Assembly (NCBI RefSeq): GCF_019402665.1
Contig: NZ_VSST01000052.1
Coordinates: 1 to 64,000 of the forward strand
Length of the DNA: 64,000 bases
Direction: 5' to 3'
From: Bradyrhizobium canariense
GTDB taxonomy: Bacteria; Pseudomonadota; Alphaproteobacteria; Rhizobiales; Xanthobacteraceae
In this document: positions 1-64,000 of the stretch, one piece after another
Numbering within the stretch: the first letter of the stretch is position 1
Layout: each line of letters begins with the position of its first letter
Program-made: the position numbers and the translations under genes
Notes under the pieces: model-generated
What the model saw: only the letters and a program-made list of their open reading frames with translations
Databases searched by the model: none
What the model was told of the DNA's origin: nothing

Positions 1-31
1 GTAGCCCGGATGGAGCGAAGCGCAATCCGGG
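1..31 (+). repeat. REP palindrome, left flank of the RAYT gene
   Basis: An imperfect palindrome beginning GTAGCCCGGATGGAGC and ending CAATCCGGG. The same element recurs inverted at 577-607 and in several other intergenic gaps of this window. It lies just beyond the stop codon of the transposase gene, as expected of a REP recognised by its neighbouring RAYT. Confidence 0.85.
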
Positions 32-565
32 TCAGTCTTCGCGTTCGCCGAAGGTACCAACAACCCCTCCAGATCCTCCCCAATCGAGCGGAAGCAGGCC
101 TTCGCGGACGTAGCGGTGGAGCGATGAATGCGGCCAGTCTGCCGGCGAAGAGACGTACCCGTGCTTGACTGGATTGTAGTGAATGTAATTCGTGCATCGT
201 TCAAAATCCGCGTCATCGCGAATGGTGTGCTCCCAAAACCGCCGTTGCCACAGAGAGAACTCGCCACGACGATTGCGGGAGATGGCGGCACCTGAAGTGG
301 CGAGTTGATGCGTGAAGACACTCTTGATGCGCCGCCACCGGCCGGAGAAGTCGGAGTCTGCGTCGGGCATCGTCATGATGACATGCAGGTGGTCCGGCAA
401 GACCACGATTGCATCGATCGTGAACGGCCTGTCGGCGCGCGTCATACGAAATGCGTCGCGCAGTTTGTCAACATGATCGACCAACGCGGATGATCTTCGA
501 TCATCCCGCGCCACCGTGAAGAAGAAGGTCCCGCCAGGGACGAAGTTGCGCCGGTAGCGAACCAC
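32..565 (-). CDS. REP-associated tyrosine transposase (RAYT, Y1 family)
   Basis: Y1 (HUH) single-strand nuclease of the RAYT group, thought to nick and rejoin DNA at REP palindromes. Visible signatures are an N-terminal YRRNFVPGG strand, the HUH motif in PDHLHVI, and the conserved YIHYNPVKHG helix that carries the catalytic tyrosine. Length about 177 residues is normal. I chose the GTG at 565, because the reading frame further upstream is simply the translated inverted REP (577-607) and RAYTs normally begin close to the YRR motif. The gene sits exactly between two REPs in opposite orientation. Activity is inferred; all core motifs look intact. Confidence 0.88.
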   Translation of the reverse strand: MVRYRRNFVPGGTFFFTVARDDRRSSALVDHVDKLRDAFRMTRADRPFTIDAIVVLPDHLHVIMTMPDADSDFSGRWRRIKSVFTHQLATSGAAISRNRRGEFSLWQRRFWEHTIRDDADFERCTNYIHYNPVKHGYVSSPADWPHSSLHRYVREGLLPLDWGGSGGVVGTFGERED

Positions 566-576
566 GCGGGCACCTT

Positions 577-607
577 CCCGGATTACGCTTCGCTCCATCC
601 GGGCTAC
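577..607 (-). repeat. REP palindrome, right flank of the RAYT gene (inverted)
   Basis: Inverted copy of the 1-31 element, differing at one position of the stem (GATTACGC instead of the complement of GCGCAATC). It lies 11 bp upstream of the proposed GTG start of the transposase and can be read through in frame, which artificially extends that reading frame. Confidence 0.85.
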
Positions 608-697
608 AACCAGATCGAGAGATTTGCAATCCATTCGCTTGCTTGCGCGTTTCAGGGGCTCTCGCTACGCTCTTTCAAAAAAGGGAGCGAAACGCGC

Positions 698-1573
698 GTG
701 AAGCAGGTCAGGTTCGGCGACATCACCATCGACGCGGTGATCGAGCGGGAGGGCCCGTGGCGGCGGCCGCAGGATTTTTTCCCGGCCTATGACGAGGGCG
801 TATTCAAGCGGCATTTGCCGACGATGGAGCCGGAGGTGTTCGACGCCGCGCGCGGCATGATGGTGATCACCTATCAGACCTTCGTGGTGCGCACGCCGCG
901 CTATACCATCCTGGTCGATACCTGCACCGGCGAGGACAAGGGCCATCCGCCGCCGTTCGATTTTCCGGGCAAGGCGCGCTGGCGCAACGAGCTGTTCGCG
1001 CTCGGCATCGGCTTTGAGCAGATCGACTACGTGTTCTGCACGCACCTTCACATCGACCACACCGGCTGGAATACGAGCTTGCGCGACGGTCGTTGGGTGC
1101 CGACGTTCCCGAATGCGAAATACGTCTTCCACAAGGGTGAATATGCGGCCTGGGAGGCCGAGCATGCCAAGGGCTGCAACCCGCCCGGCACCGTGTTTCG
1201 CGACAATTGCCTGCCGATCGTCGAGGCAGGCCAGGCGCTCCTGGTGGATGACGATTACGCGCTCGACGACACCGTCACGCTGACGCCGACGCCGGGGCAT
1301 TCGCCCTGCCATTGCTGCGTGAACATCTTCTCGAAGGGGCGCCGCGCGGTGGTCGCCGGCGACCTCATGCATCATCAGATCCAGTGCCGCGAGCCGGACT
1401 GGTCGGCCAGACCGGATTGGGATCCGAAGCAGTCGGCGGTGTCGCGGCGAAAGTTCTTTGCTTCCGTCGCGGACACCGACACGCTGATCCTGCCTGTCCA
1501 TTTTCCGGCGCCGACCGTCGGCCTGATCAAGCCGCGCGGCGCCGCCTTTGACTACCGGTTCAAGCGGGAGTAG
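698..1573 (+). CDS. MBL-fold metallo-hydrolase
   Basis: Metallo-beta-lactamase-fold hydrolase of 291 residues. The metal-binding motif HxHxDH is present as THLHIDHTGW near residue 115. A further His lies in PTPGHSPCH (about residue 205), an Asp in AGDLMHH, and a last His in LPVHFPAP. The substrate cannot be told; lactonases and glyoxalase-type enzymes share this fold. The start is a GTG preceded by AAGGGAG at 681-687. It stands alone between the RAYT unit and a convergent asparaginase gene. No signal peptide, so a cytoplasmic enzyme. Confidence 0.85.
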   Translation: MKQVRFGDITIDAVIEREGPWRRPQDFFPAYDEGVFKRHLPTMEPEVFDAARGMMVITYQTFVVRTPRYTILVDTCTGEDKGHPPPFDFPGKARWRNELFALGIGFEQIDYVFCTHLHIDHTGWNTSLRDGRWVPTFPNAKYVFHKGEYAAWEAEHAKGCNPPGTVFRDNCLPIVEAGQALLVDDDYALDDTVTLTPTPGHSPCHCCVNIFSKGRRAVVAGDLMHHQIQCREPDWSARPDWDPKQSAVSRRKFFASVADTDTLILPVHFPAPTVGLIKPRGAAFDYRFKRE

Positions 1574-1594
1574 AGCGACCGCAGGTCGGACGCC

Positions 1595-2686
1595 CTAATA
1601 AGTGTAGAACATCCGCTGGATTTCCTTCGTGTCGGTCGTCTTTGTCAGCGCCAGCATCAGCAGAATGCGCGCCTTTTGAGGGTTGAGCGTATCCGAAACG
1701 ACGAAGTCGTGTTCGTCGTCCTTGGCCTCGCCATTGCGTGCGACGATGCCGTTCCCGACACGGCTGCTGCGAACGATCACGACACCCTTCTTGCGGGCCT
1801 CGTCGAGAGCTGGCTCGACCGCGGGCCTGGCCAGGCTGCCGTCGCCGACGCCGGCATGCACGATCCCCTTGGCTCCGGCGCCGACAAAAGCGTCGATCGC
1901 GACCCGGTTCATGTTGGCATAGCCGTAGACGATATCGACTTGCGGCAGGACATCGAGGCTGGAGACGTCAAATTCGGAGTCCGCCGTGTGGCGGCGCGTC
2001 GATTGACGATAGAAGTACGGCTTGTTGCCCTGCATGTAGCCGAGAAAGCCGAGTTCCGGTGTACGGAAGGTGTCTGCCGTCGAGGTGTTGTTCTTGGTGA
2101 CATCGCGAGCCGCGTTGATCTGATCGTTAAGAGCAACCAGCACGCCCTTGCCGACGGCCTCGTCACTGCCCGCGAGGATCACCGCATTAAAGAGGTTGAT
2201 CGGCCCATCCGCGCTGATCGCCGTCGACGGTCGCATTGCGCCGACGACGACGACGGGCTTCTTGCTCTTGACGACGAGGTCCAGAAAATAGCTGGTTTCC
2301 TCGATCGTGTCGGTCCCGTGCGTGATCACGATGCCGTCGACGTCGTCCTGCGCGAGCAGCGTGTTGACGCGCTTGGCAAGCTTCAGCCAGTAGTCATTGT
2401 TCATGTTCTCGCTGGCGATCTGGAAAACCTGCTCGCCCTTGACGTTGGCCACCGTTTTCAGTTCGGGGACGGCATTCAGGAGGGTCTCTATGCCCACCGT
2501 GGCTGCGGTGTAACCGACCACGGTGGTGCTGCTCGCCCCGCTGCCGGCGATCGTGCCGCCGGTTGCGAGCACCATGACGTTGGGCAGTCCCGGGCCCCGC
2601 GCGTTCGCGGCTTCAAGTCCGATGAGCAGCGCGAAGAGCATGCTCATTGCCGCGATGAAGTGATGACGCACTCGAGGTTGCCACAT
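1595..2686 (-). CDS. Type II (periplasmic-type) L-asparaginase
   Basis: Hydrolyses L-asparagine to aspartate and ammonia. Both threonine active-site motifs of the family are present: TGGTIAGS near the mature N-terminus and HGTDTIEET about 80 residues on, followed by VGAMRPS. A hydrophobic N-terminal segment ending near ANARG suggests export, which fits the high-affinity type II class. 363 residues is the usual size. Start is ATG with a weak GGGACGT upstream. Its 3' end faces the metallo-hydrolase gene with only 21 bp between. Confidence 0.9.
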   Translation of the reverse strand: MWQPRVRHHFIAAMSMLFALLIGLEAANARGPGLPNVMVLATGGTIAGSGASSTTVVGYTAATVGIETLLNAVPELKTVANVKGEQVFQIASENMNNDYWLKLAKRVNTLLAQDDVDGIVITHGTDTIEETSYFLDLVVKSKKPVVVVGAMRPSTAISADGPINLFNAVILAGSDEAVGKGVLVALNDQINAARDVTKNNTSTADTFRTPELGFLGYMQGNKPYFYRQSTRRHTADSEFDVSSLDVLPQVDIVYGYANMNRVAIDAFVGAGAKGIVHAGVGDGSLARPAVEPALDEARKKGVVIVRSSRVGNGIVARNGEAKDDEHDFVVSDTLNPQKARILLMLALTKTTDTKEIQRMFYTY

Positions 2687-2829
2687 CTTGACGTCCCTTT
2701 CCTAGAAAGCCTTGTCGATGCGCCCCGCTTCGCTCAGCACCACATGATCGGTCAGTCGAGAGCTCCTGTCTAGGGCGACGCTTTCGGATGATTTGGTCTG
2801 GAAGCCGGCACACGCAAACACACACGCGA

Positions 2830-2852
2830 ATGGCCGGGACAAGCCCGGCCAT
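2830..2852. repeat. Short perfect hairpin repeat
   Basis: ATGGCCGGG and its complement CCCGGCCAT separated by five bases, a palindrome type frequent in rhizobial intergenic DNA. It lies downstream of the PsiF-repeat gene and upstream of the asparaginase gene. No T-run follows on either strand, so it is not a typical intrinsic terminator. Confidence 0.6.
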
Positions 2853-2905
2853 GTGGCAGTTCGTCTGGCGATTGCTCGCTAAAGCAGCAGCGAATTCGCG
2901 GCGCC

Positions 2906-3154
2906 TTACGCGCCCATCTCGCACTTCTTCATAAAGCTGTTCTTGGCGGCGCCGGCGAGCGGCTTGCCCTCGGCGCTGACGGCCTTGGGCGCGCAGGCTT
3001 CGGCTTTGCACTTCTTCATGAACGAGGTCTTGGCGGCGCCAGCCAGGGCCTTGCCGTCCTTGCCGACGGCCTTGCTTTCGCAGGTGTCCTCCGCGAAGGC
3101 CGAACCCGCTGCAAACGTGGCAACGATCGCAGCCAGGAAAATCCGCTTCATCAT
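2906..3154 (-). CDS. PsiF-repeat secreted protein
   Basis: Small exported protein of about 82 residues. A clear signal peptide (KRIFLAAIVATFAAGSAFA) is followed by two tandem PsiF repeats. Each contains a KAV..(D/E)GK.LAGAAK.SFMKKC core, with paired cysteines. PsiF was named as a phosphate-starvation protein in E. coli, but its biochemical role is unknown. Two adjacent ATG codons (3154 and 3151) follow a GGGAGA ribosome-binding site; a longer reading frame upstream lacks support. Confidence 0.85.
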   Translation of the reverse strand: MMKRIFLAAIVATFAAGSAFAEDTCESKAVGKDGKALAGAAKTSFMKKCKAEACAPKAVSAEGKPLAGAAKNSFMKKCEMGA

Positions 3155-3357
3155 GATTGTCTCCCTAAACCAGAAATGGCACGCGGATTGGAGCCGGGAA
3201 TCGTGGCGCAATCAAGCTGGATGAGCGCCTGCCGTCCGGTCTTCCTGGCGATTTTTCGAACGCGGGTTCGACGGGGCCCACGGTCTGCTGCACTGCTCGC
3301 TGACCGGGACGGGCGATCCTGCTAGCTTCGGGCGAGTTTAGCCGAAGGGAGATCGTG

Positions 3358-3828
3358 ATGGAGACCCTGATTGCGAACATGCCGGATGCCGCTTCTGACC
3401 GGCATTCTCACCTGGTTCGGCCACAAGACATGGAATGGCAGAAGACGCGCTTTCCCGGCTGCGAGGCCAAGACGCTGCTGTTCGATCGCAGCAGCGGTCT
3501 GATGACGGCCTTGATGCGCTTTGCGCCGGGATCGGTGCTGCCCGATCACGAGCATGTCGGCGTCGAGCAGAGTTATGTCATAGAGGGCGCTCTCGTCGAC
3601 AACCAGGGACCGGCCAAGGGGATTGCCTGCAAGGCCGGCGAATTCATCTGGCGCGAGGCGGGCAGCCGGCATGCGGCCTGGTGCCCGGAGGGCGCCCTGA
3701 TCCTGGCGATCTTCCAGGTGCCGAACAAGTTCTTCGAAGCCGACGGCCGCGTCGTCGATGCCGCCGGTCAAGATTGGGACCAAACGTGGGGGCACACCAA
3801 CGCGCAACGGGCGGGGAGGCCGCGATAG
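3358..3828 (+). CDS. Cupin-domain protein (ChrR-type cupin)
   Basis: Single-domain cupin of 156 residues. The first cupin motif is seen in LPDHEHVGVEQSYVIEG and the second in FIWREAGSRHAAWCPEG, giving the usual His/Glu metal ligands. Such domains are found in ChrR-type anti-sigma factors and in small dioxygenase-like enzymes; no sigma-factor gene lies beside it, so an enzyme or sensor role is open. Start ATG has AAGGGA seven bases upstream; the preceding GTG at 3355 is less well spaced. Convergent with the TetR gene. Confidence 0.8.
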   Translation: METLIANMPDAASDRHSHLVRPQDMEWQKTRFPGCEAKTLLFDRSSGLMTALMRFAPGSVLPDHEHVGVEQSYVIEGALVDNQGPAKGIACKAGEFIWREAGSRHAAWCPEGALILAIFQVPNKFFEADGRVVDAAGQDWDQTWGHTNAQRAGRPR

Positions 3829-3843
3829 GCGGCTCTTCGCAGC

Positions 3844-4407
3844 TCAACTGCCGTCATCGATGCTTCTGACGAGCATGGTGACCTGAACGGCGATCAGCCG
3901 CCGCATCTCCTTGCCGTTCCTGGCGGTTTCGCGCAGTCCCCGCATGCCGAACACCAGGCATCGCGCCAGCACCTCCGGCTCGATCGCTATCCCGGCGGCC
4001 TTCACCTGATCGCGGATGAGGTCGGCGACCAGACACTGGAAGTTGTCGTAGACCTTCCGAACTGCGGGGAAACGGAGGTCGAACAGATCTGCCGAATCGG
4101 GATGCGCCTCGATCAGGTCGAAGCCATGCGATCCCCAGGATTTGCAGGCGTGGAGCAGCTTGGCGTGAAGGCCGTCGAGGCGCGCGATTGCGGCCCTGAT
4201 CTCCCGATGCTTCTGCTCGTCCATTCGCTGGATCACCGCCGCGAACACGGCATCCTTGTCGGGGAAGAGCAAATAGAGCGCCGGCCGCGACATTCCCGCC
4301 TTGGCGGCGACGTCGCCCATCGTCGTGCGGGCATGGCCGTAGCGGGAGAACACCTCCGTTGCAGCCTCGACGGCAAGCGCCTCTTTCGAAATGCTGGAAC
4401 GAGCCAT
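3844..4407 (-). CDS. TetR/AcrR-family transcriptional regulator
   Basis: N-terminal TetR helix-turn-helix seen as TTMGDVAAKAGMSRPALYLLFPDKDAVF, with a ligand-binding C-terminal domain; about 187 residues. It is divergent from the SnoaL-like gene at 4510, and a perfect inverted repeat (4444-4470) lies in their shared promoter, the expected layout for a repressor that controls itself and its neighbour. Start chosen at the ATG giving MARSS; a further in-frame ATG at 4443 would overlap the palindrome and is less likely. Confidence 0.85.
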   Translation of the reverse strand: MARSSISKEALAVEAATEVFSRYGHARTTMGDVAAKAGMSRPALYLLFPDKDAVFAAVIQRMDEQKHREIRAAIARLDGLHAKLLHACKSWGSHGFDLIEAHPDSADLFDLRFPAVRKVYDNFQCLVADLIRDQVKAAGIAIEPEVLARCLVFGMRGLRETARNGKEMRRLIAVQVTMLVRSIDDGS

Positions 4408-4443
4408 GAGCCTTACAAGCGTTGGAATTGAACGTCGGGTCAT

Positions 4444-4470
4444 ATTGACAAGATATTAATAATTGTCAAT
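4444..4470. promoter_or_regulatory. Inverted repeat, probable TetR operator
   Basis: ATTGACAA and TTGTCAAT, perfect 8-bp arms separated by 11 AT-rich bases, in the gap between the divergent TetR and SnoaL-like genes. The arms contain TTGACA, a -35-like hexamer on both strands, so binding here would block both promoters. Role inferred from position and symmetry. Confidence 0.65.
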
Positions 4471-4509
4471 TTGACGGAAGCGGCATGAGGCCACGAGAGG
4501 TTCTGCGAG

Positions 4510-4881
4510 ATGAGCGATGAAGCGCGACTGAAGATCTGGAACACCTATCAGGCGGCGTGGGGACCCATCGATGACGACGAGCGGCGTCGGCTGCTTGAGC
4601 AAAGCGTGGCCGCGGACTGCGTGTATACCGATCCGGGCTCGCAGATTGAGGGACGCGACGCCTTGATGGCGCGCATCGGTCAAACCCAGCTCAAGTTTCC
4701 CGGCGCGCATTTCAGGAATGACAGCTTCCTCGAGCACCATGATCAGGGGCTTTTTCGCTGGACGATGTACGACGGCGCCGGTCGCGTGTTCGTCACGGGC
4801 GAGAGTTTTGGCCGCTTCGGCGACGATGGCCGCCTCGTTCAGGCGACGGGCTTCTTCGAGGTGCCCGCAGCCAAAGCCTGA
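4510..4881 (+). CDS. SnoaL-like / NTF2-family protein
   Basis: Protein of 123 residues with the cone-shaped NTF2 fold typical of SnoaL-like cyclases, isomerases and binding proteins. The family pattern is visible as an N-terminal helix, YTDPGSQIEGRDALMARI, then alternating strands ending GRLVQATGFFEVP. The substrate is not evident. It is divergently paired with the TetR gene over a palindrome, so it is probably the regulator's target. Confidence 0.75.
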   Translation: MSDEARLKIWNTYQAAWGPIDDDERRRLLEQSVAADCVYTDPGSQIEGRDALMARIGQTQLKFPGAHFRNDSFLEHHDQGLFRWTMYDGAGRVFVTGESFGRFGDDGRLVQATGFFEVPAAKA

Positions 4882-4927
4882 GCGCTGGCCGGCGCGGCAG
4901 CCGATCCTGCCGCTCCGGGCGTCGCCC

Positions 4928-5890
4928 TCAGGCGCCGCGCGCGAGAAGCGCCTTGAAGTCCGCGCGTGCGCGCTGTGCTTCGGCTCGCGCCACTGCGGAG
5001 GCGTCGCCGAGGCCGAAATAGCCGTGGATCAGGCCGGGGCCTTCATGATGCTTCACCGGCACACCGGCGGCTTCCAGCGCGCGTGCATAGGCTGTGCCCT
5101 CGTCGCGGAGGGGATCGAACCAGGCGGTGGTCACGATCGCGGGCGCGACGCCGGCGAGCGAAGCCGCGCGCAGCGGTGATACGCGCCAGTCGGTCGCATG
5201 CAAGGGATCGGCGAGATAATGGCCGCAGAACCACTCCATCACGGCGCGTGAGAGGAAGTAGCCTTCGGCATTCTCGGCGCGCGAAGGGAAGTGTGCGTTC
5301 TCGCGCGCGTCCGCATAACTCCCGAGGACGTCGGTTACTGGGTAGACCAGGAGTTGTGCGGCGAGCTTGATGCCGGCGTCGCGGCAGGCGATCGCGGTGG
5401 TGGCGGCGAGATTGCCGCCGGCGCTGTCGCCGGCAACGCCGAGGCGTTTTGCATCGGCGCCAAATTCCGCGACGCGGCCAAACACGTCGCTGACCGCGGC
5501 AAAGGCGTCCTCGAACGCGCCGGGAAAGCGCGTTTCGGGCGGGCGACGGTAGTCGACGGAGACGACGACCGCGCCGGTCTCGATCGTAAGGTTGCGTGCC
5601 TGCCGGTCGTGAGTCTCGAGGTCGCCCGCGACCCAGCCGCCGCCATGGAAAAACACCACGGTCGGCGCCGGCGTGGTGCCGACCCGGTAGATACGTGCAT
5701 CGAGCGGTCCGGCGCCGCCTTTCACCTTGATATCCGCGACGATGTCCACCGGCGGCGGCGCTATGGCCGCGCGTGAGGCAGCCAGTGCGCGCAAGGAATC
5801 GCGTGCGCTCTGTGGCGTCATCGTCTTGGCATCGCGCATCGGCAGCAGCGGAATGATCTGGGCGATGACGGGATCGAGCGGTGCGGCCAT
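4928..5890 (-). CDS. Alpha/beta hydrolase, HSL-type esterase
   Basis: Esterase/lipase of the hormone-sensitive-lipase group, 320 residues. The oxyanion-hole motif HGGGW occurs near residue 80, the nucleophile elbow GDSAGG near 153, the catalytic Asp in WFDPLRDEG and the His in LIHGYFG. The frame stays open far upstream, but ATG 5890 has a well-placed GAGG and starts the canonical sequence. Divergent from the nitroreductase gene; the 130-bp gap holds both promoters. The physiological ester is unknown. Confidence 0.9.
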   Translation of the reverse strand: MAAPLDPVIAQIIPLLPMRDAKTMTPQSARDSLRALAASRAAIAPPPVDIVADIKVKGGAGPLDARIYRVGTTPAPTVVFFHGGGWVAGDLETHDRQARNLTIETGAVVVSVDYRRPPETRFPGAFEDAFAAVSDVFGRVAEFGADAKRLGVAGDSAGGNLAATTAIACRDAGIKLAAQLLVYPVTDVLGSYADARENAHFPSRAENAEGYFLSRAVMEWFCGHYLADPLHATDWRVSPLRAASLAGVAPAIVTTAWFDPLRDEGTAYARALEAAGVPVKHHEGPGLIHGYFGLGDASAVARAEAQRARADFKALLARGA

Positions 5891-6023
5891 GTTGGGATCC
5901 TCACAGGGTTCTTGGTCTTGCTTGCGGGTTAGCATAGATATGGCGCGCCGCATCGGCAACGGCTCGCAGTTGCCATGCCAGGGTTTGCGATGCCATGGGA
6001 TGAACGGGCAGGGAGGTCTTGAG

Positions 6024-6701
6024 GTGGAATTCGAAACGCTGGTCCAGTCGCGCCGCAGCGTGCGCGGCTTCAGGAACGAGCCGGTGCCGCGCGCGGTGAT
6101 CGAGGCGATCATCGACAGTGCCAAACGTGCGCCGTCGTCGATGAACACCCAGCCTTGGCATGTCCACGTGCTCACAGGCGGGCCGCTGGAACAGCTGCGC
6201 CGACGCAACATGGAGGAAATGGTTGGCGGCGCCAAAGTCAAGCGCGACATCGTCAGCCATGGCGAATACCAGGGCGTGCACCGGACGCGGCAAGTCGACG
6301 TCGCCAAGAAACTGTTCGGCGCGATGGGGATCGCGCGCGACGACAAGCCGATGCGGCAGGACTGGGTGCTGCGCGGCTTCCGCCAGTTCGACGCGCCGGT
6401 CTCGCTGGTCTTGACCTATGACCGCGTGCTCGATCCCGGCGCGGTCTGCCATTTCGATCTGGGCGCGCTCTGCTACGGCATCGTGCTCGCGGCCTGGGAC
6501 CGCGGTCTCGGTTCGGTGATTAACGGGCAGGGCATCATGCGTTCCGACATCGTGCGCGAGGTCGCGAACATTCCGGAGGACGAGGTGATCATGACCTGCG
6601 TCGCGATGGGCTATCCCGACGACAACTTTGCCGCGAACGCCGTTCGCTCCGATCGCGAGGGCAACGACGATTTCGTGCGTTACGTCGGATTCGCCGAGTA
6701 G
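6024..6701 (+). CDS. Nitroreductase-family protein
   Basis: FMN-dependent nitroreductase-fold enzyme of about 225 residues, reducing nitro groups, quinones or related substrates with NAD(P)H. The opening RRSVRGFRNEPV and APSSMNTQPW are the family's FMN-binding signatures; VAMGYPDD near the end is also typical. I chose the GTG at 6024 because GGGAGG lies at 6011-6016; an in-frame ATG at 6000 is an alternative. It is divergent from the esterase gene. Confidence 0.88.
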   Translation: MEFETLVQSRRSVRGFRNEPVPRAVIEAIIDSAKRAPSSMNTQPWHVHVLTGGPLEQLRRRNMEEMVGGAKVKRDIVSHGEYQGVHRTRQVDVAKKLFGAMGIARDDKPMRQDWVLRGFRQFDAPVSLVLTYDRVLDPGAVCHFDLGALCYGIVLAAWDRGLGSVINGQGIMRSDIVREVANIPEDEVIMTCVAMGYPDDNFAANAVRSDREGNDDFVRYVGFAE

Positions 6702-6785
6702 CGCAGGCAGAGGAGATTATTCTCTCGCCGAATTTTTTTTGGTGCGGACCGCTTGGCGGCCTCTTGCATTCTCGATCGTGCGGGA

Positions 6786-6810
6786 GGAACAATGTGCGGA
6801 CTGAAAGGTT
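6786..6810 (+). promoter_or_regulatory. EcfG-like general-stress promoter
   Basis: GGAAC (6786-6790), 16 bases, then GGTT (6807-6810), ending 24 bp before the ATG of the small protein at 6835. This matches the GGAAC-N16/17-cGTT pattern reported for EcfG/RpoE2 general-stress sigma factors of rhizobia, except that the -10 begins with G. Assignment is by pattern only. Confidence 0.5.
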
Positions 6811-6834
6811 TGATGCTGGCGCGAGGGAATTGAC

Positions 6835-7038
6835 ATGCGGCGGCTCGCTAGCCTGGTTCGACGGTTCTTCGGCCCGCGAGTGCGGCGTCCGATCGATGAT
6901 GATCCAAGTCTTCCTTTCACCCCCGAAGAGTTCGGCCGGATGATCCGCAGCGGCCGGCACGAGGACATGAAGCTGCTGGCCGAAGGGCTGGCCTGCCGGA
7001 CCGTTCCGCGCCGCACCAGACACCGCGCCGCGCACTAG
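6835..7038 (+). CDS. Small basic hypothetical protein
   Basis: 67 residues, Arg-rich at both ends (RRLASLVRRFFGPRVRR; RRTRHRAAH) around an acidic centre (DDDPSLPFTPEEF). No domain recognised. Support for a real gene is a GAGGG seven bases before the ATG and an EcfG-like promoter at 6786-6810. It may belong to the general-stress regulon. It is convergent with the HD-GYP gene. Confidence 0.55.
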   Translation: MRRLASLVRRFFGPRVRRPIDDDPSLPFTPEEFGRMIRSGRHEDMKLLAEGLACRTVPRRTRHRAAH

Positions 7039-7064
7039 GCTGGAGTCGAGACGGGTTGCTGCGC

Positions 7065-8186
7065 TCATCTCGTGAGTGCGACCTGTCTGAACGCGGTCAG
7101 CAGTGCCTTTTCCAGCTTTCCACTCATTCCGCAGAGAATGTTATAAGCCTCTGCCCGCGGCATCGTTGGCTTGTAGTGCCGGTGCTCGATCAGGGCAGCG
7201 TAGATGTCCGAGATCGTCAGGATGCGCACGATATCGCCGATGTTCCCGGCGCAGAGCGCATCCGGGTAGCCGCTGCCGTCGAGAAATTCGTGATGATGCC
7301 GCACGGCATCGAGGATCTCCGGCGAGATATTGTCGTGGTCTTTCAGAAAATCGTAGCCCGCCACCGGGTGCGTCTCGATCATGGCACGTTCCTCCGGATC
7401 GAGACGGCCGGGCTTGTCGAGGATGGCAAGCGGGATCCGGGCCTTGCCGATGTCGTGGAACATGGCCGCCGTGTATAGCCGCTCCAGATCTGACCTGCCG
7501 ACGCCAAGGCTCAGGCCGAAATCGATGGCGACGCCGGTGACGAGGAGGCAATGCTGATAGGTCCCCTCGTGATGGCGCCGCACCGTCGTGAGCCATTCCG
7601 ACAGGCCATGCTGGGTGATGCGATCGGCGATCTGGCGGCCGGCTTCCCTGGCGCCGCTGACGTCAATCGGCTGCCCCGATGTCACCGAGGCAAACATCGA
7701 CGCGATGGCAATCGCCGCGGTCTCGACGGCGTTGTCCGGCTGCGGCGCGTGACCTGAGGAAGCAGGCGCCTCTTCGGCGGGATCAACCAGCGCTGCCAGC
7801 AGCTTGATCTTGTCGATCGTCCCGGGAAGGACGAGCGTGGCTCCGAGCGCGTAGGCCTGCGAGATACTCATGTGAGAGGAGTGCTCGACCAGGAAGATGC
7901 GCTTGGTTGCCTTCGCGAGCTTTACGCCTCGTTTCTTGATGGCCGCAATGGTGTGGACATCATGCAATTCCGCACGGATGACGATCGCGAACGGCACCTG
8001 GGACAGCTTGGCTTCCGCGTCGAGCCGTTCGCCTGCGACGGCAAACTGCTGCTCGAGCATCGAACAGACGCTCGACAATTTGTCTGAAGAATCAGCCAGC
8101 ACATGCACGAACGGGCGTGCCGCTTCCTTCTCTCGGATGCCGCCGTCGCCCTTGACGCGGCGGGATATAATTCGCGCGTTCTGCAC
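7065..8186 (-). CDS. HD-GYP domain protein (probable c-di-GMP phosphodiesterase)
   Basis: 373 residues. The N-terminal 150 or so residues resemble a degenerate receiver or sensor region. The C-terminal HD-GYP domain shows the HD pair in FHDIGK and the GYP signature in HHEFLDGSGYP, followed by DIYAAL, so the catalytic residues look intact. HD-GYP enzymes hydrolyse cyclic di-GMP. The start is GTG with AGGT upstream. It lies 48 bp after a PilZ gene, itself overlapping a DUF2336 gene, which suggests one c-di-GMP signalling operon. Confidence 0.88.
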   Translation of the reverse strand: MQNARIISRRVKGDGGIREKEAARPFVHVLADSSDKLSSVCSMLEQQFAVAGERLDAEAKLSQVPFAIVIRAELHDVHTIAAIKKRGVKLAKATKRIFLVEHSSHMSISQAYALGATLVLPGTIDKIKLLAALVDPAEEAPASSGHAPQPDNAVETAAIAIASMFASVTSGQPIDVSGAREAGRQIADRITQHGLSEWLTTVRRHHEGTYQHCLLVTGVAIDFGLSLGVGRSDLERLYTAAMFHDIGKARIPLAILDKPGRLDPEERAMIETHPVAGYDFLKDHDNISPEILDAVRHHHEFLDGSGYPDALCAGNIGDIVRILTISDIYAALIEHRHYKPTMPRAEAYNILCGMSGKLEKALLTAFRQVALTR

Positions 8187-8234
8187 GGTTGACCTGAATT
8201 ATGCTGAGTGGATGGGCTGATGAATCCTTGGGGC

Positions 8235-8555
8235 CTATTTGCTCTGAGCGGCAGTCTGCGCGGCGGCTGCCGGTTTCCTCTTGCCGTCTGCGGTGACGAA
8301 GTGCACGCCGGCGGTGGTGCCGTCGATCCAGACCAATTCGCAGCGCCGGTAGGCGAGCCCCGTCGACGACAGCAGCAGGAAGAATTCCTTGGCCCGCAGA
8401 ACGTCGAGCGTGCCCTCGACTTCGATCTTCGCACCGCTTTGCGATATGTCGAGCAGAACGCAGCTGCGCCGCCACGTGCCGTCCGAGCCCATCAGATTGA
8501 CCGGCTGCTTGTGATCCATTTTCACGCGCTGCGCTTTGCGACCGTCGAACTTCAT
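8235..8555 (-). CDS. PilZ-domain protein
   Basis: Single PilZ domain in 106 residues. Both c-di-GMP-binding motifs are present: RKAQR near residue 6 (RxxxR) and DISQSG near residue 36 (DxSxxG), so it probably binds the nucleotide. Its ATG overlaps the stop codon of the upstream DUF2336 gene by four bases (ATGA), indicating translational coupling. The HD-GYP gene follows. Confidence 0.88.
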   Translation of the reverse strand: MKFDGRKAQRVKMDHKQPVNLMGSDGTWRRSCVLLDISQSGAKIEVEGTLDVLRAKEFFLLLSSTGLAYRRCELVWIDGTTAGVHFVTADGKRKPAAAAQTAAQSK

Positions 8556-9658
8556 CGGCTAACCCCCATCTTCGCGCCGCGATTTGCCGGATCGCTCGTG
8601 TTGGCGCTTGCCGCTATTTCCCCCCATCGCACTGTCCATTGGCTGGTGGACAGAAGCAGCGTCTCGAAGATCCGTTGCGCGCGCTCGCGCCCGGCATAGG
8701 AGAGCCTTTTCCCGCTGCGGTTGCTCAGGATGGTAAGGGTGGTCTGCCAGTTCAGCCGCGAGGCCCGGCACGCCATGACCAGCCCCTCGCAATCGTCGTC
8801 GCTCACGACACGCTCGATGATTTCGAGCGGCGCCCCTGAAAGCACCGACAGCGCCGTGAATAGGTTGGCCGTCTCGCCGCGGATCGCAAAACGGTTCACC
8901 GTGGAATCGTTGAGCTTGCCGATGCGGTTGAGGACGACAATCTCCGGCCTCGCGCTGGCGTAGTCGGCCCTGCAAGGCCGCTTTGGCGGAGCCGGCTCCG
9001 TTTCCGGCACCGGCGACGCGGCGAGCGGGTTGGGCGTGGCCGGCGCCTTCCGGGCTGGTGGGGCGGAGAGCAGCTTGCGCACGACCAGGTCGGGCGTGCC
9101 GGGCCGGAGCACCAGCGCCTTCGCGATCTCGCCGTCCTGGTCGGCCATGGCAATCAGCGCTGCATAGGCTGCGTCGGAGAATTTCGTTCCCGGGTTCTTG
9201 ATCAGGGCAAGGCAGATCGGGCCGCCGTGCTTGATCAACGCTTCGGTCACGGTCGGCGCGATGTCGCTGCGGGCGGCGATCGCGCGTCGATGCCACTCGC
9301 CACGGGAGTCAATGACAGCCTCGAGATCTGCCGCGGAAAGTGCGCGCGACTTGAGCAACACAGGACATGCCACGTCCGGATTATCGTGCGAGGCGAGACG
9401 CCACAATGTTTCGGGAGGCGCGATGTCAAGCTCGGCGAGCGCCATGCTGAGCTGAACCAGTGCGCTGGTCTCGACCCGTTCCGTCAATCGCAGCAGAACA
9501 CCGTCGACCACGTTGACGAGCAATTCCCGGCACTGGCCGCGGCTACCAGTGAGCAACTGCACCATGCCGGAGAGAATGCGTGCGCAACGCTCCGCCGGGC
9601 ACGTTGCGACCGTCTCTTCCAATTCAGCGAGAATATCAGCAGGCGAATTTGCCATCAT
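8552..9658 (-). CDS. DUF2336-domain protein
   Basis: 368 residues, mostly helical, HEAT-like: repeated short helices with LSMALAELDIAPPETLWRLA-type segments, then a linker rich in Ala and Pro, and a C-terminal helical part (NRIGKLNDSTVNRFAIRGE). DUF2336 proteins are common in alphaproteobacteria and often neighbour PilZ or signalling genes; their function is not established. First gene of the DUF2336-PilZ-HD-GYP unit. Start ATG ATG near 9658. Confidence 0.82.
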   Translation of the reverse strand: MMANSPADILAELEETVATCPAERCARILSGMVQLLTGSRGQCRELLVNVVDGVLLRLTERVETSALVQLSMALAELDIAPPETLWRLASHDNPDVACPVLLKSRALSAADLEAVIDSRGEWHRRAIAARSDIAPTVTEALIKHGGPICLALIKNPGTKFSDAAYAALIAMADQDGEIAKALVLRPGTPDLVVRKLLSAPPARKAPATPNPLAASPVPETEPAPPKRPCRADYASARPEIVVLNRIGKLNDSTVNRFAIRGETANLFTALSVLSGAPLEIIERVVSDDDCEGLVMACRASRLNWQTTLTILSNRSGKRLSYAGRERAQRIFETLLLSTSQWTVRWGEIAASANTSDPANRGAKMGVSR

Positions 9659-9960
9659 GGCAGGGGCCTGACCTAAAATTAATTTGGACTATCGAACTGC
9701 TTCTATTCCGCTCGACAAACGTTAATTTGAAATTTTGATTTTGCTCGTCTAGGTATATGTGCACCGCTGGCCACACGGGAAACGCTATCGAAAATTGGCG
9801 AGATTTGATGCGCCGGCTTGTCCTTGGACTTCGACGCTCGCCAACTGGTCAACATAGTTCGAAGTGATTCTTTCAGACTTAAGGGACACCGGAACGGGGA
9901 AGTTGGGCCGGCATCGTCGCCGGACGCGCGTGTGTTGCGACGCGAAGTTTCACATTTGCC
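9659..9960. other. 302-bp divergent intergenic region with a long-range inverted repeat
   Basis: AT-rich gap between the divergent DUF2336 and AraC genes, so it must contain both promoters. TTGGCGAG at 9795-9802 and its complement CTCGCCAA at 9837-9844 form perfect 8-bp arms 34 bp apart, a possible operator or a hairpin. No small ORF with a ribosome-binding site was seen. Confidence 0.5.
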
Positions 9961-10908
9961 ATGAACAGAACTGATGATGCGCCGACGCTAGCGCCGAAGG
10001 TGTTTCGTTTCACCGACGTCGATGAATTTCGAAGTGCCATACGAGGCCTGAACTTCGAGTTCACGCCTTTCGTACGGAGGATTTCGGCCGAGCAGACCAT
10101 TCTGTCGCTGCCCGGCTGCGACGTGAATTTGACGCGGGCATTTCCGCGGGTCGTCGACGCACAGCTCGTCGAGAATTGTACCGCGATCGGATTCACGATG
10201 GACGATTTGGACGTGCCGGTTCGATTCAACGGCACGCAGCGCACACGACCCGTCATCGTCATCGGCAGCGGCGGCGCAACCTACACCACCATCGAGGAAG
10301 TGCCGCGGCAAATCGGCTCGGTGGTGTTCAGGCCGGAGGTGACGGATCGCGGCTGGCCACAAGCAGCCCTCTGCTTCAACATCTTCGAAACGACCGCCGC
10401 GGGCTTGAACCGGCTCCGCGGTGTGGTTCGGGAGGTGCTGGCAGCCGCTTCGGAGCCGGTCGATGCGCCCGACGTGCCGCTGAAGGCGGCCGCCATGAAG
10501 GAGACCCTGCTGGGGACTGTGGACGCAATTTTCCAAAGTATGGGTCCCGCGCGATGGACCCTGCGCCCCAATGACGAGCGCAACTTCAAGGTCTTTCAGG
10601 ACATCCGCGCGCTGCTTTCCGACGACCTCTCCCAGCCCATCTACAGCGACGAGATCGCGCGCAAGCTCGGCTTGTCCGTTCGCACCATGCACGACGTCGT
10701 CCGCCGCTATCGCGGCATGAGCCTGCACCGCTATCTACGTCTGCGGCGGCTGTGGCTGGTGCGTCAGCGGTTGCTCGCCGGTGCCGACAGCGTCAAGGCC
10801 GTCGCGCTGGCGTTCGGCTTCTGGCATCTCGGCGACTTCTCCAGAAGCTATCGTGACAGGTTCGGCGAGACACCGTCGCAAACTCTCGAGCACGGACGGC
10901 GAACCTAG
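9961..10908 (+). CDS. AraC-family transcriptional regulator
   Basis: 315 residues. The N-terminal half is a beta-rich effector domain of the kind seen in EutR-like regulators. The C-terminal AraC double helix-turn-helix is clear: DEIARKLGLSVRTMHDVVRRYRG for the first HTH and AFGFWHLGDFSRSYRDRFGETPSQTL for the second. It is followed 50 bp later by a flavin-reductase gene on the same strand, a possible target. No good ribosome-binding site precedes the ATG. Confidence 0.85.
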   Translation: MNRTDDAPTLAPKVFRFTDVDEFRSAIRGLNFEFTPFVRRISAEQTILSLPGCDVNLTRAFPRVVDAQLVENCTAIGFTMDDLDVPVRFNGTQRTRPVIVIGSGGATYTTIEEVPRQIGSVVFRPEVTDRGWPQAALCFNIFETTAAGLNRLRGVVREVLAAASEPVDAPDVPLKAAAMKETLLGTVDAIFQSMGPARWTLRPNDERNFKVFQDIRALLSDDLSQPIYSDEIARKLGLSVRTMHDVVRRYRGMSLHRYLRLRRLWLVRQRLLAGADSVKAVALAFGFWHLGDFSRSYRDRFGETPSQTLEHGRRT

Positions 10909-10958
10909 CGCGTCAAAACGTTGAGGCCGGCCTGCTGATCCGTGCTATACTACCGGCC

Positions 10959-11549
10959 ATGAGCAATCGCATCCTCGTCCTCTACGGTTCCTACCGTTCC
11001 GACCGCATGGGCATACGCCTTGCGAATTTCGTCATCGATCGCCTGCGCGGTCGCGGCGACGACGTCGTGTTCATCGACGCCAAGGCGATCGGCCTGCCGA
11101 TGCTCGATCGTATGTACAAGGAATATCCCAAGGGCTCCGCACCTGAGGCGCTGGAGAAGCTGGCCGGAGAGATCCGCGGCGCCGATGGCTTTGTCTTCGT
11201 CACCGGCGAGTACAATTGGGGCATCCAGCCGGGCCTGAAAAATCTCACCGACCACTTTCTCGAGGAGTGGTTCTGGCGTCCGGCCGCGATCGTGAGCTAC
11301 TCGGCCGGCCGCCTGTCCGGCGCGCGTGCCTCGACCGCCTGGCACGGCACGCTGTCGGAGATGGGTATGGTGGTGGTGTCGAGCACCATCGGCGTCGGCC
11401 CGATCGCACAGACGCTGTCGGAGGCGGGCGAACCGATCGGCGAAGGCGGCAAGGCGTTGGAACGCTCGTTCCCGCGCTTCGCCGACGATCTCGCGTGGTG
11501 GATCGAGGCCGCCAAGGCGCAGCGGGCGCGCAAGGCGCCGCCTTATTGA
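10959..11549 (+). CDS. NADPH-dependent FMN reductase family protein
   Basis: Flavodoxin-like reductase of 196 residues. The phosphate-binding loop near the N-terminus is GSYRSDRMG and the flavin-contacting motif is TGEYNWGIQPGLKN, both standard for NADPH-dependent FMN/azo/quinone reductases. No ribosome-binding site stands out. It follows the AraC gene on the same strand; a REP pair (11556-11641) closes the unit. Confidence 0.85.
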   Translation: MSNRILVLYGSYRSDRMGIRLANFVIDRLRGRGDDVVFIDAKAIGLPMLDRMYKEYPKGSAPEALEKLAGEIRGADGFVFVTGEYNWGIQPGLKNLTDHFLEEWFWRPAAIVSYSAGRLSGARASTAWHGTLSEMGMVVVSSTIGVGPIAQTLSEAGEPIGEGGKALERSFPRFADDLAWWIEAAKAQRARKAPPY

Positions 11550-11555
11550 TGTCCC

Positions 11556-11641
11556 GTAGCCCTGATGGAGCGCAGCGCAATCCGGTGCCGTCGGTGTTTG
11601 CGGCACGATTCCCGGATTACGCTTCGCTCCATCCGGGCTAC
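11556..11641. repeat. REP pair (BIME-like), two inverted REPs
   Basis: A degenerate REP (11556-11585) and an inverted, well conserved REP (11611-11641) separated by a GC-rich spacer, forming one large hairpin. It lies between the ends of the flavin-reductase and chemotaxis-receptor genes. Same family as the REPs flanking the RAYT. Confidence 0.85.
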
Positions 11642-11652
11642 GAATTTGGTTG

Positions 11653-13734
11653 CTACGCCGACCTGACCTCGCCGAGGAAGCGGTCGAACTGTCCGGCGAG
11701 ATCGCGCGACTGGGTCGAGAGCTGCTCGGCTGCGCCCAGCACCTCTCTTGCGGCCGTGCCGGTATCGTCGGCGGCGCGCTGCACGCCTGAAATGTTGGTG
11801 TTGACCTCCTGGGTGCCGCGCGCGGCCTCCTGGACGCTGCGGGCGATCTCCTTGGTCGCCGAGCCCTGTTCCTCGATCGCGGCCGCAATCGCGGTGCCGA
11901 TCTGGTCGATTTCGCCGATGACGTCAGCGACGTTGCGGATCGCGGTGACGGTCTCGTCGCTCGCGGCCTGGATCGCCGAAATCTGCTCGGAGATTTCGGT
12001 GGTGGCCTTGGCGGTCTGGCCCGCGAGCGATTTCACCTCGGCAGCAACCACCGCAAAGCCGCGGCCGGCGTCGCCGGCGCGGGCAGCCTCGATGGTCGCG
12101 TTGAGCGCCAGCAAGTTGGTCTGCTCGGCGATGCTCTGGATCAGCGTGACGACGTCGCCGATCTTCTGCGCGCCCTCGGCCAGCGCACGGGCGGTGTCGC
12201 CGGTGCGGCGGGCGTTGTCGACGGCGCGGGCGGCGATCTCGGTGGATTGGGCCACTTGACGGCCGATCTCCGAGATCGAAGAGGTCAGCTCTTCGGTGGC
12301 GCTCGCGACGGTCTGCACGTTGCTCGATGTCTGCTGTGAGGCGGCGGCGACGACCGCGGCCTGGCTGTTGGTCTGGGCCGCCGTCGAGGTCATCGACTGC
12401 GCCGTGCTTTCCATGGTGGAGGACGCGCGCGACAGGCCGCCGACGAGCTCGGTGACCTTGGCTTCGAACGCGCGGGTGATCCCGTCGAGCGCCTGTGCGC
12501 GGCGCATCTTGCCGTCGTTTTCGGCCTGCTTCTCCGCCGCAAGGCTGTCAGCCCGGATCATGTTGTCCTTGAAGACCCGGACGGCCGCAGCCATCGCGCC
12601 GATTTCATCGGAACGTTCGGCGCCGGGAATCTCTTCCGCGACCTCGCCATCGGCAAGCCGCGACATCCGCGTTGTCAGATTGACGATCGGGGCGCAGACG
12701 CGGCGGCGGACCGTGACGATGAGGCCGGCGCTGGCGATCAGCACGGCGAGAAGGCCCGCGAGAGCGATGGTGAAGCTGGTGTGGGCCGCAGTGGAGGCAC
12801 CGGCGAGAATGTGCTCGGCGTTGTCGTAGAAGGCGTCGCGGACCTCGATGATGGTGCCGAGGCCGCGCTGCGTGGCGGTGTAATAGGTGTCCATGTCGTG
12901 TTCGTACTTGCCGCTGACCGCACCCTCCTTCACCAGCTTGAGCTCGCGGCCGAACTCTTCGATGTAGATCGCGTTGAATTTCTCCAGTGCGGCGGCGATG
13001 TTCGCCGGCGTTGCGGGATTGCCGCGCAGCTCCAGCAGCGACATCACGATCTGATCGTTGCGGCCCTGCGAGCGGCTGATCTCGGCCTTCTCGGTATCGG
13101 TCGCTGGTTTCTTGCCCCCGACGAGGTTCTTGTGCAGGCTGGAGTTGAAGCCGCCGACGTCGCGCAACGTCATCGCGATGTTGGCGTAGCTGGCCTGCCG
13201 GTAGGCGTCGCCGTTGAGGATCGCCATGCGGCGGACCTGCTCGTTGAGCAGCGCAGTCACGCTGGCGTTGAGCACGGCGTTGTCGGCGACGATCTTCTTG
13301 GCGGCGTCCTTGCGCGCCTCAGGCGGGCCCGACATCGCCTTGTCGATGGCCTCGCGCAGCGACGTGAATTTCGAATTGATGGCGTCGATGTTGCCGCCGG
13401 TGGTGTTGCCGTCGTCGAACGGGCCCGGCAGGTCCTTGCGCAGCGCGTTCATCATGTCGCGGGCGGCATCGGTCTGCTTGCGCAGCTTGTCCTGTTCGGC
13501 CAGCAGCGCCGGGTCGACGGCGGGAGGGCCATAGAGGATGTTGGTGGAAAAGCCGCGCTCGGGATTGAGGTAGCGCGGGATGTCGCTAACGGCGCGGACG
13601 GTCGCCAGCCGCCCCTGGGCTTCGGTGATTCGCTCCATCGTCTGGTATTTCGTTACGGCGACGTAGACGGCGAGGCCGCCGCCCACGGTCGAGAGCGAGA
13701 CGATCGCGGTGGTCAGGAGCGTACCGATTTTCAT
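11653..13734 (-). CDS. Methyl-accepting chemotaxis protein
   Basis: 693 residues. A first membrane segment near residues 5-25 is followed by a periplasmic helical domain of about 300 residues whose [13 protein letters not shown] resembles the nitrate/nitrite-sensing NIT fold. Then come a second membrane segment ([22 protein letters not shown]), a HAMP domain, and the cytoplasmic signalling helices with the hairpin tip [18 protein letters not shown]. It sends ligand signals to CheA. Start ATG 13734; the longer frame would need a TTG. A near-consensus CtrA site lies about 60 bp upstream. Confidence 0.92.
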
Positions 13735-13791
13735 GAGTCTGTCCGGCAACTGGCGCGGGAAATAATTTGCACGGACAATAGGCAGGCGATG

Positions 13792-13807
13792 TTAATCCCG
13801 GGTTTAC
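13792..13807. promoter_or_regulatory. Near-consensus CtrA site upstream of the chemotaxis receptor
   Basis: TTAA-N7-TTTAC, one mismatch from the CtrA full site TTAA-N7-TTAAC, located 58 bp upstream of the receptor's ATG. CtrA controls motility and chemotaxis genes in many alphaproteobacteria. A candidate only. Confidence 0.35.
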
Positions 13808-13821
13808 GCTGGTGGCCGCGG

Positions 13822-14262
13822 TCACTTGGGCTGTCGGTCGAGGACCGCGAGGATATCGAGCGTTGCCTGATCGCGCTTGCCCGAAAAATACCGGGCGAGC
13901 GCCTGGTCGAAAACGGGTTCGTCGGACACCGCGTCGAACAGCGTCATCGACGAGCGGAATTTGGCATCATCGGGCGCGCCGAGGATCGCGTTGATGGTCC
14001 GGCCTTCGACGGCAAGCACGAGGCGGGTGCATTCGATCAGGCGCGGACCGAGGATGGGGTGGGCGAGATAGGCCTTGGCCTCCGCGCGGGAGGCGATGGC
14101 GTAGCGCTGCGACATGGCGCTGAAGCCGAGGCCGGCGACCTGCGGGAAGACGAACCACATCCAGTGGCTCTGCTTTCGGCCCCGGGTCAGCTCCCCCTGA
14201 ACGTCGCCATAGACCGGGTCCTGGGCCCGGACAAAGCGTTCTAGATCGAACGGATCGGTCAT
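13822..14262 (-). CDS. DUF1810-domain protein
   Basis: 146 residues, the full length of a DUF1810 protein (sometimes misnamed calpastatin). Recognisable features are FDLERFVRAQDPVY at the start, SHWMWFVFPQVAGLG, and HPILGPRL. Function is unknown. No signal peptide or membrane segment. It lies between the chemotaxis receptor, from which it is separated by about 90 bp, and a divergent DUF2778 gene. Confidence 0.85.
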   Translation of the reverse strand: MTDPFDLERFVRAQDPVYGDVQGELTRGRKQSHWMWFVFPQVAGLGFSAMSQRYAIASRAEAKAYLAHPILGPRLIECTRLVLAVEGRTINAILGAPDDAKFRSSMTLFDAVSDEPVFDQALARYFSGKRDQATLDILAVLDRQPK

Positions 14263-14415
14263 AAGATACCTTGGGATACCCCGGAATGGCTTGCCGGAGC
14301 CTTGCCAGACGCCTGCCGGCCCCGATTATGCCTAACTTTTGGCTCCCAATGTGGTAGCTGGTATAGAGTCTCCGGGTGGGGGTGGGTCCCCCCGGGGGTC
14401 GATTTTGGGGAGCTG

Positions 14416-15435
14416 ATGGTTTCCGACCGGGCACAAGCCGAGAGGCTATTGTCGCGCCGCCGTATTGGGCGAGCCGAGACGATATTGCTGTCTCTGGCCG
14501 CCGTCGCGCTGGCACTAGGCGCTGCCGCCTGGGTCGCGGATATCGGCGCTCCGGCCTCGCTGGTCACCGCCGCACTGCCGCCGGCCAATGCGCCTTCGTT
14601 CGATGATCGTTTCGCTTCGGCGTCCGGCAATCCGCCCGCCCGCGAGCTTGGGCTGCGGACGCTGGAGCGCTCCGCGGTGAGTGCAGTCCAGCTCAAATTG
14701 CGCGACGCCAAGGCGATGCTCGCCCAGAAGCTCCAGGGCGATGACTGGCGCTCCACTCTGACCGACGACGACCGGCATATGTCCGAGGAGACGAGACAAT
14801 CGCAGCGTGCTGACGCCATCCCGATGCCGCGCTCGCGCCCGCCCCAGGCCGACATCTCCGCCCAGATCGCCTCGAGCCAGGCTTATGCGGAGACCAACCC
14901 CCGGGTCGACAACCGCAACTTCTTCGAAAAATTCACCGACAAGATCAGGCTGGCCTCGCTGACGCCCGACAGCGGCCTGTTCGGCAAGGCGCCGGATCTC
15001 GCCGCGCTCGGTTACGATTCGCGCACCGCGGTCTACGACATCTCGGCCAAGGCGCTTTACCTGCCGAGCGGCCTCGCGCTGGAAGCGCATTCAGGCATGG
15101 GCGCGCTGATGGACGACCCGGAGCACGTCGACCAGCGCATGGTTGGCGCGACCCCGCCCGCGACCTACGACCTGAAGCCCCGCGAAAAACTGTTTCACGG
15201 CGTCCGCGCGCTGCGCTTGACCCCCACCGAGGGCACCAGCGCGCTCGGCCGCGTCGGCCTGCTCACCCACAATTACATGCTCGGGCCCCGTGGCGACTCC
15301 AACGGCTGCGTGTCGATCAAGGACTACGATCGTTTTATGAAGGCCTATGACAACGGTGAGTTCAACCGTCTGGTCGTGGTGCCGAAGTTGAGCCCATCGG
15401 CGACCGCCTCGCAGCGCGCGAGCACCGAGTCCTGA
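14416..15435 (+). CDS. DUF2778-domain protein, membrane-anchored
   Basis: 339 residues with one N-terminal membrane segment (ILLSLAAVALALGAAAWVA), a disordered linker, and a C-terminal DUF2778 domain. The L,D-transpeptidase-like signature is seen as HGVRALRL and, near the end, GPRGDSNGCVSIKDY, giving the His and Cys of the active site. DUF2778 includes peptidoglycan-acting L,D-transpeptidase-like enzymes and the Tlde1 effectors; the membrane anchor here favours a cell-envelope role. Start ATG 14416 has GGGGAG just upstream; the frame is open further back. Confidence 0.82.
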   Translation: MVSDRAQAERLLSRRRIGRAETILLSLAAVALALGAAAWVADIGAPASLVTAALPPANAPSFDDRFASASGNPPARELGLRTLERSAVSAVQLKLRDAKAMLAQKLQGDDWRSTLTDDDRHMSEETRQSQRADAIPMPRSRPPQADISAQIASSQAYAETNPRVDNRNFFEKFTDKIRLASLTPDSGLFGKAPDLAALGYDSRTAVYDISAKALYLPSGLALEAHSGMGALMDDPEHVDQRMVGATPPATYDLKPREKLFHGVRALRLTPTEGTSALGRVGLLTHNYMLGPRGDSNGCVSIKDYDRFMKAYDNGEFNRLVVVPKLSPSATASQRASTES

Positions 15436-15516
15436 TATCTGCTCCTGATATTTGCCTGCCACGGCGGGGCTGCCGTTTTCCCTTCGTTAAGCCGTCATCG
15501 TGCAGAAGCAGCCCAT

Positions 15517-15548
15517 GAGTGATCCGCAAAGTGAGTGATCCGCAAAGT
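15517..15548 (+). repeat. 16-bp tandem duplication over a start codon
   Basis: GAGTGATCCGCAAAGT occurs twice in direct tandem (15517-15532 and 15533-15548). The copy number matters because 16 is not a multiple of three: the upstream ATG at 15515 now runs only seven codons before a TGA, while a GTG created at 15531 restores the same N-terminal reading. Confidence 0.9.
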
Positions 15549-15788
15549 TCCGAGACCCCGCTGCGCACGACGTTCAAGATCAAGCTGAACGGCGACACGC
15601 TGGCGATTGCGACCGTCGGCCAGGCCTATCAATTCCTCACCAATTTCAAATCGGTCGAGTGGATGGAATTCCGCTCCTTGCATGAAGATGCGGTCGCAGC
15701 GCTCGAAGGCGCCGCCGAGAACGCCATGCTCGTGGTGCAGGCGACCAACGCCGTGCGCGCGCTGTTCGTGAGCGCCAAGCTGCTCTGA
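15531..15788 (+). CDS. DUF982-domain protein with a rearranged start
   Basis: About 85 residues: a strand-rich start (TTFKIKLNGDTLAIATVGQAYQFL) followed by two helices, as in rhizobial DUF982 proteins of unknown function. The start codon has been disturbed by the 16-bp tandem duplication at 15517-15548: the original ATG (15515) is now out of frame, and translation must begin at GTG 15531 (or GTG 15519), probably with reduced efficiency or by reinitiation after the seven-codon peptide. Confidence 0.7.
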   Translation: MSDPQSSETPLRTTFKIKLNGDTLAIATVGQAYQFLTNFKSVEWMEFRSLHEDAVAALEGAAENAMLVVQATNAVRALFVSAKLL

Positions 15789-15825
15789 GAGTGACGCGGT
15801 AGATATTTGGGGGATCCCGGGATTG

Positions 15826-15847
15826 CGCTGCGCTCCATCCGGGCTAC
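15826..15847 (-). repeat. Single REP
   Basis: One inverted REP ending CTCCATCCGGGCTAC, the partner half of the REP pairs seen elsewhere, located between the DUF982 gene and the TRAP binding-protein gene. No complementary REP lies nearby. Confidence 0.7.
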
Positions 15848-15942
15848 CGCTCACAACTTGAACTCCGCTATAGGAACGGCAATAGCTCGCGAAGATCGCG
15901 CTCAAGCCGAGACGTTGAAACATAGTTCAGGGAGAGACCATC

Positions 15943-17034
15943 ATGAAACGCCGTACGTTCCTCAAGGGCGGCGCCATGGCCGGCGCGACGACGCTGGTTG
16001 CCGCACCTGCGATCGCGCAAGGCGCGCCCGAGATCAAATGGCGCCTGACCTCCAGCTTCCCGAAGTCGCTGGACACCATCTACGGCACTGCGCAGACCTT
16101 TGCGAAATATGTTGCCGAGGCCACCGACAACAAATTCCAGATCCAGACCTTTGCGGCCGGCGAGCTCGTCCCGGGCCTGCAGGCGCTCGATGCCGTCAGC
16201 ACAGCCTCTGTCGACATGGCGCAGACCCCGCTCTATTTCTACATCGGCAAGGAGCCGGCGCTGGCCTATGCGACCGGCGCGCCGTTCGGCATGAACCATC
16301 GCCATCAGGAATCCTGGTGGCACTTCGGCGGCGGCGCCGACCTCACCAACGAGGCGCTGAAGCCGTTCAAGGCGCATGCGATCCTCTGCGGCAATTCCGG
16401 CACCCAGATGGGCGGCTGGTTCCGCAAGGAGATCAAGACCGTCGACGATCTCAAGGGCCTGAAATTCCGCATCGCCGGCATGGGCGGCCATGTGCTGGCG
16501 CGGCTCGGCGTGGTCCCGCAACAGATCGCGGGCGGCGACATCTATCCGGCGCTGGAGAAGGGCACGATCGATGCGGTCGAATTCGTCGGCCCCTATGACG
16601 ACGAAAAGCTCGGCTTCCAGAAGGTCGCAAAATACTACTACTTCCCGGGCTGGTGGGAGGGCGGCGCCATGTTGCACATGATCGTCAACGACGAAAAGTG
16701 GGCGTCGCTGCCGAAGCAGTACCAGGCGATCGTCAACCAGGCCGCGTCGGCCGCGGGCGCCTGGATGCTCGAGAAATACGACAGCGTGAATCCGGCGGCG
16801 CTGAAGCGGCTGATCGCCAATGGCGCGGAGCTGAAGGCGTTTCCGCAGCCGGTGCTGGAGGCCTGCTACGCCGCGACCCAGGAGCATCTGAACGAGCTCG
16901 CCACCAAGAGCGACCTGTTCAAGCGCACCAAGGAAAGCCACGACGCCTATATGAAGGAGCTGCTGTTCTACACGCAGATCGCGGAGAATTTTTACGATAA
17001 TTATCTGCTCGGCAAGATGCGCAACAAGACCTGA
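15943..17034 (+). CDS. TRAP transporter substrate-binding protein (DctP family)
   Basis: Periplasmic solute receptor of 363 residues with a twin-arginine signal peptide (KRRTFLKGGAMAGATT). The family's binding-site region is seen as LKFRIAGMGGHVLARLG, with the conserved Arg that salt-bridges a carboxylate, followed by DAVEFVGPYDD. It resembles receptors for 2-oxo acids. GGGAGA precedes the ATG. No dctQ or dctM membrane genes are adjacent in this window, so its partner permease must lie elsewhere. Confidence 0.9.
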   Translation: MKRRTFLKGGAMAGATTLVAAPAIAQGAPEIKWRLTSSFPKSLDTIYGTAQTFAKYVAEATDNKFQIQTFAAGELVPGLQALDAVSTASVDMAQTPLYFYIGKEPALAYATGAPFGMNHRHQESWWHFGGGADLTNEALKPFKAHAILCGNSGTQMGGWFRKEIKTVDDLKGLKFRIAGMGGHVLARLGVVPQQIAGGDIYPALEKGTIDAVEFVGPYDDEKLGFQKVAKYYYFPGWWEGGAMLHMIVNDEKWASLPKQYQAIVNQAASAAGAWMLEKYDSVNPAALKRLIANGAELKAFPQPVLEACYAATQEHLNELATKSDLFKRTKESHDAYMKELLFYTQIAENFYDNYLLGKMRNKT

Positions 17035-17048
17035 TCGCGCAAACTCCC

Positions 17049-17136
17049 GTAGGGTGGGCAAAGGCGCACTTGCGCCGTGCCCACCACTGCTTGCATGACT
17101 CGCCATGGTGGGCACGCTTCGCTTTGCCCACCCTAC
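17049..17136. repeat. Palindromic repeat of the GTAGGGTGGGC type
   Basis: GTAGGGTGGGCAAAG at the left end and its complement CTTTGCCCACCCTAC at the right end close a long imperfect hairpin with internal GTGCCCACC/GGTGGGCAC arms. It lies between the TRAP receptor gene and the convergent ABC ATPase gene and may end transcription from both sides. Confidence 0.8.
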
Positions 17137-17156
17137 AGCATCTATCGTGCGGTGAA

Positions 17157-17930
17157 TTAAGCCGCGCCCAAACCCAGCTTCTCGTAAATGCGCCGTGCAT
17201 AGGCGCCGAACGCGTCCGTGGTCTTGAGCGGAAGATCACGCGGGAAGGGCAGGTCGATCGGAAAATAATCGGCCATCTTCGCCGGGCCGGCGGTCAGCAC
17301 GGCGCAGTGCGAGGACAGGAACACGGCTTCCTGAATCGAGTGCGTGATGAAGATGATGGTCTTGCCGCTCTCGCGCCAGATCCGCAGCATCTCCAGGTTC
17401 ATCTGCTCGCGCGTCAAGGCGTCGAGCGCGCCGAACGGCTCGTCCATCAGGATCAGTTTCGGGTCGTGAATGAAGGCGCGCGCGATCGCGGTACGCTGCT
17501 GCATGCCGCCGGACAGCTCTCGCGGATATTTCTGCTCGTAACCGGCAAGACCCACCAGATTGAGCAGATCGCGCGCCCGCTCGCGCGCGGCCCTCATGGG
17601 AAGGCCGACGATCTCCGCCGGCAGCAACACATTGTCCAGGATCGTCCGCCATTTCAGCAGCAGCGCCTGCTGGAATACCATGCCGATGTCGCGGGTCGGA
17701 TCGAACGGGCTTTTGGCATTGCCGATCTTCACCGTGCCGCCGTCGGCGCCGTGCAGGCCGGCCAAGATCTTCATCACTGTGGTCTTGCCGCAGCCGGACG
17801 GGCCGACCAGCGAGACAAGCTCACCCTCCTGCACGTCCATGGTGACGTCGGACACCGCCAGGAATTCGGCGCCGCCGCTACGATAGACCTTGCGGACGCC
17901 TTGCAGGCTGATGAAGGGGTTTGAGCTCAT
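17157..17930 (-). CDS. ABC transporter ATP-binding protein (NitT/TauT type)
   Basis: About 257 residues with all ATPase motifs: Walker A GPSGCGKTT near residue 41, signature LSGGMQQR and Walker B LILMDEPFGALD, then the switch His in IFITHS. Sequence type matches ATPases of nitrate/sulfonate/taurine-like importers. The ATG overlaps the stop of the DHDPS-like gene (ATGA); an in-frame ATG nine bases earlier is possible. It is the last gene of the operon and energises the permease at 20866-21636. Confidence 0.9.
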   Translation of the reverse strand: MSSNPFISLQGVRKVYRSGGAEFLAVSDVTMDVQEGELVSLVGPSGCGKTTVMKILAGLHGADGGTVKIGNAKSPFDPTRDIGMVFQQALLLKWRTILDNVLLPAEIVGLPMRAARERARDLLNLVGLAGYEQKYPRELSGGMQQRTAIARAFIHDPKLILMDEPFGALDALTREQMNLEMLRIWRESGKTIIFITHSIQEAVFLSSHCAVLTAGPAKMADYFPIDLPFPRDLPLKTTDAFGAYARRIYEKLGLGAA

Positions 17931-18982
17931 GCCAGCCATTTATTCAAGTTTGCGGCCACGAAGGCGTCGTCGCTGAGATCTGAATGCTCGCGAGCGACGC
18001 GGTCGATCTCGTCCTTCTGGCCGGGGCTCAGGCCCTCGTTAGGATCGAGGCACCACAGGCCCTGCATCAGGCCCTGCCGTCGCAGCACCTCATGGCAGCC
18101 GGCGATGCAGCCGTGAAAATCGTTGGCGACGTCGAAGAAGGCGCTGTTGCAATCGGTGACGCGGGCATCGAGCGCGAGCAGTTCGGCCGGGACGCTGTCC
18201 TTGTGCCGTGCCGCTTTGCAGCGCTCGAATTGCTTGATCGCGCTCGCCGTCCAGACCGACCAATGGCCGAGCAGACCCCCCTTGAAGTAGGTCCGCGTGG
18301 TGATGCCGTTGTCGCGGAGGTCGAACGGCAGCATCAAATCGAGCAGGATGTGGTCGTCATTGCCGGTATAGAGCGCAACGCGGTCGAGCGCGCCAGCCGC
18401 CGCGACGCCGCGCAGAACATCAAGGGTCCTGTAGCGGTTGAACGGCGCGATCTTGATCGCGATGACATTGTCGATCGCGGCAAAGCGCTGCCAGAACCGG
18501 CTCGACAGGACCACGCCGCCGACGGCCGGCTGGAGATAGAAGCCGACCAGCGGAATCTCGGCCGCGACCGCTGTGCAATGCGCGATGATCTCGTCTTCGG
18601 ACGCGCTCTTCATCGCAGCGAGACTGAGGAGCCCTGCGTGGTAGCCGATGTCGCGCGCGGTGCGGGCTTCAGCGGTGGCCTGCTGGGTCGGGCCGGCAAG
18701 GCCCGCGACCAGCGCCAGCGGACGCTTGGTCCAGTTCGCCGCGGTCTCGGCGGCGAGCTCGAGCACGGGACGATAGAGGCCGACATTGCGGATCGCGAAC
18801 TGCGTGGTGTGCACGCCGACAGCAAGGCCGCCGGAGCCGGCGTCGATGTAATAGCGCGTCAGCGCGCGCTGATGCGTTTTGTCGAGCTGGCGTTCGGCGG
18901 TGAGCGCGAGGGGATGCGCTGGCAGCACGGTGCCGTCGGCGATCAGCTTGCGGATATCGCTGTTGATCTGACTGTGGTGCAT
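17927..18982 (-). CDS. Dihydrodipicolinate synthase/N-acetylneuraminate lyase-family protein
   Basis: 351-residue TIM-barrel aldolase of the DapA family, longer than DapA itself (about 290). A Schiff-base lysine candidate is seen in VIAIKIAPF. The usual GTTGE substrate loop reads GVHTTQF and the catalytic Tyr lies in GFYLQP, so the substrate is unlikely to be aspartate semialdehyde. The start is ATG 18982, six bases after the GNAT stop. Its position inside a transporter operon suggests cleavage of an imported 2-oxo-acid-type compound. Inference only. Confidence 0.82.
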   Translation of the reverse strand: MHHSQINSDIRKLIADGTVLPAHPLALTAERQLDKTHQRALTRYYIDAGSGGLAVGVHTTQFAIRNVGLYRPVLELAAETAANWTKRPLALVAGLAGPTQQATAEARTARDIGYHAGLLSLAAMKSASEDEIIAHCTAVAAEIPLVGFYLQPAVGGVVLSSRFWQRFAAIDNVIAIKIAPFNRYRTLDVLRGVAAAGALDRVALYTGNDDHILLDLMLPFDLRDNGITTRTYFKGGLLGHWSVWTASAIKQFERCKAARHKDSVPAELLALDARVTDCNSAFFDVANDFHGCIAGCHEVLRRQGLMQGLWCLDPNEGLSPGQKDEIDRVAREHSDLSDDAFVAANLNKWLA

Positions 18983-18988
18983 GATGTC

Positions 18989-19810
18989 CTATCCGAATTC
19001 AGGGCCGGCGACGGCGAATGGCATGTCCTCACCCGCGGCTGTGGCGGGGCCGAACCGCATGCGCTGGAACGGCCGTTCGATGCTCCAGCCCGACGCGGTC
19101 AATCCGTCAGGGAACGCGGCTTGCGACGCGACGGCGTCGAGCAGCAGCGGCCCGGTTTCCGATCGTGCGATGGCATCCACCAGGGTCAGCGCTGCTGCCG
19201 TGTTGTCGGCAAATAGCGGGCCGATATGGCGCGCGGTGCGTCCGTCGCGAACCAGCGCGATGGCTCCGTTCGCGGAGACGATGCGTGAGCCGGGACGCCG
19301 AGCGAAGTTGGAGAGCAGGGCGGTTCGATCGAAACCAGTGGCGCGCCGGTCACGCATGCGGAGCGCGTCGAGCGTCGCGGATGAAGGTGCCTGCCCGGAC
19401 GTTGACGCGGGTTTCACCAGTTTGAGGCGGCGCAATTGCAGGGTCGGCGTGAACCCGAGCGGCCCATAGACGGCAGCACCATCCGGCGTTGCGTCGAGCC
19501 AGCTCGTCAGGCCGTTCCTGCGGGCGGTTTCCAGGCAGGCATCGACGAGGCGCGTTGCAAGGCCGCGGCGGCGATGGGTGCCTGATACCAGCACCATGCT
19601 GATCCAGGCATTTTTGCTGGAGTAGGGCAGCAGGGCCGCGGTTGCCACCAGCCGTCTGCCGTCACGGATGCCGAACACGATTCCATCGTGCAGGAAGATG
19701 CGCCAGTCCTCCTCGGTCTGGTTCCAGCGTGCTTCCGTCGACAGCACGAGCCCGGCGATCGCATCGTCGACGCCGAGCTTGATGATGGCCGGCTCGTCAG
19801 TAGCGTCCAT
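18989..19810 (-). CDS. GNAT-family N-acetyltransferase
   Basis: 273 residues, about twice the minimal GNAT size. The acetyl-CoA-binding motif is visible as HRRRGLATRLVDACLETARRNG near residue 80, followed by YGPLGFTP. The C-terminal half contains a second, degenerate domain. The start overlaps the end of the epimerase-like gene by 14 bp, so it is translated as part of the operon. It may acetylate a substrate or intermediate of the pathway. Confidence 0.85.
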   Translation of the reverse strand: MDATDEPAIIKLGVDDAIAGLVLSTEARWNQTEEDWRIFLHDGIVFGIRDGRRLVATAALLPYSSKNAWISMVLVSGTHRRRGLATRLVDACLETARRNGLTSWLDATPDGAAVYGPLGFTPTLQLRRLKLVKPASTSGQAPSSATLDALRMRDRRATGFDRTALLSNFARRPGSRIVSANGAIALVRDGRTARHIGPLFADNTAAALTLVDAIARSETGPLLLDAVASQAAFPDGLTASGWSIERPFQRMRFGPATAAGEDMPFAVAGPEFG

Positions 19811-20834
19811 CGCGCACCTCGTATTTGGTGGGCTTGCCGAGGCTCGGCATGGCGCGGGACACCCAATCCGCGGTCCAGGCGATCAGCTGCTCGGTGTCGA
19901 CGACCGGCAGGCCGAACAGCTCGACGGCCTTGGACGTGTCCGTCAGCCACGCCGTCGGCTGTTCGTTTCCTGTCAGCACCGGCGCGCGGCCGAACCTGGC
20001 GCCGAATCGTGCTGCGAGGTCGCGTACCGCCAAGATCTCGTGGCCGCTGACATTGATCGGCGAGGTCGGCGTCGTGCAATGCGCGAGACAGCGCAGCGCC
20101 TGGGACGAGGCATCGCCCTGCCAGATGAAATTGACATGACCGATGCTGACGTCGATCGGCGTGCCCGTGAGCACCTTCGATGCGATGTCGTGGAGCACGC
20201 CATAGCGCATGTCGATCGCGTAATTGAGGCGGAACAGCCGCCCGGGCGTTCCGAATTTGCGCGAAAAAAACTCGAACATGCGCTCGCGGCCGACGCAGGA
20301 TTGGGCGTATTCGCCGGGCGGGTTCGGCGCCATGTCCTCGCGCGAGCCTTTGCCGTCGACGGGGACGAAGGGATAGATGCAGCCGGTCGAGAACGCCACG
20401 ATCCGCGACGAGGGGAAGGCCTGCGCGACCAGCGCCGGCACGTGCGCATTCATCGCCCAGGTCAGCGACAGATCGCCCTCCGCGCCGAATTTGCGGCCGG
20501 CCATGAAGACGATATTGGGCGCCTTCGGCAGCGTCTGAATCGCGGTCTCGTCCATCAGGTCGCAATTGATGGTCTCGACGCCACGCCCGTGCAGCCAGTC
20601 CTTGACGCCGGCGTCGCTGAAGCGGGCGACGCCAATGACGCGGCGATCGGGCGCTGCGGCTTTGGCAAGCCCCGCCAGCGTCGGCCCCATCTTGCCGGCG
20701 ACGCCAAGGATCATGATGTCGCCCTCGACCCTGGCGAGGTCGTCGATCAATGCCTGGGTCGGCCGGCACAGGAGATCGTCGAGCGCAGCGATATCAGGGA
20801 TGGTCTTCGGCAGTGTCTGGCGGGTCAGGAGCAT
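19797..20834 (-). CDS. NAD-dependent epimerase/dehydratase-like protein (extended SDR)
   Basis: About 345 residues. The Rossmann dinucleotide motif reads GVAGKMGPTLA near residue 45 and an SDR-like serine strand reads FSTGCIYPF. The usual YxxxK catalytic pair is not clear: the corresponding tyrosine lies in EYAQSCVG, with Cys where Lys is expected, so activity may be unusual. ATG 20834 has AGGGA upstream. Second gene of the ABC operon. Confidence 0.8.
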   Translation of the reverse strand: MLLTRQTLPKTIPDIAALDDLLCRPTQALIDDLARVEGDIMILGVAGKMGPTLAGLAKAAAPDRRVIGVARFSDAGVKDWLHGRGVETINCDLMDETAIQTLPKAPNIVFMAGRKFGAEGDLSLTWAMNAHVPALVAQAFPSSRIVAFSTGCIYPFVPVDGKGSREDMAPNPPGEYAQSCVGRERMFEFFSRKFGTPGRLFRLNYAIDMRYGVLHDIASKVLTGTPIDVSIGHVNFIWQGDASSQALRCLAHCTTPTSPINVSGHEILAVRDLAARFGARFGRAPVLTGNEQPTAWLTDTSKAVELFGLPVVDTEQLIAWTADWVSRAMPSLGKPTKYEVRDGRY

Positions 20835-20865
20835 GGTTGTGGTCCCTGGTCTTGGCTTTGACGTT

Positions 20866-21636
20866 TCAGGTCGGTGTTGCGTCACCGACCACGAATATGC
20901 GTTCGAGGGCGAGCACGAAGCCGTAAAGCGCGACGCCGAGCAGCGTCAGCAGCACGACGGCCATCACCATCGCGGGCGTGTCGAGCGATGACTGCACCTG
21001 GATCATGAGGTAGCCGAGCCCGCGCTCGGAGGCGATGAACTCGCCGACGATGGCGCCGGCGACCGCGAGGATGGCGCCGACTTTCATGCCGGAGAAGATG
21101 TAAGGCAGCGATCCCGGCAGCTGGATCTTGCGGAACAGCGTCCAGCGCGAGCCGCGCAGCGATTTGACCAGGTCGAGCAGATCCGGCTCGACCTCGCGCA
21201 AGCCCCGCGCGGTGGTGAGCAGGATCGGGAAGAAGCAGATGCTGAAGGCGATCAGGATGTTCGGCACGATGCCGTAGGAGAACCAGACGATGAGGAGCGG
21301 GCCGAGCGCGACCTTCGGGATCATGTTCAGCGTCACGAACAGCGGCAGCAGCACGAGGCTGATCAGCGGCGCCCAGCTGAAGATGACGGCCAGCGCCACG
21401 CCGACGAATGCGCCGAGCGCAAAGCCGCCGAGGATCTCGATTGCCGTCACCAGCGTATTGGCGCCCCAGGCGTAGCTCGCGGTTCCCAGCGTCTGGATTG
21501 TCGCGAGCGGCGAGGGCAGGATGAACTTCGGCACGTGGAAGGCATCGACCAGGACCTGCCAGAGCACGAGCACGGCAAGGTGCACGATCAGGACGATCGC
21601 AAAGCTGCGCGTATTGCGGGCGCCGTCTCCTGCCAC
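20866..21636 (-). CDS. ABC transporter permease (NitT/TauT type)
   Basis: Inner-membrane permease of about 256 residues with six predicted membrane segments. The coupling-loop region that docks the ATPase is seen as TTARGLREVEPDLLDLVKSLRGSRWTLFRKIQLPGSLPYIFSG in outline, including the EAA-type glycine. I chose GTG 21636, which follows AGGGAG with six-base spacing; the longer frame would start at a TTG inside the palindrome at 21706-21719. It is the first gene of the operon. Confidence 0.88.
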   Translation of the reverse strand: MAGDGARNTRSFAIVLIVHLAVLVLWQVLVDAFHVPKFILPSPLATIQTLGTASYAWGANTLVTAIEILGGFALGAFVGVALAVIFSWAPLISLVLLPLFVTLNMIPKVALGPLLIVWFSYGIVPNILIAFSICFFPILLTTARGLREVEPDLLDLVKSLRGSRWTLFRKIQLPGSLPYIFSGMKVGAILAVAGAIVGEFIASERGLGYLMIQVQSSLDTPAMVMAVVLLTLLGVALYGFVLALERIFVVGDATPT

Positions 21637-21705
21637 CAGTTGCTCCCTGTTGCCAGCGGCCACCTTGCCGCTGGTCGCGAGCCTAACCGTCCCTGAGGGA
21701 AGTTT

Positions 21706-21719
21706 CAACCAGTTGGTTG
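21706..21719. promoter_or_regulatory. Inverted repeat, probable TetR operator of the ABC operon
   Basis: CAACCA-GT-TGGTTG, perfect 6-bp arms, 70 bp upstream of the permease start and immediately after the TetR gene. A similar sequence (CAACCA-AA-CAGTTG, 22372-22385) lies at the TetR gene's own start, which supports one regulator acting at both sites. Confidence 0.6.
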
Positions 21720-21720
21720 A

Positions 21721-22368
21721 TTATGGCCGGAGCGAATGCAGCACGAGATCGGCGACGTGCCGACGGCGGGCGCGGCGCGCGGCCCGGCTCGACAGGTCCT
21801 TGCCGAAGATCGCCGAGAGCGTCGGTGTGTTGGAGAGATAAAAATAGCTGAGGCCCGCGATGGAGATATAGAGCTGGATCGGGTCGATTCCCTTGCGGAA
21901 CATTCCGGCGCGGACGCCCTCGTGAAGGATGTGGGACACGCTCTTCACCAGCGGCGAATGCATCGCCTCCAGCCGCGTCGAGCCGCGGACGTGGCGGGCA
22001 CCGCCACGGTTCTCGTCGTTCAGAAGCACGATGAAATCGGGGTTCGTCGCCAGATAATCGAACGAGGCTTCGATCAGTTTCCGGATCGCCTTTTCCGGCG
22101 GCAGGCCTTCGAGATTGAGCTGGCGTTCCTGCTCGCGGATATCGGCGTAAACCCATTCGAGCACGGCGAGATAGAGCGCGTCCTTGTCGCCGAAATAATG
22201 GTAGACGAGCTGCTTGTTGACGCCGGCGCGCTCCGCGATCTCGTCGACGCGGGCGCCGGCAAAGCCGTGCCGGGCGAACTCCTCGCGCGCCGCGGTGAGC
22301 AGCTTCTTGCGTGTGGCGACCGGGTCGCGCCGCTGCGGCACGGTGTCGCCTGAACGTTTTGCGGGCAT
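21721..22368 (-). CDS. TetR/AcrR-family regulator of the ABC cluster
   Basis: About 215 residues with the TetR N-terminal helix-turn-helix (ARVDEIAERAGVNKQLVYHYFGDKDALY) and a C-terminal domain of the TetR_C type (FIVLLNDENRGGARH). ATG 22368 is chosen; the frame could extend to a TTG at 22389. It lies between the divergent binding-protein gene and the operon, all of which it probably represses until the transported compound is present. Confidence 0.88.
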   Translation of the reverse strand: MPAKRSGDTVPQRRDPVATRKKLLTAAREEFARHGFAGARVDEIAERAGVNKQLVYHYFGDKDALYLAVLEWVYADIREQERQLNLEGLPPEKAIRKLIEASFDYLATNPDFIVLLNDENRGGARHVRGSTRLEAMHSPLVKSVSHILHEGVRAGMFRKGIDPIQLYISIAGLSYFYLSNTPTLSAIFGKDLSSRAARRARRRHVADLVLHSLRP

Positions 22369-22371
22369 TTC

Positions 22372-22385
22372 CAACCAAACAGTTG
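22372..22385. promoter_or_regulatory. Second, degenerate copy of the TetR operator
   Basis: CAACCA-AA-CAGTTG resembles the perfect palindrome at 21706-21719 with the right arm changed at two positions. It lies directly upstream of the regulator's ATG, in the divergent gap shared with the binding-protein gene. Confidence 0.5.
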
Positions 22386-22469
22386 ACAAGTTGAGGGCGG
22401 CCTTGTTGCATTGGTATCCTCACAGGGGGAGAGCGACAAGCCGGGTCGCGGGCAACGAGGAGAGATGCG

Positions 22470-23486
22470 ATGAAGCGTTTGCAGGCGGCGGGCTCGGCCC
22501 TGGCTGTGGCCCTGATGCTCGGATCACCAGTCGTGCCCGCGACCGCGGGCGAAGCGGTCAATCTGATCCTGAACTGGGCGCCGACGGCCGATCACTCGCC
22601 CTATTATTACGCCAAGGCGCAAGGCTGGTACGAGAAGGCGGGCATCGATCTGACCATCGAGGTCGGCAAGGGCTCCGGCGTCTCCGCCGCAAAGGTCGGC
22701 TCCGGTGGCTCGCCCTTCGGCGTCGCCGATCTCGCCACCATGCTGGTGGCGAAGAGCAAGGGCGCTGACGCTGTTGCCGTAATGAGCGTCTACGCCAACA
22801 CCGGCCAGACCTTCTACTGGCTGAAGAGCTACGGCGTGAACGGGGTGAAGGATTTTGCCGGCCACAAGATCGGCAATCCGCCCGGGGACGCCTCGCGCGT
22901 GATGTGGCCGGCTTTCGCCAAGGCTGCAGGGCTTGCACCCGACTCTGTCGGCTTCGTCAATGTCGGGCCGACCGCGAAGATCGCCGCGCTGAAGAGCCAT
23001 ACCGTCGACATCATCAGCGACTTCTACAACGAGCACGATTTGAAGGTGATCGAGTTCGGAAGCGATCTCGGCTACGTCAACTGGAAGGACATCGGGCTCA
23101 ACCCTTACGGCAATTCGCTGATCGTCAACGGCGGCTATCTGCAGAAGAATCCCAAGCTGGTCGAGGAGTTCGTGCGCGTCACGCAAAAGGCCTTTGCGAC
23201 CTGCGTCGCCGACGCCGCACCCTGCCTGAAGGCGTTGCTCGACCAGGTCTCCGGTCTCGACAAGGAGAACCAGGAGCGCCAGTGGGAGCGCATCAAGTTT
23301 TTGATGACGGATGAGTTCACCACGACGAAGGCGCTCGGCTGGATCGACGGCGAGCGGATGAAGAAGGACTACGAACTGGTCCAGACCTATCTCGGCATGG
23401 AAAAGCCGTTCGACGTCACGACGGCGTTCACGACCAAGATGCTCGATCCCGCCGTCAAGATGGATGCGAGCAAGGTGAAGAAGTAG
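22470..23486 (+). CDS. ABC transporter substrate-binding protein (NMT1/SsuA-like)
   Basis: Exported solute receptor of 338 residues. The signal peptide ends near PATAG; the mature part opens NLILNWAPTADHSPYYYAKAQGWYEKAGI, the hallmark of NMT1/THI5-like receptors for pyrimidine precursors and related small molecules. GAGGAG lies seven bases before the ATG. It is divergent from its TetR and presumably delivers substrate to the permease/ATPase pair at 17157-21636. The ligand is unknown. Confidence 0.9.
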   Translation: MKRLQAAGSALAVALMLGSPVVPATAGEAVNLILNWAPTADHSPYYYAKAQGWYEKAGIDLTIEVGKGSGVSAAKVGSGGSPFGVADLATMLVAKSKGADAVAVMSVYANTGQTFYWLKSYGVNGVKDFAGHKIGNPPGDASRVMWPAFAKAAGLAPDSVGFVNVGPTAKIAALKSHTVDIISDFYNEHDLKVIEFGSDLGYVNWKDIGLNPYGNSLIVNGGYLQKNPKLVEEFVRVTQKAFATCVADAAPCLKALLDQVSGLDKENQERQWERIKFLMTDEFTTTKALGWIDGERMKKDYELVQTYLGMEKPFDVTTAFTTKMLDPAVKMDASKVKK

Positions 23487-23521
23487 GGGGCGAAGAGCCG
23501 TCGCGCCGCCCCACACACCGG

Positions 23522-23623
23522 TGTCATGCCCCGCGAAAGCGGGGCATCCAGTACGCCGCGCCCTGTCGATTGACCCACAACCGTCTCGGAGTACTGGATC
23601 GCCCGCTTTCGCGGGCGATGACA
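23522..23623. repeat. Composite palindromic repeat (about 100 bp)
   Basis: Two hairpins (CCCCGC-GAAA-GCGGGG and CCCGC-TTTC-GCGGG) are arranged so that the whole element is itself an inverted repeat: TGTCATG..ATCCAGTAC at the left pairs with GTACTGGAT..GATGACA at the right. This is a common non-coding element type in Bradyrhizobium genomes. It fills most of the gap before minC. Confidence 0.8.
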
Positions 23624-23654
23624 GTTGGGACGGGCACGTAACCCCACGGAGAAA

Positions 23655-23670
23655 TTAACCGGCCATTAAC
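23655..23670 (+). promoter_or_regulatory. Consensus CtrA binding site upstream of minCDE
   Basis: TTAA-CCGGCCA-TTAAC, an exact match to the CtrA full site TTAA-N7-TTAAC, 51 bp before the minC ATG. A second, weaker site (TTAA-N7-ATAAC) lies at 23697-23712. In Sinorhizobium meliloti the min genes are under CtrA control, which makes this biologically sensible. Confidence 0.65.
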
Positions 23671-23721
23671 CATATCGGCGGCATCGTTAACCATTCAATA
23701 ACAGGGAACGAGTCGGCCGCT

Positions 23722-24420
23722 ATGGAGGCTGCAGTAAAACCTCAACGCCAAATGGTTCGCCTGCGCGGGCGCTCCTATGTGGCCTTCGTGTTCGTGCCGA
23801 CGGTTCCCATCCAGGACTGGCTGCAGGAGATCGACACCACCATCGCGCGCTCGCCGGGCTTCTTTGCCGGTCGCCCCGTGGTGATCGACCTGTCCTCGGT
23901 CGATCTCAGCCAGTCCGGCATCGGGCATCTGCTCACCAGCCTTCAGGACCGCAACATTCGCGTGCTCGGGATCGAGGGCGTGGAGGAGGGCCGGTTGACC
24001 CCCATGATGCCGCCGCTGCTTTCGGGCGGGCGGAGCTGCGTCATCGAACCGAGCGCTCCCAAGAAGGTTGAGGCGAAGGTCGAGACCAAGCCGACCTCCT
24101 TGCTGCTCGAAAGCCCCGTTCGGTCGGGCCAGACTGTGATCTTCCCCGAAGGCGACGTCACCATTCTCGGCTCGGTCGGCTCCGGCGCCGAAGTCGTCGC
24201 CGGCGGCTCCATCCACATCTACGGCGCGCTACGCGGCCGCGCCATGGCGGGCGTGAACGGTCACACGAGCGCACGCATCTATTGTCAGAAGATCGAGGCC
24301 GAACTGCTTGCAATCGATGGCTTTTACCAGACCGCCGACGATATCGACGCGGCCCTGCGCGGCAAGCCGGCTCAGGCCTGGCTCCAGGGCAACACCATGC
24401 GAATTACTGCGCTGAACTGA
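23722..24420 (+). CDS. minC: Septum site-determining protein MinC
   Basis: Inhibitor of FtsZ ring formation, 232 residues. The N-terminal FtsZ-binding domain runs to about residue 105, and the C-terminal beta-helix that binds MinD shows the repeated GDVTILGSVGSGAEVVAGGSIHIYG pattern. It is the first gene of minCDE, 19 bp before minD. A consensus CtrA site sits upstream. The ribosome-binding site is weak. Confidence 0.95.
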   Translation: MEAAVKPQRQMVRLRGRSYVAFVFVPTVPIQDWLQEIDTTIARSPGFFAGRPVVIDLSSVDLSQSGIGHLLTSLQDRNIRVLGIEGVEEGRLTPMMPPLLSGGRSCVIEPSAPKKVEAKVETKPTSLLLESPVRSGQTVIFPEGDVTILGSVGSGAEVVAGGSIHIYGALRGRAMAGVNGHTSARIYCQKIEAELLAIDGFYQTADDIDAALRGKPAQAWLQGNTMRITALN

Positions 24421-24439
24421 CCAGAAGGAGATTTCAGAG

Positions 24440-25255
24440 ATGGCCAAGGTACTGGTCGTGACGTCAGGCAAGGGGGGCGTCGGCAAGACCACGACGACCG
24501 CCGCACTGGGGGCTGCGCTCGCGCAACGCGGCGAAAAGGTCGTGGTCGTCGATTTCGACGTCGGCTTGCGCAACCTTGACCTCGTGATGGGAGCCGAACG
24601 CCGCGTCGTGTTCGATCTCATCAACGTGGTGCAGGGCGTCGCAAAGCTGCCGCAGGCCCTGATCAAGGACAAGCGGTTGGAGAACCTCTGGCTGCTGCCG
24701 GCCTCGCAAACCCGCGACAAGGACGCGCTGACCGAAGAGGGCGTGGGCAAGGTCATCGATGATCTGCGCAGCCGTTTCGACTGGGTGATCTGCGACAGCC
24801 CGGCCGGCATCGAACGCGGCGCCTCCATGGCGATGCGCTTTGCCGACGAAGCCGTGATCGTCACCAATCCCGAAGTCTCCTCGGTGCGCGATTCCGATCG
24901 CATCATCGGCATGCTCGATTCGAAGACGGTGCGGGCCGAGAAGGGCGAGCGGGTCGAGAAGCACATTCTCATTACCCGCTATGATCCCTCGCGCGCGGCG
25001 CGCGGCGAGATGCTGACCATCGAGGACATTCTCGAAATTCTTGCAACACCGTTGCTCGGCATCATCCCGGAGAGCCAGGACGTGCTGCGCGCCTCCAACG
25101 TCGGCACGCCCGTGACGCTGTCGAACGCGGAAGGCGCACCGGCGCGGGCCTATATCGACGCCGCCCGCCGGCTGTGCGGCGACACCGTGCCGATGCAGGT
25201 GCCGACCGAGCGCAAGGGCTTCATGGACCGCCTGCTGCGACGGAGGGCCGCATGA
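24440..25255 (+). CDS. minD: Septum site-determining ATPase MinD
   Basis: Membrane-associated Walker-type ATPase, 271 residues, that recruits MinC to the membrane. The deviant Walker A motif GKGGVGKTT lies at residues 10-18, followed by switch residues in [12 protein letters not shown] and [12 protein letters not shown]. The C-terminal amphipathic membrane-targeting helix is [21 protein letters not shown] precedes the ATG. The stop codon overlaps the minE start. Confidence 0.97.
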
Positions 25256-25533
25256 GCATGGGTCTGCTTCGGCTTCTCCGCGGCAACAAGGCCTCTGCAC
25301 CCGTCGCACGCGAACGGTTGCAGATCCTGCTTGCCCATGAACGCGGACTGCGCGGCCAGCCCGACCTGCTCGGTGTGCTGCGTGAGGAAATCCTCGCGGT
25401 CGTTTCCAGGCACGTCACGCTGGACCCGACCAAGGTCATCGTCCGGCTCGATCGCGGCGACGAGGTCTCGACCCTCGAGGTCGATATCGAGGTGCCCAAC
25501 GATTTCGAGCGCAAGCGCGCGGCGGCCGGCTAG
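25252..25533 (+). CDS. minE: Cell division topological specificity factor MinE
   Basis: 93 residues. Drives MinD off the membrane and so produces the pole-to-pole oscillation that places the septum at mid-cell. The anti-MinCD segment ([13 protein letters not shown]) and the dimerisation domain ([13 protein letters not shown]) are both evident. The ATG overlaps the minD stop (ATGA) and has CGGAGG upstream. A terminator follows. Confidence 0.96.
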
Positions 25534-25570
25534 GGACCTCGGCCGCGACGCTTCAAATTTGGGGTGGGTG

Positions 25571-25606
25571 AAAAGGCGGTCCGCTGGGCATAGCGGGCCG
25601 CCTTTT
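25571..25606 (+). terminator. Intrinsic terminator after minE
   Basis: AAAAGGCGG..CCGCT and its near-complement AGCGG..CCGCCTTTT form a strong stem with a six-base loop, ending in a T-run. It lies 38 bp after the minE stop codon. Confidence 0.8.
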
Positions 25607-25627
25607 GCGCGCCGACGGGAACGCTGC

Positions 25628-25652
25628 GGAACGAGGTCAGGGCTCAATCGTT
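25628..25652 (+). promoter_or_regulatory. EcfG-like general-stress promoter
   Basis: GGAAC (25628-25632), 16 bases, CGTT (25649-25652): an exact match to the GGAAC-N16/17-cGTT pattern of rhizobial general-stress sigma factors, 55 bp before the ATG of the small protein at 25708. Confidence 0.6.
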
Positions 25653-25707
25653 GTGAAAACCCGCGGCGGCGCGATGCACCGCGGTTTCGTCAAACGGGAG
25701 AACGCCC

Positions 25708-25893
25708 ATGATGACCGAGGTCCAGGTCCACACCGTCGCGCGCCAGATGCTGGAACAGCATGGTTTTGCTGCGATCGCGAAGGCCGCCGAACAGGCCAGG
25801 GCTTGTGAGGGCCGCGGCGAGGGCGATGAGGCCAAAGAGTGGCGTCACATCGCCGACGCGATGAAGATCATCCGCGGTCCGCACCAGAGCTGA
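25708..25893 (+). CDS. Small hypothetical protein, probable stress gene
   Basis: 61 residues, helical and charged: MTEVQVHTVARQMLEQHG, then a stretch rich in Ala, Glu and Gly, then EWRHIADAMKIIRG. No family recognised. GGGAG lies upstream of two adjacent ATG codons (25708, 25711), and an EcfG-like promoter precedes it, which together support a real gene. It is convergent with the secreted protein at 25922. Confidence 0.65.
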   Translation: MMTEVQVHTVARQMLEQHGFAAIAKAAEQARACEGRGEGDEAKEWRHIADAMKIIRGPHQS

Positions 25894-25921
25894 CACCCTC
25901 GCGCGTCAAGGTTCCCCGCCT

Positions 25922-26173
25922 TCAACGCTCCCCGCGGTCGGCGCCCTGCGGCGACGTGCGATGCTGCGTCTGCGGCTGTGAGCGCTCGCCGGTCTCCTTG
26001 CAGGGGAGCGGCTCCCACGAGCCGTCCGGCGCCTGCTGATAGGCGCTACACGATGAGGACGAGGTCGATTTGTCCTCGCCCTTCTGGGCGTCGGAATTCT
26101 TCGCCAGCACGGGCGCGGTCGTCACCGTTGCGAGGGCAAACGCGACGGTAAGGAGGACATGGTTGATCCGCAT
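25922..26173 (-). CDS. Small secreted hypothetical protein
   Basis: 83 residues with a signal peptide (RINHVLLTVAFALATVTTAPVLA) and a short mature part with two cysteines (SSCSAYQQAPDGSWEPLPC) and a polar, disordered tail. No family recognised. The gene lies alone between two convergent or parallel small genes. Confidence 0.7.
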   Translation of the reverse strand: MRINHVLLTVAFALATVTTAPVLAKNSDAQKGEDKSTSSSSCSAYQQAPDGSWEPLPCKETGERSQPQTQHRTSPQGADRGER

Positions 26174-26283
26174 GGGGCTCCCCTGTTCGAATTCGAAGAG
26201 AGCCGCATGCTGGCGAGGATTGTGACGATTATTGGCCGAAGCAAAAGTTCCGGCACAGCGTGCTTAACGCCGCGCGATGAGCG

Positions 26284-26673
26284 CTAACCGCCCTTGCTGC
26301 GGATCAGGCCGGCGAGGTTGGTCTTCTGGGCCTCGCACCAGCTGGGCATGCCGAGGCGGCGTTGGTTGAGGTCGGTCGCCTGGGTGGCCACCGCGACCTC
26401 GGCCATCAGATCGTCGTCCTGCTTCTCGCCCAACTTGCCGCCGGTGTGCATCCAGGCGATCGCCTTGCGGACCTTCTCGGTGGTGCCTTCGGGCAGCTGC
26501 ATCTGCTCCGCCTTCTGCACCAGATCCTGGTAGACGATATCGGTGCCCGGACATTCGACCTTGGCGGCGAAGGCCTGCAAGACCAAGGTGACATAGGTCG
26601 AACGTGGATGGTCGGCCGCCTGGGCCGGCGCCGCCAGCAGCAACAGGGCCGTCATCAGAAAACCAGTCCGCAT
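26284..26673 (-). CDS. Secreted hypothetical protein
   Basis: 129 residues with a signal peptide (MTALLLLAAPAQAA) and a helical mature part containing two Cys (VECPGTD and MPSWCEAQK). No domain recognised; small rhizobial exported proteins of this kind have no known role. It is separated by about 100 bp from its neighbours on each side, all on the same strand. Confidence 0.72.
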   Translation of the reverse strand: MRTGFLMTALLLLAAPAQAADHPRSTYVTLVLQAFAAKVECPGTDIVYQDLVQKAEQMQLPEGTTEKVRKAIAWMHTGGKLGEKQDDDLMAEVAVATQATDLNQRRLGMPSWCEAQKTNLAGLIRSKGG

Positions 26674-26765
26674 CCTTGGTACCTCCCCGAATTTTCGGGA
26701 AGGCTAGCGGCTGCCGCGCCGCTCCGCAATGGGGATAGCGTGCGGCCGCGAAGACGGCCGGCGAG

Positions 26766-26996
26766 CTAGCGCCGCCAGGCCGGCACCGGATCAAGCGGCG
26801 TGCGATAGACCTCTTTGTGATCGCGGTCGGTGACGCGCACAGCGCAACCCTTGCTTTGCAACTCGGGCTTCACCTGCGACAGCTCGGTGGCCAGTTGGAC
26901 GGCGCGATCGGAGGCGACCTCGATGTCTTCGAGGATGATACCGCCCTGGTTCTTGAACTCTTCACCAACCACGAGATCGAAGGAATAGTAAGGCAT
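26766..26996 (-). CDS. DUF6894-type small protein
   Basis: 76 residues: begins MPYYSFDLVVGEEF, followed by a strand/helix region (EDIEVASDRAVQLATELSQ) and a short strand-rich end (CAVRVTDRDHKEVYR). The layout (M-P-x-Y-x-F-x-(L/V)..G at the start, an amphipathic helix and a (V/I)xVxDxxG-like end) is that of the small DUF6894 family, common in Bradyrhizobium, of unknown function. The promoter region may include the CtrA-like site at 27137. Confidence 0.7.
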   Translation of the reverse strand: MPYYSFDLVVGEEFKNQGGIILEDIEVASDRAVQLATELSQVKPELQSKGCAVRVTDRDHKEVYRTPLDPVPAWRR

Positions 26997-27136
26997 CCGA
27001 ATTCCCCGGTGTGACGAATTGAGCTTCGGCTTTCAACACATGACTGATGGTACCACTGAGTCGATGTTTATCGAATGAAAGGCGCGCGCAATCTCTGTGC
27101 TTATGGCGCAGAAATGATGTGCAGCATTCAAGCGTG

Positions 27137-27151
27137 TTAAGATTTTATTAA
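27137..27151. promoter_or_regulatory. TTAA-N7-TTAA site (CtrA-like)
   Basis: Exact TTAA-GATTTTA-TTAA, 140 bp upstream of the DUF6894-type gene. The neighbourhood is AT-rich, which raises the chance of coincidence, and there is no following C. Confidence 0.3.
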
Positions 27152-27216
27152 ATATGTCGGCGTGATCATCAGGCATGGAATTGCAGCAGAACCGGGCTCC
27201 GGGAACCGGCAGCTGC

Positions 27217-27258
27217 AAGAGAAGGCCGCCGGCATAGATCCCGACGGCCTTTTCTCTT
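27217..27258 (-). terminator. Strong hairpin, possible terminator of the gene at 27370
   Basis: AAGAGAAGGCCG and its near-complement CGGCCTTTTCTCTT form a long stem around a short loop. It lies 110 bp beyond the stop codon of the minus-strand gene at 27370-28395; read on that strand the stem ends in TTCTCTT. Confidence 0.5.
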
Positions 27259-27369
27259 GATGGAAAACTATGGAAGCATCGCTTCCCGTAGTCACCCGGA
27301 CTCAACGCATCACATCGACTCGGACAGCGTCCCTGGCGCGACGCTTTCGCGTCGTCGCGTGACGATGGT

Positions 27370-28395
27370 TCAGCGCAGCGGCATTGGCGGGCGCACGACA
27401 GGTCCATCGTCGTCGGCAACGGCTTGCGTCGTCGTCACAGGTGCAGCTGGCGGTGGGACCGCGGCAGCCTGCGACGGCGGCGGCGGAGCGAGCGGCGCGG
27501 GCGAATAAGCCGGCATGTAGGTGTGCGACACGACCGGCTTCGGTTTGCGAACCGGCGCCGTCGCAGGCCGCGGCGGCAGCACGGACATTTGCGCGCGCGG
27601 ATCGACGCGCGGCTTCGCATCGGCCACCGGCTTCGGCGCGGGCGGCTTCGTCATCTCGCGTGCCATCTGCTCCTGCCCGGCCTTCAACTCGGCGATGTTA
27701 GCCTTGAGCTGCTCGATCTGTTGCGCCATCGCGGCGAGATCGCGCGTCATCGACTGCACCGATTGTGCAGGATCGGATTGTGTTGCCGTGGGCACCGCTG
27801 CTGCAACCTGGGTTGCGGGCGGAGCCGCAGATTGATCTGTCGGTTGATCCGTTGCGGCCTGATCCGTTGCGGCCTGGTCCGCAGGTGGCGCGGCCTGCGC
27901 GGCGGCGACCGGTGCCGTCTGCGAGGTCGAAGGCAGCAGCGACGCCAATACCGGCGTCCATTCGGCGAGCATCTGTCTTGCGGTGTCGCCGTGTTTCTCC
28001 CAAGCGATAGTGGCGGCCGCACTTCCGCCCGCAAACAGCATCGTGACGAACGCGCCGCGCAGCCATTTGCCAGCCGAGGAGCGCTTCTGCCGGCTGAGAC
28101 CATCACCGGCCGCGACGCGCACGGCAGTGTCGACCGAGGGCGCTGCCGCCTGCGGCTCCGCGACGGGACTGAACTTCGGCTCCGGATTCATTCTGGACTT
28201 CAGCGTGAACGCCGGATCTATTTTGGGTTCCGGGCGGGCCGTGATCTCAGGCGCGAGCGCGGGCGCGACGCTGAGAGGGCGCGAGGCCAGCACAATGTCA
28301 GGCGAAATCTGCACCGCGTCGTGCGGGTCGTTGTTCGTGACCGTGTCCTTCACGATCTCATCGACGATTTGCCGAGAGTTCAGCGTCGCGAGCAT
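27370..28395 (-). CDS. Single-pass membrane coiled-coil protein with a Pro/Ala-rich tail
   Basis: 341 residues. A disordered N-terminal 105 residues lead to one membrane segment (WLRGAFVTMLFAGGSAAATIAW), an Ala/Gln-rich linker, a short coiled coil (MTRDLAAMAQQIEQLKANIAELK) and a proline-rich C-terminus ending RPPMPLR. AAAGGAG five bases before ATG 28395 fixes the start; the frame is open for 400 bp more but lacks any signal. It shares this architecture with the gene at 48993-50120, so the two are probably paralogues. Function unknown. Confidence 0.75.
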   Translation of the reverse strand: MLATLNSRQIVDEIVKDTVTNNDPHDAVQISPDIVLASRPLSVAPALAPEITARPEPKIDPAFTLKSRMNPEPKFSPVAEPQAAAPSVDTAVRVAAGDGLSRQKRSSAGKWLRGAFVTMLFAGGSAAATIAWEKHGDTARQMLAEWTPVLASLLPSTSQTAPVAAAQAAPPADQAATDQAATDQPTDQSAAPPATQVAAAVPTATQSDPAQSVQSMTRDLAAMAQQIEQLKANIAELKAGQEQMAREMTKPPAPKPVADAKPRVDPRAQMSVLPPRPATAPVRKPKPVVSHTYMPAYSPAPLAPPPPSQAAAVPPPAAPVTTTQAVADDDGPVVRPPMPLR

Positions 28396-28404
28396 CGCAG
28401 CTCC

Positions 28405-28436
28405 TTTGAAGCCCGGGTGTTTTGAAGCCCGGGCGT
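28405..28436 (-). repeat. 16-bp tandem repeat in the leader of the gene at 28395
   Basis: Two direct copies of a 16-bp unit (TTTGAAGCCCGGGTGT, then the same with CGT at the end), differing at one base, directly upstream of the ribosome-binding site of the minus-strand gene. Confidence 0.8.
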
Positions 28437-28714
28437 TGAGTAGTTGAAGTGTTGGCCGTCCGCATTCGCGCGAGCAGATCCGTTGAGGTGAGCCCGTCCA
28501 ATTCCCCGAGGCCCAAGCCATGACGCACGAGTCCAGCCGGGTTTGACCAAAGCAAGGCGAGGGGATGGAGACTGTGCGACGCTCTTGCGCCCTTTGTGGT
28601 GATGGAACCCGCCTCAGAAAACACGCGTACGTGTTCCACAATGCCTTGTTTTCAGCACGATTTTGGCAGCATCTGGTGTTGCTGGGGGTGCTGCTATCGC
28701 TATCGGGGCCGGCG

Positions 28715-29368
28715 GTGCCAAGATCCTTATTCGTTCTATTCGTTGTTGCCATGCTTCCATTGGGCGGCTGCATGCAGACAACGCTTTCGCCATCGACGGA
28801 CGCGAGCATGACGCCGCGCGACCGGCAGTTACTCGCGCATACGCCGTACGCGCAAGCGAACGTGCCCGAGCAATATCTTCGTCATATCGTCGATTATCCG
28901 CGCAAGGAGCAGCCGGGCACGATTCTGGTCGATACCGATGCGCGCTATCTCTATTTCGTGCTGCCCGACGGCAAGGCGATTCGCTACGGCGTTGCGGTCG
29001 GCGAGGAAGCCATGGCGTTCTCCGGTGTCGCGCGGGTCGGTCGTCTAGCGGAGTGGCCGGACTGGGTTCCGACGGCGGACATCCAGGCGCGGCTCGGACC
29101 CTATCCGGCGCGCGTGCCCGGCGGTCCCGCCAATCCCCTGGGTGCGCGCGGCATCTATCTCTATGCCGGCAACAAGGACACGCTCTACCGCATCCACGGC
29201 ACCAACCAGCCGGAATATATCGGGCAGGCGATCTCGTCCGGATGCATCCGGATGCGCAACGAGGACGTGATCGATCTCTATGACCGGGTGAAGCTCAATT
29301 CAACGGTCGTGGTGCTGCCGCCCGGACAGAACGCGCAAGTCGAAGCGCAGCCCAGCTGGCGCGGGTAG
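28715..29368 (+). CDS. L,D-transpeptidase, probable lipoprotein
   Basis: Peptidoglycan cross-linking enzyme of the ErfK/YbiS/YkuD family. The catalytic signature HGTN(16 residues)SSGCIRMRNED is complete. From the GTG at 28715 the sequence begins PRSLFVLFVVAMLPLGGC, a good lipoprotein signal with lipobox LGGC, so I prefer this start (217 residues); the frame is open back to ATG 28565. Acts in the periplasm, making 3-3 crosslinks or anchoring proteins. Confidence 0.88.
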   Translation: MPRSLFVLFVVAMLPLGGCMQTTLSPSTDASMTPRDRQLLAHTPYAQANVPEQYLRHIVDYPRKEQPGTILVDTDARYLYFVLPDGKAIRYGVAVGEEAMAFSGVARVGRLAEWPDWVPTADIQARLGPYPARVPGGPANPLGARGIYLYAGNKDTLYRIHGTNQPEYIGQAISSGCIRMRNEDVIDLYDRVKLNSTVVVLPPGQNAQVEAQPSWRG

Positions 29369-29374
29369 GTCGCC

Positions 29375-29803
29375 CTAATTCTCGGGACGGGCAATGCGCC
29401 ATTGCAGCGTCGTGGCATTGCCATTGGCCTCGCCCGGCGCCTTGTCGGCCGGCGAGGTGTAGAGCGGGCGATAGCGATATGCCCACATCTTGCTGCCGTC
29501 GTTACGGTTGATCACGGTGAAGTCGCCGACCGCCTTGGCATCGGCCGTTGCGGGCAGCGGCACCCAGCTCTCGACACATTTGCCGTTGCAGTTCGACGTC
29601 TTGCCGGTGGTATCGCGCTCGTAATAGTAGAGCGTCATGCCGTTGAGGTCGACGAGCGTGGGGCCCTGCTTGGTCAGGATGACTTTCGCCGGTGAGGTCG
29701 CGGGCTTCGGCGGAGGAGGGGCATCGCCGCCGCCATGGCCATTCGCGAGCGCCGGAGCGGTCGAGAGCGCGATGGCCGCCGCCGCAATGAGGAACCTGAA
29801 CAT
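29375..29803 (-). CDS. Secreted COG4315-type repeat protein (Lipoprotein_15-like)
   Basis: 142 residues with a signal peptide (FRFLIAAAAIALSTAPALA). The mature part carries the family's repeat, LVDLNGMTLYYYERDTTGKTSNCNGKCVESWVPL and a second copy containing MWAYRYRPLY, with the paired cysteines of this group. Function unknown. Its stop is 6 bp from the L,D-transpeptidase stop. A TTAA-N7-TTAA site lies 23 bp upstream of the ATG. Confidence 0.85.
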   Translation of the reverse strand: MFRFLIAAAAIALSTAPALANGHGGGDAPPPPKPATSPAKVILTKQGPTLVDLNGMTLYYYERDTTGKTSNCNGKCVESWVPLPATADAKAVGDFTVINRNDGSKMWAYRYRPLYTSPADKAPGEANGNATTLQWRIARPEN

Positions 29804-29825
29804 CCGAAACTCCAGACCGGCAAAG

Positions 29826-29840
29826 TTAATCGCGCGTTAA
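29826..29840. promoter_or_regulatory. TTAA-N7-TTAA site (CtrA-like) before the COG4315 gene
   Basis: Exact TTAA-TCGCGCG-TTAA in an otherwise GC-rich setting, ending 23 bp upstream of the minus-strand ATG at 29803. A plausible CtrA site overlapping the promoter. Confidence 0.45.
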
Positions 29841-29924
29841 ACGCCGAATGCGGCGGACCCTAACAGCCGAAGGTTAGTTCCAGGTTTCGCGACATTGCGA
29901 CAACGACCGGTACAATTACGGGGG

Positions 29925-30389
29925 TTAGGCCTGCGCTTCGCGCAGCGGGGCGCGGCTGAGCTCGTTGCCGGCGGCGATGGCCTTGTGCAACAGCCGCATC
30001 AGATCCTCACTTTCTTTCGCGCTGAGGCCGCGCAGCATGATGCGTTGCGCGGATTCGACGGCCGGCGTGATCTTGCGCAGCGTGCGGCGGCCTTCGTCGG
30101 TGATCTCGAGCTCGCGGGCACGACGGTCGCGGCGCGAGGCGCGGCGCTCCGCGAGCCCCTTCTGCACGAGGCGGTCGATCACGCCGGTGATGGTGGTGCG
30201 GTCGTAGGCGATCAATCCTGCGAGCGTCACCTGGTCGAGGCCCGGGTTGGCCTTGATGGTCGCGAGCGCGGCGTATTGCACCGGCGTGAGGTCGAATCCG
30301 GCATCGCCGACCTCGGCCAAAAACACCGCCACCGCGATCTGCTGGAACCGGCGCGCCAGATGTCCGGGCATGTCGTTGTTGTCTTTCAC
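29925..30389 (-). CDS. mobR: MarR-family regulator (MobR-like)
   Basis: About 154 residues with a winged helix-turn-helix (VTLAGLIAYDRTTITGVIDRLVQKGLAERRASRRDRRARELEITDEG). It starts at GTG 30389, which has GGAG seven bases upstream; the longer frame has no ribosome-binding site. It is divergent from a MobA-type 3-hydroxybenzoate 4-monooxygenase, the same arrangement as mobR-mobA of Comamonas testosteroni, where MobR is a repressor relieved by 3-hydroxybenzoate. The symbol is by analogy. Confidence 0.8.
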   Translation of the reverse strand: MKDNNDMPGHLARRFQQIAVAVFLAEVGDAGFDLTPVQYAALATIKANPGLDQVTLAGLIAYDRTTITGVIDRLVQKGLAERRASRRDRRARELEITDEGRRTLRKITPAVESAQRIMLRGLSAKESEDLMRLLHKAIAAGNELSRAPLREAQA

Positions 30390-30424
30390 CGAATTTCTCC
30401 GTTGGGGCAGGACGGCCGGGATCG

Positions 30425-30459
30425 TTGACAAGTATACTGATAGTCAGCATACTGAACAA
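30425..30459. promoter_or_regulatory. Face-to-face promoters and operator of mobR/mobA
   Basis: Plus strand: TTGACA (30425-30430), 17 bases, CATACT (30448-30453). Minus strand: TTGTTC (complement of 30454-30459), 17 bases, TATACT (complement of 30431-30436). The inverted repeat GTATACTGA-TAG-TCAGCATAC (30432-30452, one mismatch) fills both spacers, so a bound MarR dimer would silence both genes. Confidence 0.7.
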
Positions 30460-30492
30460 TATCCAAACAGAACGTTTCCGGGAGAGGTGCTC

Positions 30493-32415
30493 ATGCAATT
30501 CCATCTCAATGGATTTCAGCCGGGCGACCCTGAAATCGCCGATCCCGCCGCGCGCATTCAGGCTTCGGGCGCAACGGGGGGCGTTCCTGACGAGGTCGAT
30601 GTCCTCATCGTCGGCTGTGGCCCTGCGGGCCTGACGCTCGCTGCCCAGCTTGCGCAGTTTGCTGACATCAAGACCTGCATCGTCGAGCAGAAGCCGGATC
30701 GCTTGCTGGTCGGGCAGGCCGATGGCATCGCATGCCGCACCATGGAGATGTTCCACGCCTTCGGATTCAGCGAGCGCGTCCTGAAGGAAGCTTGTTGGGT
30801 GAACGAGACCACGTTCTGGAAGCCGGACGAGCGGATGCCGGAAAACATCGTCCGCAGCGGCCGGGTGCAGGACGTCGAGGACGGTTTGTCGGAATTCCCG
30901 CACGTCATTCTCAACCAGGCGCGCATCCATGACGGTTTTCTCGACGTCATGCGCAAAGCGCCGGCAAGGCTCGAGCCCCATTACAGCCGGCGCCTGCTGG
31001 ACCTTCAGGTCCATCCCTCCGCGGGGCCCACCGACCATGCCGTGACGGCGCGGCTCGAACGGGTCGACCCCGAGAACGAGGGCAAGATAGAGACGATCAA
31101 GGCGCGCTACGTCGTCGGCTGCGACGGCGCCCGCAGCATGGTGCGCAAATCGATCGGTCGCGAGTTGCTCGGCGATTCCGCCAATCATGCCTGGGGCGTC
31201 ATGGACGTGCTGGCGGTGACCGATTTTCCCGACATCCGCTTCAAGGCCCTGATCCAGTCGGCGAAGGACGGCAGCCTGCTGATCATTCCGCGCGAGGGCG
31301 GCTATATGGTCCGCCTCTATGTCGAGCTCGCCAAGCTCGACGTCGGCGAGCGCGTCGCCAATCGCAACATCACCGCCGATGACGTGATCGCGAAGGCGCA
31401 GCGGATCCTGAAGCCGCATATGCTCGATGTGAAGGAGATCGCGTGGTGGTCGGTCTACGAGATCGGCCAGCGCCTGACCGACAAGTTCGACGACGTGCCG
31501 GAGACCGAGATCGCAGCGCGTCTGCCGCGGATCTTCATCGCCGGAGATGCCTGCCACACCCACAGCCCGAAGGCGGGGCAGGGCATGAACGTCTCGATGC
31601 AGGACGCCTTCAATCTCGGCTGGAAGCTCGCTGCCGTTTTGCGGAAGCAGTCTGCGCCGAGCCTGCTGCATTCCTATTCGGCCGAGCGCCAGGCGATTGC
31701 GAAAGAGCTGATCGATTTCGACCGCGAATGGGCGGGAATTCTCGCGTCCGCCGCCAAGGCCGGCGGCGCCGATGCCGCCAGGACGCAGGACTATTTCGTG
31801 AGGCACGGTCGCTACACCGCGGGCACGGCGACGCATTACCGCCCGTCGGTTCTGACCGGAGCGACGTCCCACCAGCATCTCGCGCAAGGCTTCGTCATCG
31901 GCACGCGCTTTCATTCCGCACCGGTGATCCGGCTTGCGGATGCCAAGCCGGTGCATCTCGGTCACGCCGCGCCGGCGGATGGCCGCTTCCGCATCTACGC
32001 TTTCTCCGGCGCTGAGGATCCGGCAGCAGCCGGCTCGGCCATTCGCGCCTTGTGCAGTTTTCTCTCCGACGCCCGGGAGTCGCCGGTCCGGCGTTACACG
32101 CCAGCGGCCGCCGACATCGACAGCGTGATCGACCTGCGGGCGGTCTTCCAGCAGGATCATCGCGAGCTCGCCATGGAGGCGATGCCCGCGCTGCTGCTTC
32201 CGCGCAAGGGCCGGTACGGCCTGATCGACTACGAGAAGATGTTCTGTCCGGACCTCAAGAATGGTCAAGACGTTTTCACCATGCGCGGTATCGATCGCAA
32301 GGCCGGCTGCATGGTCGTGGTGCGGCCGGATCAGTATGTCGCGACCGTGCTGCCGCTCGATGATTTTGCTGCGCTTGCTGCGTACTTCGACGGTTTTATG
32401 CAGCAAGTGAACTGA
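30493..32415 (+). CDS. mobA: 3-hydroxybenzoate 4-monooxygenase-like FAD-dependent hydroxylase
   Basis: 640 residues, the size of MobA and of the phenol-hydroxylase branch. FAD-binding GxGxxG is in DVLIVGCGPAGLTLA near residue 38, the second FAD motif in RIFIAGDACHTHSPKAGQGMN, and there is a C-terminal thioredoxin-like domain. The N-terminus MQFHLNGFQPGDPEI closely resembles MobA, which converts 3-hydroxybenzoate to protocatechuate. GGGAGAGG precedes the ATG. Divergent from its MarR regulator. Substrate inferred from similarity. Confidence 0.86.
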   Translation: MQFHLNGFQPGDPEIADPAARIQASGATGGVPDEVDVLIVGCGPAGLTLAAQLAQFADIKTCIVEQKPDRLLVGQADGIACRTMEMFHAFGFSERVLKEACWVNETTFWKPDERMPENIVRSGRVQDVEDGLSEFPHVILNQARIHDGFLDVMRKAPARLEPHYSRRLLDLQVHPSAGPTDHAVTARLERVDPENEGKIETIKARYVVGCDGARSMVRKSIGRELLGDSANHAWGVMDVLAVTDFPDIRFKALIQSAKDGSLLIIPREGGYMVRLYVELAKLDVGERVANRNITADDVIAKAQRILKPHMLDVKEIAWWSVYEIGQRLTDKFDDVPETEIAARLPRIFIAGDACHTHSPKAGQGMNVSMQDAFNLGWKLAAVLRKQSAPSLLHSYSAERQAIAKELIDFDREWAGILASAAKAGGADAARTQDYFVRHGRYTAGTATHYRPSVLTGATSHQHLAQGFVIGTRFHSAPVIRLADAKPVHLGHAAPADGRFRIYAFSGAEDPAAAGSAIRALCSFLSDARESPVRRYTPAAADIDSVIDLRAVFQQDHRELAMEAMPALLLPRKGRYGLIDYEKMFCPDLKNGQDVFTMRGIDRKAGCMVVVRPDQYVATVLPLDDFAALAAYFDGFMQQVN

Positions 32416-32524
32416 CGGGACGGCAGCGCACACCCTCTCTGCGCGCGGTGTCGATGAACAGCCAATGAATATTGAACCGCGCGCGGCATCGGTCTCGATC
32501 TTTCGACGAATGAGACCTTCGTAC

Positions 32525-32551
32525 GCGGAACGCCCGTTCCGCTGGCGCGTT
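32525..32551 (+). promoter_or_regulatory. EcfG-like promoter with overlapping palindrome
   Basis: GGAAC (32527-32531), 16 bases, CGTT (32548-32551), ending 26 bp before the ATG of the SH3 gene: an exact EcfG pattern. The -35 element is part of a perfect inverted repeat GCGGAACG-CC-CGTTCCGC (32525-32542), which could also be an operator. Confidence 0.6.
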
Positions 32552-32577
32552 CCGACTCGAAAGAGGAGGACTACGCC

Positions 32578-33588
32578 ATGAAATTCCGAAGCGTGTTGTT
32601 AGCCGCATTGCTGCTTGCCCCGACGGCCGCGCTGGCCGCACCGGGCATGGTCACCGTCTCGACCGGCCTGCGCGCCGGGCCGGGTCCGGGCTTTCCGCTG
32701 GTCGATCGCATCCCCGAGGGCGCCCGCGTCGACATCCATGGTTGCCTGCGCGGCAACGCTTGGTGCGACGTGAGCTTCTCGGATGACCGCGGCTGGGTGT
32801 CGTCGCAATATCTCGAATATCTCTACCGCAATCACTACGTCTATCTCCCAGACTATGTCGACGAGATCGACGTGCCGATCGTCCCCTTCGTGCTGACCTC
32901 GTACTGGTCGAGCTATTATCAGGGGCGGCCCTGGTATCGGCGGCATGCCCACTGGAATAGCTACTGGACTTCGCATCAGCGCGACGCGATGCGGATGACG
33001 ATCGATCCGCGCGCGGCTCGCATCGGCCGCGCGGCAACGCGCGATGCGGCAGTCGCACTCGGGCACAACGGTGCGAATGCCAAGCAAAGTGCAAGGGAAA
33101 ATGCGAAGGAAAGCCTTAGAGGCGCGGCCGCGGTCTCGGGCCGTGATGCCGCGACTCCACGGCACGACGCCGCGATCGCCAGGCGCGAGACTGCGGTGAC
33201 GACGGACCGGGCCCGCGCGGGACGAAGCGACCGCATCGCGCATGAGCGGACCAATCTGCAGAGCCGCAATCCGCGCGATGCACAGGCCCGCGTCATGCAC
33301 GAGCAGGCCGCGAGCCGCGCAGCGGTGCGTGCGCAACCGATGGCACGCGCACACGAGGCGCCGCGTGTCTCAGCCGCTCCCGCAAGCCGGCCTGCGATGC
33401 CGCATGTGGCCCAGCCCAATGTGAGCCACGGCTCCCCGATGAACGCTCATGCCCAGATGCCGGCGCCGCGCGCGGCTGCGCCTGCGATGCCTCATGGCGG
33501 TGGCGGCGGCGCTCCTCACATCAACGCCGCGCCGCACGGCGGCGGTGCGCCGGCCGGCGGTCCCGGTGGCGGGCACCAAAAGCACTAG
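32578..33588 (+). CDS. Secreted SH3-domain protein with low-complexity tail
   Basis: 336 residues. A signal peptide (KFRSVLLAALLLAPTAALA) is followed by one bacterial SH3 domain (VSTGLRAGPGPGFPLVDRIPEGARVDIHGCLRGNAWCDV...GWVSSQYL), then an aromatic stretch, then a long Ala/Arg/His/Pro-rich tail from about residue 140. Such domains bind peptidoglycan or proteins at the cell surface. AGAGGAGG precedes the ATG, and an EcfG-like promoter lies upstream, suggesting induction by general stress. A terminator hairpin follows. Confidence 0.82.
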   Translation: MKFRSVLLAALLLAPTAALAAPGMVTVSTGLRAGPGPGFPLVDRIPEGARVDIHGCLRGNAWCDVSFSDDRGWVSSQYLEYLYRNHYVYLPDYVDEIDVPIVPFVLTSYWSSYYQGRPWYRRHAHWNSYWTSHQRDAMRMTIDPRAARIGRAATRDAAVALGHNGANAKQSARENAKESLRGAAAVSGRDAATPRHDAAIARRETAVTTDRARAGRSDRIAHERTNLQSRNPRDAQARVMHEQAASRAAVRAQPMARAHEAPRVSAAPASRPAMPHVAQPNVSHGSPMNAHAQMPAPRAAAPAMPHGGGGGAPHINAAPHGGGAPAGGPGGGHQKH

Positions 33589-33597
33589 AGTTGCCAA

Positions 33598-33627
33598 AGA
33601 AAGCCCGGCCCTCGCGCCGGGCTTTCT
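33598..33627 (+). terminator. Hairpin terminator after the SH3 gene
   Basis: AGAAAGCCCGGC and its perfect complement GCCGGGCTTTCT enclose a six-base loop, ten bases after the stop codon. The 3' arm ends in a short T-run. Confidence 0.75.
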
Positions 33628-33762
33628 GCTCGGGGCGGACCGGGTTCCGTGCGCGTACAATTTAAGAAGCTTCTTCGCGGGCAGATTTCATCGATCGTAA
33701 TATGTCTACTCAAAGCTGTAAGCATTCCACTCGGGGCAGCGGGGCACGGGAGGATGACGACG

Positions 33763-34041
33763 ATGAGACAGAACCAAGCGGAGGCGCGCCGCCATAATGT
33801 CGCGAAGCGGTCGATGACCAAGGAAGCCAAGCAGCTGTCCGGCCTGATTGCCGGATTGCGCCAATCTCTCGAGGTGATTCACAAGGAGCGATCGAGCACC
33901 AAACTCTCCGGCGCCGAGATGGGCCTTCTCGACGAACGCCGCAACAATTTGTTGCTGACCATCGCAGCCCTCGATGACCGCCTCTCGGCGGTGCAGGGGC
34001 TGATTGATCTCGGCCGTCCCCATATCATTCGCGTCCACTGA
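33763..34041 (+). CDS. Small hypothetical protein with a coiled-coil
   Basis: 92 residues from ATG 33763: a basic start (RQNQAEARRHNVAKRSMTKEAKQ) and a predicted helical hairpin (LSGLIAGLRQSLEVIHKER and LLDERRNNLLLTIAALDDRLSAVQGLIDLG). GGGAGG lies nine bases upstream; in-frame codons further upstream have no signal. No family recognised; cytoplasmic. Confidence 0.65.
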   Translation: MRQNQAEARRHNVAKRSMTKEAKQLSGLIAGLRQSLEVIHKERSSTKLSGAEMGLLDERRNNLLLTIAALDDRLSAVQGLIDLGRPHIIRVH

Positions 34042-34060
34042 TCGGAGCGCAGACCTGATG

Positions 34061-34339
34061 CTATCGGCTTCGTCGCGGCGGCGACGGAACCGGGCTCAGC
34101 TGCCGGCTCGGCGTGGCATAAGGATTGGCGTAGCACTGGGCGGACTGCCCGGAGGCGGTCGCGGCGCACTGCGCGATTGTCGCAAAACTGCAATCGATGC
34201 TGCGGCCGTCGATCGTGTAGATCTCGATGCAGACGGGATGGCGCGGATCATAGGTCTGCGCGGCTGTCGGCGTCACGCCGAGCAAGCCCGCACCAGGCCA
34301 GCCCGCTACAAGCAGAATCGCATTCATGATGCGGCGCAC
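34061..34339 (-). CDS. DUF3551 small secreted protein
   Basis: About 92 residues. From GTG 34339 (GGAG seven bases upstream) it begins with a signal peptide (RRIMNAILLVAGWPGAGLLGVTPTAAQ), then the DUF3551 core YDPRHPVCIEIYTIDGRSIDC..IAQCAATASGQSAQCYANPY with its four conserved cysteines. DUF3551 proteins are numerous in Bradyrhizobium and have no known function. The longer frame would add an unlikely N-terminal extension. Confidence 0.75.
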   Translation of the reverse strand: MRRIMNAILLVAGWPGAGLLGVTPTAAQTYDPRHPVCIEIYTIDGRSIDCSFATIAQCAATASGQSAQCYANPYATPSRQLSPVPSPPRRSR

Positions 34340-34478
34340 GATCCATCTCCATCGTTCGGCCGGAACCAGGCACAATGCTGCCTTGGATGGCATCAAATTG
34401 CCACGCTCCCGGCGAATTGCCGCCAAAGCCCGCTGCCACGACGAGAGCGGGTGCAGGGGCAACGCAAGGGGATGCGCA

Positions 34479-34658
34479 TTGGCCTACAAGATGGTCGCAG
34501 AACGCGACAACGAGAAGTGCAGTTTTGCCCGCGAGAGCCGTTTGCTCATCGTGGCGAAGGCGAAGGTTTGGGCAAGCGAGGGGTGGAAGGTCGTCATCAC
34601 CGACCAGGACGGCAAGGCCTACGCGCCGCCCGAATTCGATCAGCTATTGGCGGCCTGA
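34479..34658 (+). CDS. Small hypothetical protein, TTG start
   Basis: 59 residues, no recognised family: AYKMVAERDNEKCSFARESRLLIVAKAKVWASEGWKVVIT in outline, a helix followed by strands. The TTG at 34479 is preceded by AAGGGG with seven-base spacing and begins the only plausible protein; the frame is open upstream but has no better start. It precedes a cytochrome-like gene by 25 bp on the same strand and may share its transcript. Confidence 0.6.
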   Translation: MAYKMVAERDNEKCSFARESRLLIVAKAKVWASEGWKVVITDQDGKAYAPPEFDQLLAA

Positions 34659-34683
34659 CCGCAAGACGGGGCAGGGGACGACA

Positions 34684-35043
34684 TTGATTTCGCACTTTCG
34701 ACCGGGGCGCGACCTGATCACGCCCCTAGTGACTCTTGCAGCCGCGGCCGTCCTGACGACGACATTTTCCGCCGCGCAAAATCTCGATGCCGGCAAGTCG
34801 CCGCAAAAGCTTTTCGCCGATGGTTGCGCGACCTGCCATCGCAGCCCCCGCGGCCTTGCCAAGGGGCGCTTCAACCTGACGCTGTCCTGGTTCCTGAAGG
34901 ACCATTACGCAACCAGTTCGGACACAGCCAGGGCGCTTGCCGCCTATCTGGAATCCGTCGATACGGCGTCCCCGCGAGCTGCGGCCAAGCCTGGCACAAA
35001 GCGATCCGGGCCGCGTGCTCCCAAGCCGTCGCAAAGCCAGTAG
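34684..35043 (+). CDS. Small cytochrome c-like exported protein, TTG start
   Basis: 119 residues. N-terminal hydrophobic export signal (LITPLVTLAAAAVLTTTFSAA), then CATCH, a single c-type haem attachment motif (CxxCH) near residue 49, within LFADGCATCHRSP, and a basic Pro/Ser-rich tail. No obvious distal Met ligand is visible, so the haem may be five-coordinate or His-ligated. AGGGGAC lies four bases before the TTG. Likely periplasmic electron carrier or sensor; partner unknown. Confidence 0.65.
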   Translation: MISHFRPGRDLITPLVTLAAAAVLTTTFSAAQNLDAGKSPQKLFADGCATCHRSPRGLAKGRFNLTLSWFLKDHYATSSDTARALAAYLESVDTASPRAAAKPGTKRSGPRAPKPSQSQ

Positions 35044-35109
35044 GCGGGAGCCGGCTGCTGCAGGGCGTCGCGAAGCAAGGCCTGCCGGTGAACACCGTGC
35101 TTGCCGGCA

Positions 35110-35454
35110 TCAATGCACCGTGCTCGCCGAGAACAGGTTGATGACCACGACTCCGGACACGATCAGCGCGATGCCGACGAAGGCCGCAGCGTCGAGCATC
35201 TGGCGAAACAGCACGAAGGAGACCGTTGCAGTCAGGATGATGCCGACCCCGCCCCAGATCGCATAGGCGATGCTCAGGGGGATGACCCGGATCGCGACCG
35301 ACAGCGCGTAGAACGACGCGACATAGAACAGCACCATCGCCAGTGTCGGCCACAGCCGCGTGAATTGCACGGATTGCTGGAGGAAGGCGGACGCCGTGAC
35401 CTCGAGGACGATAGCGAGGGCAAGCGCTGCGTAGGCATTGAAGGCGGAAGTCAT
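35110..35454 (-). CDS. Small multidrug resistance (SMR) family transporter
   Basis: About 114 residues and four membrane segments, the SMR layout. The conserved glutamate of membrane segment 1 is seen in LALAIVLEVTASAFLQQS, and YAIWGGVG in segment 3 is the family dimerisation motif. Proton-driven export of small cations such as quaternary ammonium compounds or guanidinium is the usual role. Start ATG 35454; the longer frame needs a TTG. Confidence 0.85.
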   Translation of the reverse strand: MTSAFNAYAALALAIVLEVTASAFLQQSVQFTRLWPTLAMVLFYVASFYALSVAIRVIPLSIAYAIWGGVGIILTATVSFVLFRQMLDAAAFVGIALIVSGVVVINLFSASTVH

Positions 35455-35637
35455 CACGGGCTCGGGCGTGTTGTGCAAAGAAAGATACCGCGCGGTGCGG
35501 GGAATATGACGTTTGCCCGGGTCCAGCTATCACGTGTCAGTGACGAGCCTGCGACACGGCGGAGCGCGGCACGACACCGCCGCGCGATGGTTGCGCGGCG
35601 GCCCATTGGGGTCGCGCTTGCTCGATGTGGCGGGGCG

Positions 35638-36303
35638 TCAGTTGATCCGCACCGAGAGTTCGACGTCCTCGGCCAAGGCCGTGGACATGTAGCCGTTTCC
35701 GGGCATGCGCATGCGCGCCAGATAGTCGGGGCTGTCGTCGGCGTTGTCGGCGACGATGATCGCGCCCGGCCGGAGATGGCCTTTGACCAGATCCAGGATA
35801 TCGGGGTAGAGCGCCTTGGCGCCGTCGAGCAGCACGAGATCGATCGTATCAGGCAGATCGACTTGAAGCATCTCCAGCGCGTCGCCTTCGCGGATTTCGA
35901 CGAGGTCCAGCAGCCCGCCGGCCGCGAGGTTCTCGCGCGCCCGGGCCGCCTTGGACGGTTCGAATTCGGTGGTGATGAGGCGGCCGCCGCCATTGTCGCG
36001 CAAGCCCGCGGCAAGGTGCAGGGTCGAGATGCCGAACGAGGTGCCGAACTCGACGATCGCTTTGGCGCGGGAGCTGCGTGCGAGCATGTAAAGCAGGTGA
36101 CCGGTCTCGCGGGAGACCGCGAGCGGTGCGTCCTTCAGCCGCCCGTAGAGGTCGCGGTAAGCGGTCTTGCTCCGCATCATCCGTGCGCGGTCGGCGTCGG
36201 TCACATCGGCGAAGGCGGCTCGCATCGCGCCGCGCGCCGCTTCGTCCTGGTCGAAAAGACGATCGAGCAGTGGCGCAAGTGATGTGATGGTCGGGATGCT
36301 CAT
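35638..36303 (-). CDS. O-methyltransferase (class I SAM-dependent)
   Basis: 221 residues, of the caffeoyl-CoA/catechol O-methyltransferase type. SAM-binding motif I is AIVEFGTSFGISTLHLA (E-F-G-T-S-x-G); LDGAKALYPDILDLV follows the usual metal-binding Asp; IIVADNADDSP completes the ligand set. GGAG lies seven bases before ATG 36303. It is divergent from a TetR gene, with a 22-bp palindrome between, so it is probably that regulator's target. Confidence 0.85.
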   Translation of the reverse strand: MSIPTITSLAPLLDRLFDQDEAARGAMRAAFADVTDADRARMMRSKTAYRDLYGRLKDAPLAVSRETGHLLYMLARSSRAKAIVEFGTSFGISTLHLAAGLRDNGGGRLITTEFEPSKAARARENLAAGGLLDLVEIREGDALEMLQVDLPDTIDLVLLDGAKALYPDILDLVKGHLRPGAIIVADNADDSPDYLARMRMPGNGYMSTALAEDVELSVRIN

Positions 36304-36352
36304 GTGTCGTCTCCAGATGTCGCCGCGAGGCGAGTGCTTGCGTGACAATGGA

Positions 36353-36374
36353 AATACGACTAATTCGTCGCATT
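36353..36374. promoter_or_regulatory. 22-bp palindrome, probable TetR operator
   Basis: Symmetric at 18 of 22 positions (AATACGAC..GTCGCATT) in the gap between the divergent O-methyltransferase and TetR genes. Position and symmetry suggest the regulator's operator. Confidence 0.65.
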
Positions 36375-36400
36375 CGCTATTCGCATTGCTCGAGGGCGCC

Positions 36401-37045
36401 ATGGCCGATCGCCGAAGCCGTTCAGTTTCCACACGAAAACAGCCGCAGCAGGCCCGCTCGAACGACCTGGTGGCGGCCATTCTGGACGCGGCTGTTCAGG
36501 TCCTGGCCAAGGAGGGGGCGCAGCGTTTCACGACGGCGCGGGTGGCCGAGCGGGCCGGGGTGAGCGTCGGGTCGCTCTATCAATATTTTCCGAACAAGGC
36601 GGCGATCCTGTTCCGCCTCCAGAGCGAGGAGTGGCGGCGCACGAGCGAACTCTTGCGCGGCATCCTGGCGGACCAGGCGAAACCGCCACTGGTGCGACTG
36701 CGCGCGCTGGTCCGCGCCTTCATCCGCTCCGAGTGCGAGGAGGCTGCGATCCGCACGGCGCTCAGCGACGCCGCGCCGCTCTATCGCGATGCGCCCGAAG
36801 CACACGACGCGCGGGCCGCCGGTAAGGGCATCGTCGCGGCCTTCATGCGGGAGGCCTTGCCCGAGGCGCCGGATGCGACGCGGGAGCTTGCCGGCGAGCT
36901 GATCAAGACGACGCTGAGCGAGGTTGGCAAGCAGTTCTCGGAGACACCGCGCAACGAGGCGGAGATCGCGCGTCATGCGAACGCAATGGCCGACATGTTT
37001 TGCGCCTATATCGATGAGCTTGCGCGGCGGCGAAGTCATTCCTGA
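36401..37045 (+). CDS. TetR-family regulator
   Basis: 214 residues. The N-terminal DNA-binding domain is seen as FTTARVAERAGVSVGSLYQYFPNKAAILF; the C-terminal ligand domain has the TetR_C form with LRALVRAFIRSECEEAAIR. Start ATG 36401 is the first codon of a basic leader (MADRRSRSVSTRKQPQQARS). Divergent from the O-methyltransferase gene and 92 bp upstream of a PaiB-like gene on its own strand. Confidence 0.87.
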   Translation: MADRRSRSVSTRKQPQQARSNDLVAAILDAAVQVLAKEGAQRFTTARVAERAGVSVGSLYQYFPNKAAILFRLQSEEWRRTSELLRGILADQAKPPLVRLRALVRAFIRSECEEAAIRTALSDAAPLYRDAPEAHDARAAGKGIVAAFMREALPEAPDATRELAGELIKTTLSEVGKQFSETPRNEAEIARHANAMADMFCAYIDELARRRSHS

Positions 37046-37137
37046 CATCCGCGTTTGCGGGCCAATATCGTTTCCGACTTGACTGGATCATGAGTTAGCC
37101 TCGGTTTGTCCTCCAGCCAGTCGACGAGCGCCCCGCC

Positions 37138-37779
37138 ATGCATGTCCTCCGCCCCCAATTCCGCATCGAGGAGCAGCAAGCGCTGGAATTCGCAAGCCAG
37201 CGCGGCTTCGGCATGATCGTCGCGGCGGATGAGCGCGGCCCTCGCGCCTCGCATGTGCCGTTCGTGCTGGAGCAGCGCGAGGGGCGTGCGATCGTCCAGA
37301 TCCATCTCACCGCCAGGAATCCGCTCGTCCCGCTCGCGGATAGCGCACGGCGCTTTCTGCTGATCGTTGCCGGCGACGACGCCTATATCTCCAACGACTG
37401 GTATTCTTCGCGCGACAACGTCTCGACCTGGCTTTACGAGGCCGTGCATTTGTCGGGCGTGGCGCATCTGCGCGGGCTCGACGTGAACCGCAGGCACGGC
37501 GATGCACTACTCGCGGTCTCGGAAGCGCGCTTGCCAAAAGCACCTTGGGACCTCGCACAGATGGAGCCCGGCAAGCGCGAGAGCATGCTGGCTGCGATCC
37601 GCGTCATCGATCTCGTGGTGGATACCGTCGAGGGGCAGGCCAAGCTCAACCAGCACAAAAGTGATGTGGATCATGTCGCGGTCGTGGACCGGCTGGCGCG
37701 GTCGGAGGAGAACGGGCATCGGCGGCTGGCGCGGAAGATGCAGGCTTTGCGGCCCGGGCTTGGGTATCACGGTTCGTGA
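37138..37779 (+). CDS. FMN-binding negative transcriptional regulator family protein (PaiB-like)
   Basis: 213 residues. PaiB-family flavin-binding split barrel: begins MHVLRPQFRIEEQQALEFASQ, with ASHVPFVLEQ, LTARNPLV and YISNDWYSSRDNVSTWLYEAVHLSG, which are the family's hallmarks. PaiB was described as a repressor in Bacillus, but these proteins may act as flavin enzymes. It follows the TetR gene and precedes pdxY on the same strand. Confidence 0.88.
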   Translation: MHVLRPQFRIEEQQALEFASQRGFGMIVAADERGPRASHVPFVLEQREGRAIVQIHLTARNPLVPLADSARRFLLIVAGDDAYISNDWYSSRDNVSTWLYEAVHLSGVAHLRGLDVNRRHGDALLAVSEARLPKAPWDLAQMEPGKRESMLAAIRVIDLVVDTVEGQAKLNQHKSDVDHVAVVDRLARSEENGHRRLARKMQALRPGLGYHGS

Positions 37780-37828
37780 TCCGGGCTACTCTTGCGCCCT
37801 TCGGCATTTGACCCTACGGACCTCTTTC

Positions 37829-38641
37829 ATGCTCGTTATCTCCATTCAAAGCCAGGTGGTCCACGGCCATGTCGGCAACAGCGCCGCCGCCTATGCCATG
37901 CAGGCGGAGGGCGTGAATGTCGCGGCGGTGCCGACAACGCTGCTGTCGAACCATCCGCGCTATCCGACCCTGCGCGGGCGGGTGCTGGAGACCGAGCTCG
38001 TTGCAGATCTGCTGAGAGGTGTCGAGGAGCGCGGTCTCGTCGACGAGGCCGCGGTCCTCGTCACCGGCTATCTCGGTTCGTCCGGCAATGCCGCTGTCGT
38101 TGCCGATTTCGTCGAGCGGGCGCTGACCCGCAATTCAAAGTTGGTTTATCTCTGCGACCCCGTGATCGGCGATGATGGCCGGGTCTATGTCGCGGACGGC
38201 ATCCTGGATGTGGTCCGGCACCGGCTGCTGCCGGCCGCCAATCTGACCACGCCGAACCAGTTCGAGTTCGGGCTGCTCGCAGGCCTCGACATCGCAGATG
38301 CGCAGGGCCTGCGCGCTGCGTGCGCGACGCTGGCCGGGACCGGCCGCATTGACGTGGTCGCCACCGGTTGCACGCTCACTGATACGGCGGAAGGGCAGGT
38401 GGAAACGATTCTGTGCGCCGACGGTCAGTTGTCGCGCTTTGCGACGCCGCGCCTGCCGATCCGCCCCTCAGGCACCGGCGATCTCCTCACCGGCCTGATC
38501 GCGGCGCATCTGGCCAAGGGCACTGCGACCGAGGCGGCGGTGCGGCTCGCAGTCGAAACCATCTTTGCAGTGCTGGTGCGCACGCAGGAGGCCGGCGCCG
38601 CCGAGATGCGGCTCGTGCCGCTGCCGACGCCGGGACGGTAA
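37829..38641 (+). CDS. pdxY: Pyridoxal kinase
   Basis: Phosphorylates pyridoxal in the vitamin B6 salvage pathway; 270 residues. The opening VISIQSQVVHGHVGNSAA is the pyridoxal-binding motif, LTPNQ-type NLTTPNQFEFGLL and the anion hole GTGDLLTGLIAAHL are typical of the ribokinase-like fold. GGA lies upstream of ATG 37829. It is 49 bp after the PaiB-like gene, which could be co-transcribed. Confidence 0.93.
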   Translation: MLVISIQSQVVHGHVGNSAAAYAMQAEGVNVAAVPTTLLSNHPRYPTLRGRVLETELVADLLRGVEERGLVDEAAVLVTGYLGSSGNAAVVADFVERALTRNSKLVYLCDPVIGDDGRVYVADGILDVVRHRLLPAANLTTPNQFEFGLLAGLDIADAQGLRAACATLAGTGRIDVVATGCTLTDTAEGQVETILCADGQLSRFATPRLPIRPSGTGDLLTGLIAAHLAKGTATEAAVRLAVETIFAVLVRTQEAGAAEMRLVPLPTPGR

Positions 38642-38651
38642 GCCGTCATAC

Positions 38652-39962
38652 TCAGGTCGCGCGCTTCGCGGCCGATTGCGCTGATTTCTGCGGCTTCGCG
38701 GGGACCTTCTGCTCGCGCGTCGCCTGTGCCTTCGCCTTTGGCAGCTTTGCGCTTGCCACGGCCCGCGCTTTCCTCGGCTTGACGTTGGCTTCCTTGCGGT
38801 CCGACGTGCCTCGGCGCGAGACATATTCCGTACCGTCGACCGGGCCGACATGCGGGGGATCGCGGCCGAGATAGGGTCGGCCGATGCCGAGCGCCTTGCC
38901 ATTGGCATCGACCCACTTCCACAGCACCTCGGTCGAGACCCAGCGCTGCGCGCGGTTGTCGCCCTTGGTGCTGACGATGTCGGCCGCCATGCCGTGCCCG
39001 TAGCCGCCGCGCGTGCTGCCGCCGTGATAGGAGCGGTCGGAGGCGGCCTTCAAGCCGCTCGCGATCGACTGGCGATAGTCGTCGCGGAACGCGCTGGTGA
39101 TACCCGGCGAAAGCCCGGCAGCCTCAGCCGCGAGCAACGTGCGAAACAGCTTTTTCTTGAAACTCTTGTCCATGCCGCCGATGACGTATTCCATCATCGA
39201 CATGCCGGCGCGGTCGGCCGCCTTCGGATCCTTCCAGCCAAAGTCCTCGTCGACCAGTTTCGTGAAGCTGCGCATCACGGTCACCATCTTGCCCTTGCGC
39301 TTGACGGTGACGGCGCGGCGATCCTCGACCTTGATCGAGTCTTCCTTGGGCGTGCGCTGGTAGAGCGCCCAGAGATAGCGGTCGATGCAGGCTTCCATGA
39401 CGTAGCATTCGTCGAGCACCGCGGTCGTGTCCGCAGACGGCGAGGCCTTGCTCGCCGCGGGCGCGGGGCCGGTCGCGATCGTCGCGGGCGACAGCGCCTC
39501 GGTCGTCACGATCTCGGTGGGATCGGCGGATGCGAGCTTTACCACGGGCTCCGGCGCCGGAGCCGGAGCAACCTCGCTGGCGATTGGTGTCGGATCAGGC
39601 GAAATCTGCGGCGCGAGTGGCGCTTCGGTCGGCAAGATCAGCACTGGGTCGGCCGAGGCGAGCTTGATGGCCGGAACTGGCGCCTCGGGCGCTGCCGCTT
39701 CAGCGGTGACCGCGCTTGGTGTCGCAGCGACCGCGGCGGCGATATCCGCGGTCAGGGCGACGCCGTCCTCGATGGCCGCAGCGTGCGGGATGTCGGCGAG
39801 GTCGAGCCGACCAAGATCTTTTGCGCGCGAGACGGCAGAAGCATTGGCGCCGCTGTTTTCGATCAGGGCAGGGGCGTAGGCGGACAAAGAGAGCGCCAGC
39901 CAGCCGGCGAGAACCGCCGAGGGGCAGGAGACCGCCACCAGAAGAGACCGCCGATCATTCAT
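38652..39962 (-). CDS. Membrane-anchored M15-like peptidase domain protein
   Basis: 436 residues. An N-terminal signal anchor (LLVAVSCPSAVLAGWLALSLSAYA) is followed by about 170 residues of Ala/Pro-rich linker with repeated KLASADP motifs. The C-terminal domain resembles M15 D,D-carboxypeptidases, with the metal motif around GYGHGMAADI and a final His in PPHVGP. The tail is Lys/Ala-rich. GGAGG lies eight bases before ATG 39962. Likely remodels peptidoglycan; activity unproved. Confidence 0.72.
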   Translation of the reverse strand: MNDRRSLLVAVSCPSAVLAGWLALSLSAYAPALIENSGANASAVSRAKDLGRLDLADIPHAAAIEDGVALTADIAAAVAATPSAVTAEAAAPEAPVPAIKLASADPVLILPTEAPLAPQISPDPTPIASEVAPAPAPEPVVKLASADPTEIVTTEALSPATIATGPAPAASKASPSADTTAVLDECYVMEACIDRYLWALYQRTPKEDSIKVEDRRAVTVKRKGKMVTVMRSFTKLVDEDFGWKDPKAADRAGMSMMEYVIGGMDKSFKKKLFRTLLAAEAAGLSPGITSAFRDDYRQSIASGLKAASDRSYHGGSTRGGYGHGMAADIVSTKGDNRAQRWVSTEVLWKWVDANGKALGIGRPYLGRDPPHVGPVDGTEYVSRRGTSDRKEANVKPRKARAVASAKLPKAKAQATREQKVPAKPQKSAQSAAKRAT

Positions 39963-40292
39963 GATCCCTGCCTCCAAACGGTTCTATTGAACCTCGTCTT
40001 CTCCGAACAGTCTGACCAGACAGTCTTGGCCAAACAGTCTTGCACGAAAAGGCACGCCGCGCGCCGATTGTTCGGAGGACGGTGTGGCAGCGCAATGGCG
40101 CAATTCGGCGAAAGCGGGCTTTTCGACCAGGTGTTGCGCGGCGGCAACGCGGGTTCCCATCGCAGTTCCACCGGCGCTTGCGCGCGGGCGGTGTAGAAAA
40201 TTCGATAAAGGCGAATATTTTGGCACCGGCCGGCGTAAGGTGTTTCGCCCACACGTTGCGCAACCTTGTCACGGTCGGCGCGTTAGGCGCCC
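39963..40292. other. 330-bp intergenic region with ACAGTCT direct repeats
   Basis: Three direct copies of ACAGTCT(TG) begin at 40007, 40020 and 40034, about one helical turn plus a few bases apart and 45 bp upstream of the peptidase ATG; they may be binding sites. The rest of the gap holds no convincing gene on either strand. Confidence 0.4.
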
Positions 40293-40496
40293 ATGACGCA
40301 CTCCTCGCTTCGTCCGATGGACGCCTTCGACCCCACCGAGCCCGCCATCCTGCACGACCAGCTCTCCGATACGATCATCACCTGGACCGCTGAGCAGGCC
40401 GATGATTTCAGGCGGGCCAGCCGGCCAGGCGGTGACGGAACCGTGATCTGGAAGGACTACGTTTTCGACGGCTGGGGCCATGTGCTCGGCGGCTGA
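40293..40496 (+). CDS. Small hypothetical protein
   Basis: 67 residues with an acidic character (DAFDPTEPAILHDQLSDTIITWTAEQADDF). No family recognised. Start is ATG 40293 or the later in-frame ATG 40317; neither has a strong ribosome-binding site. Kept because amino-acid composition looks like a real soluble protein, but it could be spurious. Confidence 0.42.
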   Translation: MTHSSLRPMDAFDPTEPAILHDQLSDTIITWTAEQADDFRRASRPGGDGTVIWKDYVFDGWGHVLGG

Positions 40497-40647
40497 CCGC
40501 CGCTCATAACAGCGTCATGTCGCGCCGGGGCGCGCATTAAACATATTGCCATGCACTCGGCGCGTTGTTGCGTTGCAGCAGTGCATGTCGCAATGCAGCA
40601 AAATGCGCTTAGATGTGCTCCGAACGTTTCATTCAGGAGCATCACCC

Positions 40648-40902
40648 ATGAACAAGAAGACTCTGTCGATCGCCGCCGCCATCCTGACGATCGCTGGCAG
40701 CACCGTGGCTTTCGCCGCCGAGCTGCCGACTTACGAGGCCAACGGTTTTCCGGTGTCCCCGATGCAGGTGCGCGTGCTCGGTGCCGCGCATGTCGAGCAG
40801 CAGGCCTCGGCGCCCACCACGATCGCTTCGGTCCACCAGACCCGCGTTCTGTCGCCGCGCAAGATGAAGACCGCTGATGTCACGGCGGGCAGCGCCCGCT
40901 AA
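40648..40902 (+). CDS. Small secreted hypothetical protein
   Basis: 84 residues with a clear signal peptide (NKKTLSIAAAILTIAGSTVAFAA) and a polar mature part (LPTYEANGFPVSPMQVRVLGAAHVEQQAS). CAGGAG precedes the ATG. No family recognised. Two consecutive hairpins follow, the second a strong terminator, so it is a monocistronic and probably well expressed gene. Confidence 0.75.
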   Translation: MNKKTLSIAAAILTIAGSTVAFAAELPTYEANGFPVSPMQVRVLGAAHVEQQASAPTTIASVHQTRVLSPRKMKTADVTAGSAR

Positions 40903-40941
40903 CCCGGGGGCGCCACTAGCCAACATCAAGTCAACGTGATG

Positions 40942-40964
40942 CAGGCTCGTTTTCTCCGAGCCTG
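40942..40964 (+). repeat. Hairpin between gene and terminator
   Basis: CAGGCTCG and its perfect complement CGAGCCTG around TTTTCTC, 40 bp after the stop codon of the secreted protein and just before the true terminator; could protect the 3' end or act as a first terminator. Confidence 0.55.
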
Positions 40965-40968
40965 CCCG

Positions 40969-41004
40969 GACCGCGTTCCCTCTCGGGAGCGCGGTCTTTT
41001 TTTT
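40969..41004 (+). terminator. Strong intrinsic terminator
   Basis: GACCGCG..CCC and GGG..CGCGGTC form a stem interrupted by one mismatched pair, followed by eight T residues. Best terminator of the window; ends the gene at 40648-40902. Confidence 0.88.
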
Positions 41005-41150
41005 GGTGCAGCGAGTCGTGATCACCTGCCACTTGTGTATGGCCGTTCAAAGCGAGTGTGATCTCTTTAATAGTTGCTTTGCAGATCGCGGCGCTTGATG
41101 CGGGCGCCGCTTATTGAGCAGCCAAGAATCATTTTCATAATGGAGTAGTC

Positions 41151-41297
41151 ATGCCCGTTGCACAGAAGGCCGTTGTTGCAAGCGTCTCGCCGCGCGCGTT
41201 CATTCTCAGGCATCTCGCCTTGTTCGCAGCCGCCGCGCTGTTCGTGTTCGTGCTCAGCCTGACATACGGGCTCGATCTCAGCCCCGGGTTTTTCTGA
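41151..41297 (+). CDS. 48-residue single-pass membrane protein
   Basis: A very short gene: a polar start (PVAQKAVVASVSPRAFILRH), one membrane helix (LALFAAAALFVFVLSLTYG) and a short end (LDLSPGFF). GGAG lies five bases before the ATG, and codon use is like that of neighbours (strong third-position G/C). No family recognised. Convergent with the Ada-AraC gene, whose stop is only 4 bp away. Confidence 0.65.
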   Translation: MPVAQKAVVASVSPRAFILRHLALFAAAALFVFVLSLTYGLDLSPGFF

Positions 41298-41301
41298 CGG
41301 G

Positions 41302-41865
41302 CTACGCATGCTTCGATAAGCGCAGGCTCGACGGCGAGCGGCCGTAGAGCTCTGCGAAGGCGGCGTTGAAACGGCGTAGGCTGCCGAAGCCGGCCTGGAA
41401 TGCGATGTCAGTCATCGTGTGATCGCCGGCATCGAGCAGGCGTTTTGCGCGCTGAACGCGCAGCGTCTTCGCAAGCTGCTGCGGCGTGGTGCCGACGTGA
41501 CGCTCGAACAATCGCGCCAGATGACGCGAGGAGATGCCGAGCCGCATCGCGAAAGACACCACCGAATCCTCGTCGAGCGCGCCCTCATTGATGAGCTTCA
41601 CCGCGCGTGCGACCGTCGAGCGCGTGCCGTTCCAGGCCGGGCAGAACGGTGCGGTCTCGGGACGGCATCGCAGGCAAGGGCGGAAGCCTGCGGCTTCGGC
41701 CGCGGCGGCTGACGGATAGTAGGAGACGTTGCGCGTCAGCGGCTGCTTGGCCGGACAGACCGGGCGGCAATAGATGCCCGTGGTCTTCACCGCCGTGAAG
41801 AAGCGGCCGTCATAGCGGGGATCGCGGCGCAGGCGCGCTGCATTGCAGACATCAAAGCTCAGCAT
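41302..41865 (-). CDS. Ada-type methylphosphotriester sensor with AraC DNA-binding domain
   Basis: 187 residues. The N-terminal Ada zinc domain has its four cysteines (TTGIYCRPVCPAKQP and FRPCLRCRPETAP) and can take a methyl group from DNA phosphotriesters. The C-terminal AraC domain shows SVVSFAMRLGISSRHLARLFERHVG. There is no AlkA glycosylase or methyltransferase domain, unlike the commoner three-domain proteins; it ends where such a domain would begin. Probable transcriptional activator of the adaptive response to alkylation. Confidence 0.85.
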   Translation of the reverse strand: MLSFDVCNAARLRRDPRYDGRFFTAVKTTGIYCRPVCPAKQPLTRNVSYYPSAAAAEAAGFRPCLRCRPETAPFCPAWNGTRSTVARAVKLINEGALDEDSVVSFAMRLGISSRHLARLFERHVGTTPQQLAKTLRVQRAKRLLDAGDHTMTDIAFQAGFGSLRRFNAAFAELYGRSPSSLRLSKHA

Positions 41866-41986
41866 GGCCTGATGATAGCGCATGGCCGCGCAGGCGAAAG
41901 GGCCGCGGGATGACCGAGTCCGATTGCGGCGAGCCGCGATGGGCAGGGCGGCTTAGAAAGCCGCCCTCGACGCAAGCCCCCCTGCG

Positions 41987-42427
41987 ATGCCAGTCTTGGA
42001 GCCCGCCGTGACCAGCCCGAAAGACATCGTCCTCAACGCCTGGAAGATTGTTTCAGTATGCGACTCGATGCGCATCGCCGCGCTGTTCACCGACGACGCT
42101 GAGTGGATCGCGCCGAAGGGCAACGCCACCGCGGTCGCGCTCGATTACACCGACCACATGATCGGCGCGCAAGCGATCGCGCGCTTCATCGCGCAGGAGA
42201 TGCACAGGATGTTCTCCGGGATCGATATCGGCTTTCGCGGCGTCTATGCCGACGACGATGTCGTGATCGTGGAGGAGCGGATGCGCGCTACACTTGCCGG
42301 GGGAGCGCGTTACGAGAATGACTATAGCTTCGTGTTCACGGTGGCCGGCGACAAGATCCGCGAGGTGCGGGAATACGTGGACACGCGCAAGAGATGGCGG
42401 ATGGTGTTCGGCGAGGAGGCTCGATGA
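41987..42427 (+). CDS. SnoaL-like / NTF2-family protein
   Basis: 146 residues: an N-terminal helix (SPKDIVLNAWKIVSVCDSMRIAALFTDDAEWIAPKG) then alternating helix and strands ending RYENDYSFVFTVAGDKIREVREYVDT, the usual SnoaL pattern. Cannot assign a substrate. Weak start region; ATG 41987. Transcribed away from the Ada-AraC gene; an EamA transporter gene follows 80 bp downstream. Confidence 0.78.
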   Translation: MPVLEPAVTSPKDIVLNAWKIVSVCDSMRIAALFTDDAEWIAPKGNATAVALDYTDHMIGAQAIARFIAQEMHRMFSGIDIGFRGVYADDDVVIVEERMRATLAGGARYENDYSFVFTVAGDKIREVREYVDTRKRWRMVFGEEAR

Positions 42428-42507
42428 GCAGGCATATTTTCCGCCGCGTGCCAGCCCTGCAACCGCATGGGTTGAGCCTCGTCGCTTGCTGACATAAGGC
42501 ATGCTCC

Positions 42508-43425
42508 ATGGATCAGCGAACGAGCGCCGACGCTCTCATTCGGAGGAACGATCAGGCGCCGGCCCTTGTCGGCGTGCTCTGCGGCCTCGCCGCGGCGGTG
42601 TTCTGGGCGCTTGGCTTCGCCGGCACGCGGCACGGCCTCAAGGTCGGCTTCACGCCGGTCGATCTGCTCGTGCATCGCTATGTCTGGTCCGGCATCGCAT
42701 TCCTGCCGTTGGTGGTACGCGGCGGAATCTCCGATCTCTGCGGCATCGGTTGGGGCAGGGGCCTTGTGCTGATGGTGCTCGGCGGCCCGGTGATGTCGCT
42801 GATCTCCTACACTGGTTTTCTGTTCGTGCCGCTCGGCCATGGCAGCGTGATCCAGCCCTCCTGTGCGACGCTCGGCGGCCTGCTGCTCGCGGCCCTGTTC
42901 CTGAAGGAGCATGTTTCCGCGTCGCGCATCGCCGGCGCTGTCGTCATCGTCGGCGGGCTTGGTGTGATCGGCGCGGAATCGATCGGCCATATCGGCGTCG
43001 ACGGCGTGCTCGGCGATCTGACCTTCGTGCTGACCGGATTGATGTTCGCAGGTTTCGGCGCGCTGCTGCGCCACTGGCGTGTCTCCGCCGTGTCGGCTGC
43101 GCTCGTCATCAACGTGCTGTCGCTGCTGCTGTTGCCGATCTACCTCATGACCGGCGGGCTCGCGCGGATCGCGGCGATCGGTATCGGTGAGAACGCCATT
43201 CAGGCGCTGGCGCAGGGCGTGCTTGCAGGTCCCGCTGCGCTTTATCTGTTCGCCGTCTCGGTCCAACGCCTCGGCGTGGCCCGCGCCGCCGTTGTCCCCG
43301 CCTGCGTGCCGGCGCTGACGGTGCTCACCGGCTGGCTCCTGCTCGGCGAGCCACCGACACTATTGCAGACGGCGGGATTGGTGACGGTGCTGTGCGGATT
43401 CTATCTGGCGCAGCGGCAGCGATAG
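42508..43425 (+). CDS. EamA-family (DMT) transporter
   Basis: 305 residues, ten predicted membrane segments in two EamA halves, starting LVGVLCGLAAAVFWALGFAGTRHGLKVGFTPVDLLVHRYVWSG. Members export amino acids, metabolites or drugs; the substrate is unknown. Ends just before the convergent PhnA-type gene. No good ribosome-binding site is seen before ATG 42508. Confidence 0.88.
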   Translation: MDQRTSADALIRRNDQAPALVGVLCGLAAAVFWALGFAGTRHGLKVGFTPVDLLVHRYVWSGIAFLPLVVRGGISDLCGIGWGRGLVLMVLGGPVMSLISYTGFLFVPLGHGSVIQPSCATLGGLLLAALFLKEHVSASRIAGAVVIVGGLGVIGAESIGHIGVDGVLGDLTFVLTGLMFAGFGALLRHWRVSAVSAALVINVLSLLLLPIYLMTGGLARIAAIGIGENAIQALAQGVLAGPAALYLFAVSVQRLGVARAAVVPACVPALTVLTGWLLLGEPPTLLQTAGLVTVLCGFYLAQRQR

Positions 43426-43552
43426 ATTGCGGCCTCCGCACGGCGCTTACCATTCGATGGCGGTAAACTTGACGCCGCGACAGGTCAGCTCCCGCCCGAG
43501 CCGCTCGGCGCGTTCGCTAGCGGATTTGCCCTGGCGAGTCCGGGGGCTCGGC

Positions 43553-43903
43553 TTACGCCTTCCTCACGAACTCCGATTTCAGATTCATCGCGCCGATGCC
43601 GTCGATCTTGCAGGCGATGTTGTGGCCGTCGGTGGCGTCCTGCAGGCGGATGTTGCGGACCTTGGTGCCGCCCTTGACGACGGAGGACGAGCCCTTGACC
43701 TTGAGATCTTTCATCACGATGACGCTGTCTCCATCGGCGAGCGCATTGCCGTTGGCATCGCGCACGCCGGCCTCCTGCGCGGCATCCGCGGCGGCCTCCG
43801 CCGTGCCGCTCCATTCATGGCCGCATTCCGGGCAGACCCAGAGGCCGCGATCCTGATAGGCGTGCTCGGAGTTGCAGGTCGGGCATTTCATCGCGTCGGT
43901 CAT
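43553..43903 (-). CDS. phnA: PhnA/YjdM zinc-ribbon protein
   Basis: 116 residues. N-terminal zinc ribbon ([25 protein letters not shown], four Cys) followed by the PhnA C-terminal domain ([59 protein letters not shown]). Named after the phosphonate operon, but not needed for phosphonate breakdown; function is uncertain. It is the full length of the family. Confidence 0.92.
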
Positions 43904-44117
43904 CGTTCGCCTCGTCGCCCGTCACGGGCGCGCCGCACGCTTTCCGCCGGAAAAAGATGGATTGGGAGCAAATCCTTTACCATGGCTTTCAGTCCTTGGG
44001 GAACCCTTGGAAATTTAGGAGTTCAGGAAAAAATCTGCGGTATCGAGGTCCGGGATTTTTGCGGCTGCGTCGGTTCGACGTCGCTGCGCAAGGAGCGTCC
44101 AGGAGCCACGTCCCGTC

Positions 44118-44654
44118 ATGAGCGAGCACCGCGCCGCAGTCAGACATCACATTTTGCGGACCGGCATTGTCGAGTTCGACAACGGCACCGGCAAGACCAT
44201 CAGCGCACCCTGCACGATTCGCGATGTCTCCGGCACCGGCGCGCGCCTCGGCCTCAACGCCTCGCTCTGGGTGGCCGAGCAGTTCACGCTGGTCTTCAGC
44301 AGCGGACTGCGCAAGGACTGCCGGGTCGCCTGGCGCAAGGGCAGGCTGATCGGCAGCGCGTTCGTGGACGGCTATGCAAGCGCGGATGAGCAGGCCGTGA
44401 TGATGACCGCGGACGAGCAGTCCCGGCACCGGCTCGGGATCGGTGCGCGCCTCAAGGCTGCGCGCGAAAAGCGCGGCTACACGCAAGGCCAGCTCGCCGA
44501 GCTCATCGGCGCCACGCCCGCCTTCGTGTCGCTGGCCGAGCAGGGCCAGGCGGACATTCCGCTCTATCAGCTGATGCACATCGCTGATCTGCTGATGGTC
44601 GGCCTCGACGGGCTCGTCGCGGGACCGGCGCCTGAGGATGTCAACGCGGCGTAG
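44118..44654 (+). CDS. PilZ-XRE fusion regulator
   Basis: 178 residues. Residues 1-85 form a PilZ domain with the DVSGTG (DxSxxG) motif; the RxxxR motif is weak (RHHILR). Residues about 108-170 are an XRE helix-turn-helix (IGARLKAAREKRGYTQGQLAELIGATPAFVSLAEQGQ). This domain order is uncommon; it suggests a transcription factor gated by c-di-GMP or by another PilZ ligand. No obvious partner gene nearby. Start ATG 44118 has no clear ribosome-binding site. Confidence 0.8.
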   Translation: MSEHRAAVRHHILRTGIVEFDNGTGKTISAPCTIRDVSGTGARLGLNASLWVAEQFTLVFSSGLRKDCRVAWRKGRLIGSAFVDGYASADEQAVMMTADEQSRHRLGIGARLKAAREKRGYTQGQLAELIGATPAFVSLAEQGQADIPLYQLMHIADLLMVGLDGLVAGPAPEDVNAA

Positions 44655-44954
44655 GTGACGACCTGTCAAAACAAAACGTCGAAAACAACCCCATGCACAG
44701 TAGAAATCCCGAGGGATTTCAGAATGTTGCAAATCCGAAAAATCATTGACGATGGGCCGTAGCCCGGATGGAACGAAGCGCAATCCGGGAATCCTGCGGG
44801 GGCACCGGTCCCGGATTACGCTGCGCTCCATCCGGGCTACGGCCTCAAATCCACTTCGGCGATACCGAATCGAATTTGACTCGTCGGGCAAAACAGGAGC
44901 AGTATGGCATGATGGCGCCGCTGGAAGCTGGTGGCTCGCCAGCTGCGGAGCGAC
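44655..44954. other. 300-bp intergenic region containing a REP pair
   Basis: Apart from the REP pair at 44759-44840, the gap is non-coding; an inverted repeat AATCCC-GAG-GGATTT occurs at about 44705-44719. The promoter of the gene at 44955 must lie in the last 110 bp. Confidence 0.5.
44759..44840. repeat. REP pair (BIME-like)
   Basis: Two complete inverted REPs (GTAGCCCGGATGGAAC.. and its complement at the right end) around a GC-rich spacer. Same family as the RAYT-flanking REPs. The left REP has one A for G in the stem (GGAACG). Confidence 0.85.
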
Positions 44955-45602
44955 ATGCCGAAAAAAGCAAAACCAAAAAGAAAACTGAAGACCTTCCAGA
45001 CCTCGCTCGGCTTCTACGACCAGGCGATCGCCGCGCCCTCGATGAAGGCAGCGCTGGACGCCTGGGGCGCCAGGTCCAATCTGTTTCATCAGGGCGCCGC
45101 GAAGGAGACTGACGACCCCGACATCGTCGCGGCGACCATGGAGAAGCCGGGCGTGGTGCTCAGGCGTCCGGTCGGATCGGATGGGGCGTTCACCGAGCAT
45201 TCCGAGTTGCCGACCGATCTCGCTGACGACGCGGCCAAGACGAAGCGCAGGCCGAAATCCAAGCCGAAAAAGAGTCCTTCAAAGGCTGCAAAGCAACCAT
45301 CCCGCAAGATCGACGATCAACAGGCGCGCAAGGCCGCCGCGGCGTTCGCGAAGGAAGAGCGCCGGCGGGAAGCCGAGCGCCGCAAGGAGGAGATCGCTCG
45401 CGCCAAGGAGCGCGCGCGCCGCGAGAAAGCGGTCGCGAGTGCACAGGCGGCGCTGGACGAGGCGAGGCGGGAGCACGAGGAGCGGGCGGAGGCGATCGAC
45501 GCGGAGCGCGCTGCGCTCGATCAGCGTGCCGAGGCAGAGCAGAGCCGGTGGGACAAGCAGCGGATGAAGCTTCAGGAGGCGGTGCGACGTGCGCGGGAGT
45601 AG
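44955..45602 (+). CDS. Charged coiled-coil hypothetical protein
   Basis: 215 residues. A conserved-looking start (LKTFQTSLGFYDQAIAAPSMKAALDAWG) is followed by a Lys/Pro-rich linker and a long Ala/Arg/Glu coiled coil. GGAG lies five bases before ATG 44955. Similar proteins are annotated as TolA-like on composition alone; there is no TolA domain or membrane anchor. Function unknown. Confidence 0.72.
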   Translation: MPKKAKPKRKLKTFQTSLGFYDQAIAAPSMKAALDAWGARSNLFHQGAAKETDDPDIVAATMEKPGVVLRRPVGSDGAFTEHSELPTDLADDAAKTKRRPKSKPKKSPSKAAKQPSRKIDDQQARKAAAAFAKEERRREAERRKEEIARAKERARREKAVASAQAALDEARREHEERAEAIDAERAALDQRAEAEQSRWDKQRMKLQEAVRRARE

Positions 45603-45656
45603 GGGCGCGGGGGCCGGGCGGGGCGCACAGATTAAGTGGTGCTGCAGCGGGGAACT

Positions 45657-45743
45657 GTAGCCCGGATGGAGCGAAGCGCAATCCGGGAATCGGGCAGCTT
45701 GTGGCAAGACACCCTGGATTTCGCTGCGCTCCATCCAGGCTAC
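45657..45743. repeat. REP pair (BIME-like)
   Basis: Left REP is complete (GTAGCCCGGATGGAGC..); the right REP has compensating changes (CCCTGGATTTCGC.. CATCCAGGCTAC). It lies between the coiled-coil gene and the next small secreted protein gene. Confidence 0.85.
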
Positions 45744-45842
45744 GCTCGCTCCGTCGCTCTTCGCGCGCCAAGCAACCCGACAGCGAATTGGGCTTGCCTT
45801 GCTTGGCGTCCTTTTGCACTCTTGGGGCAAGGAGACCAACGC

Positions 45843-46118
45843 ATGAAGATCATGACTGTCGCGTGTGCACTCGGAACCGCCCTGGTGCTGTGCAATCTCG
45901 GAATATCGGATGCCGACGCCCGGACGCGGAAGGCTCGCGTGGTGGATGAACAACGGCTGAGGGTGGATGTCCCCGTGCTCAGGCCGACGCCGTGGGATTA
46001 CAATATTGTTCCGCGTTATCGTTATCGCCCGGAAGATGACCGGGTCGATCCGTACGGACCGCCTTTGGTGTCGTCGTGGGTGCGGTATGAGGGTTGGCGG
46101 TGGCCGTATTGGTGGTGA
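45843..46118 (+). CDS. Small exported protein with an aromatic tail
   Basis: 91 residues with a signal peptide (MTVACALGTALVLCNLGISDADA) and a mature part rich in Arg, Pro, Tyr and Trp (PTPWDYNIVPRYRYRPEDDR .. WRWPYWW). AAGGAG lies eight bases before the ATG. No family recognised; the pattern recalls small exported rhizobial proteins of unknown function. Confidence 0.72.
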   Translation: MKIMTVACALGTALVLCNLGISDADARTRKARVVDEQRLRVDVPVLRPTPWDYNIVPRYRYRPEDDRVDPYGPPLVSSWVRYEGWRWPYWW

Positions 46119-46122
46119 TCCC

Positions 46123-46221
46123 GTAGCCCGGATGGAGCGAAAGCGTAATCCGGACCATCCGCATCGCACGATCGCCCGCATGGCACGAATCCCGGATTTC
46201 GCTTGCGCTCATCCGGGCTAC
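46123..46221. repeat. REP pair (BIME-like) with one-base insertions
   Basis: The same inverted pair as at 44759 and 45657, but each REP has acquired one extra base in the loop-proximal part (GCGAAAGCG; CGCTTGCGC), an apparently linked change. It abuts the stop codon of the lytic-transglycosylase-like gene. Confidence 0.82.
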
Positions 46222-46225
46222 GTCC

Positions 46226-47020
46226 TTAATCGTCGTCGGCCGCAAGCCGCTGAAACTGCCGCTTCATCGCGTTGACCCTGGCGATATAGCTCGTGACGAG
46301 GTGATCGCCGCAACGCTCGTCGGCGATCATCGCAAACTTGCGGCGTGCGTAGGCCGTGGCGGGGCCGGCGCCGCAGAGATGGATGAAGGCGGCCAGATCC
46401 TGCCGCTCGCGCGCGCTCGCCTTCACATCACCCGCACGGGCGAGAACATCGGCGACATTGCGATCGAGATACACCGATGCGAGCTCGATGGCGTGGCTCG
46501 GAATCGCGCGGACATAGAGGAAGGGAGAGCCGCAGCCGGCTTCCGTGACCGCGTTACTGCGAATACAGAACCGCGCGGCGTCGGCATAGGCTGCGTCCAG
46601 CATCTGGAAGAGGCCGACGGCGCTGGAGGCGGGCCGGTAGATCGCGAGCGGATTGAGGCTCCATTGCCAACGCCAGTAGGTGCGCGCGAGCGGATTGCCT
46701 GAACTCTCGACCTGCGCCAGTGCGGCCAGCAATTCGGGCGTGATCGTCGCGGTGGCATGCTTGCGGAACAGCGGCCCGTATTGCCGCCAGGTCTCCGATG
46801 GCTCCTTGTCGAGCGCGTGGCCGACAAGGACGAACAGCTCGGTCGGCTTGCGCATCGTTTGATAGGCGATGTTCACGAGCGCGACGGCCGCAAGCAGCAT
46901 CGCCACGGCGCCCCCGATCTGAACCATCCGCGGTGCGCGCGCGAAAGTCTTTCGCATCCATCGCGCGCTACGCCGGAGCTTGCGAAGGCGAGAGAGGAGG
47001 GGCTTGCTTCGTGCTGGCAT
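46226..47020 (-). CDS. Lysozyme-fold protein, lytic-transglycosylase-like, membrane anchored
   Basis: 264 residues. One membrane segment (IGGAVAMLLAAVALVNIAYQ) is followed by a lysozyme-like domain. The catalytic Glu candidate is in LLAALAQVESSGNPLA, and GLFQML matches the family's GLxQ motif. Four cysteines may form disulfides. Probably cleaves peptidoglycan strands from the periplasmic side. Start ATG at 47020; ATG codons a little downstream are possible. Confidence 0.78.
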   Translation of the reverse strand: MPARSKPLLSRLRKLRRSARWMRKTFARAPRMVQIGGAVAMLLAAVALVNIAYQTMRKPTELFVLVGHALDKEPSETWRQYGPLFRKHATATITPELLAALAQVESSGNPLARTYWRWQWSLNPLAIYRPASSAVGLFQMLDAAYADAARFCIRSNAVTEAGCGSPFLYVRAIPSHAIELASVYLDRNVADVLARAGDVKASARERQDLAAFIHLCGAGPATAYARRKFAMIADERCGDHLVTSYIARVNAMKRQFQRLAADDD

Positions 47021-47224
47021 CGGTCTTTTGGGAGTGCATTGCGGAGGCTTTGTAGCTGGTTAACGCGGTCACCAGCTCTTGAAATCCGGCTTCTTTTCTC
47101 TCTGGTCGCGTCTTTTCAAGTCGCCGCTCCGTACTCCCACGGCAGCTCGTATCCTTGATGGAAATAACCCGAGGTTGTACTGTGCGCCGCAACAGGGTTA
47201 ATTTTGTGTGAATGGATCGTTGGA

Positions 47225-48232
47225 ATGACCGTCATTGAAAGCGTGGTGTCGGCGGAAGCTGCGGAGCGGAAGATGCCGCCGGGCGTGCTGGTCGAAGGGC
47301 CGGTGGTCGACGCCAAGTTTCGCGATTCCTACATCTCCTTCGTCATCATGATCGGCGGTTCGATCGCGGCGCTGGTCTGGGCGTTCTGGCAAGGCATCGG
47401 CTGGGTGGAGGTTTCGGTCTTCGCCGGCACGTTCGCGCTGTCCACGGTCGGGATCGGCTTCATGCATCGCTACTTCGTCCACCGCAGCTTCCGCTGCGGT
47501 CCGGTGATGCGGACGTTGTTCGCGGCCATCGCCACCATGGCGGTGCAGGGCTCGATCCTGAAATGGGTGAGCAATCATCGCCGGCACCATCTTCACTCCG
47601 ACAAGCCGGGCGACGTCCACAGCCCTTACTATGACGGCGACGGCAATCCCTATGTCACCTTCGCCAAGGGGATGATGCATGCGCAAGGCGGCTGGGTGTG
47701 GGATCAGGCCACCACCGATGCCGGATACTACGCCAAGGATATCCTGGCCGATCCGATCGCCATGTTCTTCACCAGGACGCGCTGGTACTGGTACGCGCTC
47801 TCGGCGGTGATCATTCCGGGCGCGATCGGCTACGCCTTTGGCGGCGTGCACACGATGACCGGCTGCATCCTGTTCTCCGGCCTGTTCCGCAGCTACCTCA
47901 TGACCATGGCGACATCGCTGGTCAACTCGGTCTGCCACAGCGACGGCCGCTACGGCTACCGCCGCTTCGATCTCGACGACGGCACCACCAACGAGTTCGT
48001 GACCACGATCCTCACCTTCGGTGAAGGCCTGCACAACAACCATCACCGGTTTCCGCGCGACGCCTACATTTCGCACGCCTGGTACGAGATCGACATCAAC
48101 GGCCTGATCATTCTCGGGCTCGGGAAGCTTGGCCTCGTGCACGACATTTTCGCGGCTGGGAGCAGAACGCGTCCTTCTGGCGGTTCAGACGGCGGAGAAC
48201 GTTCAGTGGCAGATACCGAAGCGATCGTCTAA
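47225..48232 (+). CDS. Acyl-CoA/fatty-acid desaturase (delta-9 type)
   Basis: 335 residues, membrane-bound di-iron desaturase. The three histidine boxes are HRYFVH, HRRHH and HNNHH, in correct order and spacing, between four membrane segments. Introduces a double bond into an acyl chain to adjust membrane fluidity. ATG 47225 starts after a leader that would otherwise require a TTG. A palindromic repeat begins six bases after the stop. Confidence 0.92.
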   Translation: MTVIESVVSAEAAERKMPPGVLVEGPVVDAKFRDSYISFVIMIGGSIAALVWAFWQGIGWVEVSVFAGTFALSTVGIGFMHRYFVHRSFRCGPVMRTLFAAIATMAVQGSILKWVSNHRRHHLHSDKPGDVHSPYYDGDGNPYVTFAKGMMHAQGGWVWDQATTDAGYYAKDILADPIAMFFTRTRWYWYALSAVIIPGAIGYAFGGVHTMTGCILFSGLFRSYLMTMATSLVNSVCHSDGRYGYRRFDLDDGTTNEFVTTILTFGEGLHNNHHRFPRDAYISHAWYEIDINGLIILGLGKLGLVHDIFAAGSRTRPSGGSDGGERSVADTEAIV

Positions 48233-48237
48233 AGGCT

Positions 48238-48314
48238 GTAGGATGGGTAGAGCGGAAGCGACCCACCAATCGCCGTCATCGCACGATGGGTTTCGCAAGT
48301 GCTCTACCCATCCT
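48238..48314. repeat. Palindromic repeat, GTAGGATGGGT family
   Basis: Starts GTAGGATGGGTAGAGC and ends GCTCTACCCATCCT; an imperfect 75-bp hairpin with an inner GACCCACCA/GATGGGTTTCGC pair. Related copies occur near 48906, 51605 and 52328. Confidence 0.8.
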
Positions 48315-48419
48315 TCGGGCTCGGTGCTCGACTACGCCATGGATTTGGCCACACCGATCTAGTGGTGTGCTCACTAGCGCGGGCGCTTTGATGGCCCACG
48401 GGGCACGAAGTTTAGGCCG

Positions 48420-48890
48420 ATGAACTATCTGGATCTCATGGACGACCGACGGACACCGGCGCCCTCCAACGCCATCCGCGCGTTGGAGCAACACATCGGT
48501 GCGCCGTTGCCCGCGCCCTACAAGGAGCTGCTGGCGCAATCGGACGGCGGCGGCTTCGACCGCTGCGGCGTCGAGCTGCCTTGGCGCAACGACCGCACCG
48601 TTTTGGACGTGCTATTCACGACGCATCCGACCGACAGCTACGGCGTCATCGACAATTACGATGTGTATCGGAGCATGAATCGAATCCCCCGGCTGAGCTG
48701 CCCCTTCGCACCCGATCCCGGCGGCGATCTGTTCCTGCTGAGTCTGGAGGAGGACAGTTATGGGCAGGTCTTCTACTGGGATCACGAGCATGAACCGGTG
48801 GACGGTGGCGACATGTTCGCCGATTTCCCGAACACAAACGAACTCGCGCCCGATCTTGAAACCTTCATCCTCGGCTTGGGAGAGGGGTGA
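48420..48890 (+). CDS. SMI1/KNR4 (SUKH-type) protein
   Basis: 156 residues. SUKH fold signatures: LEQHIGAPLPAPYKELLAQSDGGGF at the start, then strands with GGDLFLLSLEEDSYGQVFYWDHEHE near the end. Members are mainly immunity proteins against polymorphic toxins. No toxin gene is adjacent, so it may be an orphan immunity gene or a housekeeping member. Lies between two copies of the GTAGGATGGGT repeat. Confidence 0.85.
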   Translation: MNYLDLMDDRRTPAPSNAIRALEQHIGAPLPAPYKELLAQSDGGGFDRCGVELPWRNDRTVLDVLFTTHPTDSYGVIDNYDVYRSMNRIPRLSCPFAPDPGGDLFLLSLEEDSYGQVFYWDHEHEPVDGGDMFADFPNTNELAPDLETFILGLGEG

Positions 48891-48905
48891 ATGGATATGC
48901 AGCTA

Positions 48906-48986
48906 GTAGGATGGGTTGAGCCCTTGCGAAACCCATCGCTTCTGTCGATTAGCTAGCGATGGGTATCCCTTCGCTCCACCCATCCC
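48906..48986. repeat. Palindromic repeat, GTAGGATGGGT family
   Basis: GTAGGATGGGTTGAGC at the left, GCTCCACCCATCC at the right. The copy fills the 100-bp gap between the SUKH gene and the convergent coiled-coil gene. Confidence 0.82.
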
Positions 48987-48992
48987 GCGGGC

Positions 48993-50120
48993 TCACCAAT
49001 CCGGATCGCCGTAGTAGGGATCGACCATATAAGGCGGGGGCATCCAGGGCCCGCGCGACGGCGGCCTGGGCCGCCGGGGTGCGGCCGCCTGCGCGTGCGG
49101 CCGGGCAGGCGCAGCGGTATCGTTGTTGATTGCGCTCCGCACGGCGGGTTTCGCGGGTGCGGGTGCGGATGAAGATGCGGATGACGTCGTCGGCTCCTTT
49201 TGCAGCGCCTGGACCTGTGCGGCGAGGCGTGCGTTAGCCGCCGCATCCTTCTCCTGCGCCGCCTTGAGCTGTTGAATGGTGTCGGCCTGCTCGCGCAGCG
49301 TCTGCTCGTTGCGGCTCTTCAGTTGCTCGAGCTTTCCGTTCATGCTCGCAAGCTCGCTGGTGATGGTCTTGAGCGATTGCGCGAGATCGGACGACGAGGG
49401 GGCAGGTGCTGTGGCGCCAGTTCTTGAAGCGTCGGGCCTTGGAGCGTCAAACCCTGCATTGCTCTCAGTGTCCTTGCCGACCGGCGGCGCGGGCACCGTG
49501 CCGGGCTCATCCGCGGCAGCCAGCTGCACGGCCGCCGGTTGCGCCGGACTTTCAACCGCGGACGCTTGCGGAGGCCGAGTGGCGGCCGGTGGAGCCCATC
49601 GCGCCATGATCGATTTGGTCATCGACCTGGCCTGATCGCTATATTGCGAAGCGAAGGCTGCACCGAGAATGCCGATCGCCAGCACGAGACCGACCAGAGC
49701 ACGCAGCATGGGCCGATCTCCCTTCAGGCCTTGGTTGCGAACCTCGCTATCTGGCGCCGGCGCCGCGGCCTTGGGAGTCTTGTCCTCGGGAATCTTGTCC
49801 TTGGGAGCCTGGATAGTCTCCGCACCGGCGCTTGCTCGCGAGACCCGCGGGCCTTCGCTGCCGCGTTCCATTCCGGAAACCAGCCGGTCCAGCCGCGCAA
49901 GGTCTTGCTCTGCGCTCTTGATCCGGTCGTAAGCCCGCGCCAGCCCGCCATCGGCGCGCACCTCGTCCGGCTTGGGAGCGTCCGGCTTAGGGGCATCAGG
50001 CTTGTGGTCGTCAGGTTTGGGGTCGTTCGTCTCGGGCACCGATGCGCTCTCGATCCAGTCGGGCGTCAATGGGAGTGCGGCAGTCCGATCGGAACGATAG
50101 GACTCGCCGCCGTCCAACAC
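48993..50120 (-). CDS. Single-pass membrane coiled-coil protein, paralogue of the gene at 27370
   Basis: 375 residues. N-terminal disordered acidic/proline part with DAPKPDAPKPDE repeats, a coiled region, one membrane segment (MLRALVGLVLAIGILGAAFA), an Ala/Pro-rich linker, a long coiled coil (ELASMNGKLEQLKSRNEQ..), and a Pro-rich tail ending YMVDPYYGDPDW. The segment order, and the stretch after the membrane helix (SMTKSIMARWAPP, compare QMLAEWTPV), match the gene at 27370-28395. The start is a GTG with no ribosome-binding site, so uncertain. Function unknown. Confidence 0.72.
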   Translation of the reverse strand: MLDGGESYRSDRTAALPLTPDWIESASVPETNDPKPDDHKPDAPKPDAPKPDEVRADGGLARAYDRIKSAEQDLARLDRLVSGMERGSEGPRVSRASAGAETIQAPKDKIPEDKTPKAAAPAPDSEVRNQGLKGDRPMLRALVGLVLAIGILGAAFASQYSDQARSMTKSIMARWAPPAATRPPQASAVESPAQPAAVQLAAADEPGTVPAPPVGKDTESNAGFDAPRPDASRTGATAPAPSSSDLAQSLKTITSELASMNGKLEQLKSRNEQTLREQADTIQQLKAAQEKDAAANARLAAQVQALQKEPTTSSASSSAPAPAKPAVRSAINNDTAAPARPHAQAAAPRRPRPPSRGPWMPPPYMVDPYYGDPDW

Positions 50121-50384
50121 AACGCGCGTGCGAAGGAGAAATTATGGCGGGCTCGGGGGCGGGCGTGGGCATTGCCGAACCGGCATGCGTCGGGAGCGTC
50201 AGGTACATGAGCGAAATCGGTGTGGCTCCCGCTGATGCCCTATGTAGGTCAGCGTGACAGTTTCGCTGTCTCGTTATGAACTCGGCCGCCAGATCGCAAC
50301 GGCCCGCATTGTTCTAAATCAACAAAACCCGCTGATTGGAGAATTACGCTGACGCACCGTTCCAATCCAGGAAGGAGAGTGGAC

Positions 50385-50675
50385 ATGTCGCGCCGAACCA
50401 TCGTTTCACTTACCGCATCCGCAATCATTGGCATCGCCTGCATCGCGACTGTTTCGACCGACGCCTTCGCGTATCGAAGAGGCGTCGGGGTTGGTCGAGT
50501 TGGTGTTCATCACGGCGGTGTCTATCGCGGTGGCGTCTATCGTGGTGCAGTCGTGCGCCGCGGAGTTGCCGTGGGCGTCGGAGCTGCTGCGGTTGGTGCG
50601 GCAGCTTACGGTGCCTACGGAGCCTACGGCGGCTATCGCCGCTGCGGCTACGAACCTTACCCGCCTTGCTACTAG
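50385..50675 (+). CDS. Small glycine-rich exported protein
   Basis: 96 residues: signal peptide (SRRTIVSLTASAIIGIACIATVSTDAFA) then a Gly/Val/Arg/Tyr-rich mature region with GGVYRGGVYRGAVV repeats, and two cysteines near the end. GGAG lies seven bases before ATG 50385. The glycine-repeat composition resembles small exported rhizobial proteins of unknown function. Confidence 0.72.
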   Translation: MSRRTIVSLTASAIIGIACIATVSTDAFAYRRGVGVGRVGVHHGGVYRGGVYRGAVVRRGVAVGVGAAAVGAAAYGAYGAYGGYRRCGYEPYPPCY

Positions 50676-50696
50676 CCGGTCTTGTAGCCGGTCTTG
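50673..50696 (+). repeat. 12-bp tandem duplication including the stop codon
   Basis: TAGCCGGTCTTG occurs twice in a row starting at the stop codon of the small glycine-rich protein, so two in-frame TAG codons end the gene. It marks a small recent duplication. Confidence 0.85.
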
Positions 50697-51055
50697 GCGC
50701 AGCGGCCAGAGCACCGATGGGTCGGCTGTGCGCGGAGCACCTCTCTCCGAGCGGGGAGAGGTGATCCGAGTTCCGGGCCCGCACACACGCGATCCGAGCT
50801 GTGCTCGCTTCACCGTGCGTATTGGCGCGTCTGTTGCTCGACAGGTCGACTTCTAGCGAGGCGTGCGTGCCATCTTCGCCGGCCGCCACCGTGAGAGGTT
50901 GAACGCCGAAAAGTCAATCGCTGCGTGCATTCGCGGCGACCAGGAAAAAGCGGCAAAGCTGCGGCTGTCAAGGATACATCAGGGTAGAACGGAGCTTATC
51001 CCCGTAATAAACCCAATGCCGTTAGGGGTTCTGGGTGCGTATGGGAGGATCAATA
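50676..51055. other. 380-bp intergenic region with a hairpin
   Basis: Contains a perfect hairpin (ACCTCTCTCCG..GGGGAGAGGT type, 50739-50762), suitable to end transcription of the upstream gene. No convincing ORF; the promoter of the gene at 51056 lies at its right end. Confidence 0.45.
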
Positions 51056-51562
51056 ATGGCAAACGTCGAACAATTGCGCAGGCGGGACGGAGTAAACCTG
51101 GTCCAGCTCGAGGAGGACATTGCATCGATACGCTCGGGAAGCTCTCTTGCTTCCATTGCGCTGCCTGATTACGTCGAGCACACCGCGGGCGTGACGCGCG
51201 TCGGCGCGCTCAGTGCAGAGGCGGTCGTTCGGGACTATGAGTCCGCTGCAAAAGAGATCGAGGCCATGGGCACCGAGTTGATCGACGCCGCGCAAAAATG
51301 CGAGGCGCTGACAGCCCAGGTCCATGATGCGATCGCCTTCATGCGAGAAACGGCGGCGGAGTATCGTGAAGAGGGTCGGAAGATCTTCAGGCGCATCGAA
51401 GAATGTGCGCTGTTCACCGAAGACGTCCGCAAGACATGCGAACAGGTCAAGCGCAGAATGGTCGACGTCTCGCTAGGCTCATCGTCCAACGAGGAGTTCG
51501 CATCGCAACAGCCCGAGTTGAACGGGATCGCCGCCAAGGTGTCGATGAGCGAGATACGGTGA
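51056..51562 (+). CDS. Coiled-coil hypothetical protein
   Basis: 168 residues. GGGAGG lies seven bases before ATG 51056. A first part (VEQLRRRDGVNLVQLEEDIASIRSGSSLASIALPDYVEH) is followed by a long helix-rich middle (AAKEIEAMGTELIDAAQKCEALTAQVHDAIAFMRETAAEYREEGRKIFRRIEECALF). No domain recognised. Cytoplasmic. Next to repeat copies and a ParB-like gene. Confidence 0.68.
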   Translation: MANVEQLRRRDGVNLVQLEEDIASIRSGSSLASIALPDYVEHTAGVTRVGALSAEAVVRDYESAAKEIEAMGTELIDAAQKCEALTAQVHDAIAFMRETAAEYREEGRKIFRRIEECALFTEDVRKTCEQVKRRMVDVSLGSSSNEEFASQQPELNGIAAKVSMSEIR

Positions 51563-51580
51563 GGCGGGCGTAGATAGCGC

Positions 51581-51683
51581 GTAGGGTGGGTTGAGCTCAA
51601 GGTCGTAGGATGGGTTGAGCCCTTACGAGACCCATCATCTCTCGCCGATCGAGCGGTGATGGGTATCGCTTCGCTCCACCCGA
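51581..51683. repeat. Palindromic repeat, GTAGGATGGGT family, with an extra half-copy
   Basis: A partial copy (GTAGGGTGGGTTGAGC, 51581-51596) is followed by a whole copy beginning GTAGGATGGGTTGAGC (51605) and ending CTCCACCC. Tail-to-head arrangement suggests nested insertion or duplication. Confidence 0.78.
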
Positions 51684-51697
51684 GCTGGAGCCAACAA

Positions 51698-52213
51698 TCA
51701 ATAGCGGCCGCCGTGGCCCTTTTGCTGCGTGATCCAGTCCGACAATGTTGTCGGTGTCGATCCCACGGTCCGGCCCGGTGATGCCTTCGGATTGTCGCGA
51801 ACGCCTTTCGTCGGACGGGTGCGCGGCGGTTCCGTTCCGTTGACGCTCTTCGAGCCAGCCATAGATGCTTCCGCAGCTTCCTTCTCGAGGCGCAGCTGTT
51901 TCAATCGCGCCATCTTGATGCGCTCTGCCTCGACTGCGGGTCCTTCGGAGAGCAGCGGCCTGTGTTGAGCGACCTCCGCCGGGACGATGACACCGAGTAT
52001 CGTCGTCTCGCCGAGCGCCTTGCAGGCTTCGAGCCGATGCAGTCCCTCGACCAGAACGAGGCGGTCTCCGTCGAGCCGGACGGAAATGGGTTCCTGTTGT
52101 CCGATGTCCAGCATACTTTCAGCGATCTCTCCGACGGTCTCGGGCTTGATGGCTTTCTTCTGCTTCGTGGGAACGAAGATCTTCTCGATCGGGAAGCTTT
52201 CCGGTTTGGGCAT
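51698..52213 (-). CDS. ParB N-terminal-like domain protein
   Basis: 171 residues. The ParB/Srx-type fold is seen as IKPETVGEIAESMLDIGQQEPISVRLDGDRLVLVEGLHRLEACKALGETTI, with the nucleotide-binding G(L/E)HR motif. The C-terminal half is Lys/Arg-rich and disordered. There is no helix-turn-helix, so it is not a partition ParB; it could be a nuclease or regulator of the same fold. It stands alone, next to the repeats. Confidence 0.82.
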   Translation of the reverse strand: MPKPESFPIEKIFVPTKQKKAIKPETVGEIAESMLDIGQQEPISVRLDGDRLVLVEGLHRLEACKALGETTILGVIVPAEVAQHRPLLSEGPAVEAERIKMARLKQLRLEKEAAEASMAGSKSVNGTEPPRTRPTKGVRDNPKASPGRTVGSTPTTLSDWITQQKGHGGRY

Positions 52214-52505
52214 TACTTGACTCCGCTTCTACCGGGCCCGTCGGAACCGATGCCGGCGGTGGTCGGAGTTTAGGAGGGAAGGGCTCGACCGCAAAGGTAA
52301 TTTCGGCGGCAGGGTGTTGATGAGCTCGCAGGATGGGTTGAGCCCTTGCGAAACCCATCCCTTCTGTGGATTTGGCGGCGATGGGTATCGCTTCGCTCCA
52401 CCCATCCTACGTGCTGTCGCCGCAATACCGAGCACATGTCGCTGTCGTAGACCTCGGGCTTGCCTGCAGCTTCCGGGCGACGCATCCGCAGGGCGGATCG
52501 GCCAC
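52214..52505. other. 290-bp intergenic region with one GTAGGATGGGT-family repeat
   Basis: Holds the palindromic repeat at 52328-52410. No supported ORF in the rest. The right part is the tail of the DUF2442 gene's transcript. Confidence 0.45.
52328..52410. repeat. Palindromic repeat, GTAGGATGGGT family
   Basis: Left arm GCAGGATGGGTTGAGC, right arm GCTCCACCCATCCTAC. The two arms nearly match over the whole length, giving an imperfect 80-bp hairpin. Confidence 0.82.
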
Positions 52506-52754
52506 TTAGGCGGCGTGTTCCGGGGAGCGCGTGACATCGCCGCGTCCCGCGAGAAGGCCGGCAACGGAGATATCTTCGTCAAGCGCTTCCCAGTGCAGGC
52601 CGACGCGGCTGAGCTCGACCTGGTTGCGTTCGTCTGGCGTTGCATGGAGCAGGCGCGGAAACCACGCAAGCGGGATCCCGAGTGTCCTTCCATCGGACAG
52701 TTCGACCCACATCGTGTGTTCGTCGAAGCGAACGCTAGTTGCCGAAATGGTCAT
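52506..52754 (-). CDS. DUF2442-domain protein
   Basis: 82 residues. The domain is plain: VRFDEHTMWVELSDGRTLGIPLAWFPRLLHATPDERNQVELSRVGLHWEALDEDISVAGLL. It overlaps the preceding DUF4160 gene by 20 bp, so translation is coupled. The DUF4160/DUF2442 pair recurs widely as a two-gene unit and has been suggested to act like a toxin-antitoxin pair; this is unproved. Confidence 0.88.
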   Translation of the reverse strand: MTISATSVRFDEHTMWVELSDGRTLGIPLAWFPRLLHATPDERNQVELSRVGLHWEALDEDISVAGLLAGRGDVTRSPEHAA

Positions 52755-52980
52755 GCCAGGCCTTCAGGAGAAGATCGCGATTGTCTTCCACGACGCGCAG
52801 GATATTCGAAAGTTCCCGCGGATTGAACCCATAACTGTCGGCTATTGATATGCCAGGCTCAAGCCAAATCTTGGCGTCCCGGCCGCCGCCTTTGACATGA
52901 ATATGGGGCAGCTCGGGTGGCTGCCCCTCATTTGAGAAGAAGTAGTAACGCAAGCCGCCCTGGCGTAATGCAACTGGCAT
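52735..52980 (-). CDS. DUF4160-domain protein
   Basis: 81 residues: YYFFSNEGQPPELPHIHVKGGGRDAKIWLEPG is the DUF4160 signature, followed by the helix NPRELSNILRVVEDNRDLLLKAWHDHFG. GGAGG lies five bases before ATG 52980. First of a two-gene unit with DUF2442. Confidence 0.88.
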   Translation of the reverse strand: MPVALRQGGLRYYFFSNEGQPPELPHIHVKGGGRDAKIWLEPGISIADSYGFNPRELSNILRVVEDNRDLLLKAWHDHFGN

Positions 52981-53011
52981 CAATGCCTCCGGGCGGCTTG
53001 CGCTATTGGTA

Positions 53012-56000
53012 TCAGCTGCACCCCGTCGTGCTGCCGCACGTATCGCACTTCATGCACGTGCCATTCCGCACCAGCGTGAAGTTGCCGCACTCGCTGCACA
53101 TCTCGCCCTCATAGCCCTTGGCTTTGGCTTCCGCGCGGCGCTCGGCCTTGCTGGGCACTGCGACTTGCGCGCTGCCGGCCTTGCTCCATTGCAGGGCTTC
53201 CAACTTCTCGGTGGGCGAGAGGTCGTGGGCCACTTCCTGCTTCAGCGCGACCGCGCCTTCCAGGACGTCGCCGGCACGGCCCGCGCCGTGGGAGGCGAGC
53301 GAGGTGACCTTGCTGCCGCCCGCCGGTGCGCTGTCGTTGCCTTGCGCGACCGCGGTCGAGCCGCCGCGCATCACCACGAGGTTGTCGGTGCGGGAGCGGG
53401 TGAGGCCGCGCGACACCAGCTTGGAGGCGCGCTGGCCGTGATCATCAGGCTCCTTGCCTTCCTCGACGCCCTTGCCGAGCACGTCGAACCCGGTCTCACT
53501 GGGATCGACATGGGCGAGGTCGAAGCGGCTGAGATAGCTCACCGCCAGCTCGCGGAAGACGTAGTCGAGGATCGAGGTCGCATATTTGATGCTGTCGTTG
53601 CCCTGCACCGGGCCCGCCGGCTCGAAGCGGGTGAAGGTGAAGGCGTCGACATATTCGTCGAGCGGCACGCCGTACTGGAGACCCAGCGACACCGCGATGG
53701 CGAAGTTGTTGATGAAGGAGCGCAGTGCGGCGCCTTCCTTGTGCATGTCGATGAAGATCTCGCCGATACGGCCGTCGTCATACTCGCCGGTACGCAGATA
53801 CACCTTGTGGCCGCCGACGACCGCCTTCTGGGTGTAGCCCTTGCGGCGATCCGGCATCTTCTCGCGCTCGCGCATCACGATGATGCGCTCGACCAGCTTC
53901 TCGACGATCTTTTCCGAGACCTGGGCGGTGCGGGCCGCCATCGGCTTGTCGTAGAGATGATCGACCGCATCGTCCTCGTCCTCATCATCGCTGATGAGCT
54001 GCGAGTTGAGCGGCTGGCTGAGCTTGGAGCCGTCGCGATAGAGCGCGTTGGCCTTCAGCGCCAGCTTCCACGACAGCATGTAGGCGGACTTGCAGTCCTC
54101 TACAGTTGCGTCGTTCGGCATGTTGATGGTCTTGGAGATCGCACCCGAGATGAAGGGCTGCGCCGCCGACATCATGCGGATGTGGCTCTCGACCGAGAGA
54201 TAGCGCTTGCCGACCTTGCCGCAGGGGTTGGCGCAGTCGAACACCGGATAATGTTCGGCCTTGAGGTGCGGGGCACCTTCCACCGTCATCGCGCCGCAGA
54301 TGTGGACGTTGGCCGCCTCGATCTCGCGCTTGGTGAAGCCGACGGCTTGGAGCAGGTCGAAGCCGGGGGCCGCGATCGCCTCTGCGCCGATGCCGAGCTG
54401 GTCGCGGATGAAGTCCTCGCCAAAAGTCCATTTGTTGAAGGCGAACTTGATGTCGAACGCGGTCGGCAGCGCCTTTTCGACCTTGGCGATGGCTTCGTCG
54501 GTGAAGCCCTTGGCCTTCAGCGTCGAGGCGTTGATGCCCGGCGCGTTGGAGAGCGAGCCGTGGCCGACGGCGTAGGCCTCGATCTCCGCGATCTCGCTCT
54601 CGCGATAGCCGAGCGCGCGAAGCGCTGCCGGGACCGCGCGGTTGATGATTTTGAAGTAGCCGCCGCCGGCGAGCTTCTTGAATTTCACCAGCGCAAAATC
54701 AGGCTCGATGCCGGTGGTGTCGCAATCCATCACGAGGCCGATCGTGCCGGTCGGCGCGATCACCGTGGTCTGGGCGTTGCGATAGCCGTGCTTCTCGCCG
54801 AGCTCGAGCGCCGCATCCCAGGCGGCTTGCGCATGCGTGACGAGGTCTCCTTGCGGGCAGGACACCAGGTCCATCGGCACGGGGTTGACGCTCAGCGCCT
54901 CGTAGCCGTTGGACTGGCCATGGGCGGCGCGGCGGTGATTGCGGATCACGCGCAGCATGTGCGCGGCGTTCTTTTTGTAGCCGGGGAAGGTGCCGAGCTC
55001 GGCCGCCATCTCGGCCGAAGTCTTGTAGGTGATGCCGGTCATGATCGCGGTCAGCGCGCCGGCGATCGCGCGGCCTTCTTTGCTGTCATAAGACAGACCC
55101 ATGGTCATCAGGAGGCCGCCGATATTGGCGTAGCCGAGGCCGAGCGTGCGGAACTCGTAGGAGAGCTCGGCGATCGACTTCGACGGGAACTGCGCCATCA
55201 TCACCGAGATTTCGAGCACGATGGTCCAGAGCCGGCAGAGGTGCTCGTAGCCTTCGACGTCGAAGCGCTTGGAGGGGACGTCGTAGAACGTCAGCAGATT
55301 GGCAGAGGCGAGGTTGCACGCCGTGTCGTCCAGGAACATGTATTCCGAGCACGGATTGGAGGCGCGGATGTCGCCGGACGCCTTGCAGGTGTGCCAGTCG
55401 TTCATGGTGGTGTTGAAGTGCAGGCCCGGGTCGGCCGACGCCCAGGCGGCGTAGCCGATCTTTTCCCAGAGGTCGCGCGCCTTCAGCGTCTTGGTGATCT
55501 TCTTGGTGGTGCGCCCGACGAGATTCCAGTCGCCGTTGGTCTCGACCGCGCGCAGGAAGTCGTCCTTCAGCGACACCGAATTGTTGGAGTTCTGGCCTGA
55601 TACCGTGAGGTAGGCTTCCGAATCCCAGTCGGTGTCGTAGACGTCGAACTGGATGTCCTTGTAGCCTTGCTTCGCGAACTGGATGACGCGCTTGATGTAA
55701 TTGTCAGGCACGAGGCTGCGGCGCGCGAGCTTGATCTCGCGGCGGAGCGCCGGGTTCTTCTCGGGATCGAAGCAATCGTCGCCCGAGCCTTCGCAATTGA
55801 CGCAGGCCTTGAGCACCGCCTTGAGGTGCTTCTGGTTGATCTTGGAGCCGGTGACGAGAGCCGCGACCTTCTGCTCCTCCTTCACCTTCCAGTCGATATA
55901 GGTCTCGATGTCGGGGTGATCGACGTCGACGACGACCATCTTGGCGGCGCGGCGCGTGGTGCCGCCGGACTTGATCGCGCCCGCGGCGCGGTCGCCGATC

Positions 56001-56776
56001 TTGAGGAAGCTCATCAGGCCGGACGAGCGGCCGCCGCCAGAGAGGCGTTCGCCTTCGCCGCGCAGGCGCGAGAAGTTGGAGCCGGTGCCGGAGCCGTATT
56101 TGAACAGGCGGGCTTCGCGGACCCAGAGGTCCATGATGCCGCCCTCGTTGACGAGGTCGTCACCGACGCCCTGGATGAAGCAGGCGTGCGGCTGCGGATG
56201 CTCGTAGGAGGATTTCGACCGGGTCAGCTTGCCGGTGAAGGGGTCGACGTAATAATGGCCCTGGCCGGGGCCGTCGATGCCATAGGCCCAATGAAGCCCG
56301 GTGTTGAACCATTGCGGCGAGTTCGGCGCGACCATCTGCATGGTCAGCATGTAGCGGAGCTCGTCGTAGAAGGTCTGGGCGTCCTCGTCGGAGGAGAAGT
56401 AGTTGCCCTTCCAGCCCCAATAGGTCCAGCAGCCGGCGAGACGGTCGAACACCTGCTTGGCCGAGAGCTCGCTGACGAAGCGCTCTTTCTCGGGCAGGAG
56501 GGCGAGCGCCTCGGTGTCGGGCACGGAGCGCCACAGGAAGGAGGGAACGGATTCTTCCTCGACCTTCTTCAGGCGCGCGGCAACGCCGGCCTTGCGGAAG
56601 TACTTCTGGGCGAGGACGTCGGAGGCGACCTGCGACCACGCGGTCGGGACCTCGACATTGTCGAGCTTGAACACGACCGAGCCGTCGGGATTCCTGATCT
56701 CCGACGTGGTGAGCCGGAACTCGATGCCGGCGTAAGGTGACTGTCCCGAAGTGGTGTGGCGCCGCTCAATCCGCAT
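53012..56776 (-). CDS. nrdJ: B12-dependent ribonucleotide reductase (class II)
   Basis: 1254 residues, the large form of adenosylcobalamin-dependent ribonucleotide reductase that makes deoxynucleotides without oxygen. Motifs: [26 protein letters not shown], the catalytic NPCSEYMF with its active-site Cys and Glu, PTGTIG, and a C-terminal zinc-ribbon-like tail with [21 protein letters not shown]. The N-terminus is [15 protein letters not shown]. The only enzyme of its kind in this window. It stands alone with a long leader region. Confidence 0.96.
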
Positions 56777-56837
56777 GGTCTTGCCCCGTCCTATCTTTGA
56801 CCGGACCGCCTCCGTTCAGGCGTACCGGGTCATCATT

Positions 56838-56990
56838 TCATTTCGCGGTGCTCGAGGCCGCCTGGCCCTTGGCATCGCAGTTCAGCCGGTAGACCCGGCC
56901 CATTTTCTCCCGACGCGATTCCTCGATGCGCGCACCGATCATCCGCCGGCACGTCCAGACCCATCCGCCCCAAAGGGATGAGCCCGACAT
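56838..56990 (-). CDS. Possible 50-residue ORF upstream of nrdJ
   Basis: From ATG 56990 this frame encodes SGSSLWGGWVWTCRRMIGARIEESRREKMGRVYRL in outline, with a Trp-rich start and a basic helix. It runs in the same direction as nrdJ, 61 bp before it. No ribosome-binding site is visible. It could be a leader peptide or chance. Confidence 0.25.
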   Translation of the reverse strand: MSGSSLWGGWVWTCRRMIGARIEESRREKMGRVYRLNCDAKGQAASSTAK

Positions 56991-57412
56991 GCGTTCAACG
57001 CCCCACAACGTCACGTCTTCAACCATTGCCATCCGGGCCTGTTTCCAGCCCGTTCAGGCGCCCGAAAAGTCCGCTCTCGCCGGGCAGACAAGCCCGTATC
57101 CCGCTGCCTTTGTCTGGCTTGGCGGAGTGCTGTTTTGCAGACCCTTTGGGGGAGTGCCGGCGGGACGCAAACACACTCGCGCCGAACGGATCGAAAACTA
57201 GGACTCTCCGTTACGCCCGTCAAGAACTAGTGCGAGTTCCTGAATCAAATACTAAATATGGTGGATTGTGGGGGATAACAGGGGGCAGGCCCGCGCCTGT
57301 TGTTGAGCCAAGTATCAGTGAGTCCTCAGGGATTCCCAACCGAAAAAATTTCCATCTTGGGGCGCCGCTGAGGCTTCACCCCGCTGTTCACAGGGCAGGT
57401 ATATTTTTGAAT

Positions 57413-57474
57413 GGCGGGCTTGCCTCCGGGGGACTCACGTAGGGCTACGGAAGGTGAGGGCAGGCATTCCCGCC
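57413..57474 (+). ncRNA. Candidate structured leader of the EamA gene
   Basis: Nested stems GGCGGG/CCCGCC (57413-18 with 57469-74), TGCC/GGCA (57421-24 with 57459-62) and CTCAC/GTGAG (57434-38 with 57454-58) form one long hairpin with a purine-rich bulge. It sits 62 bp before the EamA ATG, so it may be a riboswitch-like leader or just a hairpin. It does not match the TPP, FMN, SAM or cobalamin consensus that I know. Confidence 0.35.
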
Positions 57475-57536
57475 GGGGTGGTGGTGGGAGGGGCGAATCC
57501 GCGCCAAGCTCGATCAGATTTTGCCGGACTACCCAC

Positions 57537-58433
57537 ATGCTTGATTCGACTCGGCCGGTGCTGCGAGCGCGCATCGCCCCGGCCGGCCTGATGTTCCTCG
57601 CCATCACCTCGGTGGGCTGGGGCTTCAACTGGCCGGTGACGAAATTCCTGTTGTCCGAGCTGCCGCCGCTGACCTTGCGCGGGGTGACCGGCGTGTTGGG
57701 CGCGGTGCTGCTGGCGGCGCTGGCGCTGATGCGCGCTGACAGCCTCAGGGTCCCGCGCGAGATCTGGCCGCGCCTTGTGACCGCCGCGGTCCTCAACGTC
57801 ACCGGCTGGATGGTGCTGATGGGCCTGGCGCTGCTGTGGCTGCCGGCGAGCGAAGCGGCGCTGATCGCCTACACCATGCCGGTCTGGGCCTCGCTGATCG
57901 CCTGGCCGGTGCTGGGCGAGCGGCCGACCTTGTTGCGCACCATCGCGCTGGTGATGGCTTTTGCCGGCCTCGCCTCGATCATGGGCGGCAACGGCTTTGC
58001 CGCCACCGCGGACAAGCTGCCGGGCATCATCATGGCGCTGTGCGGCGCACTCGGCTTCGCACTCGGCACGGTGTTTTCGAAGAAGTACCCGATCCGTCTG
58101 CCGCCGATCACGGCCGCGGCCTGGCAGATCGGGATCGGCTGCCTGCCGATCACGATCATCGGCCTCGCCGTCGAGACCACGCATCTGGAGCTGGTGACGC
58201 CGGTCGGATGGTGGCTGCTGGTCTATTCGACCGTGGTGCAGTTCTGCATCGCCTATGTCAGCTGGTTCGCTGCCCTTGCGCGCCTGCCGGCCTCGGTCGC
58301 CGCGATCGGGACCATGGCAGTGCCTGTCATCGGCGTGGTGGCGTCCGCGATCGCGCTCCACGAGCCGTTGGGAGCAGGGCAGATCGCCGCGCTGATCTTC
58401 ACGCTGGCGGCGGTGGTGCTGGCGACGCGGTAA
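57537..58433 (+). CDS. EamA-family (DMT) transporter
   Basis: 298 residues, ten membrane segments, EamA repeats beginning MFLAITSVGWGFNWPVTKFLLSELPPLTLRGVTG and, in the second half, ALCGALGFALGTVFSKKYP. Substrate unknown. Start ATG 57537; the frame is open upstream but has no better signal. A long hairpin lies in the leader. It precedes the metal-efflux genes by 120 bp and is probably independent of them. Confidence 0.88.
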   Translation: MLDSTRPVLRARIAPAGLMFLAITSVGWGFNWPVTKFLLSELPPLTLRGVTGVLGAVLLAALALMRADSLRVPREIWPRLVTAAVLNVTGWMVLMGLALLWLPASEAALIAYTMPVWASLIAWPVLGERPTLLRTIALVMAFAGLASIMGGNGFAATADKLPGIIMALCGALGFALGTVFSKKYPIRLPPITAAAWQIGIGCLPITIIGLAVETTHLELVTPVGWWLLVYSTVVQFCIAYVSWFAALARLPASVAAIGTMAVPVIGVVASAIALHEPLGAGQIAALIFTLAAVVLATR

Positions 58434-58550
58434 TAGGGCGCGGACTCATGAAGTTTGGCCGCCCGATGTCCGCCTTGCTGCGGCTGACGATTTCGAACAT
58501 GTGAAGGCGGCGAGCTTCCAAAGTTCCGCCGCCCGTGGGATGTTCGGGCC

Positions 58551-58904
58551 ATGAATCTGCGGCGATTGCTCAGAGTTGCGTTCGCGGTCTTGGTGACCGT
58601 CGGTTTGACGTTGGCGCCCTTGGCGGCGCCGTCGGCCGCTGCGCAAGCTCGTCTTGACGGCATGAGCGACATGTCGATGTCGGCCGACATGCCCTGTTGC
58701 CCCAACGACCAGAAGAGCAATGACTGCCTGGACTGCCCGCTGGTTGCGATGTGCGTTCTGAAGACGACCCAGGCGGGACCCTCCGAGGCCGTCGCTTTGC
58801 CGCTGCGACACGCGATCCGGACCACCCACTCGGTGGCGGACGATTTGGTCGGCGACGGTTTGGTCCGTCCACCTCCCGACCAACCCCCTCGAACCCTGGC
58901 CTGA
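58551..58904 (+). CDS. Met/Cys-rich exported protein of the metal-efflux operon
   Basis: 117 residues. Signal peptide (RRLLRVAFAVLVTVGLTLAPLAAPSAAA) followed by a metal-site-like cluster: MSDMSMSADMPCCPN and CLDCPLVAMC, with five Met and five Cys in 30 residues, then a Pro-rich tail. The composition and its position before a CusA-type pump suggest a periplasmic copper or silver-binding protein; no named family recognised. Starts ATG 58551. Confidence 0.68.
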   Translation: MNLRRLLRVAFAVLVTVGLTLAPLAAPSAAAQARLDGMSDMSMSADMPCCPNDQKSNDCLDCPLVAMCVLKTTQAGPSEAVALPLRHAIRTTHSVADDLVGDGLVRPPPDQPPRTLA

Positions 58905-58996
58905 GCGGCGCTTGACGCCGATCGCGTCCGTGCGCCTCGCGCGCGCGGATGACGCGCGCCGCCTCGGCGGCGAATTCAGGACATCGAGGATACAAC

Positions 58997-59404
58997 ATGA
59001 AGACGTCTACCTTCGCGCGCGCCGTCCAGGCCGCGTTGATCGCTGCGGCCATCGGCGGCGCAAGCTCGGCCGCATTGGCCGACATGAAGGACTATAAGTT
59101 CGAGCTCGTCGACCAATCGGTGCAGGCCGGGCCAGACAAGGTCGTCACCGTCCGGCTCGTGAACACCAAGACCGGCAAACCGGTGCCGGATGCGGTGATC
59201 TTCGCCAGCCGTTTGGACATGGCTCCGGACGGCATGCAGGAGATGGCGACCAAGGTCGCGCCCATGCCGGGGACGGAGCCGGGCACGTACCGCTTCAAGG
59301 CGACCTTCGGCATGGCGGGGCGGTGGCAGCTTTCGCTCGGAGCCAAGGTCCAGGGCGAGACCGGCACCGTCGAGAACAAGCTCGTCATCACGGCGCAGAA
59401 GTGA
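58997..59404 (+). CDS. YtkA/FixH-like exported protein
   Basis: 135 residues. Signal peptide (FARAVQAALIAAAIGGASSAALA), then an immunoglobulin-like domain (VDQSVQAGPDKVVTVRLVNTKTGKPVPDAVIFASRLDMAPDGM...GTYRFKATFGMAGRWQLSLGAKV) as in YtkA/FixH proteins. Such domains are common next to RND metal pumps and may bind copper. GAGG precedes ATG 58997. The stop overlaps the start of the adaptor gene by four bases (GTGA). Confidence 0.82.
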   Translation: MKTSTFARAVQAALIAAAIGGASSAALADMKDYKFELVDQSVQAGPDKVVTVRLVNTKTGKPVPDAVIFASRLDMAPDGMQEMATKVAPMPGTEPGTYRFKATFGMAGRWQLSLGAKVQGETGTVENKLVITAQK

Positions 59405-60816
59405 CCCGCCCCATCTCAGCAAGCCTGGCCGCCGCGTTGATCGCGGCGGCGGGCATCGCGTTCGTCGTCGCCGGCCCGCAGCGGCCGACGGCGCGAATCG
59501 CCGCCGTGATCGGCCCCGCTGCGGCCGAGGAGAGCGGCGCCGCGATCTACTACCAGGATCCGGACGGCAAACCGTCGTACTCGCTGGTGCCGAGAAAGAC
59601 CCGGGATGGCCGGGATTTCCGCGCGGTGCCCGCAGGCGCCGACGTCAGCTTCGACGACGAGCAGGTGGCAGCCCCGCCGCCGGCGACACCGGCCGGCGCC
59701 TCCGGAGAGCGCAAGATCAAATACTACCGCAATCCCATGGGCCTGCCGGACACATCGCCGACGCCGAAGAAGGATTCGATGGGAATGGACTACATCCCCG
59801 TCTACGAGGGCGACGACAGCGACGACGGGTCGATCAAACTCTCGCCCGGCAAGATCCAGCGGACCGGCGTCAAGTCGGAGCCCGCAGCGATGCGCGTGAT
59901 CCGGACCGTCATCAGGGCGCCGGGCACGATCGCGCTGGACGAGCGGCGGATCTCCGTCGTCGCCATGCGGGCGGAAAGCTTCATCCTGAAGGTCGCCGAC
60001 GTCACGACCGGATCTCACGTGATCAAGGGGCAGCCGCTGATGGAGGTCTACAGCCCATCCGTCTCCTCTGCTGCCGCCGAGTACCTCACCACCATCACCT
60101 CGAAGACGACCAGCGGCGACGTTCAGTATGGCCGTGGATCGCGCCAGCGCCTGATGAATCTGGACGTGCCCGATGCTGCGATATCGGCGATCGAGAAGAG
60201 CCGGACCGTGCCGACGTCGATCGGATGGACTTCGCCGCGCGACGGCATCGTGCTGGAGCGCAACGCCATCGAGGGCATGCGCGTCGAGCCGGGCGGCGTC
60301 CTGTTCCGGATCGCTGACCACTCGATGGTGTGGGCCCTGATCGACGTCGCCGAACGCGACGTCGGCATGATCGCCACGGGCCAGCCCGTCACGGTCAAGG
60401 CGCGGAGCTTTCCGGGACGGGAGTTCACGGGAAAGGTCCAGGTCATCTACCCCGAGATCAACAAGGAGACCCGGACGGCGCGCGTGCGGATCGAACTGCA
60501 GAATCCGGACCTGATCCTGCTGCACGACATGTACGTCGACGCCGACATCGACACCGGCAGCGGCGATGCCGTCCTCGCAGTGCCGGAGAGCGCGGTGATG
60601 GACACCGGCAGCCGGCAAGCCGTTTTCGTCGATAAGGGCCAGGGTCGGCTGGAGCCTCGTGAGGTCAGGCTCGGCCACCGGGGCGGCGGCTTCGTGGAGG
60701 TCCGTCAGGGTCTCGCGGAGGGCGAGGCCGTGGTGGTCTCGGCGAATTTTCTGATCGATGCCGAAAGCAACCTGAAGGCCGCGCTGAAGGGCTTTACCGA
60801 GGGGGCGCAGCAATGA
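59401..60816 (+). CDS. CusB-like periplasmic adaptor of an RND metal pump
   Basis: 471 residues, starting at GTG 59401. After a membrane anchor comes a short HMBD-like segment with a degenerate core (YYQDPDGKPSYSLVPRK), then a complete heavy-metal-binding domain (YYRNPMGLPDTSPTPKKDSMGMDYIPVYEG) with its Met ligands. The hairpin, lipoyl and barrel domains follow (RMRVEPGG, DVAERDVGMIATGQPVTV, VIYPEINKETRTARVRI). It carries metal ions from the periplasm to the pump. The stop overlaps the pump's start (ATGA). Confidence 0.88.
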   Translation: MTRPISASLAAALIAAAGIAFVVAGPQRPTARIAAVIGPAAAEESGAAIYYQDPDGKPSYSLVPRKTRDGRDFRAVPAGADVSFDDEQVAAPPPATPAGASGERKIKYYRNPMGLPDTSPTPKKDSMGMDYIPVYEGDDSDDGSIKLSPGKIQRTGVKSEPAAMRVIRTVIRAPGTIALDERRISVVAMRAESFILKVADVTTGSHVIKGQPLMEVYSPSVSSAAAEYLTTITSKTTSGDVQYGRGSRQRLMNLDVPDAAISAIEKSRTVPTSIGWTSPRDGIVLERNAIEGMRVEPGGVLFRIADHSMVWALIDVAERDVGMIATGQPVTVKARSFPGREFTGKVQVIYPEINKETRTARVRIELQNPDLILLHDMYVDADIDTGSGDAVLAVPESAVMDTGSRQAVFVDKGQGRLEPREVRLGHRGGGFVEVRQGLAEGEAVVVSANFLIDAESNLKAALKGFTEGAQQ

Positions 60817-63800
60817 TCGCGCGTCTCATCGCCTGGTCCGCCCGCAACCTGCTGCTGGTCCTGTTCGGGACCGGCTTCGCCGCCGCGGCGGGGCTGTACG
60901 CGCTTCTGCATCTGCCGCTCGATGCCATCCCGGATCTCTCGGACACCCAGGTCATCGTCTACACGGAGTACCCGGGCCAAGCCCCGCAGGTGATCGAGGA
61001 CCAGGTCACCTATCCGTTGACGACGGCGATGCTGACCGTGCCGAAATCGAAGGTCGTGCGCGGCTTCTCTTTCTTCGGCGTCTCCTTCGTCTACGTCATC
61101 TTCGAGGACGGCACCGACATCTACTGGGCGCGCTCGCGCGTGCTGGAATTCCTCAACGGCGCCAGCGCGCGCCTGCCTGCCGGCGTGAGCCCCACGATCG
61201 GCCCCGACGCGACCGGCGTCGGCTGGGTCTACCAGTATGCCGTGATGTCGAAGGAGCTGAATCTCGCCGACACCCGCACCATCCAGGACTGGAATCTGAA
61301 GTTCGCCCTGGCGAAGGCCGAGGGTGTCGCCGAGGTTGCGAGCGTCGGCGGCTTCGTCAAGCAGTACAACGTGATCCTCGATCCGCAACGCATGCGCGAC
61401 CGCGGCATCACCATGCAGAAGATGCGCGATGCCATCCGCGCCAGCAATGCCGACGTCGGCGGCCGGACCGTCGAACTGTCCGAGTTCGAGTACGTCATCC
61501 GCGGCAAGGGCTACATCAAGTCGATCAACGACCTCGGCGACATCGTGCTGAAGACGAACAACGGGACGCCGGTGCTGCTGCGCGACGTCGCGCGTGTCGA
61601 ACTGGGCCCCGACGAGCGGCGCGGCATCACGGAGCTGAACGGCGAGGGCGAGGTCGCCAGCGGCATCGTACTACAGCGCTTCGGCGTCAATGCGCTGGAG
61701 GTGATTGAGAACGTCAAGAAGCGCTTCCGGGAGATCGCCTCCAGCCTTCCGAAGTCGGTCGAGATCGTGCCGGTCTACGATCGCTCCAACCTGATCTACG
61801 CGGCCATCGACACGCTCAAGCACACGCTGTTCGAGGAAAGCGTCGTGGTCGCGCTGGTCTGCATCGTGTTCCTGCTGCACGTCCGTAGCGCCCTTGTCGC
61901 GATCCTGATGCTGCCCATCGGGGTCTTGATGGCGTTCGGCGCCATGAAGCTGCTGGGCTTAGGCTCCAACATCATGAGCCTCGGCGGGATCGCGATCGCG
62001 ATCGGCGCCATGGTCGACGCGGCCATCGTCATGATCGAGAACGCCCACAAGCACCTCGAACGCGCCGAGCCGGGAAAGCCCAGGATCGACGTCCTGATCG
62101 CCGCCGCCTCGGAGGTGGGGCCTGCACTTTTCTTCAGCCTGCTGATCATCACTGTGTCCTTCATGCCGATCTTCACGCTGGAATCGCAGGAGGGGCGGTT
62201 GTTCAGCCCGCTGGCGTTCACGAAGACGTTCTCGATGGCGGCCGCTGCGCTCCTGTCGGTGACGCTGGTGCCGGCTCTGATGGTGATCTTCGTGCGCGGG
62301 CGGATCGTTCCGGAGCACAGGAATCCGATCAACCGCGTCCTGATCTGGATCTACCGCCCGGTGATCAAGGGCGTCATGCGCGCCAAGACGCTGGTGGTGG
62401 TGCTCGCGCTCGCCATTCTGGCCGTGAGCATCTGGCCGGCGCGACAACTCGGTACCGAGTTCATGCCGAACCTCAACGAAGGCACGCTGCTCTACATGCC
62501 GACGACGCTGCCGGGCATCTCGGTCACGAAGGCCGGCGAACTGATGCAGACCCAGGACCGGATCATCCGCTCGTTTCCGGAAGTGGCCTCAGTCTACGGC
62601 AAGGCAGGGCGCGCCGCGACGGCGACCGATCCGGCACCGTCCGAGATGTTTGAGACGGTGGTCAACCTCAAGCCCAAGCAGGAGTGGCGGCCCGGTGTGA
62701 CCATCGATGGACTGATCGCCGAAATGGACAAGGCACTGCAGTTTCCTGGGGTCTCCAACGCCTGGACCATGCCGATCAAGGCCCGCATCGACATGCTGTC
62801 CACGGGCATACGAACGCCGATCGGCGTCAAGGTGATCGGGACCGACCTGGTCGAGATCGATAAGCTCGCCAAGCAGATCGAGCAGGTCCTCAAGGCCGTG
62901 CCGGGCACCTCATCGGCCTACGCCGAGCGCGGTATCGGCGGCTACTATCTGGAAGTCACCCCGGACCGTGCCGCGCTGGCGCGTTACGGCATCATGGTCC
63001 AGGACGTTCAGGACACGATCGCGACTGCACTCGGCGGCCAGACCGTGACCACGACCGTGGAAGGGCGGCAGCGCTTTACCGTGAACATGCGCTATCCGCG
63101 CGATCTGCGCGACAATCCGCAGGCCATCGCCAACGATGTGTTGGTGCCGATGCCCGCCGGCGGCGCGGTACCGCTCGGCGAGGTCGCGAAGGTCGCGCCG
63201 GCGCGCGGGCCGACCTCGATCCGGACCGAGAACGGCCAGCTCGCGACCTACATCTACGTCGACATCCGCGATCGCGACCTCGGGGGCTACGTCGCGGACG
63301 CTAAAGCCTCTGTGCAGGCCAGCATCAAGTTTCCGCCGGGCTACTACGTGATGTGGAGTGGTCAATACGAATATCTGGAGCGCGCAACCGCGCAGCTGAA
63401 GATCGTCGTGCCCGTGACGTTGCTGATCATCTTCCTGCTGCTGTACCTGAACTTTCGTTCGATCGCGGAGACGATGATCGTGATGCTCTCGCTGCCGTTC
63501 GCGCTGGTCGGCGGGCTTTGGCTGATGTGGTGGTTGAGCTTCAACCTTTCAGTGGCGGTCGCCGTTGGCTTCATTGCGCTCGCTGGCGTCGCCGCAGAGA
63601 CCGGCGTCGTCATGCTGATCTATCTCAATCAGGCGCTGGCTGAGACCGCGGCCAGGCGTGCCGCCGAGGGGCGGGCCCTGACCCGCCGCGACCTCTATGA
63701 CGCCATCATGGATGGCGCGGTGGAGCGCGTACGCCCCAAGATGATGACAGTCGTCGCGATCATGGCGGGCCTGCTACCGATCATGTGGAGCACCGGGACG

Positions 63801-63998
63801 GGCTCGGAGATTATGCAGCGCATTGCGGTGCCAATGATCGGCGGGATGATTTCGTCGACCCTGCTCACGCTGATCGTCATCCCGGCCATATTCGGGCTTG
63901 TAAAGGGTATTGGCTTGCCAGGTGACGAACAGGGATGTTTTGGGCTGGCCAAGGTGACCGACAAACGAACAGGAGAGCGGGGCAGATTGCAGCACTGA
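60813..63998 (+). CDS. CusA/CzcA-type heavy-metal efflux RND pump
   Basis: 1061 residues with 12 membrane segments and two large periplasmic loops. The metal-relay methionines of CusA are all at recognisable places: LLYMPTTLPGIS, PSEMFETVV and RIDMLSTGI. Proton-relay acidic residues occur in membrane segment 4 (IGAMVDAAIVMIENAHK). The type points to copper or silver export. The start overlaps the adaptor's stop. The outer-membrane channel gene is not within the window. The stop codon is at the window's edge. Confidence 0.92.
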   Translation: MIARLIAWSARNLLLVLFGTGFAAAAGLYALLHLPLDAIPDLSDTQVIVYTEYPGQAPQVIEDQVTYPLTTAMLTVPKSKVVRGFSFFGVSFVYVIFEDGTDIYWARSRVLEFLNGASARLPAGVSPTIGPDATGVGWVYQYAVMSKELNLADTRTIQDWNLKFALAKAEGVAEVASVGGFVKQYNVILDPQRMRDRGITMQKMRDAIRASNADVGGRTVELSEFEYVIRGKGYIKSINDLGDIVLKTNNGTPVLLRDVARVELGPDERRGITELNGEGEVASGIVLQRFGVNALEVIENVKKRFREIASSLPKSVEIVPVYDRSNLIYAAIDTLKHTLFEESVVVALVCIVFLLHVRSALVAILMLPIGVLMAFGAMKLLGLGSNIMSLGGIAIAIGAMVDAAIVMIENAHKHLERAEPGKPRIDVLIAAASEVGPALFFSLLIITVSFMPIFTLESQEGRLFSPLAFTKTFSMAAAALLSVTLVPALMVIFVRGRIVPEHRNPINRVLIWIYRPVIKGVMRAKTLVVVLALAILAVSIWPARQLGTEFMPNLNEGTLLYMPTTLPGISVTKAGELMQTQDRIIRSFPEVASVYGKAGRAATATDPAPSEMFETVVNLKPKQEWRPGVTIDGLIAEMDKALQFPGVSNAWTMPIKARIDMLSTGIRTPIGVKVIGTDLVEIDKLAKQIEQVLKAVPGTSSAYAERGIGGYYLEVTPDRAALARYGIMVQDVQDTIATALGGQTVTTTVEGRQRFTVNMRYPRDLRDNPQAIANDVLVPMPAGGAVPLGEVAKVAPARGPTSIRTENGQLATYIYVDIRDRDLGGYVADAKASVQASIKFPPGYYVMWSGQYEYLERATAQLKIVVPVTLLIIFLLLYLNFRSIAETMIVMLSLPFALVGGLWLMWWLSFNLSVAVAVGFIALAGVAAETGVVMLIYLNQALAETAARRAAEGRALTRRDLYDAIMDGAVERVRPKMMTVVAIMAGLLPIMWSTGTGSEIMQRIAVPMIGGMISSTLLTLIVIPAIFGLVKGIGLPGDEQGCFGLAKVTDKRTGERGRLQH

Positions 63999-64000
63999 TC

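Follow-up and report, generated by a model that had tools for sequence, protein, structure and literature searches.

The seven genes at positions 17157-23486 of the window (the whole 64,000-nucleotide stretch of Bradyrhizobium canariense DNA that was analysed) very probably form a co-regulated catabolic module, and it is moderately likely that this is a TetR-controlled, lyase-based module for substrate-inducible uptake and catabolism. The module is a variant assembled from known superfamilies, and its genes are co-conserved far above chance. All seven ORFs listed in the initial annotation are present, and all but the SDR gene match known Pfam families (NMT1, TetR_N plus TetR_C_29, BPD_transp_1, GNAT, DHDPS and ABC_tran). 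The ORF coordinates also agree with the tight packing described there (overlaps of 14 bp and 4-13 bp): the SDR and GNAT ORFs overlap by 14 bp (19797-19810), a gap of 6 bp separates the GNAT gene from the DapA-like gene, and the DapA-like and ATPase ORFs overlap by 13 bp, or by 4 bp if the ATPase begins at its second ATG. The SDR ORF opens at GTG 20885; its start is likely ATG 20834, because the ORFs at loci L040 and L113 are just 345 aa, the equal length, and a permease/SDR overlap is therefore not required. Likewise, the permease start given by the ORF caller, TTG 21708, falls within the predicted TetR operator, and for this reason we infer that the true start is probably GTG 21636, behind AGGGAG.

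Relatives of the DapA-like gene number at least 590, and co-conservation was assessed at 80 of them, comprising 26 loci of the Bradyrhizobium clade and 54 more distant loci, 17 of the latter being shorter than 17 kb. The results showed that, among the matches listed, all seven families occur together at 25/26 Bradyrhizobium-clade and 20/54 more distant loci, so that the recurrence of the receptor/TetR/permease/SDR/GNAT/DapA-like/ATPase set holds, and the set is found widely rather than being confined to this genome. The SDR, GNAT and DapA-like genes are found together at 26/26 and 33/54 loci, respectively, and the ATPase at 26/26 Bradyrhizobium-clade loci, again among the matches listed. By tblastn at E<=1e-20 in the 54 more distant loci (17 of them <17 kb), no GNAT was found in 20 and no SDR in 8. 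Among 149 family genomes, the SDR is present in 29/29 DapA-like-positive genomes versus 12/120 others (Fisher p 1.2e-21, n=149), and the GNAT, present in 31, is in 27/29 versus 4/120. At 68 of the 80 loci listed, no more than 3 kb separates the SDR gene from the DapA-like gene. Of 20 plasmid records, 18 have sufficient length to judge, and in these (four phyla) the distance is <1 kb; the two genes adjoin in Pseudomonadota, Actinomycetota, Bacillota and Planctomycetota. Identity matrices of the DapA-like and SDR proteins covary across 27 loci (r 0.78, reached by 0 of 2000 permutations), a correlation to which shared organismal descent contributes. The seven-gene layout is one form of a wider module, of which the SDR and DapA-like genes are the most constant part.

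The SDR gene (19797..20834, reverse strand) encodes an extended-SDR-like protein for which no Pfam or NCBIfam match was found at E<=0.01. Its nearest solved structure, in both sequence and fold, is TerB (Foldseek E 1.4e-17), to which the predicted model (pLDDT 94.2) gives TM-scores of 0.76/0.85. With TerB, an NADP-dependent oxidoreductase, and with GalE (3EHE) and other extended SDRs it shares the fold, the glycine motif, R71, the Ser/Thr and the Tyr. Alignment of 37 sequences showed that the GxxGxxG glycines of the Rossmann fold (G44, G47 and G50) and Y176 are present in 37/37. Unlike TerB and GalE-type SDRs, however, all 37 have Cys (35/37) or Val (2/37) at position 180, the lysine of YxxxK, and none has Lys; the lysine is also lacking (0/11) in a second alignment that includes eight sequences from other phyla. 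The missing lysine reported in the initial annotation is therefore real, as is seen where solved GalE reads YGASK against YANSC in the alignment. K48, K115 and R183 are invariant in the alignment of 37.

The DapA-like gene (17927..18982, reverse strand) encodes a protein of the DHDPS/NAL superfamily (PF00701; DapA, NanA, KdgD), with 351 residues compared to about 290-310 in that superfamily. It passes the DHDPS Pfam cut-off of 22.1 with only 35.1 bits. Its model (pLDDT 92.8) is a TIM-barrel that matches DHDPS 3eb2 (Foldseek E 1.2e-13), and its identity to the best 50 Foldseek matches is 14-22%. Besides this fold, it shares with the superfamily the Schiff-base lysine K177, which is invariant (41/41, and 10/10 in a second alignment with seven sequences from other phyla) and aligns in sequence with the lysine of 1XKY and 8U8W, the catalytic-position tyrosine Y149 (39/41), and the invariant ND of the GND motif. 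The superfamily typically has a (T/S)TGE carboxylate-binding loop. Here the loop reads GVHTTQF, exactly as first annotated, with H58 at the place of the first Thr/Ser and a variable T59 (T 26, S 13, A 2; n=41), and V154 stands opposite an Arg of 1XKY that we take to be the DapA substrate arginine. Membership of the named DapA or NanA families was rejected, the scores being far beneath the cut-offs (16.9 bits against 206.15 for TIGR00674, DapA proper). The initial annotation took the changed loop and the missing SDR lysine as signs that the chemistry may be new; since the Schiff-base lysine and tyrosine are kept, however, a standard class-I lyase reaction with a different substrate would be enough. 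Judging from these residues, the DapA-like protein is quite probably a class-I lyase.

The genes around the SDR-DapA pair were also surveyed. In other phyla they include carbohydrate ABC transporters, sugar phosphate isomerase/epimerase, Gfo/Idh oxidoreductase and acetylxylan esterase, and neighbours of catabolic type (Gfo/Idh, AP_endonuc_2, amidase and hydroxyacid dehydrogenase) are repeated; amidases are near 14 of the 54 more distant loci listed and a CN-hydrolase is near L103. Levoglucosan and 3-keto-glycoside pathways pair an oxidoreductase with AP_endonuc_2-type elimination enzymes, a parallel to these neighbours; neither a DapA-like lyase nor an SDR-DapA pair is known to us from these pathways. 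On the strength of the neighbouring genes, a substrate of the oxidised-sugar type is plausible, if slightly on the doubtful side. Neighbours not of carbohydrate type are CoA-transferase and enoyl-CoA hydratase in Rhodococcus and Glaciihabitans, and serine ammonia-lyase and peptidase in Prescottella. Two haloarchaeal plasmids carry the SDR without a DapA-like match, beside a DegT-family aminotransferase, an arrangement that resembles biosynthesis more. A SAM methyltransferase and an asparagine synthase-related gene are near the Tistrella cluster. Pfam searches of ten further neighbours found no family for four and named no pathway for the others; the profile of the enolase-like protein F7 matched no solved structure at E<=0.001, and a search of the own genome at E<=1e-15, run without a positive control, revealed nothing related to F8, the second TIM-barrel enzyme.

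A related cluster is present on contig 84 of the same genome (L039), with DUF993, Gfo/Idh, enolase-like and AP_endonuc_2 genes, and the Nitratireductor locus L153 is a cluster of the same four kinds. The L039 cluster shares with the window a related TetR (50%), ATPase (47%), permease (37%) and receptor (29%), and DUF993 is near the DapA-like gene at 8 of the 54 more distant loci listed. However, the L039 cluster has another enzyme core, and scanning it at <=2 mismatches gave no copy of the window's operator. No described function of DUF993 was found in the open-licence PMC literature.

One alternative is an amino-sugar or nonulosonic acid variant, in which the DapA-like protein would act like N-acetylneuraminate lyase on a keto acid derived from an amino sugar, the GNAT would N-acetylate the product at its free amino group, and interconversion of the sugar would fall to the SDR and AP_endonuc_2 proteins. 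The GNAT (18989..19810, reverse strand) is a two-domain acetyltransferase (Acetyltransf_1 and Acetyltransf_18), and its dedicated presence in DapA-like-positive genomes is consistent with this alternative, as are the amidase, CN-hydrolase and haloarchaeal DegT neighbours. The family profile has NAL 8u8w as its best PDB match (40.7 bits versus 37.9 for the best DHDPS), but this gap is trivial, the single sequence ranks DHDPS 3pud first (36.4 versus 26.8 bits for NAL), and the loop is unlike that of both NAL and DHDPS. Nor were sialic-acid genes noticed among the annotated neighbours. The amino-sugar variant is considered unlikely.

The importer comprises a divergent NMT1/THI5-like periplasmic substrate-binding protein of 338 aa (22470..23486, forward strand; PF09084, 137.5 bits versus a cut-off of 20.5), an ABC permease (20866..21708, reverse strand; PF00528, 94.1 bits) and the ATPase of the same importer (17157..17939, reverse strand; PF00005, 109.5 bits). 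The closest solved chains of the receptor are 4NMY, a solute-binding protein, and 3IX1, an N-formyl-aminomethylpyrimidine binding protein. Among named PDB entries, the closest relative of the receptor is a pyrimidine-binding protein, which speaks against a sugar substrate. Membership of the SsuA or taurine-receptor families was rejected, the scores being far under the cut-offs. A TRAP receptor gene at 15943-17034 was rejected as a part of the system, being present at just 11/26 Bradyrhizobium-clade and 1/54 other listed loci. Elsewhere the transporter beside the SDR-DapA pair differs, being of TTT (tripartite tricarboxylate), sugar ABC or MFS type, with the TTT-type genes F9, F13 and F22 assigned by eye; others carry this annotation in their records, among them the TTT transporter that adjoins the pair in Nitratireductor. 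Because other transporter types adjoin the pair, the pathway cannot be defined by its receptor.

The regulator (21721..22389, reverse strand; TetR_N and TetR_C_29) is RutR-like and related to RutR; its identification as RutR itself was rejected, its score being 69.2 bits against an equivalog cut-off of 368. A predicted TetR operator, the 7-2-7 palindrome TCAACCA-GT-TGGTTGA (21705..21720), abuts the TetR stop codon upstream of the permease gene. An exact match occurs once in the 8.56 Mb genome, at this place. At <=2 mismatches the genome gave 9 matches, with two sites counted on both strands, versus 4 for a reversed-pattern control; these are not clearly over the control, and the exact hit alone stands out. 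A weaker operator-like site with 3 mismatches, CCAACCAAACAGTTGA (22371..22386), lies in the TetR/receptor intergenic region and may be a chance occurrence; at its position L066, L095, L098, L110, L150 and L152 carry sites with 1-2 mismatches.

Of 55 loci examined, 21 have the predicted operator (TCAACCA-N2-TGGTTGA) upstream of cluster genes, and scanning found no site with <=2 mismatches in the other 34. Such a site is upstream of the permease gene at 25/26 Bradyrhizobium-clade loci listed. The first scan used a motif that was not a strict palindrome, on one strand and with 20 permuted controls, and gave 32 sites at <=3 mismatches versus a mean of 1.3 (max 5). The scan was redone with the 7-2-7 pattern and 30 permuted half-sites as controls, and showed 36 sites at <=2 mismatches, some overlapping one another, versus a mean of 1.2 (max 12). 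The counts rest on this threshold because the signal at <=3 mismatches was weak (89 versus a mean of 17, max 114). The sites of L078 and L093 and one each in L116 and L119 are away from the cluster. Two loci not used to find the motif have sites at the expected places, L150 (2 and 3 mismatches) and L152 (2 and 2); no operator with <=2 mismatches was found in L148, L153, L039 or nine non-proteobacterial loci. A simple palindrome search of 19 intergenic stretches, that of the window included, returned none for the window.

The regulator and receptor bear on a second alternative, in which the NMT1 receptor and the RutR-like TetR would serve the salvage of a thiamine pyrimidine or other N-heterocycle whose ring the enzymes would open. 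The closeness of 3IX1 to the receptor and the likeness of the TetR to RutR are in line with it, as is the predicted operator, whose form resembles the RutR site, a palindrome of roughly 16 bp according to PMC10891134; however, the other transporter types that adjoin the SDR-DapA pair elsewhere argue against pyrimidine salvage, and neither thiamine nor dihydropyrimidinase genes were noticed among the neighbours. This alternative is improbable. Least probable is a biosynthetic or detoxifying set, in which the pair would build or modify a compound whose precursor the ABC genes import: TerB is a natural-product enzyme, and the Tistrella and haloarchaeal DegT neighbours would fit, but the importer, the local repressor and the repeated catabolic neighbours point rather to catabolism.

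Under the favoured reading of an inducible uptake-and-catabolism module, a TetR dimer would keep the 7-2-7 operators shut as long as it has bound neither the substrate nor a product. A small hydroxy or keto acid, perhaps derived from a carbohydrate, would be brought in by the importer with its NMT1-type receptor, permease and ATPase; the SDR would bind NAD(P) and alter a hydroxyl or keto carbon in its oxidation state or stereochemistry, and the GNAT would acetylate an amine or hydroxyl on an intermediate. K177 of the DapA-like protein could then form a Schiff base with a 2-oxo acid intermediate, followed by cleavage (or dehydration), and the product, a keto acid such as pyruvate, would enter central metabolism. 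Binding of the 2-oxo acid carboxylate is not assured, because the (T/S)TGE-type loop is changed and T59 varies. More tentatively, and rather doubtfully, the genes may represent an undescribed pathway of at least four bacterial phyla, in which a lysine-free SDR, perhaps using K115 or K48 instead, supplies a DapA-type lyase with a new loop, the C-C cleavage lies outside the enzyme list, and the two TetR/NMT1 clusters are halves or variants of one sugar-acid route.

The initial annotation knew of no described pathway with this gene set, and in the open-licence PMC literature no published pathway with the SDR/GNAT/DapA-like set was found. In the annotated records seen, the SDR and DapA-like genes are named at superfamily level only. 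The substrate of either protein would inform the annotation of many genomes, given that the DapA-like gene has at least 590 relatives, and would allow a test of SDR function in the absence of the lysine. Ligand screening with the TetR and its predicted operator provides a direct handle on the substrate, and the cluster may widen the range of compounds that rhizobia eat.

The window lies on contig 104 of the 8.56 Mb genome, and an ORF check of the seven-gene cluster at 17157–23486 showed that all seven genes were as the initial annotation had described them. The receptor gene (22470–23486, plus strand; ORF and family scan) is followed on the minus strand by genes for a TetR regulator, a permease, an SDR-like protein, a GNAT protein, a DapA-like protein and an ATPase, in that order. 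Family scans backed these assignments, with both core enzymes, the DapA-like and SDR-like proteins, remote from named families. By eye, a TRAP/DctP-type receptor gene (15943–17034) adjoins the ATPase gene convergently and was found in 11 of 26 Bradyrhizobium-clade loci; no TRAP permease was seen beside it in the window ORF list. Just past the cluster's receptor gene, 23722–25533 holds what we take, by eye and from their motifs, to be minC-, minD- and minE-like genes.

The DapA-like protein scored 35 bits against PF00701, and its structure model (pLDDT 92.8) matched DHDPS/NAL structures at 14–22% identity among the best 50 matches. Across 41 sequences K177, N208 and D209 were invariant and Y149 was Tyr in 39. 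In the changed carboxylate loop GVHTTQF, already pointed out from the sequence, H58, T60 and Q61 never differed, and T59 did. No Pfam or NCBIfam model matched the SDR-like protein at E ≤ 0.01; its structure model (pLDDT 94.2) matched TerB and GalE-type enzymes, and it is named SDR-type because of these matches. The reported lack of the expected YxxxK lysine was likewise general: in 37 sequences the Tyr was invariant and the lysine position was Cys in 35 and Val in two, with K48, K115 and R183 invariant. By the defining tests, the two enzymes are neither DapA proper nor a standard SDR.

The cluster is real, conserved and probably an uptake and catabolic module. The DapA-like gene was present in 29 of 149 same-family genomes (E ≤ 1e-20) and in 12 of 398 genomes sampled across the phylum (E ≤ 1e-40), eight of the 12 being of the same genus. 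A scan of named genomes gave at least 590 relatives, the closest among the matches listed being from Bradyrhizobium, and the best 80 were taken for locus analysis. At E ≤ 1e-6, where receptor and ABC counts also take in a second, more distant type, the proposed search for co-conserved sets showed that all seven families recur in every Bradyrhizobium-clade locus but one (25 of 26; in L063 no TetR was found) and in 20 of the 54 more distant ones, and that SDR, GNAT and DapA occur together in 26/26 and 33/54, respectively. At E ≤ 1e-20 the 54 loci contained DapA (54), SDR (46), ATPase (35), permease (35), GNAT (34), receptor (33) and TetR (32), counts that are minima because 17 of these loci are shorter than 17 kb. 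Among the 149 family genomes, SDR was present in 29/29 DapA-positive against 12/120 DapA-negative genomes, and GNAT in 27/29 against 4/120. DapA and SDR identities covaried (r 0.78, 27 loci), part of which is expected from shared descent alone. The GNAT gene (18989–19810) is 77–85% identical in close relatives (L040–L051), compared with about 89–99% for its neighbours, suggesting that it evolves more quickly than the other genes of the operon.

The cluster is probably under TetR control. A predicted operator, the 7-2-7 palindrome TCAACCA-N2-TGGTTGA, lies immediately after the TetR stop codon (21705–21720) and is the sole exact match in the whole genome. Across 55 loci, made up of the window and the more distant 54, the motif had 36 sites with at most two mismatches, a count that is not independent because it was first spotted in some of the same loci; 30 permuted half-sites averaged 1.2 such sites, and none exceeded 12. 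At least one such site was present in 21 of the 55 loci, in most cases ahead of the permease, SDR, TetR or receptor gene. In L072, which has DapA after TetR and its SDR at another place, the site lies upstream of DapA. Loci from Tistrella (two and three mismatches) and Sulfitobacter (two and two), which had no part in finding the motif, carried sites at both expected places. No site with at most two mismatches was found in L148, the Nitratireductor locus, the contig-84 cluster of the window's own genome or the nine non-proteobacterial loci. In form, the predicted operator resembles the RutR site, described in PMC10891134 as palindromic and about 16 bp long.

The SDR–DapA pair extends beyond Proteobacteria. 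The DapA-like protein had 20 matches in plasmid records, two being fragments too short for a neighbour call; in all 18 others, including Streptomyces, Rhodococcus, Glaciihabitans, Paenibacillus, Mesobacillus and the planctomycete Aquisphaera, an SDR match lay within 1 kb. Three haloarchaeal plasmid records had SDR without a DapA-like match, and in both of the two inspected a DegT-family aminotransferase preceded SDR. GNAT adjoins SDR also in Aquisphaera, Tistrella and Sulfitobacter. The transporter beside the pair varies by locus (NMT1-type ABC, TTT, carbohydrate ABC or MFS), and neighbours in some loci include sugar phosphate isomerase/epimerase and Gfo/Idh oxidoreductase (on the opposite strand in Aquisphaera), hydroxyacid dehydrogenase, acetylxylan esterase, CoA-transferase, enoyl-CoA hydratase and serine ammonia-lyase. 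Genes for LacI, CoA-transferase, enoyl-CoA hydratase and FAD oxidoreductase lie near the pair in both the Rhodococcus and the Glaciihabitans plasmids.

An enolase-superfamily gene (F7) was close to the DapA-like gene in 23 of the 54 more distant loci, AP_endonuc_2 families F8 and F12 in 19 and eight, DUF993 in eight, Gfo/Idh in eight and amidases in 14. F7 has KxK and a conserved Lys further on, lysines that, as we read them, resemble those of the muconate-lactonizing/epimerase group. In the window's own genome, relatives of F7, F12, DUF993 and Gfo/Idh are grouped on contig 84 in an NMT1-ABC-type cluster (L039 2407–10911; TetR-permease-receptor-ATPase-F7-Gfo/Idh-DUF993-AP_endonuc_2). The TetR of this cluster shares 50% identity with that of the window, and the ATPase 47%. 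Of the candidates scored, contig 84 also had the strongest DNA matches, self-matches aside, to the window ATPase, TetR and permease. DUF993 was present in 24/29 DapA-positive against 41/120 other genomes (p 2e-6); in six of the 24 genomes with both, it and the DapA-like gene are no more than 7 kb apart. We infer that the two clusters may serve related substrates or one route. A genome of the same genus (G138) has a DUF993 match with no match to DapA-like, SDR or GNAT, implying that the two clusters can occur apart.

In the open-licence PMC literature, no publication was found on DUF993 or describing this gene set. In its mode of action the module may resemble those sugar-acid pathways in which a class-I lyase is the final enzyme. 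Its interest lies partly in the wide distribution of the SDR–DapA core pair.
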